Positions 1 to 64,000 of a stretch of DNA of 64,000 nt are shown piece by piece. The first letter of the stretch is position 1; each line of letters starts with the position of its first letter. The stretch is from Halococcoides cellulosivorans. GTDB lineage: Archaea; Halobacteriota; Halobacteria; Halobacteriales; Haloarculaceae. The stretch is taken from the NCBI RefSeq assembly GCF_003058365.1, contig NZ_CP028858.1, forward strand, positions 248,001 through 312,000, read 5' to 3'. The notes beneath the pieces are model-generated. The model ran no database searches, had not been told where the DNA came from, and saw nothing but the letters and a program-made list of their open reading frames with translations. The position numbers were made by a program, and so were the translations under genes.

Positions 1-622
1 CGGCGCGGGCGACATGCTCCCCGACCGTGCGGACTGGATCGCACAGATGCGCGCCGCGGGACTCCGGACCGACCGTGACCTCGTCGCGTACGACGACGAC
101 CACGGGGTCTTCGCCGCCCGACTGCTGGTGACGGCGCTCCTCTTCGGGCACCCGCCCGACCGGCTGCACCTGCTGGACGGCGATTTCAGCGCGTGGCAAC
201 GCGACTGGCCCGTGAGCGAGGAGTGCCCGTCCCCCGATTCCACCGACTACGACCCCGACCCACCAGTGGCGACGCCGTTGATCGGCCGGGCGGGCGTCCG
301 TTCGGCGGTCGAGAACGACGTGACGATCGTCGACACGCGCACGCGCGAAGAGTTCGACGACGGCCACATCCCGGGTGCGATCCACCTCGACTGGCGTGAC
401 CTCGTCGACGACGAGACCCGTGGCGTGCGCGCGCCCGAGGAGATCCGAGCGGTCCTCGCTGATCGCGACATCGCCCTCGACGATCGGATCGTGCTGTACT
501 GTAACACCGCACGCCGGATCAGCCACACCTACCTCGTGCTGTGCGAGATGGGGGCCGCCGACGTCGCCTTTTACGAGGGAAGTCTGACAGACTGGGAGGC
601 CGCGGGCGAGCGCATCGAGTAG
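1..622 (+). CDS. Thiosulfate sulfurtransferase (tandem rhodanese), 5' truncated
   Basis: Two rhodanese-fold domains: the end of an inactive N-terminal domain (DPD-type stretch 'YDDDHGVFAARLL') and a complete C-terminal domain with the entry motif DTRTREEFDDGHIPGA and the persulfide loop YCNTARR. The catalytic Cys is about residue 163 counted from the ATG at 14. The frame stays open to the window edge and the first visible residues align inside a rhodanese domain, so the true start lies upstream. The family moves sulfane sulfur from thiosulfate to cyanide or thiols in the cytoplasm. The loop lacks the Gly found in many tandem rhodaneses (CxxG), which could alter substrate preference. No operon link to the hydrogenase genes is visible; 281 bp separate them. 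Confidence 0.9.
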   Translation, partial: GAGDMLPDRADWIAQMRAAGLRTDRDLVAYDDDHGVFAARLLVTALLFGHPPDRLHLLDGDFSAWQRDWPVSEECPSPDSTDYDPDPPVATPLIGRAGVRSAVENDVTIVDTRTREEFDDGHIPGAIHLDWRDLVDDETRGVRAPEEIRAVLADRDIALDDRIVLYCNTARRISHTYLVLCEMGAADVAFYEGSLTDWEAAGERIE

Positions 623-872
623 CCCCGCATGTCGGTCTGGTGGGTACTGCCCCGTCGAGTCTTGTGGGGGGTCGGTCACAGGGAGCGTACCGGATCGCGT
701 GTCGTGCCCGACGACTCGTCGATCTGCCGATCGTTCGGGCGGTTTTCGCGACGAGAGCAACTGGTCGACCGTCGATGTGGGCCCGTTTGCGGGCGTTTAG
801 GGCGGCCTAATCGAGCACGTATGAATATCACGGTCTACCCAATATTTTCTCAAGGCCTGGGAAGCCGCCGCC

Positions 873-906
873 CATCTTTACGCAGTCTGCCGAATGAACA
901 CATATG
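873..906 (+). promoter_or_regulatory. Promoter of the hox operon (leaderless)
   Basis: A TATA-like element ATCTTTACG sits at 874-882, centred about 26 nt before the ATG at 904. That is the spacing of leaderless haloarchaeal transcripts and supports the chosen hoxE start. The rest of the 281-bp gap after the rhodanese gene shows no convincing gene. Confidence 0.5.
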
Positions 907-1473
907 GAGGCCCTGGAGCGCGTTCAACGGTCAGTCCAGGGCGGTGACGGCCCGCGTCACGACCGCGAGAGCGGCGTGATTCCCGCCGACGCCGGCCTGG
1001 ATTCGGTCTGTGACGACGAAATCGAGACCGTCGAGGCGATTCTCGACGGGTATCCCGCACGGACCGAGAGCATCATTCCCGCACTGCAGGACGTACAGGA
1101 CGAATACGGCTACATCCCGCGGTTCGCGATGGAACTGATCGCCAGCGAGTGCGACTCGACGATGGCCCACGTGTACGGCACGACGTCGTTTTACTCGCAG
1201 TTCTATCTCGAACCACGGGGCGATCACACCATCAAGGTCTGTACCGGGACGGCCTGTCACGTTCAGGGTGCCGACGAGGTCTCGGAGTCGTTCTGTGACG
1301 AACTCGACGTCGACCTCGAAGAGATCACCGAGGACGGCACCTTCACCGTGAGCCACGTCCGGTGTATCGGCGCGTGCAGCCTCGCGGTCGCCGTGATGGT
1401 CGGAGACGAGGTGTACGGCGACGTCGAACCAGACGGTGTCGACGATATCATCGAGGAGTACCGCGACTCATGA
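904..1473 (+). CDS. hoxE: NAD-reducing NiFe hydrogenase diaphorase subunit HoxE (NuoE-like)
   Basis: A 189-residue thioredoxin-fold [2Fe-2S] protein of the NuoE/HoxE/HndA family. Cluster ligands are visible as CTGTAC (Cys113, Cys118) and CIGAC (Cys154, Cys158). A helical N-terminal domain with the family pattern 'IIPALQDVQDEYGYIP' precedes it. It is the small electron-transfer subunit of the diaphorase module passing electrons between the HoxF flavin and the hydrogenase. The gene is first in a six-gene operon and its stop overlaps the next start by 4 nt (ATGA). The start fits a leaderless promoter. The first 35 residues are an acidic extension beyond the usual family start. Confidence 0.93.
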   Translation: MEALERVQRSVQGGDGPRHDRESGVIPADAGLDSVCDDEIETVEAILDGYPARTESIIPALQDVQDEYGYIPRFAMELIASECDSTMAHVYGTTSFYSQFYLEPRGDHTIKVCTGTACHVQGADEVSESFCDELDVDLEEITEDGTFTVSHVRCIGACSLAVAVMVGDEVYGDVEPDGVDDIIEEYRDS

Positions 1474-3368
1474 GTGTCACCACGTCCGCCGTCGATCGCA
1501 TCGGCTCTCGATCCGACCTGGATGCCCTCCGTCGCGAGGGCGAACGGTCGCTGTATCCCGACGACCCGAAGGTCATCGTCGGGATGTCGTCGTGTGGCCA
1601 GGCCGCCGGCGCCGACGACGTCTACGAGGCGTTCGTCGAGGCGACCGGCGACGCGGTCCGGGTGGGCAAAACCGGCTGTCTGGGCTTCTGTGACGCCGAA
1701 CCGCTGGTCGAGATCATCCAGCCAGACGGCGCGAGCGTCATCTACGAGAACGTCGAAGTGCGTGACGTCGAGACGCTCGCTGCGGCCGCGCGCGAGGGGC
1801 ATTTCCCCGAGGCCGGCCGCCTCGCGGCCCGCGACCACGCCGACTCGTGTGCTCACGACGACGATCACCCCCACATGGACGACGTCGCCTTCTACGAGTC
1901 CCAGGACCGCGTCGTCATGGGGAACTCCGGGCTGGTCGATCCGGTCTCGATCGAGGAGTACGTCGCCCGCGACGGCTTTTACGGGCTCTGGGAGACGCTC
2001 ACCCAGTACGACCCGGAGGGCCTGATCGACGAACTCAAGCGCTCGAAGTTGCGCGGCCGCGGGGGCGGTGGGTTCCCGACGGGCCAGAAGTGGCAGTTCC
2101 TCGCGGGCGAGGACCGCGAGCCGAAATACCTGATCTGTAATGCCGACGAGGGCGACCCCGGGGCGTACATGGACCGGACGCTCCTGGAGAGCGACCCGTA
2201 CGCCGTCATCGAGGGGATGCTCATCGGCGGGTTCGCGATGGGCGCCGAGAAAGGCTACATCTACGTGCGCGCGGAGTACCCCCTCGCGATCGAACGCCTC
2301 CAGGAAGCCATCGAGACCTGTCGGGCGGTCGGCCTCCTCGGTGAGGACGTCTTCGGAGAGGGGTTGAGCTTCGATCTGGAGATCAAGAAAGGCGCGGGCG
2401 CGTTCGTCTGCGGTGAGGAGACCGCGCTGATGGCGTCGATCGAGTCCGAGCGCGGCATGCCTTCCCCGCGCCCCCCGTTCCCGCCCCAATCCGGCCTGTG
2501 GGAACAGCCCACCTCGATCAACAACGTCGAGACCTGGGCGAACGTGCCCCCGATCGTCCGGAAGGGTGCGTCGTGGTTCGCGGATCTCGGCACCGAGGAG
2601 AGCGGCGGAACGAAGGTGTTCTCGGTCACGGGCGACGTCGAGAACACTGGTCTCGTCGAGGTCCCGCTGGGGACGCCACTCGAAGAGGTCGTCTTCGAGA
2701 TCGGCGGCGGGACGACCGGTGGCGAGTTCAAGGCCGTCCAGACCGGTGGGCCCTCCGGCGGGGTGATCCCCCGCGAGGACGCCGACACGCCGATCGACTA
2801 CGAGACGCTCGTCGAACTCGGCTCGATGATGGGCTCCGGGGGGATGATCGTCATGGACGAGTCGACCTGTATGGTCGATCAGGCCCGTTTCTTCCTGGAT
2901 TTCTGTGTCGACGAGTCCTGCGGGAAATGTCCTCCCTGTCGGTACGGGACCAAACAGTCCCTGGAGATGCTCGAAGCGATCACCAACGGTGAGGCCGATT
3001 CGGAGACGATCGACGAACTCGCGGATCTGGGCGAGACGATGCAGGACACCTCGTTGTGCGGACTCGGCCAGACAGCGGCGAACCCCGTCTTGAGCACGCT
3101 CGAATACTTCGAGGCGGAGTACCTGGCCCACGTCGAGGACAACGAGTGTCCCGCCGGCGACTGTGAACTCGGCAGCGGCCAGCACTCGAAGACCTACAAG
3201 ATCCTCCACGAGGACTGTATCGGCTGTCACCAGTGCTCGAAGGCCTGCCCGGTCGACGCGATCAGCGGCGAACCCCAGGAGACCCACGAGATCGATCCCG
3301 AGGCCTGTATCGGCTGTGGACAGTGTGTCGAGGCCTGTCCGCTGGACATCATCGAGGTACGGACGTGA
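1470..3368 (+). CDS. hoxF: Hydrogenase diaphorase subunit HoxF (NADH/FMN, HndC-like domain order)
   Basis: A 632-residue flavoprotein. Domains in order: thioredoxin-like [2Fe-2S] region (Cys42, Cys70, Cys74); FMN/NAD(H)-binding NuoF core with the glycine loop KLRGRGGGGFPTG (194-206) and NADEGDPGA; SLBB domain; NuoF [4Fe-4S] site CGKCPPC with a later SLCGLG; and a C-terminal 2[4Fe-4S] ferredoxin (Cys583/586/589/593 and Cys613/616/619/623). It exchanges hydride with NAD(P)H. The extra C-terminal ferredoxin is typical of HndC/HydB subunits of FeFe and bifurcating enzymes rather than of cyanobacterial HoxF. The start at 1470 overlaps the hoxE stop; the frame is open upstream but the conserved sequence begins here. 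Confidence 0.93.
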   Translation: MSVTTSAVDRIGSRSDLDALRREGERSLYPDDPKVIVGMSSCGQAAGADDVYEAFVEATGDAVRVGKTGCLGFCDAEPLVEIIQPDGASVIYENVEVRDVETLAAAAREGHFPEAGRLAARDHADSCAHDDDHPHMDDVAFYESQDRVVMGNSGLVDPVSIEEYVARDGFYGLWETLTQYDPEGLIDELKRSKLRGRGGGGFPTGQKWQFLAGEDREPKYLICNADEGDPGAYMDRTLLESDPYAVIEGMLIGGFAMGAEKGYIYVRAEYPLAIERLQEAIETCRAVGLLGEDVFGEGLSFDLEIKKGAGAFVCGEETALMASIESERGMPSPRPPFPPQSGLWEQPTSINNVETWANVPPIVRKGASWFADLGTEESGGTKVFSVTGDVENTGLVEVPLGTPLEEVVFEIGGGTTGGEFKAVQTGGPSGGVIPREDADTPIDYETLVELGSMMGSGGMIVMDESTCMVDQARFFLDFCVDESCGKCPPCRYGTKQSLEMLEAITNGEADSETIDELADLGETMQDTSLCGLGQTAANPVLSTLEYFEAEYLAHVEDNECPAGDCELGSGQHSKTYKILHEDCIGCHQCSKACPVDAISGEPQETHEIDPEACIGCGQCVEACPLDIIEVRT

Positions 3369-3372
3369 TACA

Positions 3373-5214
3373 ATGAGTCAAGCGACAGAGAGCGAGGCGC
3401 CGACGACGGTCAGCCTCACCATCGACGGCACGGAGGTACAGGCACGACCCGATCAGACGATCCTGGAGGCCGCCCGCGAGGCCGACATCGACGTTCCGAC
3501 GCTGTGTGCGTACGAGGGCCTCTCGAACGTCGGGGCCTGCCGGATGTGTCTGGTCGAGATCGACGGTGAACGTACCGAGACGGCCTGTACGACGACCGTT
3601 CAGGACGAGATGAGCGTCGCGGTCCACACCGACGAGTTGTGGGACCAGCGACGCAGCCTGCTCGAACTGATGTTCGCGGAGGAGAATCACTACTGCATGT
3701 ACTGCGAGATGGAGGGCGACTGCGAACTCGAAGACCTGTTCAACGAGGCGGGTCTCGACGAGTGTCACCTTCCGCTCGAATACATGGATCTCGACCCGGA
3801 CACCAGTCACGACTACATCACGCTCGATCTCGACCGGTGTATCTCGTGTGGCCGGTGCATTCGGAGCTGTGAGGAGGTCGTCGGGAACGCGACGCTCTCT
3901 TTCAGCGATCGGGGCCGCGAGGCCGAAATCGTCGCAGACGACGACGTGCCGCTGGGCGAGTCCTCGTGTGTCTCGTGTGGGTCGTGTGTGCAGGCCTGCC
4001 CGACCGGGGCCCTGTACGGCACCCAGTCGGCCTACCGCGGGCGCGAACGCAACTGTGAGGTCACCGAGACGACCTGTCCCGAGTGCTCGGTCGGCTGTAC
4101 GCTGGAGGTGTACACCAACTCCGGGCGGATCGTCAAGATCGAGGGCGCCGAAGACGGGCCCGATGGTGGGCAACTCTGTGAGAAGGGTCGCTTCGAACTG
4201 CTTGGCGACGGTCGCCCGCGCGTGGAGAAAGCTCGCGTCGGGGGCACCGAGGAGTCCGTCAGCGAGGCCCGCCAGCGCGTCCGCGAGATCCTCGCTGACG
4301 CCGACGCGATCGACGCGGTCGCCTCGGATCGTCTGCCCCTGGAGACCCTGCAGGGCTTCGCCGCCGCTCTCGAGGACTACCCCGCGGCGGTGTCCGTGCC
4401 CGGACGCGAGCGCGTGACACTCGAAGATCGCGTGGTCGCGGCCGTCACGAGCGAGTTCGACGTCGATCGCGGTGACCTGTACGCGAGTACGCTCGCCGGT
4501 CTGGAAGACCGTGACTCGATCGTCGTCTACGACACCTCGATCGTCGATTCGCACCCGGTCGCCGCGAGCTACGTCCGCCGGGCCGCCCGGTCGGGCGCGG
4601 ACCTGGTTACCGTCGAAGACGAGACGGATCGACTGGATCGGTTCTCCGACACCACGATCGATCGGTCGGCCCCGCTCGCGGACGTCACCGACGACGCCGC
4701 CGAAGTGTTCTCGGCGGGCACGAGCGCGATCGAATCGGACGCCCAGTCGGCGGCCGAGAGCCTCTCGGCGGCCGTCGACGGCGACAGCGCGATCGTCGTC
4801 GGCCCGGAGATCCGGGACGCATCGACGCTCGCGAACGTCTTCGGGCTGGCGGCGATGTCGGGCGCGGAGGTCCTCAGCCTCAACGACGCCTCGAATCAGG
4901 TGTTCGGCCGGATGGAGACGACCGACTCGCCCGCCGATCCCGACGTGGCCTACCTGTTCGCGGCCGACGACCGTGATGAACACATCGAGGCGATGATCGA
5001 GCACGCGCTCGCCGCCGACACCGTCATCGTCCAGGCCACGCGCGAATCGCCGCTGACGAAACTCGCGGACGTCGTCTTGCCCGCGCTCGACTGGTACGAA
5101 CGCGGCGGGACCTTCGTCGACGCCGCGGGTCGACGCCGGACGATCGATCCAGTGCTCCGCCCGCGCGGCGCGATCGACGACGATCTGGTCGCGGACGTGG
5201 AGGTGGACGCATGA
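3373..5214 (+). CDS. hoxU: Hydrogenase iron-sulfur subunit HoxU, NuoG-like long form
   Basis: A 613-residue iron-sulfur relay. It has a plant-type [2Fe-2S] site (Cys45, 56, 59, 72), the NuoG His-Cys3 [4Fe-4S] site HYCMYCEMEGDC (His106, Cys108, 111, 117), two ferredoxin [4Fe-4S] sites (Cys156-166 and Cys199-209) and a fifth cluster site CPECSVGC followed by QLCEKGRF. The remaining 350 residues resemble a shortened molybdopterin-oxidoreductase domain. Typical HoxU is about 240 residues, so this is a NuoG/HydA-type subunit used with a NiFe hydrogenase. It links HoxEF to HoxYH. It starts 4 nt after hoxF, and its last codons overlap hoxY by 4 nt. Confidence 0.88.
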   Translation: MSQATESEAPTTVSLTIDGTEVQARPDQTILEAAREADIDVPTLCAYEGLSNVGACRMCLVEIDGERTETACTTTVQDEMSVAVHTDELWDQRRSLLELMFAEENHYCMYCEMEGDCELEDLFNEAGLDECHLPLEYMDLDPDTSHDYITLDLDRCISCGRCIRSCEEVVGNATLSFSDRGREAEIVADDDVPLGESSCVSCGSCVQACPTGALYGTQSAYRGRERNCEVTETTCPECSVGCTLEVYTNSGRIVKIEGAEDGPDGGQLCEKGRFELLGDGRPRVEKARVGGTEESVSEARQRVREILADADAIDAVASDRLPLETLQGFAAALEDYPAAVSVPGRERVTLEDRVVAAVTSEFDVDRGDLYASTLAGLEDRDSIVVYDTSIVDSHPVAASYVRRAARSGADLVTVEDETDRLDRFSDTTIDRSAPLADVTDDAAEVFSAGTSAIESDAQSAAESLSAAVDGDSAIVVGPEIRDASTLANVFGLAAMSGAEVLSLNDASNQVFGRMETTDSPADPDVAYLFAADDRDEHIEAMIEHALAADTVIVQATRESPLTKLADVVLPALDWYERGGTFVDAAGRRRTIDPVLRPRGAIDDDLVADVEVDA

Positions 5215-5810
5215 GCGCCGACAGCGAGGCGAGCGATGCACCGGCCGACACGGCGGGAGACGACGAGGACGCTCGCACCACCGTCGCGACGGTCTGTCTC
5301 GGCGGCTGTTCGGGCTGTCACATGGAGTTTTTGAACGTCGATCACGGACTCGTCGACCTCCTCGAAGACGTCGAGTTCGTCGCGAGCCACATGATCGTTG
5401 ACGAGAAGGAGGTCCCAGAGGCCGACATCGGCATCGCGGAGGGCGTCGTCACCAACGAGGAGAACGTCGAGGTCGCCCAGGAACTCCGCGAGAACTGTGA
5501 CACCGTCGTCGCGTGGGGCGACTGTGCCGCGCTCCGGGGGATCATGTCCCTGCGCAACGACCAGGACCCAGAGGATATGCTCGAAGCGGCCTTCGACGGC
5601 AAAGCCGACGAGCACAGCGAGGTCCCAACTGGCGAGGGCGATGCCGTCCCACGCCTCCTCCAGGACGCCCGGCCGCTCGACGAGTTCATCGACGTCGACG
5701 TGTTCGTCCCGGGCTGTCCGCCCGACGCCGACGTGATGGAAGCGAGCCTGGCCGCACTGGCCCGCGGTGAAACCCCCGAGATTTCGGGTGAAGCGCTGCA
5801 GTACGACTAA
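5211..5810 (+). CDS. hoxY: NiFe hydrogenase small subunit HoxY
   Basis: A 199-residue small subunit carrying a single proximal [4Fe-4S] cluster. Ligands are visible as GCSGCH (Cys33, Cys36), GDCAALRG (Cys105) and PGCPP (Cys169). The short length, with no medial or distal clusters and no Tat signal, is typical of cytoplasmic group 3 enzymes. About 22 acidic residues precede the conserved core. It pairs with HoxH to form the hydrogenase module. The start overlaps the hoxU stop (ATGA), so translation is probably coupled. Confidence 0.94.
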
Positions 5811-5813
5811 TCC

Positions 5814-7229
5814 ATGAGCGAAACAGAAGTCATCGACCCTGTCACGCGCGTCGAGGGGCACGGCAAGATCACCATCGAACTCGACGACGACGGTGGCGTC
5901 GAGGACGCGAAGTTCCACGTCACCGAGTTTCGCGGGTTCGAGGAGTTCGTCGAGGGCCGTCCGGTCTGGGAGATGCCCGAGATCACCGCGCGGATCTGTG
6001 GGATCTGCCCGGTGAGCCACCAGCTCGCGGCGGCGAAAGCCGCCGATCAGATCGCGGGTGTCGAATTGCCCGAGGGCGCGGTCCGCCTGCGCGAGTTGCT
6101 CCACATGGGCCAGGTGCTGCAATCACACGCCCTGAGTTTCTTCTACCTGTCGAGCCCGGACCTCGTGCTGGGCCACGACGCCGATCCCGCCAAGCGCAAC
6201 ATCGAGGGCGTCTTGGAGGAACATCCCGATCTCGCCGAACGCGGGATCGAACTCCGGAGTTTCGGCCAGGACGTCATCGCCGCGCTGGGCGAGAAGAAAG
6301 TCCACCCCGACTTCGCGGTGATGGGCGGGGTGACGAACACGCTCGACCGCTCGGACGGCGAGTCGCTGCGCACGCGTTCCGAGCCGTTGACGGGCTACAT
6401 CCGCGAGACGATCGATGAACTCGCGGAGATCTTCGCGGACATGGACGAGCAACTGCTCGACTACGCGACCTACGCGACGGGCTATATGGGCCTCGTCGAC
6501 GACGGCAGCCTCGAACACTACGACGGCGACGTCCGCCTGACCGACGAGGACGGCTCGATCCTCGAAGAGATCGACGACGCGGCGTACGACGAGATCATCG
6601 CGGAGCGCTCGACGGACTGGAGCTATCTGAAGTTCCCGTACTACAAGGAGGCCGGTTTCGAGGCCGGTCAGTACCGCGTCGGCCCGCTCGCGCGGTTGAA
6701 CGCCGCCGACTCGGTCGACACGCCCGAGGCCGGCGAGGAGTACGAGCGCTTTATGGCCGCCGCCGACGGCCCGGTCCACGAGCGCTCGACGTACTACCAC
6801 TGGGCGCGCCTGATCGAGATGCTGTACTGCGTCGAGCGGATTCAGGAACTGCTCGACGGGACCGCCGTCTACGACGGCATTCCGAACGTCGCCGCAAAAC
6901 CCGAGAACTCCCGCGGTGTCGGCGTCATCGAGGCGCCCCGGGGAACGCTCATCCACGAGTACGAAGTCGACGACGGCGGCGCGGTCACCAACGCGAACTT
7001 CATCGTCGCGACCACCCACAACAACGGCGCGATGAACCGCGGCGTGAAATCCGCCGCCGAGTCGTTCATCCAGGGCCCGGAGATCCCCGAGGACACGCTC
7101 AACACCATGGAGAGCGTGATCCGGTGTTACGACCCCTGCCTGTCGTGTTCGACCCACGCCATCGGTGAGATGCCCCTGGAGGTCACCCTCGAACGCGATG
7201 GCGACGTCCTCGATCACGTCGAGCGCTAA
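5814..7229 (+). CDS. hoxH: NiFe hydrogenase large subunit HoxH
   Basis: A 471-residue catalytic subunit. Both NiFe-binding motifs are intact: N-terminal [10 protein letters not shown] (Cys62, Cys65) and C-terminal DPCLSCSTH (Cys442, Cys445). A 23-residue tail after His448 is the peptide normally removed by the maturation protease once nickel is inserted. The pattern belongs to group 3 (cofactor-coupled, bidirectional); with HoxEFUY the complex is most like group 3d. It oxidises or evolves H2 in the cytoplasm, coupled to NAD(P)H. In a fermenting haloarchaeon it could dispose of excess reductant as H2. It lies 3 nt after hoxY. No hyp maturation genes are in the window. Confidence 0.95.
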
Positions 7230-7232
7230 TCC

Positions 7233-7700
7233 ATGACACTGATCGTCGGCATCGGCAACGAGATCAAACGCGACGACGTGGTCGGCCTCGAAGTCACCGA
7301 TCGCATCGCCGAGGCGTACGATCTCGACGCGGAGATCCGGACGATGACCTCCGGGCGATTGATGCTCATCGACGAGTTGAGCGGGCACGATCGCGCCATC
7401 CTGATCGACGCGGTCGCGACCGAGGACGGGACGCCCGGCGAGTGGTACCAGTTCGACCCCGCGACGGTCGAACCGGACTCGGGCGGTGGGGTGGCGACCC
7501 ACAACGTCGGCCTGGAGACGCTGACGACACTGGGCGAGGCGATGGGCGAGTCGATGCCCGAGGTGACGATCTACGCCATCGAGGTCGCAGACCCCTTCAC
7601 GTACGAGGAGGGGATGACCGATCCGGTCGCGGCACGCGTCGACGATCTGGTCAGCGAGATCGGTGACGCGATCAGCGAGGAGTTGGCGGCGGCGATGTAG
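7233..7700 (+). CDS. hoxW: Hydrogenase maturation protease HoxW/HycI-type
   Basis: A 155-residue member of the M52/HybD peptidase family. The signature GIGNEIKRDD at the N-terminus includes the nickel-sensing acidic residue Glu10; the other conserved ligands are Asp59 (ILIDAV) and His90 (THNVGLE). It clips the C-terminal tail of HoxH after Ni insertion. It starts 3 nt after hoxH and ends the operon. Its presence, together with the HoxH tail, indicates an enzyme that is matured in vivo. Confidence 0.9.
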   Translation: MTLIVGIGNEIKRDDVVGLEVTDRIAEAYDLDAEIRTMTSGRLMLIDELSGHDRAILIDAVATEDGTPGEWYQFDPATVEPDSGGGVATHNVGLETLTTLGEAMGESMPEVTIYAIEVADPFTYEEGMTDPVAARVDDLVSEIGDAISEELAAAM

Positions 7701-7938
7701 TGGTCGACGACTCGTTTGTTCGAGCTTCTCGATCGCCGTCTGGACCTCGTCACGTTCGTGGACGACTCGAGTGGTATTCTGGTCAGGGACGGCGATATCG
7801 ACCCGCCGTTCCTTCGACGGTGGCTGTCGAGGTGGTGGAGATCTACGAGGAGTGGTTCACGCCGGTGGCGTGAGGCGGCGAGTCGCGGGGACGGCCAGAG
7901 TGGACGGGTGTATCGGGGTGGGGGAGGCGTGTGCGGCT
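7701..7938. other. Gap between convergent hox operon and aldehyde dehydrogenase
   Basis: 238 bp with no gene I can support. A short plus-strand frame (7716-7958) starts with a protein-like stretch (MFELLDRRLDLVTF) but soon becomes a low-complexity arginine/glycine-rich sequence. I treat it as chance or decayed sequence. Confidence 0.4.
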
Positions 7939-9459
7939 CTACTGGAGCCCCACGGTGACGGTTTTCGTCTGCGTGTAGTGATCGACGGCGTCCTGGGCGG
8001 TCTCACGACCGATCCCCGACTGTTTATACCCGCCGAACGGCTGGCCCGCCGGGAAGTCGTTGTACGTATTGATCCAGACGTTGCCCGCTTCGAGATCTTT
8101 CGCACACTCGTGGGCGGTCGAGACGTCACCGGTCAGGACGCCCGCGGCGAGGCCGTAATCGACGTCGTTGGCTAGGTCGATCATCGCGTCGTAGTCGCTC
8201 CAGGTGAAGATTTCCTGGACCGGGCCGAAGATCTCCTCCTGGACGGCCGCGTGATCGTGATCGATGTCGCTGATCAGTGTCGGCTCGACGAAACAGCCGT
8301 CCGCGAGGCTGTCGTCGTCGGGCTGGCTCCCGCCAGTGAGGACGGTCGCGTCCGCGTCGCGGGCGCGCTCGATGTACTCCAGTGTACGATCGAGCTGGTC
8401 GGCACTCACCTTCGGGCCGAGATCGGTCGATTCGAGCAGCGGATCACCAATCGTGAGGTCTGCGGCGGCACTCGCCAGCTGATCGAGGAACTGATCTTCG
8501 ATGTCCTCGTGGACGAACAGCCGCGACCCGGCACAGCAGACCTCGCCGGTGTTGAAAAAGATCGCGAGGATCGCCGTCTCGACCGCGGCGTCGAGGTCGG
8601 CGTCCGGGAAGACCACCAGCGGGCTCTTCCCGCCGAGTTCGAGCGTGACGTCGGTGATCGATTCGGCGGCGCTCTGCATGACCTCCGAGCCGACCGCGGT
8701 CGACCCGGTAAAGGCGAGCTTTCGAATGTCGTCGTGGCTGGCCAGGGGCGCGCCAGCCGCCTCGCCCAGACCGGGGACCACGTTGACGACGCCGTCCGGA
8801 ATGATGTCCTCGGTCAGTTCCATCAGCTTGAGAATCGAGAGTGGGGTCTGCTCGGCCGGTTTGAGCACGACGGTGTTGCCCGCCGCCAGCGCGGGACCGA
8901 GTTTCCAGGCGGCCATCAACAGCGGGAAGTTCCAGGGGATGATCTGCCCGACGACGCCGTAGGGCTCTTCGAGCGTCTGGACGTGGCGGCTGTCGTCGGT
9001 CTCGACGGTCGTGCCCTCGTGGGTCCGGGCCGCGCCGGCGAAATACCGGAAGTGATCGATGACGAGGCTCACGTCGATCCGGGCCTCGCTGATCGGCTTG
9101 CCGTTGTCGAGCGATTCGAGTCGGGCGAACGCCTCGCTGTTCGCTTCGACCCGGTCGGCGATCGATTCGAGCATCGCCTGGCGTTCGGCGGTCGAGAACT
9201 CGCTGAATCGCTCGTCGAAGGCGTCCCAGGCGGCGGCGACGGCGTCGTCGATGTCGGCGCTCGACCCGGCGGCGACGCTGGCGAGTGACTCGCCGGTCGT
9301 CGGGTCGCGCGTCTCGAACGAGTCGCCCGAGGCACTGTCGACCCAGGACCCACCGATGTACAGGCTGCGATGGTCCGGCAGCACTTCCTCGGCCGCGTCG
9401 GCGTGGCGCTGTTCGATCGACGATGCTTCGTCAGAGATGTCCTTACTGGCTGTCTCCAT
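7939..9459 (-). CDS. NAD(P)-dependent aldehyde dehydrogenase
   Basis: A 506-residue ALDH-superfamily enzyme oxidising an aldehyde to the acid. Visible are the cofactor loop FTGSTAVGSEV, the general-base motif ELGGKSP and the catalytic cysteine region NTGEVCCAGSR, with PWNFP and the C-terminal PFGGYKQSGIGRE. The closest subfamily by pattern is the betaine-aldehyde/acetaldehyde group, but the substrate cannot be read from sequence. The start METASKD at 9459 is preferred over the ATG 21 nt upstream because a TATA box lies exactly 27 nt before it. The gene is convergent with the hox operon. A role in fermentative aldehyde handling is only inference. Confidence 0.9.
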   Translation of the reverse strand: METASKDISDEASSIEQRHADAAEEVLPDHRSLYIGGSWVDSASGDSFETRDPTTGESLASVAAGSSADIDDAVAAAWDAFDERFSEFSTAERQAMLESIADRVEANSEAFARLESLDNGKPISEARIDVSLVIDHFRYFAGAARTHEGTTVETDDSRHVQTLEEPYGVVGQIIPWNFPLLMAAWKLGPALAAGNTVVLKPAEQTPLSILKLMELTEDIIPDGVVNVVPGLGEAAGAPLASHDDIRKLAFTGSTAVGSEVMQSAAESITDVTLELGGKSPLVVFPDADLDAAVETAILAIFFNTGEVCCAGSRLFVHEDIEDQFLDQLASAAADLTIGDPLLESTDLGPKVSADQLDRTLEYIERARDADATVLTGGSQPDDDSLADGCFVEPTLISDIDHDHAAVQEEIFGPVQEIFTWSDYDAMIDLANDVDYGLAAGVLTGDVSTAHECAKDLEAGNVWINTYNDFPAGQPFGGYKQSGIGRETAQDAVDHYTQTKTVTVGLQ

Positions 9460-9480
9460 ACATATGTTGCCGCGACCCAC

Positions 9481-9514
9481 TATAATTTAAACGTATCTGT
9501 TTCGAATCGCGAAA
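9481..9514 (-). promoter_or_regulatory. Promoter and possible operator of the aldehyde dehydrogenase gene
   Basis: On the minus strand a TATA box TTTAAATTATA (9481-9491) is centred 27 nt before the ATG at 9459. Immediately upstream, over the BRE position, lies an inverted repeat TTTCG-N5-CGAAA (9500-9514) that could bind a dimeric regulator. The function of the repeat is inferred. Confidence 0.5.
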
Positions 9515-9599
9515 TATCGGTGACGGCGGGCTGGTCTCCCACGACGACATCGAATCCTCGTCGAGCGAGTCGCGAGCCACACGGGAACCGGCACGTCGG

Positions 9600-11054
9600 T
9601 CAGGAGTCGAGACGTGCCGCGTTCGCGACCGCGCGCCACCGCCCGCTGTGGAAGCGATAGGTGTTGACCGCCGCCTTGAGCGCGTAGTCGGCGACGAGGG
9701 CGGTGTAGATCGCCGGCAGGCCAAGGCCCGCACCGATCGTGACCGTCCCGAGCGCCGGGAGCGCGACCGCGAGGCCGGCCGGCAGCGCGAGCGCGGCGAT
9801 CGCGAGTCGAACCGTCGATCCGAGGACCGTGCCGTAGAGTGGCCACCGCGTGTCGCCCGCACCCCGGAGTGCGCCGCGCATCGTCCGCGAGAGGCTGAAA
9901 CTCGCGACGATCACGCCGAAGGTGCGGACGAACGCGACGACGAGATCGGGATGGGCCGTCCCGAAGAGGTGCGCGATCGGGCGTGCGGCGGCGACGATGA
10001 CGATCGCGACCCCCACCTGGGTGACCAGTGCGATCCGTGCGGTCTGCCAGCCAGCCGATCGCGCGCCGTCGGGATCCTCACCACCGAGACGCTGCCCGAC
10101 GAGCGTACTCGACGCGGTCGCGAAGCCCCACGCGGGCATCATCGCGAGCATGACGACGCGTCGCCCGACGGCATAGGCCGCCACGGCGGGCGTACTCACC
10201 AGACCCAAAATTGCGAGGAAGGGGAATCGCGCGCCGGTCTGGAGCAGCCGCATCCCCGCGAGCGGGAGCGCGACCCGGACGATCTCGACGATCAACGCAG
10301 GATCGACGGTGGGTCGGCGCGGCAGCGCGACGACGAACCGCCCCGAGAGCAACAGGCCGAGGAAGGCACCGGCGGCGATCGCGTTCGCGATCACGGTCCC
10401 GATCGCCGCGCCCGCGACGCCCAGCCGCGGGGCCGGCCCCAGCCCGAAGATCAGCACGGCGTTGAGCACGACGTTCGTCGGGAGCGTGATCGTCCGGACG
10501 GCCATCGGCGTGACGGTGTCGCCACCGCCGGCGAGCGCCCGCGCAGCGACCATGCTCCAGAATCGCGGCACCATCGCGAGCATGACGATCGCGAGGTACG
10601 TGCTGCCGTAGCGCACGACGTCGGGATCGGGCGTGAGCAATCCCACCAGTTCGGGCGCGCGGAGCCAGGCGAGCACGGTCAGCGGCAGACCGATCGCGAC
10701 GGCGAGCCACAGCGACTGGGCGACCGCGCGGTTCGCCCGGTCGTACTCGCCCGCGCCGTGGAGTCGCGAGACGACACTGATCGTCCCAGAGGAGATCGCC
10801 AGCGAGAGGCCGAAGCCCACGAAGTAGTACTGAAAGCCGAGTTCGAGGCCGGCGATCGCCGCGTCGCCCAGCGCCCATCCGACCATCGCGAAATCCGCGA
10901 CCCGGAGGAGCACGCGCAACCCGCCGGTGACCATCACCGGCGCAGCCAGCGCGAGCGCCGCTTCGCCGTCGGTCCGATCGACGAGACCCAGCCAGGCGAG
11001 CGCGGCGACGTACGCGTGACCGACGCGTCGGGCGATCGAGCGAATCCCTGCCAT
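9600..11054 (-). CDS. MATE family multidrug/cation exporter
   Basis: A 484-residue membrane protein of the MATE (NorM/DinF-like) family with two homologous six-helix halves. Features include the N-terminal pattern ALAAPVMVTGGLRVLLRVADFAMVG and the second-half equivalent near VRVALPLAGMRLL. It likely exports organic cations or drugs in exchange for Na+ or H+. ATG at 11054 is the first start in frame after the upstream AT-rich promoter region of the divergent mannanase gene. No partner genes are visible. The substrate is unknown. Confidence 0.9.
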   Translation of the reverse strand: MAGIRSIARRVGHAYVAALAWLGLVDRTDGEAALALAAPVMVTGGLRVLLRVADFAMVGWALGDAAIAGLELGFQYYFVGFGLSLAISSGTISVVSRLHGAGEYDRANRAVAQSLWLAVAIGLPLTVLAWLRAPELVGLLTPDPDVVRYGSTYLAIVMLAMVPRFWSMVAARALAGGGDTVTPMAVRTITLPTNVVLNAVLIFGLGPAPRLGVAGAAIGTVIANAIAAGAFLGLLLSGRFVVALPRRPTVDPALIVEIVRVALPLAGMRLLQTGARFPFLAILGLVSTPAVAAYAVGRRVVMLAMMPAWGFATASSTLVGQRLGGEDPDGARSAGWQTARIALVTQVGVAIVIVAAARPIAHLFGTAHPDLVVAFVRTFGVIVASFSLSRTMRGALRGAGDTRWPLYGTVLGSTVRLAIAALALPAGLAVALPALGTVTIGAGLGLPAIYTALVADYALKAAVNTYRFHSGRWRAVANAARLDS

Positions 11055-11133
11055 CGCGTGGCTGGACGGTCGGGCCCCCGCTGGCTTCGGTGTTCGGATC
11101 GCGACGCGTCAGAAAATACGCGTACCATCTGAA

Positions 11134-11210
11134 TAAATTTAATAAAAAGGTTGTTGCAGTTAGAGCGTCTAGTGCGATCGTTGCGAGGGGAAACCGCAAC
11201 AGATCCAACG
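11134..11210 (+). promoter_or_regulatory. Promoter and 5' UTR hairpin of the mannanase gene
   Basis: An A/T-rich TATA element TAAATTTAATAAAA (11134-11147) would place transcription start near 11170, giving a leader of about 40 nt. The leader carries an inverted repeat GTTGCG (11180-11185) / CGCAAC (11195-11200) whose loop holds the purine run AGGGGAAA. The hairpin is seen directly; any regulatory effect is inference. Confidence 0.4.
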
Positions 11211-12737
11211 ATGGAACCACACGACTCCGCCGACGACGACCCGGTGACCGACCGGTTCGCGTCCACACGACGACGATTCATGCGAACGGGTGCCGCGGCC
11301 GGGCTGGGAACGGCCGCGCTCGGAAGCCTTTCGACGGCGTCTGCGGCGACGCTGTCGAACCCGGACGCCACCGACAACGCACGCGCACTGTACCAGTATC
11401 TCCAGGAGATTTCCGGCGAGAAGATCCTCTCCGGACAGGAGTACGAACCCTGGGGCATCGACGAGATGGACTACCTCCAGGACGTGACGGGCCGCCAACC
11501 CGCCGTCATGGGCCTGGATTTCATCAACGAGAACTTCGAGTGGCGTGTCGATCGCGCGATCGAACACTGGAACGCGGGTGGGATCGTGACGCTCATGTGG
11601 CACTGGGGCGCGCCGACGTTGGGCCCGGGCTACGAGAACAGCAAGGGCGAGATCGACGTCTGGCGCTGCTTCGAGGAGGGCACCGCCGAGAACCAGGCGA
11701 TGTACGAGGATCTCGACCAGATCGCTGAGCACCTCGCGACCCTGCGCGACGAGGGGATCCCGGTCATCTGGCGGCCGATGCACGAACTGAACGGGGGCTG
11801 GTTCTGGTGGTCGAAAAGCGGTGCCGACGCGTTCATCGAACTCTGGCAGACGGTGTACGACTACTTCACCGACGAGTGGGACCTCGACAACCTCATCTGG
11901 GTGCTGGGCTACGCCGACACCCCCGACGCGGACTGGGACCCCGGTCGCGAGTACTACGACATCGCCGGGGCCGACACCTACAGCCCGCCCTCTGACTCCC
12001 TAGTGAGCATGTACGACGGCGTCGTCGACATCCACGGCTCGGAGATCCCCATCGCGTACCACGAGTGCGGGACCCCGCCGGACCCGGCGGCGTGTGCGAA
12101 CGACGGCGCGTGGTGGTCCTGGTGGATGAACTGGCACACCGAGTGGCTCACCGACAACTCCGACGGGCATCTGGACTACGTCTACAATCACGACCTCACC
12201 CTGACACTCGACGATCTTCCGGATCTGACGGATCAGGGGACGACCTGTGAGCCGACGGACCTCGCGCCGTACGTCAGTGTCGACGGCGGCGAGTGGACCG
12301 AGGCCGCGACGGTATCGATCGAGGCGGGCCAGACCGTCGAGATCGGCCCGCATCCGACCGACGGTGGGTCGTGGTCGTGGGACGGGCCGGGCGTCTCGGC
12401 GACGACCCGCGAGATCGAGGTCTCGCCGTCCGAGACCAGTACGTACACCGCGACGTTCACGAACTCCTGTGGCGAACAGTCGACCGTGTCGGTGACGGTC
12501 GCCGTCGAAGAGGCGTCCGGCCCGGAGCCCATCGCGGGCACCGTCCCACAGGACCTCGACGGTGACGGCCTGTACGAGGACGTCTCCGGCAACGACAAAC
12601 TGGACTTTCCCGACGTGAACGTCCTGTTCCAGCACACCGACGATCCCGCAGTCCAGAATTACGCGTCGGCATACGACTTCAGCGGCGACGGCACTGTCGA
12701 CTCACAGGACGTGCTGGCACTGTTCGAACTGGTGTAA
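11211..12737 (+). CDS. Secreted GH26 beta-mannanase with Tat signal and dockerin-like C-terminus
   Basis: A 508-residue secreted glycoside hydrolase. The Tat signal TRRRFMRTGAAAGLG ends near Ala46. A GH26 (beta/alpha)8 catalytic domain covers about 50-340, with acid/base Glu192 in RPMHELNGGWFWW and nucleophile Glu285 in AYHECG. An Ig-like beta-sandwich linker (about 350-440) follows, then a dockerin-like module with two Ca-binding loops (DLDGDGLYED and DFSGDGTVDS). It probably cleaves beta-1,4-mannan outside the cell. ATG at 11211 is chosen over a TTG 60 nt upstream because the Tat motif follows it at normal distance. No cohesin partner is in the window. Confidence 0.92.
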   Translation: MEPHDSADDDPVTDRFASTRRRFMRTGAAAGLGTAALGSLSTASAATLSNPDATDNARALYQYLQEISGEKILSGQEYEPWGIDEMDYLQDVTGRQPAVMGLDFINENFEWRVDRAIEHWNAGGIVTLMWHWGAPTLGPGYENSKGEIDVWRCFEEGTAENQAMYEDLDQIAEHLATLRDEGIPVIWRPMHELNGGWFWWSKSGADAFIELWQTVYDYFTDEWDLDNLIWVLGYADTPDADWDPGREYYDIAGADTYSPPSDSLVSMYDGVVDIHGSEIPIAYHECGTPPDPAACANDGAWWSWWMNWHTEWLTDNSDGHLDYVYNHDLTLTLDDLPDLTDQGTTCEPTDLAPYVSVDGGEWTEAATVSIEAGQTVEIGPHPTDGGSWSWDGPGVSATTREIEVSPSETSTYTATFTNSCGEQSTVSVTVAVEEASGPEPIAGTVPQDLDGDGLYEDVSGNDKLDFPDVNVLFQHTDDPAVQNYASAYDFSGDGTVDSQDVLALFELV

Positions 12738-12769
12738 GACTGCCACGGCTGGACGTCCAGGCCCGGCCG

Positions 12770-12774
12770 TTTTT
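12770..12774 (+). terminator. Oligo-T tract after the mannanase gene
   Basis: A TTTTT run 33 nt after the mannanase stop, preceded by G/C-rich sequence, matches simple archaeal T-tract termination. It separates the gene from the antiporter operon. Confidence 0.35.
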
Positions 12775-12798
12775 CACGCTGGCCGACGCCGTTCGCAT

Positions 12799-13281
12799 AT
12801 GGCCGTCTACGAGACCGAGGTGCCCGGCGTCGGTCACAAGTTCGAACTCGACCTCGACCGCGACCGACGAGTGATCGTCCTGATCCATCACGACGGCACG
12901 CGCGAACTGTATCTGCGGCCCGACGCGGACAGCGACAGCGAGAAACTGTTCAGCCTCGACGACCAGCGCGCGCGGCAACTCGGGTCGATCCTCGAAGGCG
13001 CTCACTTCCAGCCGATCGAGGCCGGCGACGTCGAGGTGCCGCTGGGCGACGGACTCATCGAGTGGACGGAAATCACGGCCGACTCGCCACTCGTCGGGCA
13101 GACGCTCGCAACGACGGACATTCGCGAGCGAACGGGGGCGTCGGTCATCGCGATCCAGCGCGACGAGCAGTCCATTCCGAATCCCGGGCCCGAGACGACC
13201 GTCGAGGCTGGCGACCTCCTCGTCACGCTGGGCACGCGGGACGAACAGCACGCCGTCGACGAGATTACGGATTCGAACTGA
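12799..13281 (+). CDS. K+/H+ antiporter regulatory subunit (KhtT-like, TrkA-C domain)
   Basis: A 160-residue cytoplasmic protein. The N-terminal half is a small beta-rich domain; the C-terminal half (about 85-155) is a TrkA-C/RCK-C ligand-binding domain with the pattern 'ADSPLVGQTLATTDIRERTG' and 'VEAGDLLVTLGT'. In KhtTU systems such a subunit gates a CPA2 antiporter in response to nucleotide or stress. Its stop overlaps the start of the antiporter gene by one base (TGATG), indicating coupled translation. Confidence 0.85.
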   Translation: MAVYETEVPGVGHKFELDLDRDRRVIVLIHHDGTRELYLRPDADSDSEKLFSLDDQRARQLGSILEGAHFQPIEAGDVEVPLGDGLIEWTEITADSPLVGQTLATTDIRERTGASVIAIQRDEQSIPNPGPETTVEAGDLLVTLGTRDEQHAVDEITDSN

Positions 13282-14459
13282 TGGCGCCACTGCTCGAAGT
13301 GGGCATCGCGCTCACTGCGATCGCACTCGCCGGCGCGCTCGCCTCCCGGATCGGTCTCTCGGTGATCCCCGCGTACATCGTCGTCGGCGTGCTCGTCGGG
13401 CCGAACCCGCCGACCGAGCTGTTCGGCGTGTCACTCACGCTGGTCGCGTACGGCGAGTTCGTCGAGGTCGTTGCCGAACTCGGTGTGGTCTTCTTGCTGT
13501 TCTTTCTCGGATTGGAGTTCAGCGTCGGCCAACTCCTCGCTGATCGCGAGCGCGTCCTCACGATCGGTGCGGTCGACGCCGTGATCAACGGCGGACTGGG
13601 CCTCGCGCTCGGCTTCCTCTTTGGGTACAGCGTGATCGAGACGCTGTTTCTCGCGGGGATCGTCTACATATCGTCGAGTGCGGTCATCACGAAGTCGCTG
13701 ATCGACACCGGGTGGGTCGCCAACCCCGAGAGCCGGCCAATCCTGGGCACGCTCGTCTTCGAGGACATCGCGATCGCGGTGTATCTCGCGGTGCTCGCGG
13801 CGGTCGCGCTCGGATCGGGCACGCCCGTCGAGGCGGCGATCGACGTGGGCCGGGCCTTCGCCGTGCTGGGCGTGCTCGGAGCGGTCGCGTGGTACGGCCC
13901 GTCGCTCGTGACTCGACTGTTCAGCACCGACAGCGACGAACTGTTCGTCCTCCGGGTGATCGGCGTGACGACGCTGATCGCCGGCGTCGCGCTCGCGACG
14001 GGGCTGAGCGAGGCGGTCGCCGCCTTCTTCGTCGGGATGGCGTTCAGCGAGACCGATCTCACCGATCGCATCGAGTCGGTCGTCGGGCCCGCCAAAGACC
14101 TGTTCGCGGCCGTCTTTTTCTTCGTGATCGGCGTCCAGACCGACGTCACGCTGTTCGCGGGCGTCGCCGGCCTCCTGGCGGTGGCGGTCCTGGTCACGAC
14201 CGCGGGCAAACTCGCCAGCGGCACGCTCTCGGGGCAGGTCTACGGGCTCTCGCGAACACGGTCGATTCGCGTGGGACTCGGCATGGTGCCTCGCGGGGAG
14301 TTCTCCCTGGTGATCGCCGCGCTCGCGACGACGGTCGGGACCGGCGCGCTCGCCGCGGAGATTCCCGCCTTTGCCGTGGGCTACGTCCTCGTGATGAGTA
14401 CGCTCGGGACGATCCTCATCCAAGAGTCGGCGTGGATCACCGATCGAGTGGGGACCTGA
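13281..14459 (+). CDS. CPA2-family K+(Na+)/H+ antiporter (KhtU/Kef-like)
   Basis: A 392-residue integral membrane protein with about 12 helices. It has the CPA2 features FLLFFLGLEFS near the N-terminus, ISSSAVITKSL and LGTLVFEDIAIAVYL in the ion-binding helices, and GMVPRGEFSLV near the end. It exchanges K+ or Na+ for protons, relevant to pH and ion balance in a salt-in haloarchaeon. The ATG at 13281 overlaps the upstream regulatory subunit stop. It lacks the long C-terminal RCK domain of KefB/C, which here is supplied by the partner protein. Confidence 0.9.
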   Translation: MAPLLEVGIALTAIALAGALASRIGLSVIPAYIVVGVLVGPNPPTELFGVSLTLVAYGEFVEVVAELGVVFLLFFLGLEFSVGQLLADRERVLTIGAVDAVINGGLGLALGFLFGYSVIETLFLAGIVYISSSAVITKSLIDTGWVANPESRPILGTLVFEDIAIAVYLAVLAAVALGSGTPVEAAIDVGRAFAVLGVLGAVAWYGPSLVTRLFSTDSDELFVLRVIGVTTLIAGVALATGLSEAVAAFFVGMAFSETDLTDRIESVVGPAKDLFAAVFFFVIGVQTDVTLFAGVAGLLAVAVLVTTAGKLASGTLSGQVYGLSRTRSIRVGLGMVPRGEFSLVIAALATTVGTGALAAEIPAFAVGYVLVMSTLGTILIQESAWITDRVGT

Positions 14460-14497
14460 AGGCAAGGAATTTTGTCGTCGCGCACGGAGTCGCCGGT

Positions 14498-16300
14498 GTG
14501 CCCGACCGCGACTCCGATCCAGACGACTCCGTCCGCGACGCGATCGAGCGCTCCCGGAGCGGTGCGCCCGCGGCGGGCCGTGTCATCCGCGATCGCTTCT
14601 CGTCGAACGAGATCTTCCAGCGCATCATCGCCGCCGCCGACGAGGAGATCACCGCCGACTCCCGAGAGCTGTTTTTCAGCGGGCTCGCCGCTGGCTTCGC
14701 CATCTCGATCACCTTCCTGCTGTACGTCTCTCTGACGGCGTCGACCGACGGTCATTCGGTGTTGAGCGTCCTGCTCTACCCGCTGGGTTTCATCTACATC
14801 ATCATCGGTGGGTATCAACTGTTCACCGAGAACACGCTCCCACCGGTCGCGCTGACGATCGAGCGACTGGCGAGCGTGCCCGCCCTGCTCCGCAACTGGG
14901 TCGTCGTGCTCGCGGGCAACTTCCTCGGTGGCCTCGGCGGTGCGGCCGCACTCGCGTTCGGCGGCGTGCTGTCGAGTGACGCGACTGGGGTGGCACTCGA
15001 TATCGCTCAGAAGGGCATCGACACCGGCCCGGGCGTCCTGTTCGTCAAGGCGGCGTTCGCCGGCCTGATCGTCGCCGGCGTCGTCTGGGTGGAGTACGCC
15101 GCGCGCGACACCGTCTCGCGGATCGTCGTGGTCTATCTGGCCTTTCTGGCGATCCCGCTGGGCAACCTGTTCCACGTCGTCGTCTCCTTCACGGAGATGA
15201 TGTATCTCGTCTTCGCGGGCAGTGTCGCCGTCGGGACGGGAATGGTCGAGTTCGTGCTCCCCGTCCTCGCGGGCAACACCGCCGGCGGCGTCGTGCTCGT
15301 CACCGTCGTGAACTACTTCCAGACCAGCGAAGAGCGCCTCGAAAGCGCCCGCTTCGAGGGCGCGCGTCGACAGCTCTCCTGGCGAGAGTGGCTGTTCGGC
15401 GGCCTGGCCGGCCGATCGTACGTCCCGCTGGTCGAAGACGAGACCGAGTACACCGACGAGGACCCCTTCCGGATCGTCGTGCCGATCGCCGATCCCGACG
15501 TCAGCACGGGCATTGGAGACCTCGCCGGTGGACTGGCCGCCTCGAAAGCGAGTGCCGTCGTCGAACTCGTCCTCGTCGTCCCCGAGTACGATCCACATTC
15601 CCGGCCGATCGACACCGAACACGCGACGACCGATGCCGACGCCGCGGCGATGCTCGCAGACGTCCGCACCGCCGTCGAGAGCCACGGTGTCCGGTGTGAC
15701 GTCTCGTCGGCCGTCGCACGGCGGCCGTTCCGCGCGGTGTTCACGGGGCCCGCGACCACTGCCGACCTCCTGGTGATGAAACAGGGCGAAGACTCGACGT
15801 GGGCCTCGGGCGTCGCAGACCGTCGCCTCGCGGAACTCGCCGGGCGACTCCCCTGTGACGTGCTGGTCTTCCGCGACCGTGGGTTCGACCCGGGCCGCGT
15901 GCTCGTTCCGGTGCTCGACACGCCCCACGGCACCCTGAGTGCCGAGGTCGCTCGACAGCTGCTGAGCCAGTTCGACACTCGCGTCACGCTGTTACACGTC
16001 GTGGACGGCCCCGACCGACGGGCCCACGGCGAGCAGTTCCTCAACAACTGGGCGATCGATCACGACCTCGAAGACGCCGATCGGCTGGTCGACGACAGCG
16101 GCGACCTCCCGACGGCGTTTACCGACGCCGCCGCCGATCATACGCTCGTGATCGTCGGGGCTCGCGAGCGTGGCCTGATCTCGCGGTTGCTCGACGACTC
16201 GTTGCACCTCGAAGTCGTCTCGGAGATCGATCAGTCGGTCCTGCTCGCCGAACGCCCCACGGGCGGTGGGCTTCGGACCCGGCTGTTCGGCGAGTCCTGA
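14498..16300 (+). CDS. Formate/nitrite-type channel fused to two universal stress protein domains
   Basis: About 600 residues from a GTG start. Residues around 40-285 form a six-helix FNT-family channel domain (IIIGGYQLFTENTLPP, LLRNWVVVLAGNFLGG, VLAGNTAGGVVLV). The rest holds two Usp-type alpha/beta domains (PFRIVVPIADPD and GRVLVPVLDTP as first strands; VIVGARERGLISRLLDDS as the second's nucleotide loop). The channel may move formate, nitrite or another small anion, with the Usp pair sensing nucleotide state. It lies 38 nt after the antiporter gene and is probably cotranscribed. The frame is open far upstream, so the GTG is a choice based on where homology begins. Confidence 0.82.
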   Translation: MPDRDSDPDDSVRDAIERSRSGAPAAGRVIRDRFSSNEIFQRIIAAADEEITADSRELFFSGLAAGFAISITFLLYVSLTASTDGHSVLSVLLYPLGFIYIIIGGYQLFTENTLPPVALTIERLASVPALLRNWVVVLAGNFLGGLGGAAALAFGGVLSSDATGVALDIAQKGIDTGPGVLFVKAAFAGLIVAGVVWVEYAARDTVSRIVVVYLAFLAIPLGNLFHVVVSFTEMMYLVFAGSVAVGTGMVEFVLPVLAGNTAGGVVLVTVVNYFQTSEERLESARFEGARRQLSWREWLFGGLAGRSYVPLVEDETEYTDEDPFRIVVPIADPDVSTGIGDLAGGLAASKASAVVELVLVVPEYDPHSRPIDTEHATTDADAAAMLADVRTAVESHGVRCDVSSAVARRPFRAVFTGPATTADLLVMKQGEDSTWASGVADRRLAELAGRLPCDVLVFRDRGFDPGRVLVPVLDTPHGTLSAEVARQLLSQFDTRVTLLHVVDGPDRRAHGEQFLNNWAIDHDLEDADRLVDDSGDLPTAFTDAAADHTLVIVGARERGLISRLLDDSLHLEVVSEIDQSVLLAERPTGGGLRTRLFGES

Positions 16301-16346
16301 CGCGACGACCCGCTTGCCTTTTCATCACGTCGGTCGAGTGATCGGT

Positions 16347-17342
16347 ATGAGCGTTCGAGATCACCTCTGGTCGGGAGTGGGCGTCGTCCGCGAGGAGCCA
16401 CGAATCGCCGTCGTGATCGCTGCCGTCGTCGCCGTCGGCCACCTCGCTGTCGTCGGAACTGTCGGTCTCTTGATGGTCGTTCCAGACTCGCTTGCCGTCT
16501 TCTTTATCTTGCTCGTTCCGATCGTGGTGACGATGGCGATGCCGGTGCTGGCCACTGTCGCGATCGACGGTCTGCTCGGGACGGTCGACACCGCGGTCGC
16601 TGGCCGGTTTTCGCCGCGTCGTCTTCTCGCACCGGACCTCGAACGGTACGGTCTGCTCTTCCTCTGGGTGCTCGCCCTCGGCGCGATCTGGTTCGTCGTC
16701 TGGCAGGTGGTCTCGATGCTGGGGTCGATCGTGGCTGTCGTCCTCCTTGAGGTGACTCAGACGTCGTCGACCGGTCCTGCTGTCGCCGTCCTGGCTGCGA
16801 CCGTCGTGGTCGCTATCCTGGCAGTCGGGACGCTCGCCTTCGCGGTCCCGCTCGCGGCTCTCCTCTGGGTGCCCGCTGCTGTCGTCCTCGACGAGCGCTC
16901 ACTCGGGCCAGCCCTCCGGGCCGCGTGGTCGGCGGTCACGCAAGCGCCCGGGACGAGCGTCGCACTGGCGGTGATCCCGATCTTCGGGATGGTCGCCGGG
17001 TCGGTCATCCCGGGCAGCGTACTCGCGGCCGTCGATGCGGTCGTCGGCCTGCCAGCGGGACCGGACGATGTCGTGGTCACGGTCGTCACCTCCGTCGTGG
17101 GAACGGTTCTGATTACGACGGCCACGTGGACTCTCGTCCTGCCAGCGTATGTGGTCGCGTACCACGAGATCGGGCCCGTGAAAGAAGACGCCGCTCGTCA
17201 GTCTCCCGATTCGACGTACGGCAGCGAGTCGGCGGTCGCGTCGATTTCGCCTCCGTTCGCACTCATCAGCGCCGTCGTGTCCCAGATCCCCTCGACTAAG
17301 GCCTGGCGCTGGGCGTCGTCGACCTCGACCTCGACGGTCTGA
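16347..17342 (+). CDS. Hypothetical multi-pass membrane protein
   Basis: A 331-residue protein with about six to eight hydrophobic segments and short loops; no enzyme motif. It resembles the unassigned haloarchaeal family of six-helix membrane proteins with an 'ALRAAWSAV' amphipathic segment before the last helices. The hydrophobic core ends about residue 285 (YVVAYHEIGPVKED). The last 48 residues are encoded antisense to the 3' end of leuD (145-nt tail-to-tail overlap) and look like unconstrained readthrough. ATG at 16347 follows the previous gene by 46 nt. Confidence 0.65.
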   Translation: MSVRDHLWSGVGVVREEPRIAVVIAAVVAVGHLAVVGTVGLLMVVPDSLAVFFILLVPIVVTMAMPVLATVAIDGLLGTVDTAVAGRFSPRRLLAPDLERYGLLFLWVLALGAIWFVVWQVVSMLGSIVAVVLLEVTQTSSTGPAVAVLAATVVVAILAVGTLAFAVPLAALLWVPAAVVLDERSLGPALRAAWSAVTQAPGTSVALAVIPIFGMVAGSVIPGSVLAAVDAVVGLPAGPDDVVVTVVTSVVGTVLITTATWTLVLPAYVVAYHEIGPVKEDAARQSPDSTYGSESAVASISPPFALISAVVSQIPSTKAWRWASSTSTSTV

Positions 17343-17815
17343 TCGCCGTAGGTGACGGTCTCGCTCTCGACGTCGATGTCGATGTCGCCGTCGGGATTGG
17401 CTTCGACCCAGTCCTGTAGCTCGGCGATCGTCTCGCTGTCGGCTGTGACGGTCGGCATGCCGAGTGCGAGACAGTTGCCCGCGAAGATCTCCGCGAACGA
17501 CTCGCCGATGAACGCGTCGATCCCCCAGCGCATCAGCGCCTGCGGGGCGTGTTCACGCGAGGAGCCACAGCCGAAGTTGTCGTTGACGACCATGATATTC
17601 GCCTCGCTGAACTGGTCCTCGTTCATCGGGTGGGCTTTCTGATTGTCTTCGTCGTCGTAGCGGACGTCGAAGAAGGCGAACTGGCCCAGGCCGTCGAAGG
17701 TGACGACCTTCATGAACCGCGCGGGGATGATCTGGTCGGTGTCGATGTCGTTCCCGCGGATCGCCACGCCCGTGCCCGCGACTGCGCGGACTTCGGGAAT
17801 CTCGACGTCGCTCAT
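17198..17815 (-). CDS. leuD: 3-isopropylmalate dehydratase small subunit
   Basis: A 205-residue aconitase swivel domain. It carries the family motif [15 protein letters not shown] and [14 protein letters not shown]. With LeuC it isomerises 2- to 3-isopropylmalate (and possibly citramalate derivatives for isoleucine). The start overlaps the leuC stop by 4 nt, so the two are translationally coupled. It is the last gene of the run; leuB, which commonly follows in haloarchaea, is replaced here by a convergent membrane-protein gene whose 3' end overlaps it. Confidence 0.95.
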
Positions 17816-19233
17816 GCGGAGGTCACCTCCGGCAGTTCGCGGACGTCAGTCACTTCGCCGGTGATCGCGGCCGCGGCGACCATCTGGGGGTTCATCAGCA
17901 CGGTCCGGCCGTCTTTCGAGCCCTGACGGCCGACGAAGTTCCGGTTCGAGGAGGACGCCGACGCTTCGTCGCCCTCCAGTTGGTCTTCGTTCATGCCCAG
18001 ACACATCGAACAGCCGGCGTTGCGCCACTCGAAGCCGGCCTCGCGGAAGATATCGGCCAGGCCCTCTGCCTCGGCGGCCTCCTGGACGCGCTGGCTGCCG
18101 GGGACGGCCATCGCGCGCACGTCGTCGTCGACCTGGCGGCCCTCGACGATGGCCGCGGCGCGGCGCAGGTCGGGCAGGCGACCGTTCGTACACGAGCCCA
18201 GGAAGATCACGTCGATGTCGTAGCCCGCCATGGTCTCGCCGGGCTCGACGCCCATGTGCTCCTGAGCGCGCCGCGCGGTGTCCTGTTTGTCCGCGGGCAG
18301 GTCCTCGGGGTGGGGAATCGGCTCCGAGATCCCGACGCCCTGTCCCGGGGTGGTCCCCCAGGTGACCATCGGTTCGAGCTCGCTGGCGTCGATGTGGACG
18401 ACATCGTCGTACTCGGCGTCCGCGTCGCTGCGAATCGACTCCCAGTACGGTTTGAGTGCCTCGAAGGCCTCGGGGTCGTCCTGGAAGGCGTCGGTCTCTT
18501 TCAGGTAGTCGTAGGTGGTGGCGTCGGGGTTGACGTAGCCCGCGCGCGCCCCGCCCTCGATGGACATGTTGCAGATACTCATCCGGCCTTCCATGTCGAG
18601 GTTCTCGATGGCCTCGCCCGCGTACTCGTAGACGTAGCCCACCCCGCCGTCGGTGCCCAGCCGGCGGATGATCTCCAGGACGATGTCTTTGGCCTCGACG
18701 CCGGGCCCGAGTTCGCCGTCGATCTGGATCTTTCGGACTTTCTGTTTCTCCATCGCGATGCACTGGGTGGCCAGGACGTCCCGGATCTGGGAGGTCCCGA
18801 TGCCGAAGGCCAGCGCGCCGAACGCGCCGTGCGTGGAGGTATGACTGTCCCCACAGACGATGGTCTTCCCCGGCTGGGTCATGCCCTGCTCCGGGCCGAT
18901 GACGTGGACGATGCCCTGATCGCCCGTGGTGGGGTCCGAGAAGTCGATGCCCGCCTCGCGGACGTTGGCTTCGAGTTCGGCCATCATCTCCTCGGCGGCG
19001 TCGTCGCTGTAGGGTCGGGACTGATCGCTCGTCGGCACGATGTGATCGACCGTCGCGTGGGTCAGGTCGGGGCGGGCGACCTCGATATCGCGCTCGCGAA
19101 GCATGCCGAAGGCCTGCGGACTCGTCACTTCGTGGATGAGATGGAGGCCCACGAACAGCTGATCCTGCCCGTTGGGCAGCGTCGTGACCTTGTGGCGATC
19201 CCACACCTTGTCGTACAGCGTTCCCTTACTCAT
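17812..19233 (-). CDS. leuC: 3-isopropylmalate dehydratase large subunit
   Basis: A 473-residue aconitase-family subunit. [4Fe-4S] ligands are visible in FLGSCTNGR and in [11 protein letters not shown]; the substrate motif [13 protein letters not shown] is intact. Length equals bacterial LeuC. It works with LeuD in leucine synthesis. It lies 8 nt downstream of ilvC on the same strand, so it is part of the branched-chain operon. Confidence 0.96.
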
Positions 19234-19241
19234 GCTCGAAA

Positions 19242-20246
19242 TTACTCCTCGGCCCAGCTGAACAGCTCACGCAGGTCCGCGCCGACCCGTTCGATGTCGT
19301 GGTCGGCCTCGGCGTCGTGCAGCTGTTTGTAGCTGGGACGATTGGTCTGGTTCTCGGTGATCCACTCGCGGGCGAACGTGCCGTCCTGGACCTCCTCGAG
19401 GATCTGTTCCATGCCTGCTTTCGCTTCCTCGTCGATGACGTACTCGCCGCGGGTCAGCCCGCCGTACTCGGCGGTGTCGGAGACCGAATCCCACATGCCC
19501 GAGAGCCCGCCCTCGTAGATCAAATCGACGATGAGCTTCATCTCGTTCATGACCTCGAAGTACGCCATCTCCTCGCTGTAGCCCGCCTCGACGAGCGTGT
19601 CGTAGCCGGCTTTCATCATCGCCGTGACGCCGCCACAGAGGACGGCCTGCTCGCCGAACAGGTCGGTCTCGGTCTCCTCGGCGAACGTGGTCTCGATGAC
19701 GCCCGCGCGCGTACAGCCGATCGCTTTCGCGTAGGCGAGCGCGCGATCGAAGGCGTCGCCGGTCGCGTCCTGCTCGACCGCGACCAGGCCGGGGACACCC
19801 TCGCCGTTCTCGTAGGTCCGGCGAACGAGATGGCCCGGCGATTTCGGCGCGACCATCGTGACGTTCACGTCTTCGGGCGGTTCGATCTGGCCGTAGTGGA
19901 TGTTGAACCCGTGGGCGAACTGGATGGTGTCACCGGCGTCGAGTTCCTCGGCAATCTCGTCGTACACTGCGGGCTGGATCGTGTCCGGGACGAGCACGGA
20001 GACCACGTCGGCGGCCGCGGCGGCGTCGGCGGGCGTCTCGACGGGCAGGCCCGCATCCTCGGCGGCCGGGCGGTCGGGGTTGCCCTCGGGCAGGCCCACG
20101 ATCACGTCGACCCCGCTGTCCGCGAGGTTCTGGGCGTGAGCGTGGCCCTGGCTGCCGAAGCCCAGCACGGCTACGGTGGTGTCCTCGAGTGTCGATACGT
20201 CGGCGTCGTCGTCGCGATAGACGGTCGCGTTCAGATTCTCGGTCAT
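19242..20246 (-). CDS. ilvC: Ketol-acid reductoisomerase
   Basis: A 334-residue class I KARI. The N-terminal Rossmann domain has the motif [15 protein letters not shown]. The C-terminal knotted domain has the Mg-binding helices ([10 protein letters not shown] and [13 protein letters not shown]). It converts acetolactate and acetohydroxybutyrate to dihydroxy acids with NAD(P)H. It is preceded by ilvN with a 42-nt gap and followed by leuC after 8 nt. Confidence 0.96.
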
Positions 20247-20288
20247 GGTATATCGGTCGTGGATCTGTATTGTGTCGTGAATCGTCGT

Positions 20289-20885
20289 TCAGTCGTGATT
20301 CAGCGTCGTCGTCCCCCGATCGAGTGCGGCCGCACCCGTCCGGGCGAGTTCGTGGATGTCGAACTGATCGAAGGCCTCGATCGCGGCGTCGATCTTCTGC
20401 TCGCTGCCGGTGATCTCGACGGTGACGGCCTCGGGCGAGGCGTCGACGGCCTGGCCGTCGTACATCTCGGCCATCGCCTGCACCCGGTCGGGGTGGTCGT
20501 TGGCGACCTTGATGAGGGCGAGTTCCCGGCGCGTCGCCTCGATTTCGAGTTCGCGCACCGAGATGACCGGCACGAGCTTGCGAAGCTGCTTTTTCGCCTG
20601 CACGACGCCGGGTTCGGGCTCTTCGATCACGATCGTCATCCGCGCGACGTCCGGATCTGTCGTCGCCCCGACGGTCAGACTTTCGATGTTGAACTGCCGT
20701 CGGCTGAACAGTCCGGAAATCTCCGCGAGGACGCCCGGTTCGTGTTCGACCAGCGTCGAGAGCACGGCGTGGCGGGGTTCGTGGGTCACCTCGACTTCGG
20801 GGTCGACCCGGATGCCCTGGCTGTTGCGCCGGCCCTGCGGGCGCATTCGATCCTCGGGCGCGGGCCCTGGCAGTCCACCCGGCAT
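20289..20885 (-). CDS. ilvN: Acetolactate synthase small (regulatory) subunit
   Basis: 198 residues with an N-terminal ACT domain (HAVLSTLVEHEPGVLAEISG, FNIESLTVG) and the C-terminal ALS_ss domain. It binds valine and mediates feedback inhibition of IlvB. The ATG at 20885 overlaps the ilvB stop by one base (TAATG), indicating coupling. About 35 residues precede the ACT domain. Confidence 0.94.
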   Translation of the reverse strand: MPGGLPGPAPEDRMRPQGRRNSQGIRVDPEVEVTHEPRHAVLSTLVEHEPGVLAEISGLFSRRQFNIESLTVGATTDPDVARMTIVIEEPEPGVVQAKKQLRKLVPVISVRELEIEATRRELALIKVANDHPDRVQAMAEMYDGQAVDASPEAVTVEITGSEQKIDAAIEAFDQFDIHELARTGAAALDRGTTTLNHD

Positions 20886-22714
20886 TACAGCCCCTCCAGT
20901 TGGGCCTCGGTCAGCGCGAACAGGCCGTTGTCGCCCCCGCTGGGGACCATCGGGTAGACGTCCTCGCCGGGGTCGATGATCGCGTCGATGACCGCCGGGC
21001 CGTCGTAGGCGCGTGCGGCCTCGATGGTCTCGTCGACGTCGCTCTCGTCTTCCAGCCGGAAGCCCCGTGCGCCGAACGCCTCGGCGAGTTTGTCGAACTC
21101 GGGGACCCACGGATATTCGGAGGCCATCCGGCGGCCCTCGTAAAAGCCGTCCTGCCACTGGCGAACCATCCCGACGGCCTCGTTGTTCAGCACGACGTAC
21201 GTGATATCGAGGTTCTCCCGGACGGCGACCGACAGCTCGTGGACGGTCATCAAAAAGGAGCCGTCGCCGTCGAAGGTGACGACCTCGCGGTCGGGCGCGG
21301 CGACTTTCGCGCCGATCGCGGAGGGGACGCCGTAGCCCATCGTCCCCAGGCCGTTCGAGGACACCCACGTCCGGGGCGACTCGAACGTCCAGTACTGACA
21401 GCCCCACATCTGGTGTTGGCCGACGCCGGTCGTGACGATCGCGTCGTCGTCGGCGATCGCGTCGAACCGCTCGACGACGTACTGGGGTTTGAGCGGTTCG
21501 TCGTCGGGGGTCTCGTAGTCCAGGGGGTACTCCTCGGTCCAGCCCCGACAGGTCGCCCGCCAGTCGTCGGCGTCGGGCGGCCCGTCGAGCGCGGCGTCGA
21601 GTTGGTCGATGACTGCCCCGGCGTCACCGACCAGCGGGTAGTCGGCCTCGATGATCTTCGAGATCTCCGCGGGATCGATGTCGACGTGCGCGATCGCGGC
21701 GTCGGGCGCGAACGTCTCGACGCCGCCGGTCAGGCGGTCGTCGAACCGCGTGCCGATCCCCAGGAGGTAGTCGGTGTTCGTGATCGCCAGATTCGCCGCG
21801 CCCGTGCCGTGCATCCCGGCCATGCCCAGCGCCAGATTGTCGGTCTCGGGGAACGATCCCAGCCCGGGCATCGTCGTGATGACGGGGATCTCGTACTGCC
21901 GGGCGAACGATCGGAGCGCGTCGCTGGCGTCGCTTTTGATGACGCCGCCGCCCGCGAGGATGACCGGGCGTTCGGCCTCACCGAGCGCGTCGGCGGCCGC
22001 CGCGACGGTCGACTCGTCGGCCGTGAGTTGGGTCTCGTAGGTCTCGGGTGTCCCACCCTCGACGATGGCGTCCGCGACGTCGGCTTGCGTGACGTCTTTG
22101 GGCAGGTCGACCAGCGTGGGCCCCTGGCGGTGGGCGTCGGCCAGGTCGAACGCCTCGCCGACGGTCGACCCGATCGTCGCCGGGTCGTCCGCGAAGTAGT
22201 TGGATTTGGTGATCGGCTGGGTGATGCCGACGGTGTCGACCTCCTGGAAGGCGTCGTTGCCGACGAAGTCGGTCGCGACCTGGCCCGTCAGCGCGATCAG
22301 CGGATCCGAATCCATCGACGCGTCTGCGATGCCGGTGATGAGATTCGTCGCGCCAGGGCCCGAGGTCGCAAACGCCACGCCCGGATCGCCGGAGACGATG
22401 CCGTACGCGTCGGCGGCGTGGGCCGCGCCCTGCTCGTGGGCCATCGTCACGTGGGTGATCGTCGAGTCGTACAGCTTGTCGTAGACGGGCATGATCGCGC
22501 CGCCCTGGACGCCAAAGGCCGTCTCGACGCCCGACTGTTCGAGGGCGGCGACGACGGCTTCCGCGCCAGTCGTGGGATCGTCGAAGCCGGCGTCGGTGGG
22601 TTCGGCCGCCGACCCGCCGTCGGTCGTCGTCTGCTCCCCTGTCGTGTCGTCTGGTGTCGGTTCCTGTTCGCTCATCGGTGATTCGTCGTCTGTGTGGAGT
22701 GCTCGCTCGCTCAT
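20885..22714 (-). CDS. ilvB: Acetolactate synthase large (catalytic) subunit
   Basis: A 609-residue ThDP enzyme. It has the catalytic Glu in MAHEQGAAHAADAYG, an FAD/central domain and the ThDP motif beginning GDGSFLMTVHEL and ending VVLNN. It condenses pyruvate to acetolactate (valine, leucine) or with 2-oxobutyrate (isoleucine). Residues 1-50 are an acidic, low-complexity extension. A second in-frame ATG lies at codon 14. The ATG has no Shine-Dalgarno sequence, and a long leader with a valine-rich short ORF and hairpin precedes it, so expression may be controlled by that leader. Confidence 0.96.
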   Translation of the reverse strand: MSERALHTDDESPMSEQEPTPDDTTGEQTTTDGGSAAEPTDAGFDDPTTGAEAVVAALEQSGVETAFGVQGGAIMPVYDKLYDSTITHVTMAHEQGAAHAADAYGIVSGDPGVAFATSGPGATNLITGIADASMDSDPLIALTGQVATDFVGNDAFQEVDTVGITQPITKSNYFADDPATIGSTVGEAFDLADAHRQGPTLVDLPKDVTQADVADAIVEGGTPETYETQLTADESTVAAAADALGEAERPVILAGGGVIKSDASDALRSFARQYEIPVITTMPGLGSFPETDNLALGMAGMHGTGAANLAITNTDYLLGIGTRFDDRLTGGVETFAPDAAIAHVDIDPAEISKIIEADYPLVGDAGAVIDQLDAALDGPPDADDWRATCRGWTEEYPLDYETPDDEPLKPQYVVERFDAIADDDAIVTTGVGQHQMWGCQYWTFESPRTWVSSNGLGTMGYGVPSAIGAKVAAPDREVVTFDGDGSFLMTVHELSVAVRENLDITYVVLNNEAVGMVRQWQDGFYEGRRMASEYPWVPEFDKLAEAFGARGFRLEDESDVDETIEAARAYDGPAVIDAIIDPGEDVYPMVPSGGDNGLFALTEAQLEGL

Positions 22715-22739
22715 GGGTCTGTGGGCTGTGAGGTGGTTG

Positions 22740-22754
22740 GCCCGTCGGTCGGGC
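22740..22754 (-). promoter_or_regulatory. Second hairpin in the ilvB leader
   Basis: A perfect inverted repeat GCCCG-N5-CGGGC lies 26 nt before the ilvB ATG in the leader RNA. It could form a second structure after the valine-codon hairpin. Role unknown. Confidence 0.4.
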
Positions 22755-22780
22755 GTCGAACGATACGGCCGGAATCGAGG

Positions 22781-22808
22781 GTGAAGAGAGGTGGGGCTAG
22801 AGCGCCCC
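22781..22808 (-). promoter_or_regulatory. Attenuator-like hairpin plus pyrimidine tract in the ilvB leader
   Basis: In the RNA sense a 5-bp G/C stem GGGGC (22808-22804) / GCCCC (22797-22793) has a 6-nt loop. It is followed by the pyrimidine tract ACCTCTCTTCAC (22792-22781). The TAG of the leader ORF overlaps the loop and 3' arm. An alternative pairing of the upstream CGCCC (in the leader ORF) with the GGGGCG arm would exclude it. The same sequence, with few changes, precedes valS. The regulatory role is inferred. Confidence 0.6.
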
Positions 22809-22856
22809 TACGAGAACGAGGGCGAGCGAACGCGCCGGGCCACTCGATCGGGCCAT
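22797..22856 (-). CDS. Putative ilvB leader peptide (19 aa, Leu/Val-rich)
   Basis: A short ORF encoding MARSSGPARSLALVLVGAL then TAG. Its last nine codons include CTC-GCC-CTC-GTT-CTC-GTA, i.e. three Leu and two Val, with a further Leu just before the stop. The ATG lies about 30 nt after a good TATA box, so the ORF would be at or very near the RNA 5' end and translated in leaderless fashion. The stop codon is inside the GGGGC/GCCCC hairpin. This matches the logic of amino-acid attenuation leaders for a valine/leucine biosynthetic gene. No homology is known to me; expression is inferred. Confidence 0.6.
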   Translation of the reverse strand: MARSSGPARSLALVLVGAL

Positions 22857-22893
22857 CGTATACTGACCGAACGGACGATTCGTAATAAATTTT
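22857..22893 (-). promoter_or_regulatory. Promoter of the ilvB operon
   Basis: On the minus strand a TATA box AAATTTATTA (22884-22893) preceded by a purine-rich BRE-like CGGAA would start transcription at about 22857-22862, just before the leader-peptide ATG. This gives ilvB a leader of about 145 nt, unusual in an organism where most promoters here are leaderless. Confidence 0.55.
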
Positions 22894-22994
22894 CCGTGTG
22901 GATCCGTCACAGTCCGGCGTCTGCGGGCGTCCCGGTCCGCACCCGGAGTGCGAGCACTGCCGCTGGGGAGTCGGCGACCCGACGACGTGGGCGC

Positions 22995-24216
22995 TCACGC
23001 TGTGACCTCTTCGGTGGCCTGAGCGACGCCGACGTCGTCGGCAAATCGTTCGAGAACCTCCATCGTGACCTCGCGGTCCTGGGCGCCGTAGTCTTTGACC
23101 CGCCGGGTGACCTGCTCGACGTCACGCTCGCTGGGCTCGTAGCCCGCGTCTTTCAGGCGCTCGCGAACGGAGTGTTGGCCCGTGTGTTTGCCGAGGACGA
23201 GTTCGCGTTCGGCCCCCACCATCTCGGGGGTCATCACGCCGGGTTCGAACGTGTCGGTGTTCTCGATGACGCCCGCGGCGTGGATGCCGCTCTCGTGTGA
23301 GAACGCGTTCGAGCCGACGACGGGCTTGTTGCCCGGGACGTCGATCGAACTCTTCGATTCGATCAGCTGCGAGAGCTCCGTAATCGACGTGGTCTCGATC
23401 CCCGTGTCCACGTCGTAGAGGCTCTCTAAGGCCATGACGAGCTCTTCGTAGGCGGCGTTGCCCGCCCGCTCACCGATGCCGTTGACGCTGACCTGGGCCT
23501 GGGCCGCGCCGCCTTCCATGCCCGCGAGCGCGTTCGCCGTCGCCAGCCCGAAGTCGTCGTGGGTGTGGACGTCCACGCGGGCGTCCGTGTGCGCGGTGAC
23601 GGTCTCGATCAACTCGCGGAATCGACCGGGCGTCGCGACGCCGGTCGTGTCGGGGACGTTGATCCAGTCCGCGCCCGCCTCCGTGACGGCCTCCACGACT
23701 TCGACGAGAAACTCCTCGTCGGTCCGGGTGGCGTCCATCGGCGAGAACATACACTCGACGCCCGCGTCTGTCACGCGCTCGACGGACTCGACCGCGCGTG
23801 CTTTGGCCTCCTCGCGGGAAGCGTGCATCGAGTCCTGCAACTGGATGTCGCTGGTCGAGACGAACACGTGCACCAGGTCGACACCCGAGTCGAGTGCGGC
23901 CTCGACGTCGGCCTCGACGACGCGAGCCAGTCCACAGACCGTCGTCGACGTGGCGGCCTGGATGTCGCGGACGGCCTCGAACTCCGCCTCGCTGTTTACG
24001 GGGAACCCCGCCTCGATGACGTGGGTGCCCATCTCGTCGAGCAGCGTGGCTATCTCCCGTTTGTCCTCGTAGGAAAACGAGGTGCCGGGTGACTGTTCAC
24101 CGTCGCGCAACGTGGTGTCGAAAATTCGTGCCTCGGTAATTTCCGAGGTGCTATCCAGAGTGCCCTGGAAGAACTCGACCCGCCGGGGAATCCGACGAAT
24201 CCTCCTGTCGTGTCAT
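22995..24216 (-). CDS. leuA: LeuA-family 2-isopropylmalate / (R)-citramalate synthase, apparent 5' frameshift
   Basis: An HMGL-like acyltransferase domain with DTTLRDGEQSPGTSFSYE, VHTHDDFGLATANALAG (metal His pair) and GNAAYEEL. It condenses acetyl-CoA with 2-oxoisovalerate or pyruvate; the short C-terminus leaves the choice open. The continuous frame (22995 to about 24204) carries the expected N-terminus RVEFFQGTLDSTSEI but no ATG, GTG or TTG before it; the first such codon (TTG, 24110) would delete this segment. The only good start, ATG at 24216, has a TATA box 30 nt upstream but is one nucleotide out of frame (37 nt to the GTC codon). Either an indel in the CCCC/GGG runs, a real mutation, or unusual initiation explains this. 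Confidence 0.8.
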
Positions 24217-24250
24217 CGTGTCCGCACCGAGGTACTGCTCGGTCTTAAGC
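24217..24250 (-). promoter_or_regulatory. Promoter of leuA
   Basis: The TATA-like CTTAAG (24244-24249) lies about 30 nt before ATG 24216 on the minus strand, consistent with a leaderless or nearly leaderless transcript. This supports 24216 as the intended start of leuA. Confidence 0.45.
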
Positions 24251-24267
24251 GTTCCCGAAGCGGCCCA

Positions 24268-25332
24268 CTACTGCGCCGGCTGGGCGATCGCTGCCATCGG
24301 CGCGCTGTCTCCGCCCGCCGCGCTGACGTTCACCCAGAGATGCAGCGTCCGATACGCCGTCGCGTCGGTCGGCTTCTCTGGAATCCCGTCGCGATAGAGC
24401 AGCCATTGCAGACGCAACTCCGTGCCGGTCGTGCGCGGCGTGACGCTCACGGCGCGGTGGGCGGTCTCGTTGTCGCCCAGCGTCGTCTCGAAGCGCGCGA
24501 CCTCCTCCCGTTGCTCGACGATCACCGCGGGGGCGGTGGTCGGCGTGGCGGTCCCGGACGCGTTCGGGCGATCCTCGACGGTCCGGTTCTCGATGCGGAC
24601 CTCCTGGAGTTGCCCGACGACGCCGTAGTTGACCGGTTCGTGCTCGTGATTGCCGATCCCGACGATCAGCGTCGCGGCCTCGCCGTCGACCATCTCGGTG
24701 GGGTAGTCGTCGGCGACCAGCGCGCCGTCGTCGCCCTCGGTCAGCAGGTAGAACTCGGTGAACCCCTCGCCCTGGTGGGGGACGAACACCGCCCACCCGA
24801 CCGAAGCGGTCGCGAGCAATAGCGAGGCGATCAAGAGGACGTTCAACGCGGCGTCGGCCCGCGAGTCCGGGTGGAACAGTTCCGCGCGAGCGTCCGCGAC
24901 CCACGCGCGATAGGGGACGCGAAACCGATCGTCGGGCGTACAGTCCCGACGGCGCTGGACGGCGATCGCCGTCAGCGCGAGCGTCAGGCCACCGTGCGCG
25001 ACGACGATCGGGACGGTCCGCAGCCCCCACGGCGTCACCGACAGTGCGAGGCCGAGGAGCGCGACGACCGCGATCGAGGTCCCGATCGCGAGTGCCGCCC
25101 GCTCCAGGCCGTCGATCGCCCGATCGTCCGGGAACAGTGCGGCGACGAGTGCGTACCCCGGCGCGACGAGGACGAACGTGACGCCGATCGCCGCGCGGAT
25201 CGGCGTCTCGTCGATCGGTGGGACGAACACGACGAACGCGGTCACGACCGTCCAGACGGCGATCGCGGCCAGGTCGGCGGGCACTTCCCGAATCGGCTCG
25301 GGGAGCAGTCGCCAGAGCGTCGCGCGATTCAT
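24268..25332 (-). CDS. DUF1616 membrane protein
   Basis: A 354-residue protein. Four hydrophobic helices in the first 130 residues (LAAIAVWTVVTAFVVFVPP, FVLVAPGYALVAALFP) are followed by another helix and a C-terminal beta-rich domain likely outside the cell, with N-glycosylation sequons. The pattern matches DUF1616, a family often near archaeal surface-glycan or sortase-like genes. Function unknown. It is upstream of leuA on the same strand but leuA has its own promoter. ATG 25332 is preferred because helices begin soon after it. Confidence 0.75.
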   Translation of the reverse strand: MNRATLWRLLPEPIREVPADLAAIAVWTVVTAFVVFVPPIDETPIRAAIGVTFVLVAPGYALVAALFPDDRAIDGLERAALAIGTSIAVVALLGLALSVTPWGLRTVPIVVAHGGLTLALTAIAVQRRRDCTPDDRFRVPYRAWVADARAELFHPDSRADAALNVLLIASLLLATASVGWAVFVPHQGEGFTEFYLLTEGDDGALVADDYPTEMVDGEAATLIVGIGNHEHEPVNYGVVGQLQEVRIENRTVEDRPNASGTATPTTAPAVIVEQREEVARFETTLGDNETAHRAVSVTPRTTGTELRLQWLLYRDGIPEKPTDATAYRTLHLWVNVSAAGGDSAPMAAIAQPAQ

Positions 25333-25524
25333 CGCACTCTCTCGCCGGATGCGGCCATGCACGCCCGTTTCGGGGCGACCCACTCGAACGTTTCCACTGG
25401 GCGACTCGCAGTCGGCCGATCGCGTGTCAACGGGGTCGGGGAGCGATCGATCGGCCCCTCGATCGCCCGACGGCCCGCGCGTGGACACCGGTAGGTTCAA
25501 CAGAGCCCGGTGAATGGCGAGAGT

Positions 25525-26808
25525 ATGGACCGACGTGATTACCTCGCAACGCTTTCGACGGTGTCGATCGCAGCGCTCGGCGGGTGTACGGGAACGGGCG
25601 GTGGCGCACTCCCGTTCGGGGACGCGACGAACGTGACGGTCGGAACGGAGTACGTCGACCACCGCCAGATCGAGTACCTCGTCGACCGCGTCGACATCGC
25701 CCGCCGATACGAGACGGCCGACGAGACGGTCCGCCAGGCCGATTCGGGGTCGATGTTCGTCTTCGCGCACGTGACCGCGACGAACACGGAGGGCGTCACC
25801 GAACTGCCCGGTGTCGAGGGGCTCGCTCTCCTCCACGGCGGCGATCAGGTCCAGCCAGTGACTGACCTGGAGGCCGGCGATCGGTTCGTCTCGCCCGTCT
25901 CGGGCCCGGTGCTCGAACCGGTTGGAGACGCCAAGCCGGGCACGAGCACCGAGGGCTGGATCGTCTTCGAGGCCCCCGACGACTGGTCGTCGCCACGCGT
26001 CTCGGTCACCCTCCCGCCCGAAGACGAGTCCGACTCCGAGACGGTCGCGGAGTGGCGCACGGAGATCGACCCCGCGACGCTACCCGACATCGGCGTCGAC
26101 GAGATCGAAGCGGCGGGGAACGTCTCCATCGGTGAGAACGTGACCGTCGACGTGGCGTTCCGGAACGACGGCGGGAGCAACGGCTCTTGGGCGGAAGCGG
26201 CGACGATCCAGCCCTCTCACGGCGAGAACCGCACGGAGCGGCTGACGGTCGACGTGCCCGCGAACCGGACTCGATCGCAGAATTTCACGGTCCCCGCCGA
26301 CGCGCTCGGAGACCTGCGGGTGCAGGTCGGTACCGAGACGGCCGTCACCACGGTCGAAGCCGCCAGCCTGGAGTTGGGCACCACGCTCGAACTCCCCTCG
26401 GACGTCAACATGACCGTCCACGAGATCACGACGGCCGATCGCGTGACCGTCCTCGGGGTCTGGGACGCCCACATCAACCACTCGCCCGACACCGGCAACC
26501 AGTTCGCGTTCGTCCGGCTTGGCGTGCTGAACGACACGGGGTCGTCCAAACCGATTCCGCCACTCGATCAGGTCACCGTCCAGGCCGGCGGCAACGCCTA
26601 CAACGGTACGCGAGTGTCGGCCACTGCGTCCGAGATTCAGTTCCCGGTTCAGGGGCGACTGTACGATCCGACGAGTGGACTCAGGCCGAACCACTACGTC
26701 GAGGGCTGGGCGATCTGTGAGGTGCCGCAGGATCTGGACCCCGAGGCGGCGTCCGTGTCCGTCGGGTGGGCGGGGAGCAACGGCCCGGTCGGCGCGCGCT
26801 GGTCGTAG
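25525..26808 (+). CDS. Secreted lipoprotein with repeated DUF4352-like domains
   Basis: A 427-residue protein with a Tat/lipobox signal: MDRRDYLATLSTVSIAALGGC, Cys22 being the probable lipid anchor. The mature part has two similar beta-rich domains (about 35-190 and 285-425) that share features such as SMFVFAHVTATNTEG versus NQFAFVRLGVLNDTGS and the ending EGWIVFE versus EGWAICEV. A CARDB-like domain sits between them. It is probably anchored outside the membrane; ligand unknown. Start 25525 rather than the ATG 15 nt upstream places RR near the N-terminus. Confidence 0.75.
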   Translation: MDRRDYLATLSTVSIAALGGCTGTGGGALPFGDATNVTVGTEYVDHRQIEYLVDRVDIARRYETADETVRQADSGSMFVFAHVTATNTEGVTELPGVEGLALLHGGDQVQPVTDLEAGDRFVSPVSGPVLEPVGDAKPGTSTEGWIVFEAPDDWSSPRVSVTLPPEDESDSETVAEWRTEIDPATLPDIGVDEIEAAGNVSIGENVTVDVAFRNDGGSNGSWAEAATIQPSHGENRTERLTVDVPANRTRSQNFTVPADALGDLRVQVGTETAVTTVEAASLELGTTLELPSDVNMTVHEITTADRVTVLGVWDAHINHSPDTGNQFAFVRLGVLNDTGSSKPIPPLDQVTVQAGGNAYNGTRVSATASEIQFPVQGRLYDPTSGLRPNHYVEGWAICEVPQDLDPEAASVSVGWAGSNGPVGARWS

Positions 26809-26924
26809 GTTCGACCGCTCGTGATTCGGCCTCGATCGTCGACCAGCGTCGCGACCGATGAGTTCGGCGGTGACGGCCGACGACCCGGGATCCGGTCCTC
26901 TGTGAGTGACTGTCGCCGCTCGAC

Positions 26925-27833
26925 TCAGACGCCGCGATCCTGCAGCTTTTCCTCGTCGGGCAGGTCGGCGTTCGCGTCGCCGCGCATGCCCGACCCGATG
27001 TCGCTGGAGATCTCCGCGAGCGCGTCGGGGTCGTCGTAGTTGTTGACCGCGTCGACGATCGCTCGGCCCATCTCCTCGGGGTCTTCCGCACCGAAGATAC
27101 CCGAGCCGACGAAGATGCCGTCACAGTCGTGGTGCATCATCAACGCGGCGTCGGCGGGCGTCGCGATCCCACCGGCGGCGAAGTTGACGACCGGCAGACG
27201 GCCCATCTCGGCGGCCTCGTGGACCAACTCGGCGGGGGCCTCGTGCTCGCGGGCCCACTTCTCGCGTTCCTGGTGGGTCATGCCCTCCAGTTTCCGGATC
27301 GCGCCTTTGATGTTGCGCTGGTGGTGGACGGCCTGGTTGACGTCGCCCGTCCCGGCCTCGCCTTTCGTCCGGATCATCGCCGCGCCCTCGTCGATCCGGC
27401 GCAGCGCCTCTCCCAGATTGCGCGCCCCACAGACAAAGGGCGCGGTAAAGGATCGCTTGTCGATGTGATACCGGTCGTCGGCGGGCGTGAGCACCTCGCT
27501 TTCGTCGATCATGTCGACGCCGACCGACTGGAGGATCGCGGCCTCTTTGGTGTGCCCGATCCGGGCTTTGCCCATCACGGGGATCGACACCGAATCGACG
27601 ATTTCCGCGACGTCGGCGGGGTCGGCCATCCGGGCGACGCCACCGCGCTTGCGGATGTCTGCGGGGACGGCTTCGAGCGCCATGACGGCGACCGCGCCGA
27701 CCTCCTCCGCGAGTTGGGCCTGTTCGGGGTCGACGACGTCCATGATGACGCCGCCTTTCTGCATCTTCGCGAAGCCGCGTTTGACCATCTCGGTCCCGCG
27801 CCGCAGCGTTTCGAGATCCGTCGGTTCTGACAT
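26925..27833 (-). CDS. pdxS: Pyridoxal 5'-phosphate synthase PdxS
   Basis: A 302-residue (beta/alpha)8 PLP synthase. Highly conserved blocks include [10 protein letters not shown]-like sequence (here [16 protein letters not shown]), [10 protein letters not shown] with the active-site Lys and [17 protein letters not shown]. It makes PLP from ribose 5-phosphate, glyceraldehyde 3-phosphate and ammonia from the glutaminase PdxT, which is not in this window. Monocistronic as far as can be seen. Confidence 0.97.
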
Positions 27834-27961
27834 AGGTGGTGCTTCTCAACGGACGCACTTGACCCTGTCCACCGGGCAGGTGTTCCGTCCGAACGCCCGC
27901 CGCTGGCCCCTCGGCGTGCCCGACCACAATCGCTTTTGCCACGCCGCACCCCACTCGGGGC

Positions 27962-28744
27962 GTGTCCGCTATCGGTCGCCTGCGCGCGGAACTCCTGGCC
28001 CGAACGCCCACGCCGCCCGCGACGCCCGAGCGCCCGCGGTGGGTCGCGCCGCTGCCGCGCTGGCTCGAAGACTGGGGGCTCCGCCTGGCCTGGCCGATCG
28101 CGATCGTCAACCTCGTCGGGACCGCCTTCGGGGTCTGGTACTACGCCGGCCGGCCGACCGACCTCGCCGCCCCACTTCTGGAGGGCCACCTCGGCGCGGC
28201 CCCGCTCTGGCAGCTCCCCTTGATCCCGGACTCGCCGGTCGCGACGCTGTTGATCGCGCTGTCTTTGATCGTCTGGCGACTCGATCCGGATCGGGAGTGG
28301 GCCCACCATCCCGACTGGCTGCACGTCCTCGCGGTCGTCGGCTGTCTGAAACTCGGCCTCTGGACGCCCTACGTCCAACTGGTGATCAACGGGCCCGGCC
28401 ACGTCGCGCCCTGGCTGTACTGGTTTCTGATCGGCTCACACCTGCTGATGGCCGTCGAGGCGTTCGTCGTCCACCGGTACGCCCGGTTCACGCCGCGGGC
28501 GATCGCGATCGCCCTCGGCTGGTACGCCCTTCAGGACATCGCGGACTACACCGCCGTCCTCGGCCCGCCGACCCACACCCGCCTCGCCGCGGAGTGGACG
28601 GGCGCGGGGTACGATCACACACTCGCTGCCCACGACCTCGCGGCGCTCGGGGCGCTCGTCCTCACGATCCTGGCGGCACTCGTCGTGGTCGGTGTCTGGC
28701 GCGTCCAGCGCCGGGAATCCGGACCTGAGGCCAGCGTCTCGTAA
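27962..28744 (+). CDS. DUF1405 family membrane protein
   Basis: A 260-residue integral membrane protein starting with GTG. It has six or more helices (LAWPIAIVNLVGTAFGVWYY, WLHVLAVVGCLKLGLWTPYV, WLYWFLIGSHLLMAVEAFVV). The pattern belongs to DUF1405, widespread in haloarchaea and Bacillus with no known function. The first 40 residues are a proline/arginine-rich cytoplasmic segment. It is divergent from pdxS. Confidence 0.8.
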   Translation: MSAIGRLRAELLARTPTPPATPERPRWVAPLPRWLEDWGLRLAWPIAIVNLVGTAFGVWYYAGRPTDLAAPLLEGHLGAAPLWQLPLIPDSPVATLLIALSLIVWRLDPDREWAHHPDWLHVLAVVGCLKLGLWTPYVQLVINGPGHVAPWLYWFLIGSHLLMAVEAFVVHRYARFTPRAIAIALGWYALQDIADYTAVLGPPTHTRLAAEWTGAGYDHTLAAHDLAALGALVLTILAALVVVGVWRVQRRESGPEASVS

Positions 28745-28809
28745 CTGTGGGCCGACGGCCGCCAGTCGGGACGGGGACTCGTTCTTCACGAATAACACGA
28801 ATGCGAACA

Positions 28810-28822
28810 CTTTGTATATTAC
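28810..28822 (+). promoter_or_regulatory. Promoter of the pseudokinase gene
   Basis: The TATA element TTTGTATATTACG at 28811-28823 lies about 33 nt before ATG 28850, predicting a leader of only a few nucleotides. Confidence 0.4.
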
Positions 28823-28849
28823 GCGCTCAATATTCCATAGATAATCGTC

Positions 28850-30436
28850 ATGGTGGGATATCGTCGATCGTGGGCGCTGGGGCGGGGGCGAGGGGCGATC
28901 GATCCGGGCGTCGTGCGGTGGCTGACGGCCCGTCGGGCCGATCGCGGTCGCTCGGAGGGGAGTACCACCGAATCGCGCGGAGAGTCCGCGGCGGGCCTCG
29001 AAACCGAGGCCGACCGATCGCGATCGGTCGCCGGCGAGTCGGATCCGGGAGGCGGCGAAAGGGCCGATTCAGACGCCGACCGGCCCATTTCCGACGACCA
29101 GGACCATCGCGCGCTGATCGACCGGCTTCGTCGGGCCGAAGCGCGCGTCGAGGCCGCCGAATCCGCGCGGGCCGACAACGACTATCCCGCCGCGGTCGCG
29201 GCGTTCGATGGCGCACGCGAGGACTTCCGGGCGGCCCGCGATCGAGCGGCGGAGCTTCCGAACACCAAACACCTCGTCGTGCGCGAGACGCGCGGTGACG
29301 CTATCGTGGGCCGCCTCGAAAGTGTCGAGGCCGCCTTACGCGAGGTGCGCGCGAAACGCGCCCCGTACGACCGTCTCGATGGCGTTCTCACCGACGTCGC
29401 TGACCAGCGCGCCGCCGCGCGTGGCGAACTCGACGGTGGCGCGTTCGGGGCGGCGCGCACGATCGCGACCGACGCCTGTGAGACACTCGCTTTGGTCGAA
29501 CGCGCGGCCGCGGGCCACGACCTCGACGTCGGCGGTCGAATCGCGTCGCTCCGGGAGGCCCTCGACAGAACGCTCGACCGTGCGGACCGCCGGGCCGAGC
29601 GCCCGGGCGCACTCGCCGTCCGCCCGCCGGCGGTCGTCCCGCGTGCGCCACGACTCTCGCTCTCGCCGACCGCCTACGAGCCACAGGCCGTCGTCGGCAC
29701 CTCGGGGACGAGTGTCGTCGAGCGCGCGCTCGCCGCGGTCACCGATCGCGAGCGCCAGATCGCACTCAAGCGATTTCGAGTCGAGGCGGACATCGACGCC
29801 GCCGTCGATACCTGGATTTCGGTCGCGGATCACGACCACGTCGCGGGCGTCGTCGACCACGGGACCGACCCCGAACCCTGGATCGCAGTCGAGTACCTCG
29901 ACGGGGGTCGGATCGACGAGCGCGCGGGCCGACTCCCGACCGATCAGGCGCTCTGGACTGCGGCGGCGATCGCTGACGCGGTCTGGCACGCCCACCGTCA
30001 GGACGTGATCCACGGCCGGATCACCCCGTCGAACGTCCTCTTTCGGTCGGTCGAGGACGCCTGGGACGTGCCCCGCGTCACCGACTGGGCGGTCGGGCGC
30101 GCCCAACGCGACACCGACGACCTCGCGCTCGCCACACACCCGCGCAATGGGGCGCCCGAACAGTTGGCGGGCGAGACGGCCGACGAGCGCACCGACGTCT
30201 TTCAACTCGGGACGGTCCTCTACGAACTCGTGACGGGCGAGCGCCCGTTCGGGGCCGACCACCGCGACCGCTCGCCAGCGGACTTCGAGCGACCGACGCC
30301 GCCGTCGGAACTGGTGGCCGTCCCCGCCGCCATCGACGACGTGCTCGGTCGCGCGCTCGCGCCCGACCCTGACGATCGATACCAGCGCGCACTCTTTTTC
30401 CGTGACGACCTGCGCGACCTCTACCGGTCGTACTAG
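28850..30436 (+). CDS. Coiled-coil protein with C-terminal Ser/Thr pseudokinase domain
   Basis: A 528-residue protein. Residues 1-85 are low-complexity and charged; 85-250 are Ala/Arg/Glu-rich helices, probably coiled coil; 275-525 form an Hanks-type kinase fold. The ATP lysine is present (IALKRF) and so are the Asn (PSNVLF), the DFG-equivalent Asp (VTDWAVG), APEQL and the GTVLYELVTG helix. However, the catalytic loop reads HGRITPSN instead of HRDLKPxN, so the catalytic Asp is replaced by Arg and the Lys by Thr. It is therefore likely a pseudokinase or a scaffold. Its last four bases overlap the convergent ridA gene. Confidence 0.8.
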   Translation: MVGYRRSWALGRGRGAIDPGVVRWLTARRADRGRSEGSTTESRGESAAGLETEADRSRSVAGESDPGGGERADSDADRPISDDQDHRALIDRLRRAEARVEAAESARADNDYPAAVAAFDGAREDFRAARDRAAELPNTKHLVVRETRGDAIVGRLESVEAALREVRAKRAPYDRLDGVLTDVADQRAAARGELDGGAFGAARTIATDACETLALVERAAAGHDLDVGGRIASLREALDRTLDRADRRAERPGALAVRPPAVVPRAPRLSLSPTAYEPQAVVGTSGTSVVERALAAVTDRERQIALKRFRVEADIDAAVDTWISVADHDHVAGVVDHGTDPEPWIAVEYLDGGRIDERAGRLPTDQALWTAAAIADAVWHAHRQDVIHGRITPSNVLFRSVEDAWDVPRVTDWAVGRAQRDTDDLALATHPRNGAPEQLAGETADERTDVFQLGTVLYELVTGERPFGADHRDRSPADFERPTPPSELVAVPAAIDDVLGRALAPDPDDRYQRALFFRDDLRDLYRSY

Positions 30437-30810
30437 CGCTGGGCGACGCCCTCGATTTCGATGCCGACACCTTTCGGCAGGTCCTCGACGCCGACGGCGC
30501 TCCGGGCCGGGGGCCGATCGCCAATGCGGTCGGCGTACACCGCGTCGACCGCCTCGAAGTCCTCGATATCGGCCAGGTAGATCGTCACGTCGAGCAATGC
30601 GTCGAGGCCCGTGCCGGCAGCCGCGAGCACCGCCGCGAGGTTGTCGATGGCCTGGGCCGCTTGCTCGTCGATCGGCGCGTCGTCGAGCACGGTGCCGTCG
30701 GGCGTCGCGGGGATCTGCCCGGCGGTGTACACTCGATCTGACGTCGCGACCGCCTGGCTGTACGCGCCGACCGCGTTCGGTGCGTCGTCGGTGTGGATGG
30801 GTTCGCGCAT
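30433..30810 (-). CDS. ridA: RidA family enamine/imine deaminase
   Basis: A 125-residue RidA/YjgF/UK114 protein with NAVGAYSQAV, VYTAGQIP, the Arg-containing RSAVGVEDLPKG and the ending IEIEGVA. These proteins hydrolyse reactive enamine/imine products of PLP enzymes, including threonine dehydratase in isoleucine synthesis. It stands alone and ends tail-to-tail with the pseudokinase gene, overlapping by 4 nt. Confidence 0.93.
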   Translation of the reverse strand: MREPIHTDDAPNAVGAYSQAVATSDRVYTAGQIPATPDGTVLDDAPIDEQAAQAIDNLAAVLAAAGTGLDALLDVTIYLADIEDFEAVDAVYADRIGDRPPARSAVGVEDLPKGVGIEIEGVAQR

Positions 30811-30919
30811 GGGGTCGCGTCGGGGACTGGGTCAAAAAGGAGGGGTGATCGGGGAGCACCGTGCTGGGCCGACCCCGCCCGCACCAACAGCCAACTGTGT
30901 GGGCCGCGAACGATCTCGT

Positions 30920-31363
30920 ATGGCCGAGCCACCGGACGCGCTCCCCGACGACCATCCAGTCGTCCTGTTCGACGGCGTCTGCAATCTCTGTAACGCGGTC
31001 GTCCAGTTCATTCTGCCGCGCGACCCCGAGGGCGTGTTCCGGTTCGCCTCGCTGCAGTCGGCGGTCGGTCAGTCCGTGAGCGAGGCGTACGAGTTGCCGA
31101 CCGAGGCGTTCGATTCGGTCGTCCTGGTCGAGGATGGCGACTGTTATACGCGCTCGGACGCTGCGCTCCGGATTCTCCGCCGCCTCGGCGGTGTCTACCG
31201 ACTGCTCTCCTACGCTCGTGTCGTCCCGCGCCCCATTCGGGATGCGGTCTACGATTTGGTAGCGACCTACCGATACCGCGTCTTCGGCCGGCGGGAGGCG
31301 TGTGCCCGACCGCCCGAAGACGCGGAATCGCGGTTTCTCGACTTTTCGGATGAAGAATCTTGA
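30920..31363 (+). CDS. DCC-family thiol-disulfide oxidoreductase-like protein (DUF393)
   Basis: A 147-residue thioredoxin-fold protein with the diagnostic DGVCNLCN motif near residue 18 and the later conserved 'SDAALRILRRLGG'. The family (YuxK/DCC) is thought to be redox-active but lacks a defined substrate. ATG 30920 is the first start directly before the conserved sequence; the frame is open further upstream. No operon partner. Confidence 0.88.
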   Translation: MAEPPDALPDDHPVVLFDGVCNLCNAVVQFILPRDPEGVFRFASLQSAVGQSVSEAYELPTEAFDSVVLVEDGDCYTRSDAALRILRRLGGVYRLLSYARVVPRPIRDAVYDLVATYRYRVFGRREACARPPEDAESRFLDFSDEES

Positions 31364-32045
31364 TAGCCCTCTTCACATTGCCAATTATCCTCAACCCAAT
31401 ATCCACAATGAATAATATATTGGGCCAACGACAGTTCTATCAGAAATCTGATGGCTGTGGCTTGATAGACTGGGTCCCTGAAAAGCGAAATAGTGATATA
31501 TTATCAGTATGAAAATGTACGATATACTCATGGGTGCAACAAAACGATACCTCTGGTCGGTTTGGCCGGTGATTCTGCTGTTCGGGGCTGTAATTGCTCT
31601 TTTTGCTGGAGACTACGCAACATCGTCTCTTGGACTCGTGGTTGGAGGTTTGGGGGCCGTTGTTGTGATGATTCTGGACCACCGAAACGACTCTGGATCG
31701 TACGTATTCAATCTCGTCTCCTTTTTGATTATTTTGTTTATTATCTTTGCCCCGGCGGTAGTCTGGGGAGTTGGCGGTGGCTTATCTGTCGTAATTGCAG
31801 CTCTTCTAGTCATGCTAGGGTCATCGGTTCGCGTGGCACTGGATGAAAATACTGTTGCATCTTGAATAATATCCGAATCACTCGTAAATTTTCATCCTTT
31901 TAGTCGGGTACGAGCGGCACAGCCCATCCGGCACTTGTTGGCTTGTCGTGAATGAAACGAATTCGACCGCATGGTCGCTGACAGTCAAACAGTCTTGCTA
32001 CCGACAATGGGCAGATTCTGCTATGGACGACAAACCTCTACCGCA
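31364..32045. other. Lower-GC patch between DUF393 gene and valS
   Basis: About 680 bp with visibly more A/T than the flanks (for example TATTATCAGTATG, AATAATATATTGGG, TTTTGTTTATTATC). It holds one small membrane-protein gene and otherwise no coding signal. The composition suggests recent acquisition or relaxed selection. No terminal repeats or transposase were found. Confidence 0.5.
31509..31865 (+). CDS. Small hypothetical membrane protein in low-GC patch
   Basis: 118 residues with four hydrophobic segments (WPVILLFGAVIALFAG, LGLVVGGLGAVVVMIL, VSFLIILFIIFAPAV, LSVVIAALLVMLGSSV). It uses AT-rich codons (TTT, ATT, GTT) unlike its neighbours and lacks the usual excess of Asp/Glu. No family recognised. 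Another ATG lies two codons downstream. A frame of similar length overlaps at 31493-31846 but is less protein-like. Confidence 0.55.
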   Translation: MKMYDILMGATKRYLWSVWPVILLFGAVIALFAGDYATSSLGLVVGGLGAVVVMILDHRNDSGSYVFNLVSFLIILFIIFAPAVVWGVGGGLSVVIAALLVMLGSSVRVALDENTVAS

Positions 32046-34718
32046 TCACCCAACGATCACGACGGCGTCCTCGCAGTCGATCATCTCCCCGTCGCCCGAG
32101 TAGGTCTGTTCGCGCTGGATCTCGAACATCGCGTCGTCGAGCGTGACGCCCGCGAGTTCGAGGCCCTCGGCCGTCACCTCGAACTCGCCGTCTGCGATGG
32201 CGTGCTCGATCTCCCCGACCTGCTCGCCGTACTCGGGGCCGACGGTCGCGTAGTCCAGATCGACGTCTGCGATCGATTCGGTGATCTCGGGCGCCGATTC
32301 GAGCACGTCGAACGTGTCGACGTGCATCGCGCCCGCGATGGCGTCACCGAAGGCCGCGAGGTCGTCCTCGCTGTACACGGTGACGCGGTCGAGCGGTTCG
32401 TTCAGCGCGAGGCCCTGGTCGGTCTTGTACCCCCGGAGCGCGCCGATGACGCCCATCGCGGTCTCGCCCGCCGCGAGGTCGGCGTCGAAGCCCTCTGGGG
32501 TGGGCCAGTCGGCGGTGTGGATCGAGTCTGTGTCGCCCGCGTCGCCGTCTGCATACAGGTAGTGCCACAACTCCTCGGTGACGTGGGGGACGAGCGGCGC
32601 GAACAGTTTCAGGAAGGTGCGGTGGGCGTGATCGAGCGTGTACGCGGCGGACGCATCGTCGCGCTGCTTGGCGATTTCGAGGTAGTCGTCACAGAACGTC
32701 GACCAGAAGAAGGTGCGCAACTCGTCGCGCGCCTTCGAGAATTCGTAGTCGTCGAGCTTCGCGGTGACGCTCGCGACGGTCCGATCGAGCCCGGCGAGCA
32801 GCCAGCGATCGATCGCGCGCAACTCGTCGGGCTTCGCGGGCCGCTCGGCGGGGGTCTGTTGATCGACCAGTCGCGAGGCGTTCCAGAGCTTCTGGAGGAG
32901 GCGCTCGCCCGCTTCGAGGTCGTTTTCCTTGAACGGGAAGTCGTCACCGATCGACGTGCCCGCGGCCCAGTACCGCGCGGCGTCGACGGGGAACCGCTCC
33001 AGGACTTCGTCGGGGTGGACGACGTTGCCCTTGGATTTCGACATCGCCTCGCGGTGCTCGTCCAGCACCATCCCGTTGACCATCACCGTCTCGAAAGGCA
33101 CCGCACCGGTGTGTTCGTAGCATTTGACGATTGTGTGGAATAACCAGAACGAAATGATGTCGTGGCCCTGCGGGCGGAGCGTCGAGGGGTAGAGTTCCGG
33201 GTTCTCGAAGGTGAACTCCTCGGCGTCGCTATCCCAGTCCCACCCGGCGTTGATCAGCGGCGTCAGCGACGACGTCGCCCACGTGTCGAAGACGTCCTCT
33301 TCGGCCTCGAAGTCGTCGTGCCCACACTCGGGACAGGCCTCGACCGGCGGGTCGTCGGCGATGGGATCGACCGGAAGGGCCGCCTTCTCCGCAAAGATCG
33401 GTTCGCCACACGACCCACAGTACCAGACGGGGAACGGAATGCCCGAGTCGCGCTGCCGGGAGATACACCAGTCCCATTCGAGCCCCTCGATCCAGTGCTG
33501 GTACCGGCTGATCATCTTCTCGGGGAACCAGTCCATCTCGCGGGCGGCGTCGAGGTACTCGTCTTTGCGGTCGAGCAACTCGACGTACCACTGCTCGGTG
33601 ACGAGATACTCGACTTCGTGCTCGCAGCGCTCGTGAACCTGGACCGAGTGGTCGTGGTCGCGCTGTTCGAGGAGGTGGCCCGCCGCGTCGAGGTCGTCGA
33701 GGATCGCGTCGCGGGCCTGTTCGGTGCTCAAGCCTTCGTACTCGCCCGCGCGATCGGTCATCGTCCCGGACTCGTCGATGGCGATGCGCAGCGGGAGGTC
33801 GTGGGCCTGGTACCACTCGATGTCGGTCTGATCCCCGAACGTACAGCACATCACGATCCCGCTGCCGGTCTCCTGGTCCACGCGATCGTCTTCGATGATC
33901 GGCACCTCCTGGCCAAAGAGTGGGACTTCGGCGGTGCCGCCGACGAGGTGGGCATTCGCGTCGTCCTCGGGGTGGACGAAAATCGAGACACACGCGGGCA
34001 GGAGTTCGGGCCGTGTCGTCGAGATGGTCAGCGTTTCGTTCTCGACCGGCCCCGACCCGTCCGCCACCAGCGGGAAGGCGATGTCGTTGAACTGCGTCGA
34101 TTTGTCGATGTCCTCCTGTTCGACCTGGCTGATCGCGGTCTCACAGTCCGGACACCAGATCGTCGGTGCGCGCTGGCGGTACTCCCGACCCTGTTCGTAC
34201 AGATCGAGAAAGGAGAGCTGTGAGATGCGCTGGACTCGCGGCTCGATCGTCTGGTAGGTGTTCGACCAGTCCACGGAGATCGCCAGCGACTGGACGTCCT
34301 CGGTGAACGACTCCTCGTATTCGGCACAGACGTCGCGGCATTTCGCCTGGAACGCCTGGCGCTCGAAGTCGCCGTGACGCACCCCGAGTTCGCGCTCGGT
34401 GAGTCGCTCGGAGGCGATGCCGTTGTCGTCGAAGCCGAAGGGGAAGTAGACCGCGTCCTCGGACATCCGCCGATAGCGTGCGACGAAGTCCTGGAGGGTG
34501 AACTGATACAGGTGGCCCATGTGGAGGTCGCCCGAGACGGTGGGCGGCGGCGTGTCGATCGCGAAGACGGTGTCCGCGTCGACGGCCGCGTCGCTCGGCG
34601 CGTCGTAGGCGTAGGTGTCCGCCTCGACCCACCGCGATTGCCAGTCGGGTTCGACCTGGCGGGGATCGTAGTCGTCGGGCAGTGCGTCGGTCGTCGATGG
34701 CGTGTCGTCGTGGCTCAT
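32046..34718 (-). CDS. valS: Valyl-tRNA synthetase
   Basis: An 890-residue class I synthetase. It has the HIGH-type motif GDLHMGH, the Val/Ile-specific CP1 editing domain (ISTTRPELLPACV), zinc-finger-like CPDC and CGSCGEP/CPECGHD pairs, KMSKS as AMSKSKGN and an anticodon-binding C-terminus. Pattern and length fit archaeal ValS. It charges tRNA-Val. There is no Shine-Dalgarno before ATG 34718. The gene has a leader that encodes a short peptide ending in two valine codons, which may tune expression to tRNA-Val charging. Confidence 0.97.
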   Translation of the reverse strand: MSHDDTPSTTDALPDDYDPRQVEPDWQSRWVEADTYAYDAPSDAAVDADTVFAIDTPPPTVSGDLHMGHLYQFTLQDFVARYRRMSEDAVYFPFGFDDNGIASERLTERELGVRHGDFERQAFQAKCRDVCAEYEESFTEDVQSLAISVDWSNTYQTIEPRVQRISQLSFLDLYEQGREYRQRAPTIWCPDCETAISQVEQEDIDKSTQFNDIAFPLVADGSGPVENETLTISTTRPELLPACVSIFVHPEDDANAHLVGGTAEVPLFGQEVPIIEDDRVDQETGSGIVMCCTFGDQTDIEWYQAHDLPLRIAIDESGTMTDRAGEYEGLSTEQARDAILDDLDAAGHLLEQRDHDHSVQVHERCEHEVEYLVTEQWYVELLDRKDEYLDAAREMDWFPEKMISRYQHWIEGLEWDWCISRQRDSGIPFPVWYCGSCGEPIFAEKAALPVDPIADDPPVEACPECGHDDFEAEEDVFDTWATSSLTPLINAGWDWDSDAEEFTFENPELYPSTLRPQGHDIISFWLFHTIVKCYEHTGAVPFETVMVNGMVLDEHREAMSKSKGNVVHPDEVLERFPVDAARYWAAGTSIGDDFPFKENDLEAGERLLQKLWNASRLVDQQTPAERPAKPDELRAIDRWLLAGLDRTVASVTAKLDDYEFSKARDELRTFFWSTFCDDYLEIAKQRDDASAAYTLDHAHRTFLKLFAPLVPHVTEELWHYLYADGDAGDTDSIHTADWPTPEGFDADLAAGETAMGVIGALRGYKTDQGLALNEPLDRVTVYSEDDLAAFGDAIAGAMHVDTFDVLESAPEITESIADVDLDYATVGPEYGEQVGEIEHAIADGEFEVTAEGLELAGVTLDDAMFEIQREQTYSGDGEMIDCEDAVVIVG

Positions 34719-34766
34719 GATTTTCTGGTGTGTGGCGATCGGCAGCGAGGCGAATTTCGGGTCGAC

Positions 34767-34794
34767 GTGAGAAAGAGGGGGCTCAGTGGGCCCC
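34767..34794 (-). promoter_or_regulatory. Attenuator-like hairpin plus pyrimidine tract in the valS leader
   Basis: In RNA sense a 5-bp stem GGGGC (34794-34790) / GCCCC (34782-34778) has a 7-nt loop holding the leader-peptide stop (TGA). The pyrimidine tract CTCTTTCTCAC follows. Upstream CCC, just before the two GTA codons, could instead pair with the GGG arm, with GTAGTA as the loop. Sequence and spacing match the ilvB leader. Role inferred. Confidence 0.6.
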
Positions 34795-34845
34795 TACTAC
34801 GGGTGGCCGACCGGCGGGTTCGATCGGTGCCGCGATCCACCCCAT
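34783..34845 (-). CDS. Putative valS leader peptide (20 aa, ends Val-Val-Gly-Ala-His)
   Basis: A short ORF of 20 codons: ATG GGG TGG ... CCC GTA GTA GGG GCC CAC TGA. Two consecutive GTA valine codons, a minority codon in this G/C-rich genome, directly precede the hairpin, and the stop lies in its loop. The ATG is about 23 nt after a TATA box, so it would be read as a leaderless message. The C-terminal V-G-A-x-stop matches the ilvB leader peptide although the rest differs, which suggests selection on the 3' half only. Expression is inferred. Confidence 0.6.
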   Translation of the reverse strand: MGWIAAPIEPAGRPPVVGAH

Positions 34846-34872
34846 GGACGGCCCAGTCCGTCGCATAATAGC
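34846..34872 (-). promoter_or_regulatory. Promoter of valS
   Basis: The minus-strand TATA element CTATTATGC (34864-34872) would direct transcription from about 34840-34848, at the leader-peptide ATG. This makes a leader of roughly 125 nt before valS. Confidence 0.5.
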
Positions 34873-34968
34873 GATTGAGCGCGCGCCCGGATTGAGTGTT
34901 TCGAGTCGGGTCTCGCCCACGCTTGCCGCGACCCGAACGGCCTGGTCGCCGGCGGCCCCCTATCCACC

Positions 34969-35211
34969 ATGGACCACGCCGATCTGGAAGCCCGGATCGC
35001 CGCCGACTTCGAGGACGCCGACGTGACCGTGACCGCGCCGCGACCGCACGACGACGATCATCTCGCCGCTGGCGTCGTCTCGCCCGCCTTCGAAGGTATG
35101 GACACGCTCGACAGACACGACCGCGTTCGCGACGCCGTGGGTGACCTGCTGACCAGAGAGATCCACGCGCTGAAGATCACGGCGCGCACACCCGACGAAC
35201 TCGACGAGTGA
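34969..35211 (+). CDS. BolA family protein
   Basis: An 80-residue BolA-like protein. It shows the family fold pattern: N-terminal helix, two strands around HDDDHLAAGVVSPAFEGMDTLDRHDRV and the C-terminal 'IHALKITARTPDEL'. BolA proteins bind [2Fe-2S] clusters together with monothiol glutaredoxins; one such gene follows 110 nt downstream on the same strand. Together they probably act in Fe-S trafficking or iron sensing. Confidence 0.85.
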   Translation: MDHADLEARIAADFEDADVTVTAPRPHDDDHLAAGVVSPAFEGMDTLDRHDRVRDAVGDLLTREIHALKITARTPDELDE

Positions 35212-35321
35212 TCCTCGCGGACTGGAACCACGGCTCGCGGTAGTCTGTGACGCAGTCACGAAAACCGGACCGTGCTGCCGGCGACCGCGCTTTTTCCCCT
35301 CTGGCCGGCCTCGCCCAGACG

Positions 35322-35654
35322 ATGACACCCGACACGTCCGATATCCAGACCGACGTCGACGCAGCGATCGCGGATCACGAAGTGATCTGTTTCATCAAGG
35401 GCACACCCGAGCGCCCGCAGTGTGGGTTCTCCCAGCGCGCGGTCGGCCTGATCGGTGAGCGCCGCGACGATTTCGCGGCGGTGAACGTCCTCGACGAACT
35501 GTCGGCCTATCGTGCGGCCCTTGAGGAACACAGCGGGTGGGAGACCATCCCCCAGGTGTACGTCGACGGCGAGTTCGTCGGTGGGAGTGACGTGCTCCAA
35601 GAGTTGGCCGAACAGGAGGAGTTGGCCGAGACGCTCAACGCCGTCGACGCCTAG
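35322..35654 (+). CDS. Monothiol glutaredoxin, Grx4/GrxD type
   Basis: A 110-residue glutaredoxin with the CGFS active site in FIKGTPERPQCGFSQ, the cis-proline loop TIPQVYVDGEFVGGSDVL and conserved Lys. CGFS glutaredoxins hold a bridged [2Fe-2S] cluster, typically with BolA, encoded just upstream. ATG 35322 directly precedes the domain; the frame is open upstream. Its stop codon shares bases with the stop of the convergent CARF-like gene. Confidence 0.93.
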   Translation: MTPDTSDIQTDVDAAIADHEVICFIKGTPERPQCGFSQRAVGLIGERRDDFAAVNVLDELSAYRAALEEHSGWETIPQVYVDGEFVGGSDVLQELAEQEELAETLNAVDA

Positions 35655-36565
35655 AGGTTTTCGGGGCTCACCGACTCGCCGTTCGAGGAGTGCGCGCGGA
35701 CCCACAACTCACCGATCCGTGAGAGGCGCGTCCGATACGATTTCCCGTGTTCGTCCTGTTCGATGTAGCCTTTCCCGCCCGGGCCGAGTCGATCGACGTT
35801 GTACAGCACTTTCGACCGGAAGCTGTCGGTGTACTCCTCGCCGAGTTCGCGGGCGAGCGACTGGGCAAGTTCCGAGACCGATTCGAAGGGGCCCTGATCG
35901 CCCAGCGTGAAGAGGATGACCTCCTCGAAGGGCTTGACGTTCGAAAACGAGGCGACCGGAAGTTCGAGGACGTACTGCCCGTCGATCTCTTTGGCTCCGA
36001 TGGTCGTGCCGCGCTCGTCGAACTCTTCGATCAGATCGCGCGCGCTCGCGAGGCGCTCCGCGATGCGGTCGTCGCCCTCCACTTCCAGATCTTCCAGCAG
36101 GTCGATCTGGGCCTGTAACTCCTCGGCGAGTTCGGTTTCGAGATACTTCTCGGGGGCGGTGTAGTAGGTGTGGATCCGGTCGCGGTCGTCCTCGCGTTCG
36201 ACCGCCAGCGAGTTCGCCGCGGTCGCGAACGCGAAACTCACCGTTCGAGGCATCGCGGAGATGTTCACCCACACCTCGGCGTCGGCGTCCCGGTCGAGTT
36301 CGTCGTCGATCAGGCCATACGCGCGCTCGAAGGCCGCGTCGTAGTCGTAGACGTCCGCGATCGAGATGCGCTCGGTGTCCGCGCCGAGCAGGTTCGCGAA
36401 GTCGGTTTCGAGTTTCGCCGCGATGGTCCGGGAGTACTCGACGTTGGCCTCGCTCCCGACCGCGCCTTCGAGCAGGATGGCCCGATCCACGTCGAGTTGC
36501 TCGCGGACGAGCGGCGCGATCAGCCGGTCGTAATCGAATCCGACCGGGACGATGTGGGTGTGCAT
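35651..36565 (-). CDS. CARF-like / winged-helix transcriptional regulator (HFX_2341, DUF6293 family)
   Basis: 304 residues. The N-terminal half (MHTHIVPVGFDYDRLIAPL, then VWVNISAMPRTVSFAFATAA) is a Rossmann-like domain resembling CARF sensors of Csa3-type CRISPR regulators. The C-terminal part (about 205-300) is a winged helix (FESVSELAQSLARELG, SKVLYNVDRLGPGGKGYIEQ). The family is common in haloarchaea and usually sits outside CRISPR loci, as here; no cas genes or repeats are in the window. It may sense a nucleotide ligand and regulate DNA, but targets are unknown. ATG 36565 begins the conserved domain. Confidence 0.75.
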   Translation of the reverse strand: MHTHIVPVGFDYDRLIAPLVREQLDVDRAILLEGAVGSEANVEYSRTIAAKLETDFANLLGADTERISIADVYDYDAAFERAYGLIDDELDRDADAEVWVNISAMPRTVSFAFATAANSLAVEREDDRDRIHTYYTAPEKYLETELAEELQAQIDLLEDLEVEGDDRIAERLASARDLIEEFDERGTTIGAKEIDGQYVLELPVASFSNVKPFEEVILFTLGDQGPFESVSELAQSLARELGEEYTDSFRSKVLYNVDRLGPGGKGYIEQDEHGKSYRTRLSRIGELWVRAHSSNGESVSPENL

Positions 36566-36651
36566 GCCCGGAAAATAGAGCGGTGCCAGTAAAAGTGCCC
36601 AGTCTCGGGGTCGGTCGATAGGGGCTTGAGGCCGCCCCACGCAGTCCGCCC

Positions 36652-37008
36652 ATGACCGATCGCGTCCAGGTGCTCGCGAGTCTGGCGGTCGCCCTCGGCG
36701 GTGCGATCGTCGCGCTGGCGAGTCTCCCCTTGCTCCTTGGCCCGCCTGGCGCGGCGTCGGCGGTCGCCGCCGTCGCGCTCGGCCTTGCGGCCAGCCTCGC
36801 CGCGAGCGCGAGCGCGCTCGCCGCCGCGGGTCGGACCGACCGCGTCGAGTACGGGGCTGCGCGCTGGGGTGGACTCTCCCTACTGCTCGCGGCGACCGTC
36901 CTCGTCCAGATTCCGGGGGCCGGATCGACGACCACCGCCCTCTTCGCGCTCGCGGCCGGCGTGTTGGTGCTCGTGGGCTTGGGCCAGGTGAGCGACGCCC
37001 TCGATTGA
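36652..37008 (+). CDS. Small four-helix membrane protein (paralogue 1)
   Basis: 118 residues, almost entirely hydrophobic Ala/Leu/Val/Gly, in four predicted helices. It is paralogous to the next gene: both begin with (D)xR(L/V)Q(I/V)xASLxxxLxGAxVAL and share SAxAAAG(R/L)T in the centre. Function unknown. Confidence 0.6.
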   Translation: MTDRVQVLASLAVALGGAIVALASLPLLLGPPGAASAVAAVALGLAASLAASASALAAAGRTDRVEYGAARWGGLSLLLAATVLVQIPGAGSTTTALFALAAGVLVLVGLGQVSDALD

Positions 37009-37138
37009 TCGTCGGTCGCGCGCCATCGGACACGGTCCGGGGAGGCCCAGTCCCGCCCGGCGAGCCTCGCTGACGACCCGGACCGACCCGACCTGACAGT
37101 CCGGCACAGCTTTGGGGACCCCGGTCCCAGGTCCGTCG

Positions 37139-37531
37139 ATGGACTCACGGCTGCAGATCGTCGCGAGCCTGGGGATCGTCCTACTGGGCGCGCTCGTCGC
37201 ACTGGAACCACTTCTCTCGATCGTCGGCGGTCACGCCTCGCTTCTGGTGGTCGCCGCGGTCGTGCTCGTGCTTCTGGGAATGGGCATCGCGGTCGCGAGC
37301 GCCGCGGCGGCCGCGGGGCTGACGGGCAGGATTGCGTCCGGACCGGCGGTGAGAAGTGCGATTATGTTCGTCGGCGGTGGGATCTGCCTCAGTTCGATGC
37401 CAGCAGCCTCCCCACACAACATGGCGTATTTGCCGGCGGGCGCTTCGATATTGGTCACTATTGTCCTCGTGCTCGGGGCCGTCTATGCGATCGCCCTCGG
37501 GTCCCAGCAGATGCGCGCGGCCCTCGCCTAA
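37139..37531 (+). CDS. Small four-helix membrane protein (paralogue 2)
   Basis: 130 residues with four predicted helices and the same architecture as the preceding gene, to which it is related by tandem duplication. ATG 37139 gives MDSRLQIVASL, aligning with MTDRVQVLASL of the paralogue. Its 3' end overlaps the convergent symporter gene by 4 nt. Function unknown. Confidence 0.6.
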   Translation: MDSRLQIVASLGIVLLGALVALEPLLSIVGGHASLLVVAAVVLVLLGMGIAVASAAAAAGLTGRIASGPAVRSAIMFVGGGICLSSMPAASPHNMAYLPAGASILVTIVLVLGAVYAIALGSQQMRAALA

Positions 37532-39174
37532 TCGGTCAGGAGCCACACGACCACGGCTACCACCGCCCCGAGCACGAGACACCATAGCGCGACCGAGAAG
37601 CCGCCGATCGCGGGAATCGGGCTCTCGGCGGGGAGCGGGCCGACCGTCGGCAGTCGGTGCCAGAACGCATCGATGACGAACACCGATCCGCCCGCGAGGA
37701 TCCCGGCGATCGTGCCGCGCGCGGTCCTCTCCGACCAGTCACGTGAGACCACCACGGTCACCCCTGCCCCGAGCACGAGACACCACAGCGCGACCGAGAA
37801 GCCTCCGATCGCGGGAATCGGGCTCTCGGCGGGGAGCGCCCCGACCGCGGGGAGCAGGCCCCAGAACGTATCGAGGACGTACACCGACTCGCCCGCGAGG
37901 ATCCCCGCGATCATGCCGCGCGCGGTCGTCCCCGACCAGTACAGCGCGAGCGCAACCGGGATCGCCAACTGGGCGTAGCCGTTGAACGCCTGCGCGCCGA
38001 GTTCGATCAGCGTCAGATCGGTCCCGAGGCTGAGCACGAGCGCAACGAGTGCGAGCGCGACGACGCCGATCCGGGCGACCAGATCCTCGCTCGCCTCGCT
38101 CCCGCCGACCAGCGGGCGATACAGGTCGCGGGTGAGATACGACGATCCCGAGAGGAGCATCGAGTCGCTGGAGGACATCATCGCCGCGACCGCGCCGGCG
38201 ACGACGACCGCCGCGAACCACCCCGGGGTGGTGGCGTTGAGCAACGCGGGCAGAATGTTGCCGTTCGGGGTGGTCTCGATGCCCAACCCGGCGGCCCACG
38301 TCCCGAGCATGAACGCGGGCACGAAGAGGAGCACGACCAGGAGTGGCCACAGCGAGAGCGTGCGCTTGAGGACGCGCTGGCTGCGCGCGACGAAAAAGCG
38401 CTGGTTGATCTGGGGGAACATCGTCACGCCGACCGCGATGGTGATCGCCGTCGAGAGCACGTACTGGGGGCTGTACAGTCCGCCACCGAGTGCGAGGAAT
38501 TCGGGGTTCGAGTCGCCGACCGCACTCGTCAGCGTCCCGAATCCCCCCGCATCGATCGCGACCCACGCGACGGCGACCCAGATCACGCCGAGCATGACGA
38601 GGCCCTGGAGCGTGTCGGTCCAGGCGACCCCGCGCATCCCCGCGATGGCGACGTAGAGGATCATAAACACCGTCAGCAGCGTCGCGCCCGCCCAGACGGG
38701 GACGACGCCGTCGGTCAGCGCCCGGAGCGCCCGGCCCGCCCCGACCTGCTGGAGCATGATGTACTGGAGGAGCCAGAACAGGCTGATCGTCGCGACGAGG
38801 ACGCGGAGCGCGGTCGAGTCGAACTGGTCGTCGAGCAACTCCCCGATAGTGACTGCTCCGGTCGATTGCCCGATCGCCCACTGCTTGACGCCGATGACGT
38901 ACCAGAGAATCCCAAAGAGGACGCCGTCCATCAGCCCCATCACGAGGATCCACTCGGGGCCCGCGGAGTAGGCCAGATTCGGCCCGCCGAAGAAGGTGAA
39001 CGCCGAGAGGAGCGTCGCGAACGTCGTAAAGAGGAGGACGACCGTCCCGATGGTTCGACTCGCGAGATAGTAGTCCTCGGCGGAGCGCTCGGTGAGGCGG
39101 TACGCCACGAGGCCGATCCCGAGCGCGACGATCGCATAGCCCACGACGATGCCCAGATCGAGTGCGACGCTCAC
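37528..39174 (-). CDS. Sodium:solute symporter (SSS family) with duplicated C-terminal segment
   Basis: A 548-residue SSS/LeuT-fold transporter (PanF/PutP-like). Visible are the Na+-site regions GPNLAYSAGPEWILV and AAMMSSSDSMLLSGSS. It likely imports an organic acid, sugar or amino acid with Na+. The last part contains two copies of a 67-residue unit, each including (R/T)ARG(M/T)IAGILAG and then PAESPIPAIGGFSVALWCLV. The upstream gene encodes a DUF3311 protein and overlaps it by 4 nt, as in many archaeal SSS pairs. The duplication adds about two helices to the usual core. Confidence 0.88.
   Translation of the reverse strand: MSVALDLGIVVGYAIVALGIGLVAYRLTERSAEDYYLASRTIGTVVLLFTTFATLLSAFTFFGGPNLAYSAGPEWILVMGLMDGVLFGILWYVIGVKQWAIGQSTGAVTIGELLDDQFDSTALRVLVATISLFWLLQYIMLQQVGAGRALRALTDGVVPVWAGATLLTVFMILYVAIAGMRGVAWTDTLQGLVMLGVIWVAVAWVAIDAGGFGTLTSAVGDSNPEFLALGGGLYSPQYVLSTAITIAVGVTMFPQINQRFFVARSQRVLKRTLSLWPLLVVLLFVPAFMLGTWAAGLGIETTPNGNILPALLNATTPGWFAAVVVAGAVAAMMSSSDSMLLSGSSYLTRDLYRPLVGGSEASEDLVARIGVVALALVALVLSLGTDLTLIELGAQAFNGYAQLAIPVALALYWSGTTARGMIAGILAGESVYVLDTFWGLLPAVGALPAESPIPAIGGFSVALWCLVLGAGVTVVVSRDWSERTARGTIAGILAGGSVFVIDAFWHRLPTVGPLPAESPIPAIGGFSVALWCLVLGAVVAVVVWLLTD
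37551..37740 (-). repeat. Tandem duplication in the symporter gene, 3' copy
   Basis: Matches 37752-37941 with a constant offset of 201 bp (67 codons, in frame). Blocks such as the 20-mer beginning at 37570 are identical or differ by one base. The high DNA identity implies recent duplication. Confidence 0.85.
37752..37941 (-). repeat. Tandem duplication in the symporter gene, 5' copy
   Basis: The partner of 37551-37740. In coding orientation this copy comes first and joins the ordinary transporter core; the second copy follows in frame and ends the protein. Confidence 0.85.
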
Positions 39175-39437
39175 GGCTCACCTCCGTACGGGCGTTCGTC
39201 AGCGCCGTCGGGATCGGGAGTCTCTGCGTCCAGTTCCACGATCCCGAGCCCCCACGCGCGCCGGGTGAACGTCCAGAAGACGAGCGCAGTCAGCGCCATC
39301 CACACAATGTGCCACCAGATCCACACCGGGAGCGCGGCGACGACGGTGTCCGATCGCCAGAGAAACCACGGCACCGCCAGCGCGGCCAAAACGACGGCCA
39401 CGCCACCCCAGAGCGCGATCCGCGTGCGGTCGGTCAT
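39171..39437 (-). CDS. DUF3311 small membrane protein, symporter partner
   Basis: 88 residues with two helices (IALWGGVAVVLAALAVPWFL, VWIWWHIVWMALTALVFWTF), typical of DUF3311 proteins encoded beside SSS symporters. The stop overlaps the symporter start by 4 nt, so the two are coupled. ATG 39437 is chosen over 39455 because a TATA-like TTAAG is centred 28 nt before it. Confidence 0.8.
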   Translation of the reverse strand: MTDRTRIALWGGVAVVLAALAVPWFLWRSDTVVAALPVWIWWHIVWMALTALVFWTFTRRAWGLGIVELDAETPDPDGADERPYGGEP

Positions 39438-39461
39438 CGGCCGAGCGTTGCCCATGGACGG

Positions 39462-39470
39462 TCTTAACCG
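39462..39470 (-). promoter_or_regulatory. Promoter of the DUF3311-symporter operon
   Basis: The minus-strand element CGGTTAAGA (39462-39470) lies 28 nt before ATG 39437 and within 12 nt of the alternative ATG 39455, favouring the downstream start. Confidence 0.4.
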
Positions 39471-39675
39471 CTGGCATTACCGACGAACTGGCCGATTGAA
39501 GACCGACGGTCTTCGATCGTGTCGATCGATCGCCGCCCGCCAGTGAAACATCCTCGGCGTACCCGATACGGCGCTGAACGACGACGCCGACGCGCCAGGA
39601 ACGGTATTCTATGGTTGTGGGACTATTGCGAAATACTTTATTGCCAGCGTCCATAGTAGATGGCGTGACACGACA

Positions 39676-40071
39676 ATGACAGGCTATGCAATCGTCCTCG
39701 CATCCCCCGAACTCGAACGGATTCAGGCAGTCAGCACCATCGCCTCCATCGCGGCCTCCTCGGACATCCCCGTCGAGGTGTTCGTCACGATGAACGCGCT
39801 CACGGCGTTCGAATCCGAGACCGTCGCCGAGGAGTCGTTCGAGACGGAGGGCGCCGTCGGTGAGGCCATGCTCGCGAGCGACGAGGTCCCGCTGTTCGTC
39901 GAACAGTTCGAGCAGGCCGCATCGATCGGTCCGCTCACGGTGTACGCCTGCGAGATGGCGATGGACCTCCTTCGACTGGAGACGGACGACCTCTCGGACG
40001 TGTTCGTGGACACGCTCGGGGTCGCCGGCTTCCTGAACAGCGCGCAGGACAAACAGGTCGTCTTTGTGTGA
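39676..40071 (+). CDS. DsrE-family sulfur-relay protein
   Basis: 131 residues with the DsrE/TusD-like fold. The conserved Cys lies in VYACEMAMDLL near residue 95. DsrE proteins carry persulfide sulfur between TusA-like and oxidoreductase partners. It is the first of four genes with 7 nt or less between or overlapping: DsrE, TusA, SQR-like, DUF1641. An ACTTTATTG box 40 nt upstream is the likely promoter, giving a short leader. Confidence 0.82.
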   Translation: MTGYAIVLASPELERIQAVSTIASIAASSDIPVEVFVTMNALTAFESETVAEESFETEGAVGEAMLASDEVPLFVEQFEQAASIGPLTVYACEMAMDLLRLETDDLSDVFVDTLGVAGFLNSAQDKQVVFV

Positions 40072-40078
40072 TTCGCCC

Positions 40079-40308
40079 ATGAGTGAACACGACCCCGACG
40101 TCACCGTCGACTCGCGTGGGGCGACCTGCCCCGGACCGCTGATGGACCTGATCGGCACGGTCAAAGAGTCTGAGGAGGGCACCGTCATCGACCTGTTGAC
40201 CGGCGACAGCGGCTCGAAAAACGACGTGCCCGACTGGCTGGACGAGGCCGGCCACGAGCATCTCGGCACCGTACAGGCCGACGACCACTGGCGGATCTCG
40301 ATTCGCGT

Positions 40309-40312
<4 letters not shown>
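40079..40312 (+). CDS. TusA-family sulfur carrier
   Basis: 77 residues with the SirA/TusA signature SRGATCPGPLMDL; the Cys in CPGP is the sulfur-carrying residue. It probably accepts persulfide from DsrE or a sulfurtransferase and delivers it onward. It starts 7 nt after the DsrE gene and its end overlaps the flavoprotein gene by 4 nt. Confidence 0.9.
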
Positions 40313-41439
<1,127 letters not shown>

Positions 41440-41883
41440 ATGTCCGACGAATCCCCGACTGAGAACTCGGAGGCCGACACGACCGCGACTGGCGACGGGG
41501 CCGCCCTCGAAGCGGTCCTCGCGGACAGCGATGTCGACCCCGAGGCCGTCGCCCGATTGCTCGAACGGACAGACGACGTGCACGCCGTCCTCGATCTGGT
41601 CGCGGTCGCGACGGCGGCGCTCGACGACGAGTCGATCCGCACGCTGAGCGAGACGGGCGCGACGCTCGGTGGTCTCGCGAACCGTGCGACCGACGACGGA
41701 GCGGTTCGCGTGCTCGATTCCGGCCTGGTTGCGCTCGGCGAGGCCGGCGCGAGCGATCCCGAACCGGCCGGACTGCTCGATACGCTGCGGGCGCTTCGGG
41801 ACCCGGACGTTCGGAAAGGCCTCGGCACGCTGCTCGCGATGGCGAAAGCGTTCGGCCGCGAACTCCGCGAGCGACAGGATTGA
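41440..41883 (+). CDS. DUF1641 protein
   Basis: 147 residues. An acidic N-terminus (1-30) is followed by alpha-helical sequence with the DUF1641 features 'DPDVRKGLGTLLAMAKAFGREL'. The gene starts directly after the flavoprotein stop. DUF1641 proteins recur beside SQR-like flavoproteins and formate dehydrogenases; a role as an accessory or membrane-docking subunit is inference. Confidence 0.82.
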   Translation: MSDESPTENSEADTTATGDGAALEAVLADSDVDPEAVARLLERTDDVHAVLDLVAVATAALDDESIRTLSETGATLGGLANRATDDGAVRVLDSGLVALGEAGASDPEPAGLLDTLRALRDPDVRKGLGTLLAMAKAFGRELRERQD

Positions 41884-42040
41884 GGCCCGATACAGGTAAT
41901 CTCACGATCGGGCAGACCTCTGACGGCTGGACCCGACGATTCACCCCCGGTCGCGCGACATCACTCTCGTCGATCCTTATTTCGTGGTGACATCACGACC
42001 GCCGTTTCTCATCGAAGTCTGCCACATCGAAGCCGTGTCG

Positions 42041-43066
42041 TCAGCATACAGAGAACGCGCCCCGATCGATGAAGTTGGCTGACCAGAAGAGATCCTGGAG
42101 TTCGTGCAAGGGTGCGGAGAGTTCGATGACGCCAACTCCGTCGGAGGTCTCCACGTTAATGTCAGTAATTGGGTCGAAAAAATCGGTGCCGCGTTGCTCG
42201 TACCGATCGATCACCTCGTCGATGAACTGTTCGACCTCGTCCGTACAGTCGGCCCTGATCCGCTCTGGATCAAATGATACCTCTCGTATAACCCCTGCAT
42301 CGCCGTCGAATCCGGCGGTCGACCCGAAGAACATATTTGAATTGTGGAATGATATTTCTGACACGAATCCAGGGTCGAGCAGTGAGATAAACCGACCGAA
42401 ATCGTCGTTCGTCTTCGTCATGCGCTTTGAACTGTCTAATCGGGTGTCCACGAGCGATTTGACGGACTCGACAGCCGCTGCGGGATCATCTAACAGGTTG
42501 GACACGACGACCATCGATTCGTTCAACGCAATCGCCCTGGTTGGTCCGGGCTTCACAAACCGCTGCCGATAGACGTCGAGCCCTCGATAGGAGTCGTCCG
42601 CTTCGACGGTGACATCGAGAATTTTCGACGGGTGCATCAACGCTTCGCGGAGTTGTCGATCTTCGAACTGTTGGGACACCAGCGAGTCCACGTCGATTTC
42701 ACCGGTCGTCGCGAATCCCTGCCCGACCGATGTCGACGAGAACAGTGCCTCGTTGACGGATATCGCGTCTTGAAACAACTGCGCCCTTGGCCGAGGGCGC
42801 GCGTTTTCTATGAACAGCGGCCGCCGATCGGGCGAAAGTTTTCTCTCGATACGTTCGTACTGCGACTGATCCCAGCAGACGAGCCCGTTCTGCCAGTCTT
42901 TCTCGTGGTCCAGGGCCATCTCTTCGCCGATCCACTCCACTGGTGACCCGCCATCCCGCTGAAACAAATCCAGCGGATCGACCATTCCAAACACACCCGC
43001 GCCAGCGACAGTTGCCCCTGCCCCACCTGCCGCGAGCAGCTTTCGCCTGGTCAGATTGAAATCCAT
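42041..43066 (-). CDS. Tat-exported haloarchaeal protein of unknown function
   Basis: 341 residues with a Tat signal (LTRRKLLAAGGAGATVAGAG) and no lipobox Cys. The mature part has no recognised enzyme motif; it has fewer acidic residues and slightly lower GC than neighbours. Sequence such as 'RPLFIENARPRPRAQLF' and a C-terminal beta-rich region suggest a globular extracellular domain. The 157-bp gap after the DUF1641 gene shows no other gene. Confidence 0.6.
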   Translation of the reverse strand: MDFNLTRRKLLAAGGAGATVAGAGVFGMVDPLDLFQRDGGSPVEWIGEEMALDHEKDWQNGLVCWDQSQYERIERKLSPDRRPLFIENARPRPRAQLFQDAISVNEALFSSTSVGQGFATTGEIDVDSLVSQQFEDRQLREALMHPSKILDVTVEADDSYRGLDVYRQRFVKPGPTRAIALNESMVVVSNLLDDPAAAVESVKSLVDTRLDSSKRMTKTNDDFGRFISLLDPGFVSEISFHNSNMFFGSTAGFDGDAGVIREVSFDPERIRADCTDEVEQFIDEVIDRYEQRGTDFFDPITDINVETSDGVGVIELSAPLHELQDLFWSANFIDRGAFSVC

Positions 43067-43096
43067 ACTGCAGGTAATACTTTCACTGCAATAAAC

Positions 43097-43543
43097 TCAC
43101 GGAGAAAGCGTGAACGCCTCGTCGGCGGCGGTCTGGAGGGCGTCCGACCGGCCGTGATCGCCGGGCGCGATCGCGACCGTGTGGACGCCGTGTCGTCGGG
43201 CGACTTCGAGGACGGGCTTGAAGTCGCTGTCTCGTGAGACCACGATCAGCGTGTCGAGCGCCCCCTCACAGACGAGTTCGACCGCCTCGATGCCCAGGCG
43301 GACGTCGACGTCGTTGCTGGTGGTCACGACCTCGAAGCCACGCTCTTCGGCGGCCTGGATCAGCCCCGGCGTGGCGTGTTCGTCCACGTACAGCCGTGTG
43401 ACGGCGCACTGGCCCCGATCGCGAGCGCGCTCGCGCAACTCGTCGAGATCGACGTCGAACTCGTCGCGAAACACGTTCGGCCCGTCGACGAAGATCCCGA
43501 CGCGGGTCCGCGAATCCCAGGGTCGCCAGTCCAGAATGCCCAT
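43097..43543 (-). CDS. NYN domain (PIN-like) putative ribonuclease
   Basis: 148 residues with the NYN pattern: VGIFVDGPNVFR, then NDVDVRLGIEAVELV and IVVSRDSDFKPVLEVAR. The conserved Asp residues (DGPN, DVDV, SRDSDF) form the acidic metal site. NYN/LabA-like proteins cleave RNA or act in RNA processing; the haloarchaeal target is unknown. No neighbour suggests a toxin-antitoxin partner. Confidence 0.85.
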   Translation of the reverse strand: MGILDWRPWDSRTRVGIFVDGPNVFRDEFDVDLDELRERARDRGQCAVTRLYVDEHATPGLIQAAEERGFEVVTTSNDVDVRLGIEAVELVCEGALDTLIVVSRDSDFKPVLEVARRHGVHTVAIAPGDHGRSDALQTAADEAFTLSP

Positions 43544-43616
43544 GCCGGGCCGTTCGCGCCCAGCGGCATCGATCTATCGGTCTGCGCTGGCCCGATCGCT
43601 CGGCTGTCCCGCTCTG

Positions 43617-45341
43617 TCACCGCTCGGCGTCGGTCCGGCGGACGGCCGTCAGATACCCGCGACCCGTGAGCGCCGTTCCCGACTGGCCGACCTCGACGAG
43701 CGATTTCGCGCCGAGTGTGTCCAGGATCGCGTCGAGGCGATCGGCGTCGACGTCGAGGAGCGCGGCCAGATCGGGGCGGGCGTCGGCGCTGGCGAGCGCG
43801 GCGAGGACGTCACGCTCGCCCGCCGAGAGCGCGATCCCTTCGATCTCGTTGACCTGATCTTGAAACGATCGCTTGAGAAACCGCTCGAACAGTGTCTGCA
43901 GGCGGTCGTCCCGGAGTGCGACCATCGCCGTCAGCATCCGGTTGTCGAGCAGGTAGCTGACATAGAGCACGCGGCGCTTGTCGGTGTCGACGTACTCGTG
44001 GTCGCGCTCGACGTGGACGACCTGACCCAGCGGGACGGTGAACTCTTCGGCGTCGCCGGTCGGCGCGCCGAACCTGATCTCGGTCGGGCGGACGTACAGC
44101 ATCATCTCGGCGGCGTGCTCGCCCGTGTCGGCGCCGTCGATCGACACGGGGTTGGCCACGTCCGCGGGCGTGACGTTGAAGAGGAGGCGAAAGAGGACCG
44201 ACCGGAACTTGTACTGCTTGCTCGGCGCGAGTTCGATCAACAGGACGTGCTGATCGTCGCCGTGTCGGTGCGCGATCGCGATCGACGACTCGAACTCCGC
44301 CGAGAGGTCGCTGGGGACGTAATCGAAGCCCACGTCGGAGACGGCCTCCAGCGGGATCAGGAGGCGTTCGGTGTCGGTGTCTCCGAAGGCGGCACTCGCG
44401 GTCTCGGTGAACGCCAGCAGTTGTTCCTGGCCCAGGAGGATGCGCCCGTCGACCACTCCTTCGCGGTCGAGCGCGTCGGAGACGAACCGCGCGGTGACGT
44501 TCGCGACCAGCGGCTTCGTGAGCAACTGTTCGGGGCTGCTCGCGGGGGCGGGTTCGCTGGCCGTCTCGGTCGGTGTCGGATCGGGCAAGCCGTGGCGGCG
44601 GCGTTCGGCCCGCCGGACTGCCTGGCCCAACTCGCCGTCGGCCCGGTCGACGCCCGCACCGTAGGGCCCACCGATCGACGGTTCGGGCGCGTCGCCCGGA
44701 TCGACCGGTTCGGCCTCGAACGTCGTCGGATCGAAGGTGAGCGGAAACGCCTCGACGCTGTCGATCGTGGTCGGTGGGTCCCGCTCGCGGTAGAGTGCCG
44801 TCGCACTCGCGTCGGGCCGGCGGATCACCCCTGGCATCGACCAGGGGTCCCGACCGACGAGCCGCGCGATGCCCTCTCGGGAAACACCCACGTCGAGGAA
44901 GAACTGCACGCCCGTGCGTGCCAGGCGATCGCCGTCGACATCCGCCGGATCGAGCCCCGGAGCGGCCCGGGCGGCGTCTGCGAGTAGCCCCTCGACGTCA
45001 GTGATCGAGCCCTCGATGGCGTCGACCAGCGCCGCGAGACGGGCCGAAAAGCCGACCGGGATGGTCCGCGCCGCCCGCGTCTCGGGTGGCGTCCAGACGC
45101 CCGGCTCTCCGTCGGCACACGCCTCACAGTCACAGTCCGTCTGCGGGGGAATCGTGACCGTCATCCGGTCGCGGTCGAGCCACGCCGGGTCGAAATGTTC
45201 GATCTCGCTCGGCGCGAGACCGGCCCTGGCCCCGAGCAAGAGGGTGCCCGCTGCGGGCAGTCGACGCTCGGCATCGAGATCGAGTGCCCCGAGATAGAGC
45301 CCGTAGACCGCCGAGACGTCGAGTGGCCCGCGCTCGGTCAT
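43617..45341 (-). CDS. Degenerate tyrosine-recombinase-fold domain fused to CheF-like domain
   Basis: 574 residues. Residues 15-190 resemble haloarchaeal phage-integrase-type domains (LLLGARAGLAPSEI, IPPQTDCDCEAC, TRAARTIPV), but the expected catalytic Arg of box I aligns with Ala43 and the HxxR box reads DRLARTG, leaving Tyr184 at best. A Pro-rich linker (200-275) follows. Residues 275-574 match CheF, the haloarchaeal adaptor between chemotaxis proteins and the archaellum (NVTARFVSDALDREGVVDGR, ERLLIPLEAVSDVGF, C-terminal winged-helix-like tail). The ATG at 45341 has a TATA box at leaderless spacing. Function unproven; no che or arl genes are nearby. Confidence 0.7.
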   Translation of the reverse strand: MTERGPLDVSAVYGLYLGALDLDAERRLPAAGTLLLGARAGLAPSEIEHFDPAWLDRDRMTVTIPPQTDCDCEACADGEPGVWTPPETRAARTIPVGFSARLAALVDAIEGSITDVEGLLADAARAAPGLDPADVDGDRLARTGVQFFLDVGVSREGIARLVGRDPWSMPGVIRRPDASATALYRERDPPTTIDSVEAFPLTFDPTTFEAEPVDPGDAPEPSIGGPYGAGVDRADGELGQAVRRAERRRHGLPDPTPTETASEPAPASSPEQLLTKPLVANVTARFVSDALDREGVVDGRILLGQEQLLAFTETASAAFGDTDTERLLIPLEAVSDVGFDYVPSDLSAEFESSIAIAHRHGDDQHVLLIELAPSKQYKFRSVLFRLLFNVTPADVANPVSIDGADTGEHAAEMMLYVRPTEIRFGAPTGDAEEFTVPLGQVVHVERDHEYVDTDKRRVLYVSYLLDNRMLTAMVALRDDRLQTLFERFLKRSFQDQVNEIEGIALSAGERDVLAALASADARPDLAALLDVDADRLDAILDTLGAKSLVEVGQSGTALTGRGYLTAVRRTDAER

Positions 45342-45367
45342 TCGTAGGGAACTCTCGGTCAGCCGCA

Positions 45368-45420
45368 CTATTAAATCGTTGTTCTCGTTATCAGTTCGAC
45401 TGAATATGATAATATATAAA
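45368..45420. promoter_or_regulatory. Divergent promoters of the CheF-like fusion and AIM24 genes
   Basis: Minus-strand TATA GATTTAATAG (45368-45377) lies 27-36 nt before ATG 45341. Plus-strand TATA AATATATAAA (45411-45420) predicts a start near 45443, about 27 nt before ATG 45470. The two A/T-rich boxes lie only 33 bp apart. Confidence 0.5.
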
Positions 45421-45469
45421 ACCCACCCCGCCGACGGATCGGTCGACCGCCACGTGGCGGCTGAAAACG

Positions 45470-46198
45470 ATGGATCTTGCCGGATTCGCGGAGCAACACG
45501 CTCCACAGGACAGTGCCGAACAGTTCGACCTCGAAAACAGCAAACTCCTCGACGTGGCCGTCGACGGCACGGTGATGGCCAAGGCCGGGTCGATGGTCGC
45601 CTACGACGGGAACCTCTCCTTTACGGGGAAGTCCTCGGCCGAGGGCGGCCTGAAGGGGATGGTCAAGTCGAAACTCACCAGCGAGGGGACGCCAGTCATG
45701 GAGGCCGAAGGGACGGGCCATCTGTATCTTGCCGACCAGGGCAAAAACGTCCAGGTGCTCGAACTCGACGCGGGCCAGGAGCTGTCGGTCAACGGTGAGG
45801 ACATTCTCGCCTTCGAGTCGCGGGTCGACTACTCGATCGGCCTGATCGACAGTCTCTCGGGGGTCTCGACGGGTGGGCTGACGAACGTCTTCCTCGAAGG
45901 CCCGGGCAAGATCGCACTCACGACCCACGGCGAACCGATCGTGCTCGAACCGCCGGTCCGGACCGATCCGGACGCGACGGTCGCCTGGGCGAACACCACC
46001 CCGAGCAGCAACGTCGACCGGAACCTCAAGGACATGGTCGGCCAGTCCTCTGGCGAGTCCTACCAGCTCGACTTTACGGGCTCGGAGGGCTTCGTCGTCG
46101 TCCAGCCGTTCGAGGAAGGCCCTGCTCAGCAGGCGGCGACCGACGGTGGCGGCGGGAACAACACGCCCGGGCTGGGTGACGTGATCAACGGCATCTGA
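45470..46198 (+). CDS. AIM24 family protein
   Basis: 242 residues of beta-rich sequence with the AIM24 pattern: VMAKAGSMVAYDGNLSF, GTGHLYLADQGKNVQVLEL, LFAFESRVDYS-like (here ILAFESRVDY) and the C-terminal 'EGFVVVQPF'. The first 30 residues and the Gly-rich tail are variable. The family is widespread with roles in membranes suggested in mitochondria, otherwise undefined. Confidence 0.9.
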   Translation: MDLAGFAEQHAPQDSAEQFDLENSKLLDVAVDGTVMAKAGSMVAYDGNLSFTGKSSAEGGLKGMVKSKLTSEGTPVMEAEGTGHLYLADQGKNVQVLELDAGQELSVNGEDILAFESRVDYSIGLIDSLSGVSTGGLTNVFLEGPGKIALTTHGEPIVLEPPVRTDPDATVAWANTTPSSNVDRNLKDMVGQSSGESYQLDFTGSEGFVVVQPFEEGPAQQAATDGGGGNNTPGLGDVINGI

Positions 46199-46225
46199 TC
46201 GGGTCGGTTTCTACTCGACAGCACC

Positions 46226-46843
46226 TCATAGCAGCGGGAGGAGCATGAACGCCGCCGCGGGACCGACCGTGAGCAGAGCGCTCACGGCGTAGACGCCCCG
46301 GTGCCAGTCGAGCACCGACCGGCCGTCGAGCGGGCCCGCGGGGAGCATGTTGAACCCCGCGAGCAGGAGGTTCACGAACAGGCCGAGGACCGCGATTCGC
46401 GAGAGGCCGGGGACGACCAACAGGCCGGCGAATCCGATCGCGAAGGCCATATTCGAGGCCGGGCCCGCGAGCGCGATCAGGCCGCGCTGGCGGGCCGTGA
46501 TCCGGCCGCGATGATACACGGCGCCCGGCGCGGCGACGATCCAACCCGCCGCGCCCGCCAGGATCGAGAGGCCGAGCCAGGGGTAGGTCGCCCGGAACGC
46601 CGCCTGTTGGCCGTAGTGACGGGCGAGGGCTTTGTGGGCGAGTTCGTGGCCGATCACGCCCGCGCCGACGACCACCGCGCTCGCTAGCAGGGCCTCGACG
46701 ATCACCGTCGGCGCGGCGTCGAAGATTCGGGGCGGCTGCATCGCGGGGTCGAGCGCCATCGTAAACGCGACCGTGAGCGCGGCCCACGCGGCCCCGAGGT
46801 CGCGTAGCTCCTGCCGATCGAACGGTCCGGGAACGTCGGCCAC
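46226..46843 (-). CDS. M50 family (site-2 protease-like) membrane metalloprotease
   Basis: A 205-residue intramembrane zinc protease with six helices. The catalytic motif is GHELAHKALA; the third ligand region is NMLPAGPLDGRSVL. Lacking PDZ or CBS domains, it is a minimal form. It is translated just after the TraB-like gene (3-nt gap) and probably shares its transcript. Substrate unknown; release of membrane-bound regulators is the family role. Confidence 0.87.
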   Translation of the reverse strand: MADVPGPFDRQELRDLGAAWAALTVAFTMALDPAMQPPRIFDAAPTVIVEALLASAVVVGAGVIGHELAHKALARHYGQQAAFRATYPWLGLSILAGAAGWIVAAPGAVYHRGRITARQRGLIALAGPASNMAFAIGFAGLLVVPGLSRIAVLGLFVNLLLAGFNMLPAGPLDGRSVLDWHRGVYAVSALLTVGPAAAFMLLPLL

Positions 46844-46846
46844 GGG

Positions 46847-48376
46847 TTAGAACAGCCCCACGACCTGGGCGAGCACGTCGGTGACGATGCCCCAGCCGTT
46901 GACGATCCCCTGGCGAAGCAGGCCCAGAAACTCCTCGCCCGACCCGATCTCCTCGGAGAGGCGGGGCAACATGAGGAGGAACAGGCCGCTCGCGATCATG
47001 CTTCCGACGTTCGTCATCGCGACGACGAGGATGAGTCGGGCGAGTGGCACCGCGCGCAGTCTCGCGAGCAACTCCATGAGCGTGGCCTCCTCGTCGGCAA
47101 GGATCTCGTTGAGCGTCCCGATGTCGCTGACGTTGACCGGTCGGGAGCGCAACTCCACGTAGCCCGCGAACCACCCCGGCGCGAGCGCGGGGTTGAGACT
47201 CGTCATCCAGGCGACGGCACCGCCGACGAGCGCACTCGTCCAGCGCGCGCCCGCGAGTTTCGCCATGCCCGCCGCGGCGATGCCGTTGACCAGAAACCAC
47301 ACCGCGAACAGGCCCAGCAGGAACTGCTGGGAGGCGCCGCCGAGGATCAGGAGGCCAAAGAGTGCGAGATAGCCGACGGTGAACACGTAGCCGACGATCT
47401 TCAGCCAGGGCAGGCCCGACCTGTCGATCTCGCCGGTCAGCGAGTCCATCGTGGGCAGCGTCTCGGGGTCCGCGAGATACTCCTCGATGCCGGCCTGGTG
47501 GCCCGCGCCGACGACGGCGATGACGTTGTAGCCCGCCTCGCGCAAGGCGATCAGGTTGTGGGCGAGATACGCGTCGCGCTCGTCGATCAGCGCCTCGGCG
47601 CCGCCCGGTGAGAACCGCCGAAACTCTTCGAGCATCGCGGTCAGCACGTCCGTGTCGGTGATGTCCTCGATGTCGAACTCTTCGACGGCCTCGGGGTCGT
47701 AGATCCAGTTGAGCCAGAGCGCCAGCGGCGTCCCGCCAGCGATCGTCAGGGCACCCCAGATGACCGCGAGGTCGACGATCCCGACGAGCGCCCCGGGGAC
47801 GACGCCCGGTTCGACGACGACGGGGCCGATCGCGATCGTCACGAGCACGGCGAGAATGAATGCGACGGTCCCCACCGCGGTGTACGCCGTCGTCACTGGC
47901 GCGCCCATCTCTGCGAGGCCTTCGCCGAGCAGGCGTGCCTTCTCGCGGAACGTCAACCGGGTCCAGAACCGCTGGATCGTCGTCTGGATGTCTCGATCGA
48001 CGAGTGCGAGGCCGCTATCCTCTTGTTCGGCGGCCTCGACGGCGGCGAGCATGTCCGCGCCGGGTTCGATGTCGAACTTCTCGCCCATCCGCGCCTGGAC
48101 GTAGGAGAGAATCCAGTAGGCGATGAACTGATACAGCGTCCGCCCGCCGAGCAGGTCGTCCGGGTCGAGGTCGTCGGGCGTCTCGCCTTTGAACTGCCGG
48201 TACCGCCCCCGATCGAGTTCGACGGCGACGACGTCGTGATCGCGCTCGGCGATGCGCGATTCGACCTCTGCGACGCTCTCCGGGGAGACGTGGGCCGTCC
48301 CGATCACCTCGACGGACCCCTCCCCGGAGGGTTCGACGGGCCGTTCGAGGATTCTCGCCAGCCGTTCGTCGCTCAT
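46847..48376 (-). CDS. TraB/PrgY family membrane protein
   Basis: 509 residues. The N-terminal TraB domain has IGTAHVSPESVAEV and VVAVELDRGRY; the second half of the motif is VVGAGHQAGIEEYL near residue 300. Two helices interrupt the domain (about 185-240) and four more follow (330-500). PrgY/TraB proteins block peptide pheromone activity in enterococci and may be metal-dependent peptidases. The start at 48376 begins right before the domain. The pairing with an M50 protease 3 nt downstream suggests joint membrane proteolysis. Confidence 0.88.
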   Translation of the reverse strand: MSDERLARILERPVEPSGEGSVEVIGTAHVSPESVAEVESRIAERDHDVVAVELDRGRYRQFKGETPDDLDPDDLLGGRTLYQFIAYWILSYVQARMGEKFDIEPGADMLAAVEAAEQEDSGLALVDRDIQTTIQRFWTRLTFREKARLLGEGLAEMGAPVTTAYTAVGTVAFILAVLVTIAIGPVVVEPGVVPGALVGIVDLAVIWGALTIAGGTPLALWLNWIYDPEAVEEFDIEDITDTDVLTAMLEEFRRFSPGGAEALIDERDAYLAHNLIALREAGYNVIAVVGAGHQAGIEEYLADPETLPTMDSLTGEIDRSGLPWLKIVGYVFTVGYLALFGLLILGGASQQFLLGLFAVWFLVNGIAAAGMAKLAGARWTSALVGGAVAWMTSLNPALAPGWFAGYVELRSRPVNVSDIGTLNEILADEEATLMELLARLRAVPLARLILVVAMTNVGSMIASGLFLLMLPRLSEEIGSGEEFLGLLRQGIVNGWGIVTDVLAQVVGLF

Positions 48377-48500
48377 CACTCGCACGCCGGGCCCGACCCG
48401 CTTGTGCCTGTCGGGTCCCGCCCTGCGAACACCGTTTTGACCCCGGCCGTCGTAGCTCCGGGTATGCACGCGCGATCGCCCCACGCCGGGAGGGTCACCC

Positions 48501-50405
48501 GTGACTGACCTGACCGTCCTGTTCGTCCACGACCGCCCGGAGTGGGCCGATCTGATCGCTCGCCGCGTCGAATCCTACGACGGATCGATCCAGGTCAGGA
48601 CCGTCGAGGACGTCGAGGCCGCCGAGGCGGCGATCGCCGAGGGCGGCGTCGACTGTCTCGTCTCGGATTATCGGCTGGAAGTCGCGGACGTCCACGTCCT
48701 GTTGAGTCGCCTCCGCGAGGCCGATCCCAGCGTGCCGATCGTCCTGATCGCCGACGACGGGCGGAGCGATCTCGCCGCGGGCGCGATCGAAGCGGGCGTG
48801 ACCGATCACGTCCTGTTCGAGTCCGCCGCCGAGGAGCCCGCCGTGTTCGTCACCTGGGTGCGCTCGGCCGTCGAGAGCGCGGCGGACACGGGAGCGGAAG
48901 ACGCTGGAGGGGCCGATGGGACCGATCAGACCGGGCGTGTCGGCATCGAGGCCATCCCGGACGCCGTCGCGATCCTCTCGCCCGAACGGCTGGAGGCGTT
49001 CAACGATCGCCTGATCGCGTTGACGGGGTTCGACCGCGCCGCACTCGCCGATCGCGATCTCGTCGAGGAGATCGTCCATCCCGCCGATCGACGGCGGATC
49101 GCCGCGTTGATCGAAAAACCACCCGTCGAGCCAGTCTCGATCGAGGCGAGCGTCGTCGACAGCGACGGCGCGGTGCGGATCTGTGACTGGCGGGCCGTCG
49201 GGCTGGCGGACGGGCCCGCAGTCTGTGTGTCGATCCGTGACGTCACCGAGCGCTCGCGCGACCGCCGCCGCCTGGCCCGCGATCGGTCGCTCCGGCGCGC
49301 GATCGCGCACATCGCGAGCGAGGCGCGCTCACGGTCGGAACTGGAGACCACGCTCGTCGACCGGCTGGCCGACCGGCGTGGGACGCGGCGGGTCTGGCTG
49401 GGTCGGATCGACGGCGAGTCGTTCGCGGTCACGGCCGACTCGGGCGGGGCAGAGCCACTGCCCGACCTGCCGCGCGAACAGGACGAGCGCGACCCACACC
49501 CGGCGATCCGCGCGGCGGCGACCCAGTCGCCCGCGAGCGAGGCCATCGACGACCGATGGACGCTCGCCGTCCCGATCGCGTTCCGCGAGGTGCTCGAAGC
49601 CGTCCTCGTCGTCGAGCACGAGCAACCGATCGACGACGCCGAGCGCGACCTCCTCGTCGAGACCGCCGACCTGATCGCCGTCGCGATCCACGCCATCGAG
49701 ACCGAGGGCGCGCTGATCGCCGAGCGCGCGATCGAACTCGGCGTTCGCATCGCGAACGGAACGCCCTATACCGCCGCGCTCGCGGCGATCGACGCCGACG
49801 ACGACGCCCGGGTCTCCGTGCGCGGGACGGTCCCGACAGGCGACATCGTCCGCCAGTTCGTCACGCTGCGGGACCTCGAGGCCGACGCCTTTCGCGAGGC
49901 GCTCGCCGAGCAGTCGGGCGTCCAGACGATCACCGCCTACGGGCCGGCGGACGGACCGGTCCGCCTGGAGGTGCTGCTCGACGGGCCGACCCCCGAGACC
50001 CTGCTCGCGGGCGCGGGCGTGCTCGTCGAGTCGGTCGTCGCGACCGCCGCCGGGACGGAGATCATCGTCGAGTGTACGCCGCGCCGCCCGATCGAGGCGA
50101 TTCTGGACCTGCTCGAAGAGCGGGTCGGCCCCGTCAGTACGATGTGGCGTCGCGAGCGCGACCGCCCCGACGGGTCGAGCGTGCTCGAACGCGGCCAGGA
50201 CGTGACGACGGCGATCCTCGAACGCGCGGATCTGACCGATCGGCAGCGCGAGGTGCTCGAAACGGCCGTCCACCGCGGCTATTTCGAACAGCCACGCGCG
50301 AGTTCCGCGAGCGAGATCGGCGACGCACTCGACATTACGGAGTCGACCGTCCGCGATCACATCCGTCGGGCCGAGGGCAAACTGTTCGGCGCACTGTTCC
50401 GGTGA
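48501..50405 (+). CDS. Bacterio-opsin-activator-type regulator (REC-PAS-GAF-BAT-HTH_10)
   Basis: 634 residues from GTG. Order: receiver-like domain (1-115) keeping the phospho-acceptor context CLVSDYRL but with the usual Lys replaced (DHVLFES); PAS domain (about 150-250, FNDRLIALTGFDRAALADRD); GAF domain (260-405); BAT N-terminal domain; and C-terminal HTH_10 (DRQREVLETAVHRGYFEQPR, ESTVRDHIRRAEGKLF). Such proteins sense light, oxygen or redox state and control transcription. The target is unknown. A lysW gene follows 70 nt downstream. Confidence 0.9.
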   Translation: MTDLTVLFVHDRPEWADLIARRVESYDGSIQVRTVEDVEAAEAAIAEGGVDCLVSDYRLEVADVHVLLSRLREADPSVPIVLIADDGRSDLAAGAIEAGVTDHVLFESAAEEPAVFVTWVRSAVESAADTGAEDAGGADGTDQTGRVGIEAIPDAVAILSPERLEAFNDRLIALTGFDRAALADRDLVEEIVHPADRRRIAALIEKPPVEPVSIEASVVDSDGAVRICDWRAVGLADGPAVCVSIRDVTERSRDRRRLARDRSLRRAIAHIASEARSRSELETTLVDRLADRRGTRRVWLGRIDGESFAVTADSGGAEPLPDLPREQDERDPHPAIRAAATQSPASEAIDDRWTLAVPIAFREVLEAVLVVEHEQPIDDAERDLLVETADLIAVAIHAIETEGALIAERAIELGVRIANGTPYTAALAAIDADDDARVSVRGTVPTGDIVRQFVTLRDLEADAFREALAEQSGVQTITAYGPADGPVRLEVLLDGPTPETLLAGAGVLVESVVATAAGTEIIVECTPRRPIEAILDLLEERVGPVSTMWRRERDRPDGSSVLERGQDVTTAILERADLTDRQREVLETAVHRGYFEQPRASSASEIGDALDITESTVRDHIRRAEGKLFGALFR

Positions 50406-50475
50406 GCGTGTCGAGCGCCGACGGTCCCGACCGCCGAACGGCCAGATTCAAGTTCGGCCGCGCGAAGGCGTCGGT

Positions 50476-50640
50476 ATGAGCACCTGTCCCGAGTGCGCCG
50501 CGGATGTATCGTTGCCCGACTCCGTCGAGATCGGCGAAATCGTCGACTGCGGAACGTGTGGGGCCGAACTCGAAGTCGTCGACGAGGATCCCGTCGAACT
50601 CGACGTCGCGCCCGAACTCGAAGAGGACTGGGGCGAATAA
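50476..50640 (+). CDS. lysW: LysW/ArgW amino-group carrier protein
   Basis: 54 residues. N-terminal MSTCPECAADV and a second CGTCGAEL give the four-Cys zinc site; the acidic C-terminus ends in EEDWGE, whose terminal Glu gamma-carboxyl carries glutamate or aminoadipate during arginine or lysine synthesis. The dependent enzymes ArgE/LysK and ArgD/LysJ are encoded about 12 kb away on the other strand. In haloarchaea lysW is normally inside that cluster, so this is a separated or second copy. The gene is too short for many gene finders. Confidence 0.93.
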   Translation: MSTCPECAADVSLPDSVEIGEIVDCGTCGAELEVVDEDPVELDVAPELEEDWGE

Positions 50641-50652
50641 GGCGTCTCGCGG

Positions 50653-51081
50653 TCAGTCGTCACCCGTTTTCCCAGCGGCGTCGCCGGTAGCGTCGGCGTC
50701 TTTCCCGTCACCCACCGCTCCCCGGACGCGCCGGCAGGCCGGCCAGACCGCCGTCATCGTGATCGCCGCAATGGCATTGACCGTCGCGTCGGCGACGCTC
50801 GCGGTCCGCCACGCCAGTGGCCACTGCAACAGTTCGATGCCCGCGCCGACGGCGATCGCGACGACCGGCGCGACGACGATGCCGAAGCGCCGATCACCGA
50901 CCGCGCCGAGCAGCGCCGCCGTCAGTGCGGTGTAGCCCAGCACGTGCAGCCAGGTTGTGACTGCGAGGCCACCGAGTGGCCCTTCACCGGCCGGGCCGGC
51001 GATGCCGGGATCGATCAGCGAGGCTGCGAGAATCGCGGTCCCGATCACCGCGACGAGGCCCCACGAGCGATCGAGGGTCAT
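50653..51081 (-). CDS. VanZ-like membrane protein
   Basis: 142 residues with four helices and the VanZ-family pattern: WLHVLGYTALTAALLGAV, then GAGIELLQWPLAWRTASVADATVNAIA. The tail is acidic and hydrophilic. Function outside glycopeptide resistance is unknown. It ends 12 nt from the convergent lysW gene. Confidence 0.8.
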   Translation of the reverse strand: MTLDRSWGLVAVIGTAILAASLIDPGIAGPAGEGPLGGLAVTTWLHVLGYTALTAALLGAVGDRRFGIVVAPVVAIAVGAGIELLQWPLAWRTASVADATVNAIAAITMTAVWPACRRVRGAVGDGKDADATGDAAGKTGDD

Positions 51082-51217
51082 GGGACCAGAACGGGCCAGT
51101 CGGCCTTAGCCGTTGGTCCGCGTTTCGGCGGCGCTGGGTCCGTATGGAACGTCGAGACCCCAAACCGGGGCGTGGGGGGAAGGAGGGGGAACCGGTCTGG
51201 ACGACCGGTCGCGACAG

Positions 51218-51586
51218 TCACGTCCGAATCTCGATTTCTTTGCCCTGTGTGGTCGCACCGCGCTCGACCGGCAGGGTCACTTCGAGGAGGCCACTCTCGT
51301 AGTCGGCCACGATGTCGTCGTCCGCGATCGTCTTCGGGAACCGGAACCGGCGGTGATACGTACGCCGTTCGCCACGCGACTCCTCGGTGTGCTCGGCGGC
51401 GACGTTCAGGACCCCGTCGTCCCACGTGACCGTGATCTCCGCGGGATCGAATCCGGGCAACTCGACGCTGAGCACGAACTCGTCGTCCTGTTCGTACAGT
51501 TCGTAGTCGGTACCGCTGGTCTCGAACAGTCGAGGGAATCCGGTGCGCTGCAGCCAGGAACTGGCTGGGTTCGCTGGCAGTGCCAT
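51218..51586 (-). CDS. Small heat-shock protein (Hsp20)
   Basis: 122 residues with an alpha-crystallin domain: FVLSVELPGFDPAEITVTWDDGVLNV, RRTYHRRFRFPKTI and the end DYESGLLEVTLPV. It is an ATP-independent chaperone holding unfolded proteins. Unlike most genes here it has a clear Shine-Dalgarno, GAGGTGA, 7 nt before the ATG. Confidence 0.95.
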   Translation of the reverse strand: MALPANPASSWLQRTGFPRLFETSGTDYELYEQDDEFVLSVELPGFDPAEITVTWDDGVLNVAAEHTEESRGERRTYHRRFRFPKTIADDDIVADYESGLLEVTLPVERGATTQGKEIEIRT

Positions 51587-51653
51587 TGGCCGTTCACCTC
51601 GATTCCAGTTGATGATTGTCGGCGGTTCGTATTGAATTCAACTAAATATTTAT
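51587..51653 (-). promoter_or_regulatory. Hsp20 promoter and Shine-Dalgarno
   Basis: On the minus strand TATA AAATATTTAG (51643-51652) predicts a transcript starting near 51620; the 35-nt leader carries GAGGTGA (51600-51594). An SD-led message stands out among the leaderless promoters of the window. Confidence 0.5.
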
Positions 51654-51787
51654 GAGTGGAGAATTCTCGAAACATTCTGTGACCGGTCCGGATGGGTCTG
51701 CCGGGAGACCGGTCGATCGCCCGCTCGCGGCCGTCTCGCCGGTCGAACGCACAGAGTGCCGATTCGATCGACCTGGATCACTATCTT

Positions 51788-51803
51788 TTTAGGAAAGCCT
51801 AAA
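51788..51803. promoter_or_regulatory. Iron box 1 (TTTAGG-N4-CCTAAA)
   Basis: Palindrome TTTAGGAAAGCCTAAA lies 12-28 nt before ATG 51816 and overlaps the TATA region. The half-sites resemble DtxR/IdeR-type operators. It is one of four copies between 51.8 and 59.3 kb. Confidence 0.7.
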
Positions 51804-51815
51804 TTACGGCTGGCC

Positions 51816-52994
51816 ATGTCACCATCGCCCCCCGCGGTCGAGCGCGACGTCTGTGTGATCGTCCCGACGATACGCGAGTACGAGTGTGTGCGTGCGTACG
51901 TTCGGAACGCCCGCGAGCACGGCGTCGACGTCTCGCGACTCCATTTCGTGCTCGTCACCGAGGACTTCTGTGAGACCGGGGCCATGGAGACGATGCTCGA
52001 CGAGTTGGGCGTCTCGGGCACGGTGTTCGACGCGACGGCCCGCGAACAGTGGTACGACGACCAGGGCGTCGCCGAGTACAGCCACGTCGTCCCTGCCGCG
52101 AGTCACGCCGAGACGAGTTTCGGACTCCTCTACATGTGGGCGAACCCGACCTTCGAGATCGGGGTGTTCATCGACGACGACACGCTTCCCCATCCCGAGG
52201 TGGACTTCTTCGGGCGTCACTTCCACAATCTCGCCTTCGAGGGCTCGATCGAAGCCGTCGAGTCCGACGAGCGGTGGGTGAACGTGCTCTACCAGAACGC
52301 CGACGAGCACGGACTCTACCCACGTGGATATCCCTATGCCGCGATGGACGAGACCGTCGAGACCGACACCACCACGATCGATCGCGGGTCGGTCGTCGCC
52401 TCGCAGGGTCTGTGGACGAACGTTCCGGACCTGGACGCCGTGCGCATTCTCATGGACGGCGACCTGGAGGGCCAGGCCCAGACCCGGACGACCGCTGACG
52501 ATTTCGACGACGATTTCGTCGCCGCAGCGGGCCAGTATCTCACGGTCTGTTCGATGAATCTCGCCTTCCGCCGGGAGGTCATTCCTGCCTTCTATCAGTT
52601 CCCGATGGACGACAACGAGTGGGCGGTCGGGCGGTTCGACGACATCTGGAGCGGCGTCGTCCTCAAGCGGGCGTGCGATGTCCTCGGCCGGCAGATCTAC
52701 AACGGCCAACCGCTGTGTGAGCACAACAAGGCCGCCCGGTCGACGTTCGACGACCTCCACAACGAAGTCGCGGGCCTGGAACTCAACGAGCACTTCTGGC
52801 GACTCGTCGACGAGGCGGGTTCGGAGGCCGACGACTACGCCTCCGTCGCGCGTGCGGTCGCCGATCGACTGGAGGCGGCCGACTCCGACGCCTACCGCAA
52901 CGGTGAGTTCCTCCACCAGTGTGGGACCTGCTTGCACGACTGGCTGGACTGTCTGAACGCCCTCGAACGGGTCCCCGCGGTCGCGGACGACTGA
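51816..52994 (+). CDS. Reversibly glycosylated polypeptide-like protein (GT75 family)
   Basis: 392 residues of GT-A fold. It begins with VCVIVPTIREYECVRAYVRNA and carries the acidic metal/nucleotide-sugar motif GVFIDDDTLPHPEVDFFGRH. Plant and archaeal relatives are UDP-arabinopyranose mutases or self-glycosylating proteins. It is preceded by an iron box at promoter position, so expression likely rises under iron limitation. It lies 38 bp upstream of the Fe(III)-binding protein gene, which has its own box. Confidence 0.8.
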   Translation: MSPSPPAVERDVCVIVPTIREYECVRAYVRNAREHGVDVSRLHFVLVTEDFCETGAMETMLDELGVSGTVFDATAREQWYDDQGVAEYSHVVPAASHAETSFGLLYMWANPTFEIGVFIDDDTLPHPEVDFFGRHFHNLAFEGSIEAVESDERWVNVLYQNADEHGLYPRGYPYAAMDETVETDTTTIDRGSVVASQGLWTNVPDLDAVRILMDGDLEGQAQTRTTADDFDDDFVAAAGQYLTVCSMNLAFRREVIPAFYQFPMDDNEWAVGRFDDIWSGVVLKRACDVLGRQIYNGQPLCEHNKAARSTFDDLHNEVAGLELNEHFWRLVDEAGSEADDYASVARAVADRLEAADSDAYRNGEFLHQCGTCLHDWLDCLNALERVPAVADD

Positions 52995-53013
52995 ATCGAC
53001 ACGGTTAACTGTA

Positions 53014-53029
53014 TTTAGGCAAGCCTAAA
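53014..53029. promoter_or_regulatory. Iron box 2 (TTTAGG-N4-CCTAAA)
   Basis: Palindrome TTTAGGCAAGCCTAAA ends 3 nt before ATG 53033 and would cover the transcription start of a leaderless mRNA. Binding there would block transcription of the Fe(III) ABC substrate-binding protein gene. Confidence 0.75.
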
Positions 53030-53032
53030 AAT

Positions 53033-54154
53033 ATGCACGACGCGACCGACTGGATTGATCGACGACGGTTCCTCGCGGGCGCGAGTACGGCCGGTGTCGC
53101 CGGTCTCGCGGGCTGTTCGGGCCTGATCGGGGGCGACAGTGGCGAGGACGCGAGCGGCGCGGTCGGCCAGATCGGATCGGGCCGGTCCGGTCGGGGCGCA
53201 CCGGGTGGGACGTCGATGGACGAGATGCCCGCGCTCTCGGGTGAACTGACCGTCTACTCCGGCCGGGGGGAGTTCCTCGTCGGTGACCTCGTGAGCTATA
53301 TCGACGACCAGTACGACGACCTGTCCCTGTCGGTCCGGTACGGCGGATCGACCGATCACGTCAACAAGATCACAAACGAGGGCGATGGCTCGGCGGCCGA
53401 CGTGTTCTACTCGGTCAACGCCGGCGCGCTCGCCGCGCTCGCTGCGGAGGGCCGCACGCAGGCGCTGCCGGGCGAGGTCCGTGAGATGGTCCGCGAGGAG
53501 TTTCGCACCGAGCAGTGGGTCGGCACCTCGGGGCGGGCCCGATCGATCCCCTACAACACCGACGCACTCGCCGCGAGCGACCTTCCCAGCGACGTCATGG
53601 CCTACCCCGACGTCGACGCACGACTGGGCTGGGCCCCTGGCTATGGCTCCTGTCAGGCGTTCGTGACCGCGATGCGCCTGCTGGAGGGCGAGGCGGCGAC
53701 CCTGGAGTGGCTGGAGGGCGTCACCGCCGCGGGCATCCAGCAGTACAACAACGAGTTCGCGGTCTGTCGAGCGATCGCGAACGGTGACCTCGACGCCGGC
53801 TTCACGAATCACTACTACATCCAGCGCGTCCTCGACGGGTCGCCCGAGGCCCCCATCGCGACGACGTTCACCGCTGGCGACGCGGGCGCGATGTTCAACG
53901 TCGCCGGTGCGGCGGTCGTCGACACCGCCAGCGACCCCGACCTCGCGGCGAACTTCGTGCGGCATCTCCTCTCGGCGGAGGCCCAGGACTACTTCGCGCG
54001 GTCGACCTTCGAGTACCCCCTGATTCCCGACGTCGATCCGATCGGTGACCTCCCGACGGTCGACGAACTCGACGTGCCAGACGTCGATCTCTCGCGACTC
54101 TCGGAACTCGAACCGACGATCGACCTGATGCGCGAGGCCGGCGTCGAGATCTAA
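53033..54154 (+). CDS. Fe(III) ABC transporter substrate-binding lipoprotein (FbpA-like)
   Basis: 373 residues. Tat-lipoprotein signal RRRFLAGASTAGVAGLAGC, with Cys28 as the likely lipid anchor. The mature part is a class C binding protein: ELTVYSGRGEFLVGDLV, DVFYSVNAGALAALAAEG, SIPYNTDAL and FTNHYYIQRV with the Tyr pair that binds ferric iron in FbpA. It delivers Fe(III) to a membrane permease; a matching permease is encoded 5 kb downstream. It is preceded by an iron box and followed after 5 nt by the GT-C gene. Confidence 0.92.
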   Translation: MHDATDWIDRRRFLAGASTAGVAGLAGCSGLIGGDSGEDASGAVGQIGSGRSGRGAPGGTSMDEMPALSGELTVYSGRGEFLVGDLVSYIDDQYDDLSLSVRYGGSTDHVNKITNEGDGSAADVFYSVNAGALAALAAEGRTQALPGEVREMVREEFRTEQWVGTSGRARSIPYNTDALAASDLPSDVMAYPDVDARLGWAPGYGSCQAFVTAMRLLEGEAATLEWLEGVTAAGIQQYNNEFAVCRAIANGDLDAGFTNHYYIQRVLDGSPEAPIATTFTAGDAGAMFNVAGAAVVDTASDPDLAANFVRHLLSAEAQDYFARSTFEYPLIPDVDPIGDLPTVDELDVPDVDLSRLSELEPTIDLMREAGVEI

Positions 54155-54159
54155 ATCGC

Positions 54160-56292
54160 GTGTCGGTCCCTCGCTCGTCGACCGCCGCGGCACGCACCGT
54201 CCGCGAGTGGCTGGTCCGCCGGGATCGATACCCCCTCGCCGTCGCGCTCGTCTCGCTTCTCGCGGGCCTCGCGACCTTCGTGATCGCGGCGTGGGTCTTC
54301 CCGTATCACTCGACCAACCACGACGAGGCGGTTTATCTCATGCAGGCCGCACTCTTGCTCGACGGCCAGCTCGCGATTCAGGCCGGATCGATCGCGGACG
54401 CGGTCCGGCCCTGGTTTTTCGTCGCCGACGGTGGCCGGCTCTACCCGAAGTACTCGCCGGTCCCGGCGGCGCTGTATGCCGTCTCGATGGGCCTGGTCGG
54501 TGAACCGCGCGTGACGCTGGCGGTCGTCGCCGCCGCGAACGTCGCGCTCGTCGGCGCGCTCGGCACGCTCGCGGTCGATCGCCGGGTCGGCCTCGTCGCG
54601 AGTATGGCCTTCGCGGCCTCACCGATGGCCCTGCTCACCTCCTCGGTCTTCTTACCGTACGCGCCGACGACGCTGTTCACCCTCGCGTTCGCGGTCGCGT
54701 ACCTCTACGGGATTCGGGAGCACTCGGCGATCGCCGCGGCGCTCGCGGGCGTCGCGATCGGTATCGCGGTGTTCTCTCGGCCCTACACCGCGCTGTTGTT
54801 CGCCGCGCCGTTCGTCTGTCACGCCGGGTGGCGGGTCCTCAGCGGCTTCCGCCGCCACGATCTCGGCCCGGCGCGTCGGCACGCGCTCACCGCCGTCGGC
54901 GGGCTGGGGGGCGTCGCGGTCACGCTCGCGTACAACGTCGCGACGACGGGCGATCCGTTGCTCTTTCCCTACGCCGCGTTCGCGCCGCTGGACGGCCCCG
55001 GGTTCGGGCATCGCGAGATCCTGGGCCACGCCATCGAGTACACGCCCGCGCTCGCCGTCCGCGTGAACGCGCACCTGCTCTGGGAGCTCGGGACGCGCTG
55101 GGTCGTCGCCGGGCCGCTCGGGACGCTGGCGGCGGTCGCGGGGCTGGCCGTGGCTACCCGGCGCTGGTGGCAGGGCCGCCCGGTGACCGATCGCGGGGCC
55201 GACCGGTCGAGCGAGATTCGAGCGGGGGGCCTGCTCGTCGCCGTCGTCGCGAGCGTCGTCGTCGGCAACCTCGCGTTCTGGGGCACCTACAACGTCCTCG
55301 GCGCGATCGGCGACCCGACCGACGGCCTGATCGCGCTGTTCGGCCCGTTCTATCAGTTCGATCTGCTCGCGCCGGTCGCGGTGTTCGTCGGTATCGCGAG
55401 CGTCGCCGTCTGGCGGGCGGGCCGCAGTCTCCGCGCTCGACTCGCCGACCGGATCGGCTCGCAGTCGGCGCGCGCGGCCCTCGGCGTCGCGCTCGCACTC
55501 GCCGTCCTGATCGCGGGCGTGTCCGCGGCGAGTGCGGTGGCGACCCCCGTCGAGCGCAATCTCGCGCACACCGACGGCTACGCGGAGGCGTACGCGCCGA
55601 TCGAAGAGAGCGACTTCGAGCACGCGCTGGTCTTTTTGCCGACGCCGTATGGCGACTGGCTCCACCATCCGTTTCAACCGCTCCGGAACGACCCCGGTCT
55701 CGACGGCCCGGTGGTGTACGCGCTCTCGGGCGGGCCCGCCGAGCAGTTCGACGTGATCGACGCCTATCCCGACCGCCAACTCTACCGATACACCTATCAG
55801 GGGACGTGGACCTCGGGCCCGGATCGGGACGTGACGCCGCGTCTGGAGGACCTCGCGATCCGGCGTGCGGAGACGCTGTCCGTCGAGACCCGCGTCGGCG
55901 TCCCCGATCGGGTCGCCGCTGCGCAGGTGCGCCTGGAGACCCGCGAGGGCTCGATCACCCACTCGATCGCCGACCCCCATGGTTCGCTGACCGTCCCCTG
56001 GTCGCTGTCGCCCGACGGCGCACGCCTGACGGGGCTGCCCGACGAGCGCGTCGGACTCGCGGATTCCGATCACGTCGTCCTGACGATCACGCTGATCCAG
56101 CCCACGGGCGGGACGCTCACCTATCGCCAGGACCTCGACGTGCGCATCGCAAACGGCCGTGTCGCCGCGCTCTGGCCGCCCGAACGCTCGGTCTGTACGC
56201 TCGTGACCGACTGCGGGCGCGAGGGGACCTATCTGCCCGATCGACCGGAGACCCACCGCGACGGCGTCAGTTTCGAGACGCGCGTCGACTGA
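54160..56292 (+). CDS. GT-C-type membrane glycosyltransferase/mannosyltransferase-like protein
   Basis: 710 residues from GTG. About ten helices fill residues 25-460; the first extracellular loop has the GT-C acidic motif STNHDEAVYLMQAALLLDG, where the DE pair is catalytic in ArnT/PMT relatives, and a YPKYSPVPAALYA stretch. A 240-residue extracytoplasmic beta-rich domain follows. It probably transfers a sugar from a lipid carrier to a surface acceptor. The 5-nt gap to the iron-binding protein gene implies shared, iron-controlled transcription. Confidence 0.78.
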   Translation: MSVPRSSTAAARTVREWLVRRDRYPLAVALVSLLAGLATFVIAAWVFPYHSTNHDEAVYLMQAALLLDGQLAIQAGSIADAVRPWFFVADGGRLYPKYSPVPAALYAVSMGLVGEPRVTLAVVAAANVALVGALGTLAVDRRVGLVASMAFAASPMALLTSSVFLPYAPTTLFTLAFAVAYLYGIREHSAIAAALAGVAIGIAVFSRPYTALLFAAPFVCHAGWRVLSGFRRHDLGPARRHALTAVGGLGGVAVTLAYNVATTGDPLLFPYAAFAPLDGPGFGHREILGHAIEYTPALAVRVNAHLLWELGTRWVVAGPLGTLAAVAGLAVATRRWWQGRPVTDRGADRSSEIRAGGLLVAVVASVVVGNLAFWGTYNVLGAIGDPTDGLIALFGPFYQFDLLAPVAVFVGIASVAVWRAGRSLRARLADRIGSQSARAALGVALALAVLIAGVSAASAVATPVERNLAHTDGYAEAYAPIEESDFEHALVFLPTPYGDWLHHPFQPLRNDPGLDGPVVYALSGGPAEQFDVIDAYPDRQLYRYTYQGTWTSGPDRDVTPRLEDLAIRRAETLSVETRVGVPDRVAAAQVRLETREGSITHSIADPHGSLTVPWSLSPDGARLTGLPDERVGLADSDHVVLTITLIQPTGGTLTYRQDLDVRIANGRVAALWPPERSVCTLVTDCGREGTYLPDRPETHRDGVSFETRVD

Positions 56293-56307
56293 TCGCGGGG
56301 AGAAGAC

Positions 56308-57075
56308 TTAGAACCGCTCGTCGACCCAGACCCGCCCGATCGAGGCGGCGATTTCGGCCCCGCCACGGAGCGGGTCGAGCGTCGTCTCGCCCGCCCGATC
56401 GCGGTAGGGGATCTGTCGTTCTGCGACGTCGTAGTCCCGCAGGAGCGGACGCATGAGCAGTTCCGCCGAGAGGCCGGTGTTCTCGGTCCACTCGATCGAC
56501 TCGATGACCTCGCGGCGGTACGCGCGCATCCCGGTCGTGGTGTCGCGGACGCGCTCGCCGAGCAGGACGCTCGCGAACGCCGCGAACAGGTGGTTGCCCC
56601 ATCGGTTGACCGCCGGCATGGCCGTCGCGCCACCCGAGAGTCGGTCGCCGCTGACCACGTCGCGGCCAGCGTTGATCGCCTCCAGGAACGCGGGCAACTG
56701 CTCCATCGGGTAGGTATCGTCACAGTCGGTCGTGACGATCACCGGCCGGTCGGCCGCCGCGAGCGCGCGCTCGACGGCGACGCCGTAGCCCTGGGGCTCC
56801 TGGTCGATGACGCGTGCCCCGTGCTCGCGAGCGATTTCGGGCGTCCGATCGCTCGACCCGTCGACACAGACGACGTTGGCGCGGCCCCCGGTCACCCGGT
56901 CGATGTCCGTCAGGACGGTCTCGACGGCGGCTTCCTCGTTGTACGTCCCCATCACCACGCTCACGTCGTCGAACGTGTAGCGATCCTCGCCGGCGGCCGA
57001 CGGCGCTGCGGTCGCCTCGACCGACGCCTCGACCGCCATCCCCGCCCCGCTCTGATCTGCGCTCGGTGCGCTCAT
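56308..57075 (-). CDS. Family 2 glycosyltransferase (dolichyl-phosphate sugar synthase type)
   Basis: 255 residues with a GT-A core: VSVVMGTYNEEAAVETVL, VVCVDGSSDRTPEIAREHGA, VIVTTDCDDTYPMEQLPAFL (DxD equivalent DCDD) and TTTGMRAYRREVIES. It most likely links a nucleotide sugar to dolichyl phosphate, supplying GT-C enzymes such as the convergent neighbour whose 3' end lies 15 nt away. MSAPSAD at 57075 is chosen over a GTG 24 nt upstream; iron box 3 lies just upstream. Confidence 0.82.
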   Translation of the reverse strand: MSAPSADQSGAGMAVEASVEATAAPSAAGEDRYTFDDVSVVMGTYNEEAAVETVLTDIDRVTGGRANVVCVDGSSDRTPEIAREHGARVIDQEPQGYGVAVERALAAADRPVIVTTDCDDTYPMEQLPAFLEAINAGRDVVSGDRLSGGATAMPAVNRWGNHLFAAFASVLLGERVRDTTTGMRAYRREVIESIEWTENTGLSAELLMRPLLRDYDVAERQIPYRDRAGETTLDPLRGGAEIAASIGRVWVDERF

Positions 57076-57106
57076 ATCCGATCCAGCGGCTGGGCACACT
57101 TGAGGT

Positions 57107-57122
57107 TTTAGGTTCGCCTAAA
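57107..57122. promoter_or_regulatory. Iron box 3 (TTTAGG-N4-CCTAAA)
   Basis: Palindrome TTTAGGTTCGCCTAAA, extended by one T/A on each side, lies between the GMC oxidoreductase stop and the glycosyltransferase start, in the promoter position of the latter (minus strand). Confidence 0.7.
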
Positions 57123-57147
57123 ACACACTCGTGGCCACGATCAGCAC

Positions 57148-58749
57148 TCACAGCCACGCATCGACCGCGTCGCTCACCCGGAGCGCGAGCGCGGCGATGG
57201 TGAGTGTCGGATTCATCGCCCCGCTGGTCGGGAAGACGCTGCTCGACGCGATCCAGCAGTTCGCTACGTCGTGGGTCCGACAGTCCGCATCGACGACGCT
57301 ACTCGTGGGGTCGGTCCCCATCCGGGTCGTCCCCATCTGGTGGGCGGCGGGGCCGGTGTTGTCGGGGCCGACTTGCCAGGTGATCTCCGCGCCCAGAGCG
57401 TCGAGGATCGACTCCTGAATCTCGTTGGCGCGTTCGATCGTCCGGAGCGCGCGGTCACCGACCGCCCAGTCGATCCGCGGGACGGGATTGCCCCGGTCGT
57501 CGGTGCGCTCGGGGTCGAGGCCGACGGTGCTGTCTTCGCGCGGAAGTTGCTCGACGAGCGCGCCCACGCCGACGCTCGTCCCGTAGTCGGCCCGCAGGTC
57601 GTCGAGGAGGGCGTCGCCCCAGTCGTCGCCTGCGAGCGCGCTCTCGACCGGCGACGGGCCGGCGTAGTTCAGAAACTCCAGTTTGATCGGGCCGATATCC
57701 GCGTCGGCGTCGTCGTAGAACTGGTGGGACTCGCTGGTCGTAAACCCGACGTGGTGCTGGCGGGTCGGTTCGTCGAGGACGCCGCCGGTGCCCGCGAACA
57801 GGTGATCCATGAAGTAGCTCCCGACCAGGCCGCTGGAGTTCGCGAGGCCGTCGGGGAACTGTTCGGACTCCGAAAGGAGGAGCAGCCGCGGAATCTCGAC
57901 GCCCCCGGCGGCGAGGACGAACGACTCGGCGGCCTGGCGATGGCGCTCGCCGTCGGGCGTGGCGTACACTGCGGCGGTCACGCGCTTAGCGTCGTGGTCC
58001 AGGCGCTCGACCGGAGCCCGATCGATCACGGTCGCGCCCGCGTCTTCGGCGCGCTCGACGTGGACGGTCGCGTCGTATTTCGCGCCCGCGGGACAGACCG
58101 GCTGGCAGGTGCCATAGCCCACGCAAGGCCCACGCCCGTCGTAGGGCTCGGCGTTGCGCGCGTTCGGGACCGCGTGCATCGCGACGTCGGCCGCTTCGCA
58201 TGCCTCGGCGAACAGCGCGTCGCTGTGGGAGGGCTCGAACGGGCCCATCGGGTGGGGTTCCTCCCGGGGTGGGGCATAGGGCGTGTCCGCGCCGGCGACG
58301 CCGATCTCGCGTTCGGCCGCCGCGTAGTAGGGCTGGAGATCGCTATACTCGATCGGCCAGTTCGGCCCGACGCCGCGGGCCGACCCGGAGGCGAAATCGT
58401 CCTCGTGGAGGCGCATCACCATCCCCTGCCAGGCGAGCGTCGAGCCGCCGACACCCTTGACGCGGAGGTGGTTCAGCGGGTAGAACCACCCGTCGGTCGA
58501 CGTGCTCGCGTCGCGAGGCCCGCCGACGTCCCACACGTCCGGACGGTCGTGGGCGGGCCGGAGCGCTCGCTCCATGCGTTCCTGGCGGTCGGCGTACTCG
58601 AATCGCGGGCCCGCTTCGAGGATCACGACCTCGTGGTCGTCGGCGAGGCGGTCGGCGACGAGCGCGCCCGCAGGGCCAGCGCCGATGATACAAACGTCGG
58701 CGTCGGAGGCCGGCGATCGGTCCACACTCGACGCGTCGGTCGTACTCAT
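57148..58749 (-). CDS. GMC-family FAD dehydrogenase (gluconate 2-dehydrogenase-like large subunit)
   Basis: 533 residues. FAD-binding motif VCIIGAGPAGALVADRL, followed by VGGSTLAWQGM, and the C-terminal NPTLTIAALALRVSD typical of GMC oxidoreductases. The Cys-rich segment CVGYGTCQPVCPAGAKYD (about residue 210) is found in membrane-linked sugar and gluconate dehydrogenases and may bind an Fe-S cluster. The preceding gene encodes the matching subunit 3 and overlaps by 4 nt. Substrate could be a sugar acid or sugar alcohol; no cytochrome subunit is in the window. Confidence 0.88.
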   Translation of the reverse strand: MSTTDASSVDRSPASDADVCIIGAGPAGALVADRLADDHEVVILEAGPRFEYADRQERMERALRPAHDRPDVWDVGGPRDASTSTDGWFYPLNHLRVKGVGGSTLAWQGMVMRLHEDDFASGSARGVGPNWPIEYSDLQPYYAAAEREIGVAGADTPYAPPREEPHPMGPFEPSHSDALFAEACEAADVAMHAVPNARNAEPYDGRGPCVGYGTCQPVCPAGAKYDATVHVERAEDAGATVIDRAPVERLDHDAKRVTAAVYATPDGERHRQAAESFVLAAGGVEIPRLLLLSESEQFPDGLANSSGLVGSYFMDHLFAGTGGVLDEPTRQHHVGFTTSESHQFYDDADADIGPIKLEFLNYAGPSPVESALAGDDWGDALLDDLRADYGTSVGVGALVEQLPREDSTVGLDPERTDDRGNPVPRIDWAVGDRALRTIERANEIQESILDALGAEITWQVGPDNTGPAAHQMGTTRMGTDPTSSVVDADCRTHDVANCWIASSSVFPTSGAMNPTLTIAALALRVSDAVDAWL

Positions 58750-59258
58750 TGGGATCCTCGTGCGTAGCTCGTGATGCCGCCCGGATGCCCCGGGGGGTTC
58801 TCGATACCGACGAGTTCGCCGCCCGTCGGTGAGGCATACAGTGCCAACAGGAGTTCGTTGACGACGTAGTAGCGGACGCGCTCGGCGGTCGTCCCCTGGG
58901 GATCTGAGTCGGCGGTGTCCGCACCGACACCCCGGAGCAGTTCGTCCCGATCGCCGGGCTCCAACTCCGGGACCGGCGCGTCGTACCAGGATCGTGCGCG
59001 CTCGTCGAGCGTGGCGACCGTCTCGCGCAACTCCTCGGCCCGGTCGCTGTCGTCCAGGCGCCCCTCGAGATACCCCGAGACGAACGCCTCGATGCCCGAG
59101 ACCTCGGTGGGGTAGACCACTTCTGCGACCGCGACCATCGTCTCGCGGATGTCGACCCCCCGCTCGCCCGATTGCCATCGCGCGACGCCCGCACCGACGC
59201 CGCCGGCCGCACCGATCGCCGCGAGCGCGGCCACCGCGTCCCGCCGCGTCAGTTGCAT
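58746..59258 (-). CDS. Gluconate 2-dehydrogenase subunit 3-like protein
   Basis: 170 residues with a Tat signal (LTRRDAVAALAAIGAAGG). The domain pattern 'VAEVVYPTEVSGIEAFVSGYLEGRL' matches subunit 3 of flavin-dependent gluconate dehydrogenases, which escorts the large subunit through the Tat system and assembles with it. The ATG at 59258 fits a leaderless promoter with TATA GGTATAAGG centred 28 nt upstream; the iron box lies between TATA and start. Confidence 0.85.
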   Translation of the reverse strand: MQLTRRDAVAALAAIGAAGGVGAGVARWQSGERGVDIRETMVAVAEVVYPTEVSGIEAFVSGYLEGRLDDSDRAEELRETVATLDERARSWYDAPVPELEPGDRDELLRGVGADTADSDPQGTTAERVRYYVVNELLLALYASPTGGELVGIENPPGHPGGITSYARGSQ

Positions 59259-59264
59259 GGTCCA

Positions 59265-59290
59265 TTTAGGCGAACCTAAACCCTTATACC
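59265..59290. promoter_or_regulatory. Iron box 4 and promoter of the GMC dehydrogenase pair
   Basis: Palindrome TTTAGGCGAACCTAAA (59265-59280) sits between the minus-strand TATA GGTATAAGGG (59281-59290) and ATG 59258, a classic repressor position. It also lies 55 nt upstream of the divergent Fe permease gene and could serve both. Confidence 0.72.
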
Positions 59291-59334
59291 CGTCGGACCG
59301 GTTCGACCGGATAGACGATGGGTCGCCAGTGACC

Positions 59335-60903
59335 ATGCTTTCGAACGTCGACGATCGGCCAGTCGGGTTGACGCTGCTCAGCGGCGCGATCGCCGCGCTC
59401 TTGATCCTGCCGCTGACCTGGCTGGTCGTCGAGGCGACGACGGTCGAGCCCGCGCGCGCGATCGATCTGATCTGGAGTGTCAAAACTCTCCAGATCACGC
59501 TCGCCAGTCTCGCGCTGATGGGTGGGGTGACTGCGGCGTCGATCGCGCTGGGCGTTCCACTCGCCTATCTGACCGTCCGGACCGACCTCCCCGGACGGCA
59601 GTTCTGGACGGTCGCGGTCGCGCTCCCGCTGGTCGTGCCAAGCTACGTCGGTGCCTTTGCGTTCGTCTCGGCGTTCGGGCCGCGTGGGGAGTTTCACGAC
59701 TTCCTCGCGCCGCTGGGGATCGAGCGCCTGCCGGAGATCTACGGGCTTCCCGGCGCGATCGCCGTGGTGACGCTGTACACCTACCCGTACGTCTATCTCA
59801 CCACGCGAGCGGGGCTGATCGCGTTCGACAGTCGCCAGTTGGAGGCCGCCCGAACGCTCGACTCCGGTCGACTCGCGGCGATCCGACGGGTCGTCCTCCC
59901 GCAGATTCGCCCGTCGATCGCCGCCGGGGCGCTGCTCGCCGCGCTGTACGCGATCTCGGATTTCGGGACGCCCGCGATCATGCGCGCGAACGTGTTCACC
60001 CGGCGGATCTACGTCGAGTACCACGCCTACGGCAGCGAGTACGCCGCGCTGCTCAGCCTCCAGTTGCTCGCGATCGTGCTGGTCGTCCTCGCGCTCGAAC
60101 ACCGGATTCGGCCCGATCGCGACGTCACCAGTGGCGACCGATCGGCGTCGCCGGTCGCGCTCGGGCGGTGGCGCTGGCCGGCGACGCTGTTCCCCGCGAC
60201 GATCGCCCTCCTCGCGCTCGCGGTCCCGATCTGGATCCTGCTGGGCTGGCTCGTCCGGGCCGATTCGGGCGGCGCTGCGATGGCCTTCGAGTGGCTCCAG
60301 GTGTTCAACTCCGTGGGGATCGCGACGGCCGCCGCGGCGGTCGCCGTGCTCGCGGCGCTGCCGGTCGCGTACCTCGCCGCTCGGTCGGACGACCGACTCG
60401 CGGCCGTCTTCGAGCGGGCGACCTACGTCGGCTTTGCCGTCCCGGGGATCGTCCTCGCGCTCGCCGTCGTCTCCTTCGGGTCGAGCGCGGTGCCCTGGAT
60501 CTACCCCTCGCTCGTCCTCCTCGTCTTCGCGTACGTCGTGCGCTTTCTCCCGCAGGCGGTCGGGGCGGTCCGATCCTCGATCCTCCAGATCGATCCCCGA
60601 TTGCTCGAAGCCGGGCGCACGCTCGGCGATTCGCCCACGCGGGCCGTCCGGCGGATCACGATTCCGCTCGCCCGGTCGGGGATCGTCGCGGGCGCGGCGC
60701 TCGTCTTCCTGACGACGATGAAAGAGCTGCCCGTGACGCTCGTGCTCCGCCCGACGGGCTTCGAGACGATCGTCACCCAGATCTGGCGCGCCCAGGAGAC
60801 CGCGTTCTACCAGTACGCCGCGGTGCCCGCGCTGTTGCTCATCGGGATTTCGGGGCTGTCGATGCTCGTCTTGCTCGCCCAGGACGGCACTGACGGGCTC
60901 TAG
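59335..60903 (+). CDS. Fe(III) ABC transporter permease, fused double-domain (FbpB-like)
   Basis: 522 residues with two repeated permease domains of about six helices each. Both carry EAA loops: LEAARTLDSGRLAAIRRVVLP in the first and LEAGRTLGDSPTRAVRRITIP in the second. This single-chain arrangement is typical of FbpB/SfuB ferric iron permeases. It would work with the binding protein at 53033. The ATPase subunit is not in the window. ATG 59335 is preferred; a GTG two codons earlier is possible. Confidence 0.9.
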   Translation: MLSNVDDRPVGLTLLSGAIAALLILPLTWLVVEATTVEPARAIDLIWSVKTLQITLASLALMGGVTAASIALGVPLAYLTVRTDLPGRQFWTVAVALPLVVPSYVGAFAFVSAFGPRGEFHDFLAPLGIERLPEIYGLPGAIAVVTLYTYPYVYLTTRAGLIAFDSRQLEAARTLDSGRLAAIRRVVLPQIRPSIAAGALLAALYAISDFGTPAIMRANVFTRRIYVEYHAYGSEYAALLSLQLLAIVLVVLALEHRIRPDRDVTSGDRSASPVALGRWRWPATLFPATIALLALAVPIWILLGWLVRADSGGAAMAFEWLQVFNSVGIATAAAAVAVLAALPVAYLAARSDDRLAAVFERATYVGFAVPGIVLALAVVSFGSSAVPWIYPSLVLLVFAYVVRFLPQAVGAVRSSILQIDPRLLEAGRTLGDSPTRAVRRITIPLARSGIVAGAALVFLTTMKELPVTLVLRPTGFETIVTQIWRAQETAFYQYAAVPALLLIGISGLSMLVLLAQDGTDGL

Positions 60904-61161
60904 ACCACCTTTTTGCGCGGAGGGTTCGCACCGCGAACCCTCCGACGGAAAAATCTGTCTCCGCGAGCGGTTGCGAGGCACGAACGGAGTGAGGGCCTCG
61001 GAAATGCGAACGGCGCAGCCGTGAGCGGAGTGAGTCTTCCAGTGGATCAAAATGACCCGGACCCTCCTCGCCTCGCGGCGTCGCCGCTCGGCTTCCCGAG
61101 GTCGCTCCGCGACCTCGCACCGGTCGGGTCCGGTGAACCGCGCCGCGGTGCGGCGCGGACA
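60903..61161. repeat. Composite intergenic hairpin repeat, long copy
   Basis: The 370-bp gap 60904-61273 has no gene. It starts with CCACCTTTTT and a perfect 11-bp hairpin (arms 60919-60929 and 60933-60943) followed by AAAAATCTG. It ends with GTGAACC plus the hairpin GCGCCGC-GGT-GCGGCGC (61140-61156). The same start, order and end recur compactly at 61559-61671. Such palindromic units are common between haloarchaeal genes. The first hairpin with its T-run may also terminate the permease transcript. Confidence 0.7.
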
Positions 61162-61273
61162 GGCCTGTCACAGCCCGATCAGGCCATCAACCTCGAACGA
61201 CGCCAATATAGTGACGACCGTCGGTCTCTGTCGTGCTCGCCCAGCGGGACCACGGGATTTGAGTCTCCGGCCA

Positions 61274-61498
61274 TCACCGTCCGTAGACGAGCGCTGAGAT
61301 CACGACGAATGAGAGTGCGAACCCGCCGAACATCACGCCGATGAGTGTGAGCGGGTGGTTCGGGAGCGCGATGAGGTCGAAATCGTGTGCGAGGAGCGTC
61401 GCGACCCAGACGACGATCATGCCCACCATCGATCCGAGAATGATCGCAGCGCCTTTCGCCCACGATAGCATGAAGTTGACGACCGGGTCGTCGCTCAT
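61274..61498 (-). CDS. Small hypothetical membrane protein
   Basis: 74 residues with two helices (AAIILGSMVGMIVVWVATLL and LTLIGVMFGGFALSFVVISA). No family recognised. It is isolated between the two hairpin repeats. The frame continues upstream without conserved features, so ATG 61498 (MSDDPVVN) is used. Confidence 0.55.
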   Translation of the reverse strand: MSDDPVVNFMLSWAKGAAIILGSMVGMIVVWVATLLAHDFDLIALPNHPLTLIGVMFGGFALSFVVISALVYGR

Positions 61499-61558
61499 AC
61501 GTGTCCGTTTTCGTGATGGGAGATGTCGATTTCGATCGAGTGGTCCTGAGGGACGCCC

Positions 61559-61671
61559 AACCACCTTTTTCTTCGTCGGGTCGCCTTCGGCGACCACTCC
61601 TCGAAAAATCTGGACCAAAAAGACCCGGCCACTTCGTGGCCGGTGAACCGCGCCGCGATGCGGCGCGGACA
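61559..61671. repeat. Composite intergenic hairpin repeat, compact copy
   Basis: CCACCTTTTT, hairpin GGTCGCC-TTC-GGCGACC (61579-61595), AAAAATCTG, hairpin CCGGCCAC-TTC-GTGGCCGG (61625-61643), then GTGAACC and GCGCCGC-GAT-GCGGCGC (61650-61666). It matches the ends of the copy at 60903-61161. It lies just after the argF stop on the minus strand and could act as terminator. Confidence 0.7.
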
Positions 61672-61677
61672 CTCTCC

Positions 61678-62574
61678 TTACGCCAGCAGCCACGTCAGTA
61701 AGCCGTTCTGCGCGTGCATCCGATTCTCCGCTTGCTGCCACACCACGCTGTTCGAGTGTTCGACCGCGCCGTCGGTGACCTCCTCGCCGCGATGGGCGGG
61801 CAGGCAGTGCATCAACTCGCGATCGCCGATCCAGTCGGCGGTGATCTGAAAGCCCTCGAAGGCAGCGAGCTTCTGGTCGCGCTCGTCTTCCTCGCCCATG
61901 CTCACCCAGACGTCGGTGTAGATCACGTCCGCGTCCGCGATCGCCGCGTCGGGGTCGGTCGTCGTTGCCGGGGCGGACCCGACCGCCTCGCAGCGATCGA
62001 GAACCGACTCGTCCAGCGCATAGTCGGCGGGCGTCGCGACGGTCAGATCGAGGTCGACCATCGCCGCGCCGATCGCAAAGGAACTCGCGACGTTGTTGCC
62101 GTCCCCGACCCACGCGACGCTCACGTCCTCGAACCCGCCGAACCGCTCGCGGATCGTCAACAGGTCCGCCAGCGTCTGACACGGGTGGGCGTCGTCGGTG
62201 AGCCCGTTGATCACGGGCACGTCCGCGTACGCGGCGAGGTCTTCGGCGTCCTCGTGATCGAACAGGCGGGCCATGATCGCGTCGACGTACCCCGAGAGCG
62301 CGCGCGAGGTGTCTTTGATCGGCTCGCCGTGGCCCAGATGGATGTCGTCGGGCCCGAGGAAGATGGCGTGGCCACCGAGGCGGGTCATCCCCGTCTCGAA
62401 GGACGTGCGCGTGCGCGTCGAGGGCTTCTCGAACAGCATCGCGAGCGTCCGATTTTCCAGCGGCCGTTCGTCTTCCTGGAGGCGACCGCCCGATTTGAGT
62501 TCGGCCGCCCGGTCGAGGACGGCGTGCAGTTCCGCGCGCGTCAGGTCGTCGATGTCGAGGACGTGCCTGGTCAT
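61678..62574 (-). CDS. argF: Ornithine carbamoyltransferase
   Basis: 298 residues. Carbamoyl-phosphate loop STRTRTSFE, ornithine/phosphate site HPCQTLADL and the C-terminal HCLPAHRGEEVT identify OTCase. It makes citrulline in arginine synthesis; haloarchaea also use it for arginine fermentation in reverse. ATG 62574 overlaps the upstream argE stop by 4 nt. Last gene of the operon. Confidence 0.95.
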   Translation of the reverse strand: MTRHVLDIDDLTRAELHAVLDRAAELKSGGRLQEDERPLENRTLAMLFEKPSTRTRTSFETGMTRLGGHAIFLGPDDIHLGHGEPIKDTSRALSGYVDAIMARLFDHEDAEDLAAYADVPVINGLTDDAHPCQTLADLLTIRERFGGFEDVSVAWVGDGNNVASSFAIGAAMVDLDLTVATPADYALDESVLDRCEAVGSAPATTTDPDAAIADADVIYTDVWVSMGEEDERDQKLAAFEGFQITADWIGDRELMHCLPAHRGEEVTDGAVEHSNSVVWQQAENRMHAQNGLLTWLLA

Positions 62575-63668
62575 AACAGATCCTCCGTCGCCGCCCGGAG
62601 CACGTCGATCGAGCGGTCGTACTCTGCGAGGACGAGATGCTCGTCGGGGGCGTGATCCAGGTCGGCGTCGCCGGGCCCGTAGGTCACCATCGGAACCGAC
62701 CACGCGTCGGCGTAGATGTTCATGTCGGCGGTCCCGGTCTTGCGCAACATGCGTGGGTCGCCGCCCGCGCCGCGGATCGCCGCGCGGAACGACCGCGCCA
62801 CGTCGGTCCGCGGACTCACCATCACTGGCTCGACCCGGTCGTCCCAGTTGACGGTGCCGTTCGTGAGGTGGCCGTCTGCGATCTCGCGGATCTCGTCGAC
62901 GGTGTACTCGGGCGGGACGCGCAACTGCACGCGCATCGTCGTCTCGACCGAGAGGCCGTCCTCGCTCATCCCGCCCGAGATGTCGACGGGCTTGGGCGTG
63001 ACGCGCTCGAAGATCGGCACCCACTCGTCGGGGTCGAACTCGTCTTCGACGGCGTGCCACCAGTTGATCGCGTCCTGGATCGCGTTGTCGTCGGGCCGCG
63101 AGGAGTGGCCGGATTCGCTCGTCGCGACGTACGCCCCGCCGAGCAGGCCCCGATAGCCCAGCGTGATCCCCGTCCAGCCCGAGGGCTCGCCGTTGATGAC
63201 GGCGTCGGGTGTGTCGCGGTGCTCAGCGAGATACCGGCCGCCACGGGAGTCGACCTCTTCGCCGACGACGCCCGCGAAACTCGCGCCGGTCTCGACGGCG
63301 ACGACCGCCATCGCCGCGAGCGGGCCTTTCGCGTCGACGCTGCCCCGGCCGGTGAGCACGTCGTAGGTGCCGTCCGGCAATTCGCCACCGACGTGGGCAT
63401 TATCGAGCGAGCGCCGTTCGACGGCGACGGGAATGTCGCCCGGGACGGTGTCGATATGCGAGGTCAGGAGGATACCGTCGTCGGCGGGGGCCCGGACGTT
63501 GCCCACCTCGTCGATCCAGACCTCCCGATCGTGGGTCTCGAAGAAGTCGACGAGCCGCTGGGCGCACTCCGATTCCTTCGGCGCGATCGACGGCGTCTCG
63601 ACGAGGTCGACGAGCAACTGGCGGGCCGCCTCCTGGCTCACCTCGGTGGTCGGGATCGATGCGCTCAC
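62571..63668 (-). CDS. argE: [LysW]-ornithine/lysine hydrolase (M20 family)
   Basis: 365 residues. M20 metallopeptidase with metal ligands in SHIDTVPG, GRGSVDAKGPLAAM, the catalytic Glu pair in VVGEEVDSRGG and a C-terminal GTADMNIYADAWSVPMVTYGPGD. This pattern is LysK/ArgE that releases ornithine (or lysine) from the LysW carrier. It overlaps both neighbours by 4 nt. Whether it serves arginine, lysine or both cannot be decided, but argF downstream favours arginine. Confidence 0.93.
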   Translation of the reverse strand: MSASIPTTEVSQEAARQLLVDLVETPSIAPKESECAQRLVDFFETHDREVWIDEVGNVRAPADDGILLTSHIDTVPGDIPVAVERRSLDNAHVGGELPDGTYDVLTGRGSVDAKGPLAAMAVVAVETGASFAGVVGEEVDSRGGRYLAEHRDTPDAVINGEPSGWTGITLGYRGLLGGAYVATSESGHSSRPDDNAIQDAINWWHAVEDEFDPDEWVPIFERVTPKPVDISGGMSEDGLSVETTMRVQLRVPPEYTVDEIREIADGHLTNGTVNWDDRVEPVMVSPRTDVARSFRAAIRGAGGDPRMLRKTGTADMNIYADAWSVPMVTYGPGDADLDHAPDEHLVLAEYDRSIDVLRAATEDLL

Positions 63669-64000
63669 GACGACCCCCCGATCGCGCTATCCAGCGCGTC
63701 GATGGCCTGATCGATCTCACTCTCATCGATCGTCAGCGGCGGGAGCAGGCGGACGACGGTCCGCCCGGCCGGGAGGGCGAGCACCTGGTGTTCGATCGCG
63801 AGCTCTTTGAGGATGCGATTGGCGTTGCGTTTCACCTCGATGCCGACCATCAGGCCCTCGCCGCGGACCTCACGCACGCGGTCGCCGAGGCGATCGCGCA
63901 GGCCCGAGCGCAGTCGCTCGCCCATCGTGGCGGCGTGGTCCGGGATTCCGTCGGCGACGATCGTGTCGACGGTCGCACCGGCCGCCGCCGAGATCACCGG
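63665..64000 (-). CDS. argD: [LysW]-glutamate/aminoadipate semialdehyde aminotransferase, 3' part
   Basis: C-terminal 111 residues of a class III PLP aminotransferase; the 5' part lies beyond the window edge. Visible are 'VREVRGEGLMVGIEVK' and the end VVRLLPPLTIDESEIDQAIDAL, typical of ArgD/LysJ. It overlaps argE by 4 nt. It makes the LysW-bound ornithine (or lysine) that ArgE releases. Confidence 0.9.
   Translation of the reverse strand, partial: PVISAAAGATVDTIVADGIPDHAATMGERLRSGLRDRLGDRVREVRGEGLMVGIEVKRNANRILKELAIEHQVLALPAGRTVVRLLPPLTIDESEIDQAIDALDSAIGGSS

Follow-up and report, generated by a model that had tools for sequence, protein, structure and literature searches.

The valine--tRNA ligase gene valS and the acetolactate synthase gene ilvB of Halococcoides cellulosivorans are each preceded by a short open reading frame (ORF) that runs into a G+C-rich hairpin. 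The question raised by this locus is whether these ORFs are leader peptides through which the charging of a valine tRNA is read. The window, by which we mean the whole stretch of DNA analysed, comprises 64,000 nt (GCF_003058365.1, NZ_CP028858.1, positions 248,001-312,000 of the forward strand). An earlier sequence-only reading had claimed that valS and ilvB have the same leader architecture, with tandem GTA codons at valS, and this claim held when both ORFs were read directly.

Two leaders in the window

The features at valS are as follows.

32046-34718, minus strand: valS, valine--tRNA ligase (NCBIfam NF009687.0 (ValS), 1058 bits, cut-off 738)
34767-34777, minus strand: G-poor pyrimidine/T tract CTCTTTCTCAC 3ʹ of the valS hairpin, proposed termination region
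34778-34794, minus strand: valS leader hairpin GGGGC-CCACTGA-GCCCC with the TGA of the leader in its loop and compensatory changes in relatives (arms GGGGC 34794-34790 and GCCCC 34782-34778, loop CCACTGA)
34795-34800, minus strand: tandem GTA GTA valine codons, the proposed sensor, abutting GGGGC-N7-GCCCC
34783-34866, minus strand: valS leader ORF of 27 codons, MRRTGPSMGWIAAPIEPAGRPPVVGAH and stop, read directly and predicted leaderless (ATG 34866-34864, stop TGA 34785-34783)
34889-34904, minus strand: promoter-like GAAACACTCAATCC region about 30 nt upstream of the leader ATG, with the same block in relatives

The start of the valS leader was placed at 34866 and not at the alternative in-frame ATG at 34845, because the promoter-like CGAAACACTCAATCC common to the relatives points there; the promoter-like block precedes the leader ATG also in G001, G020, G035 and G048. 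The TATA box of the valS leader is weak, and the folding specific to the window was modest for its hairpin (z about -0.7).

The features at ilvB, downstream of which lie ilvN, ilvC, leuC and leuD, are listed below.

20885-22714, minus strand: ilvB, acetolactate synthase large subunit (TIGR00118 (IlvB), 679 bits, cut-off 538)
22781-22792, minus strand: pyrimidine/T tract ACCTCTCTTCAC 3ʹ of the ilvB hairpin
22793-22808, minus strand: ilvB hairpin GGGGC-GCTCTA-GCCCC with the TAG stop at the loop/3ʹ arm (arms GGGGC 22808-22804 and GCCCC 22797-22793, loop GCTCTA; z = -3.08 for the 33-nt hairpin stretch)
22809-22811, minus strand: GTA valine codon, the proposed sensor
22797-22856, minus strand: ilvB leader ORF, MARSSGPARSLALVLVGAL and stop, predicted leaderless (ATG 22856-22854, stop TAG 22799-22797)
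22883-22889, minus strand: TATA box TTTATTA, whose start lies 33 nt from the leader ATG

The two leaders have a common end, GTA GGG GCN NNN stop, laid over GGGGC-N(6-7)-GCCCC and followed by a pyrimidine tract. The ilvB leader of the window reads LVLV and is an exception to the usual Ile-Val.

Distribution of the leader beyond one genome

The sequence-only reading had further argued that two such loci make chance unlikely. As a count in one genome this proves nothing, and the claim held on comparative evidence. The bare hairpin pattern had 4 matches in the window versus 0.98 expected; it is not rare in a G+C-rich window of 64 kb and was dropped as evidence, and comparison of the frame and covariation were used instead. 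The pattern GTAGGGGCN(4-8)GCCCC matched only at ilvB and valS in the entire genome of the window, but since the reversed control pattern also gave 2 matches there, the proof has to be comparative and cannot rest on a count in one genome. In 57 genomes of the family, the pattern had 106 matches, of which 63 were located on the same strand upstream of ilvB (43) or valS (20), 6 on the opposite strand at the same palindromic ilvB sites, and 37 elsewhere, including 2 on fragmentary genomes in which ilvB was not sought. Loops of 4 or 5 nt accounted for 25/37 of the matches elsewhere and for 0/63 of those at ilvB and valS. A strict form, ATTGTAGGGGCN(0-4)TAGCCCC, which contains an Ile codon and TAG, was present in 15/197 Halobacteriota genomes, all haloarchaeal and in all 15 upstream of ilvB, with no match for the reversed control in the 197 genomes. 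Many copies at unrelated genes would have counted against the earlier reading, and this check did not refute it, as the strict form occurs upstream of ilvB only.

A leader detector, defined by GTA, an adjacent hairpin, an in-frame ATG and a near stop, was positive for 111/119 haloarchaeal ilvB upstream regions, for 2/4000 random haloarchaeal stretches of 500 nt and for 0/28 bacterial ilvB upstream regions. It should be kept in mind that GTA is built into the detector behind these counts; its failures were inspected by eye, and none of them had GTC, GTG or GTT at the sensor position.

The ilvB leaders came from three sets: genomes of the family, other families of the class and 52 named haloarchaeal records, among them Haloferax massiliensis, Halorubrum, Natrinema, Halobacterium, Haladaptatus and Halarchaeum. 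Sequence comparison shows that the leader is widespread: GTA and the hairpin are present in 114/119 haloarchaeal ilvB upstream regions, that of Haloferax (L392) included. The remaining five comprise a variant stem with GTA (G065), two Ile-Ile leaders without GTA (L397 and the second ilvB copy of G008), a truncated region (L356) and one whose upstream was not covered (L388). The two Ile-Ile leaders keep the hairpin (ATT ATT GGG GTT... and ATT ATT GGG GCT...) with GTA lost, and may be natural Ile-only variants. For valS of the window's type, the leader was found in 36/49 upstream regions, and additionally with a shifted stem in G094; among these 49 it was missing from family f4 (8/8), three genomes of one genus and G074. 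Haloferax valS is likewise without it. Absence of the leader in close relatives, the other outcome that might have refuted the earlier reading, was not observed as such: relatives both near and far carry the leader, though not at valS of f4.

Reading frame, control codons and hairpin

To decide on the reading frame, we examined all three frames for an ATG from which GTA can be reached without interruption. In the GTA frame this was the case for 110/114 related ilvB leaders, 35/36 related valS leaders and 28/28 leaders of a second valS type described below, versus only 2-4 in each of the other two frames; for ilvB and the window's valS type taken together, the ATG-open frame was the GTA frame in 145/150 leaders. 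Being related by descent, these leaders do not count as independent trials, but they come from nine families in our sample. The stop codon followed GTA by 9 or 12 nt in 107/110 ilvB and 26/35 valS leaders, and lay within the hairpin in 107/110 ilvB leaders. The peptides differ in length by whole codons (mainly 16-33 codons for valS and 18-33 for ilvB) and vary in their 5ʹ sequence, and the distance from TATA box to ATG is mostly 29-33 nt (110 ilvB leaders), as in leaderless haloarchaeal genes. The leader ORF, its frame and the position of its stop are thus shown by sequence comparison; that the ORFs are translated is strongly inferred from it, in the absence of ribosome profiling.

If the ORFs are translated, they could be functional small proteins that merely happen to be located before these genes. 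In favour of this explanation, translation is predicted, and ORFs in Haloferax 5ʹ-UTRs have been listed as small proteins (PMC4983044). However, both sequence and length are free to change except in the final codons, which themselves track the RNA stem and change from VGA to VGP when the stem is flipped. The leader peptide is not known to have a trans-acting phenotype, and we regard this explanation as practically ruled out.

The pre-hairpin codon was GTA wherever a Val sensor was seen. In the relative G048 (2.0 of 2.63 Mb), GTA makes up 4.8% of Val codons, and the part covered contains one gene for tRNA-Val(UAC). Elsewhere in these valS and ilvB peptides, valine is mostly encoded by GTC. The codon before GTA is Ile in 106/110 ilvB leaders and in 0/35 valS leaders.

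The leader is of another kind in a second valS lineage, which shares about 40% identity with the type of the window: an ATG mini-ORF, found in 28/31 upstream regions from five families, usually of 9-13 codons, starting about 30 nt after a TATA box. Its peptides end in Val-Val-Arg or Val-Val-Gly (...VVR(x) and stop), always with GTA GTA; examples are MALMSSVVR, MGLMSSVVR, MYRSPVVRV and MSATQSVVGGL, each followed by a stop. The GGGGC hairpin was not found in these 28 leaders, whereas a T-rich tract was present in 78% of 27. As GTA has no pairing partner there, the codon is retained for its own sake; and since the hairpin is absent, hairpin termination cannot be the whole mechanism at valS of the second type, where some involvement of a factor is favoured as a possibility. 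Two genomes, G007 and G027, have both valS types, and only the window-like type has a leader there.

The control codons differ by gene: Ile-Val in ilvB, Val-Val, Arg-Val or Phe-Val in valS, Phe in pheS and Trp in trpS. At pheS, a leader ending GFGFFFA or similar was found in 14/20 genomes (upstream regions L202-L219), and at trpS a W-R-W leader in at least 10/20 genomes; the window's own genome has neither a pheS nor a trpS leader. No such leader was found at ileS (ten genomes) or leuS (seven genomes). Two points of the sequence-only reading can be compared with these results. Its suggestion that the element is read through the minority GTA codon is supported, with GTA at every Val sensor, also in the second valS type without a hairpin. 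Of the analogous leaders it proposed to look for, those at ileS and leuS were not found and those at trpS exist in many genomes, as do leaders at pheS.

In the trpS upstream regions L224-L234, the W-R-W codons lie in the loop or the 5ʹ arm of a long stem (9-14 bp), the sequence of which differs between genera with pairing kept (GTCCGCTCCC/GGGAGCGGAC, TGTCCACTTCC/GGAAGTGGACA and GCTGTCCGCTGGCG/CGCCAGCGGACAGT). A second, mutually exclusive pairing in trpS leaders failed to hold in all genomes and was dropped. A codon-run score for further leaders in G048 (2.0 of 2.63 Mb) gave 110 candidates, with the known ilvB leader only 24th, and was abandoned as too weak.

Separate observations were made at leuA (ORF 22995-24110; start region 24216-24151 and 24176; minus strand), which seemingly has no start codon in its own frame. 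A TATA-positioned ATG opens an ORF in another frame (...RVLPGH/RVLRGH... and stop) over a near-invariant GGTCGAGTTCTTCCAGGGCAC in 40/41 haloarchaeal loci, and there is no in-frame ATG or GTG within 110 nt in 33/42 loci. This may indicate programmed +1 frameshifting by a prfB-like slip at CTT-C, perhaps linked to leucine, or, just as possibly, a leader ORF together with an unusual start. Conserved leader-like blocks also precede a second leuA copy (L438, L441, L439, L445, L461 and others): most genomes have GAGGATAGAGGAAGTCGCCnnACGGCGGCTGGCCGCGAAATTCTC, and f6/f7 carry a short ORF lying over TTATTCGGG-GTTCCT-CCCGAA.

Comparison of the leaders shows that the hairpin is conserved as a structure. 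Three/five stem pairs had two-sided changes, and 98.9% of cells were paired (35 distinct sequences). Stem covariation was 0.205, compared with 0.056 after shuffling (none of 500 shuffles reached it) and 0.008-0.072 on sliding the stem. The leaders had been chosen for having a stem, which favours the percentage of pairing but not stem flips. In the flipped stems (GGCCCC/GGGGCC) the peptide changes from VGA to VGP, with GTA and the stop in the loop unchanged. The hairpin was present in the predicted minimum-energy folds of 134/150 leaders. The tract that follows is likewise shown by comparison: G drops to 4% in the first 10 nt after the hairpin, and a T-rich motif within 30 nt of it was found in 72% of valS and 75% of ilvB leaders versus 0% and 14% of control windows. 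This tract is short and C-rich, without a long U run. Work on Haloferax found T stretches carrying a TC at intergenic termination sites, and a hairpin put to the test there caused 59% of transcripts to terminate in vivo (PMC7237163). An antiterminator was sought and none was evident, the complementarity of the hairpin arms to the flanks being below that of shuffled flanks.

The conserved block could alternatively be an RNA (or DNA) element that binds a protein or a small molecule, with the ORF incidental. This would agree with the strong conservation of GTAGGGG and CCCC at the nucleotide level and with the lack of conservation in the 5ʹ half of the ORF. Against it stand the frame and stop, kept in 145/150 leaders, the change of length in whole codons, the persistence of GTA GTA without a hairpin in second-type valS leaders, the Phe and Trp codons in pheS and trpS leaders, and the absence of any Rfam match in the window, so that we consider it very improbable.

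Another alternative is a T-box-like element, in which uncharged tRNA-Val(UAC) would pair with GUA and control the hairpin without a ribosome. GUA does match the anticodon UAC exactly, and the tRNA-Val(UAC) gene is present in the relative G048. However, at gathering thresholds Rfam 15, T-box included, gave no match in the window; a T-box-sized structure would not fit into a leader beginning at its ATG; and the triplet is always in the frame of the leader, which a T-box would not need. This alternative can be almost entirely dismissed.

A proposed mechanism and its relation to known systems

We consider it likely, with a probability of roughly 0.72, that these haloarchaeal leaders act by ribosome-mediated, Val-tRNA-responsive attenuation through direct occlusion of one hairpin, without an antiterminator. 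Stalling, termination and the valine response with its direction are inferred, with no expression data. In the proposed sequence of events, the promoter would give a leaderless transcript starting at or beside the ATG of the short ORF, and a ribosome would translate up to the rare GTA codons set directly against the 5ʹ arm of the G+C-rich hairpin. With ample charged Val-tRNA(UAC), the ribosome would reach the stop and depart, the hairpin would form and most transcription would end in the tract. With charged Val-tRNA scarce, the ribosome would stall with GTA in the A site, its footprint covering the 5ʹ arm; the hairpin would be blocked and RNA polymerase would continue into valS or the ilvB operon. 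The footprint of a ribosome extends about 12-15 nt downstream. A ribosome with GTA in the A site would cover the 5ʹ arm and would therefore keep the hairpin open, so that the stalled ribosome itself would be the antiterminator. Because a ribosome at the stop would also cover the hairpin, its release before the escape of RNA polymerase is required.

The putative sensor is Ile-Val in the typical ilvB leader and Val in valS, and the inferred response, expression when charged Val-tRNA is short, would be sensible for both genes. The earlier suggestion of a valine-tRNA-responsive element coordinating the two is thereby supported, with two reservations: the valine response is still an inference, and most ilvB leaders contain Ile-Val, not Val alone.

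For the off state, intrinsic termination, FttA/aCPSF1-dependent termination and a translational block are each possible. A rival explanation replaces hairpin-driven intrinsic termination by termination of the FttA/aCPSF1 type or by masking of the start of the gene. In its favour, GTA GTA and a T-rich tract (the latter in 78% of 27) occur without a hairpin in the second valS type, and archaea are known to terminate transcription by an aCPSF1/FttA-dependent route acting on nascent RNA (PMC8116511). However, compensatory changes preserve the hairpin of ilvB and of valS of the window's type, and the stop lies in it, so that structure matters in most leaders. The spacing between hairpin and gene (at least 51 nt up to the homologous part) varies widely, which speaks against masking of the gene's own start. 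We regard this rival as unlikely.

A bolder version of attenuation by direct occlusion can be put forward, namely that class-wide, ribosome-read, leaderless leader peptides set valS, ilvB, pheS and trpS by the charging of single tRNAs, through one hairpin and a rare codon. Archaea would then have their first case of ribosome-mediated attenuation. In our judgement this version is fairly likely. We found no description of ribosome-mediated attenuation in Archaea in the open-access literature searched; subscription papers and preprints were outside the search and priority is not proven. Ribosome-mediated attenuation is a textbook mechanism of bacteria. In Archaea the RNA polymerase is different, leaderless mRNAs occur and termination is factor-dependent. 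If the proposal is true, a working leader-peptide sensor would mean that transcription-translation coupling is used for regulation in Archaea, and the rare GTA would provide a clean test of the theory that control codons are selected for the tRNAs that lose their charge first.

Some of these leaders have been seen before. Among the Haloferax volcanii uORFs in long 5ʹ-UTRs given by a study of start sites (PMC4983044, Table 2) there is one of 23 aa before the tryptophan--tRNA ligase gene HVO_A0127 and one of 26 aa before pheS HVO_2948. They are the leaders described here, but were listed as small proteins; neither "attenuat" nor "leader peptide" occurs in that paper, and ilvB and valS are not in its uORF list.

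T-box riboswitches follow the same logic, with one tRNA governing both a synthetase and a biosynthetic operon; the leaders studied here have no T-box structure or Rfam match and have instead a conserved reading frame. As proposed, they would work like the bacterial ribosome-mediated attenuators (trp, ilvGMEDA, leu, pheST), in which a short ORF likewise has cognate control codons at a hairpin before biosynthetic or synthetase genes. In contrast to these, the haloarchaeal leaders are predicted to be leaderless, have one hairpin that abuts the control codons and contains the stop in its loop, and lack a long U run. The classical criterion of a mutually exclusive antiterminator and terminator is not met: with only one conserved hairpin and competing pairings depleted (arm-flank complementarity below shuffled), the ilvB and valS leaders are not classed as classical two-structure attenuators.

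The closest likeness is to the candidate ilvB leaders of Actinobacteria (Seliverstov et al. 2005, PMC1262725), where short ORFs with Ile, Val and Leu codons overlap a candidate terminator hairpin, as the leader ORF overlaps the hairpin upstream of ilvB here. Those leaders differ in being bacterial, in having polyU runs and in carrying several control codons in a row instead of one or two rare GTA; homology by descent between the two groups is improbable. It counts against our model that mutating the control codons of the similar Streptomyces coelicolor ilvB leader was without effect on ilvB (cited in PMC1262725). With respect to occlusion, the proposal resembles leader control of the E. coli tna type, in which a stalled ribosome occludes the termination site. 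In both, the termination signal would be shielded directly by a ribosome that has stalled where the leader ends, but the stall proposed here is at hungry Val codons, whereas in the tna type it depends on a ligand and the nascent peptide at the stop codon.
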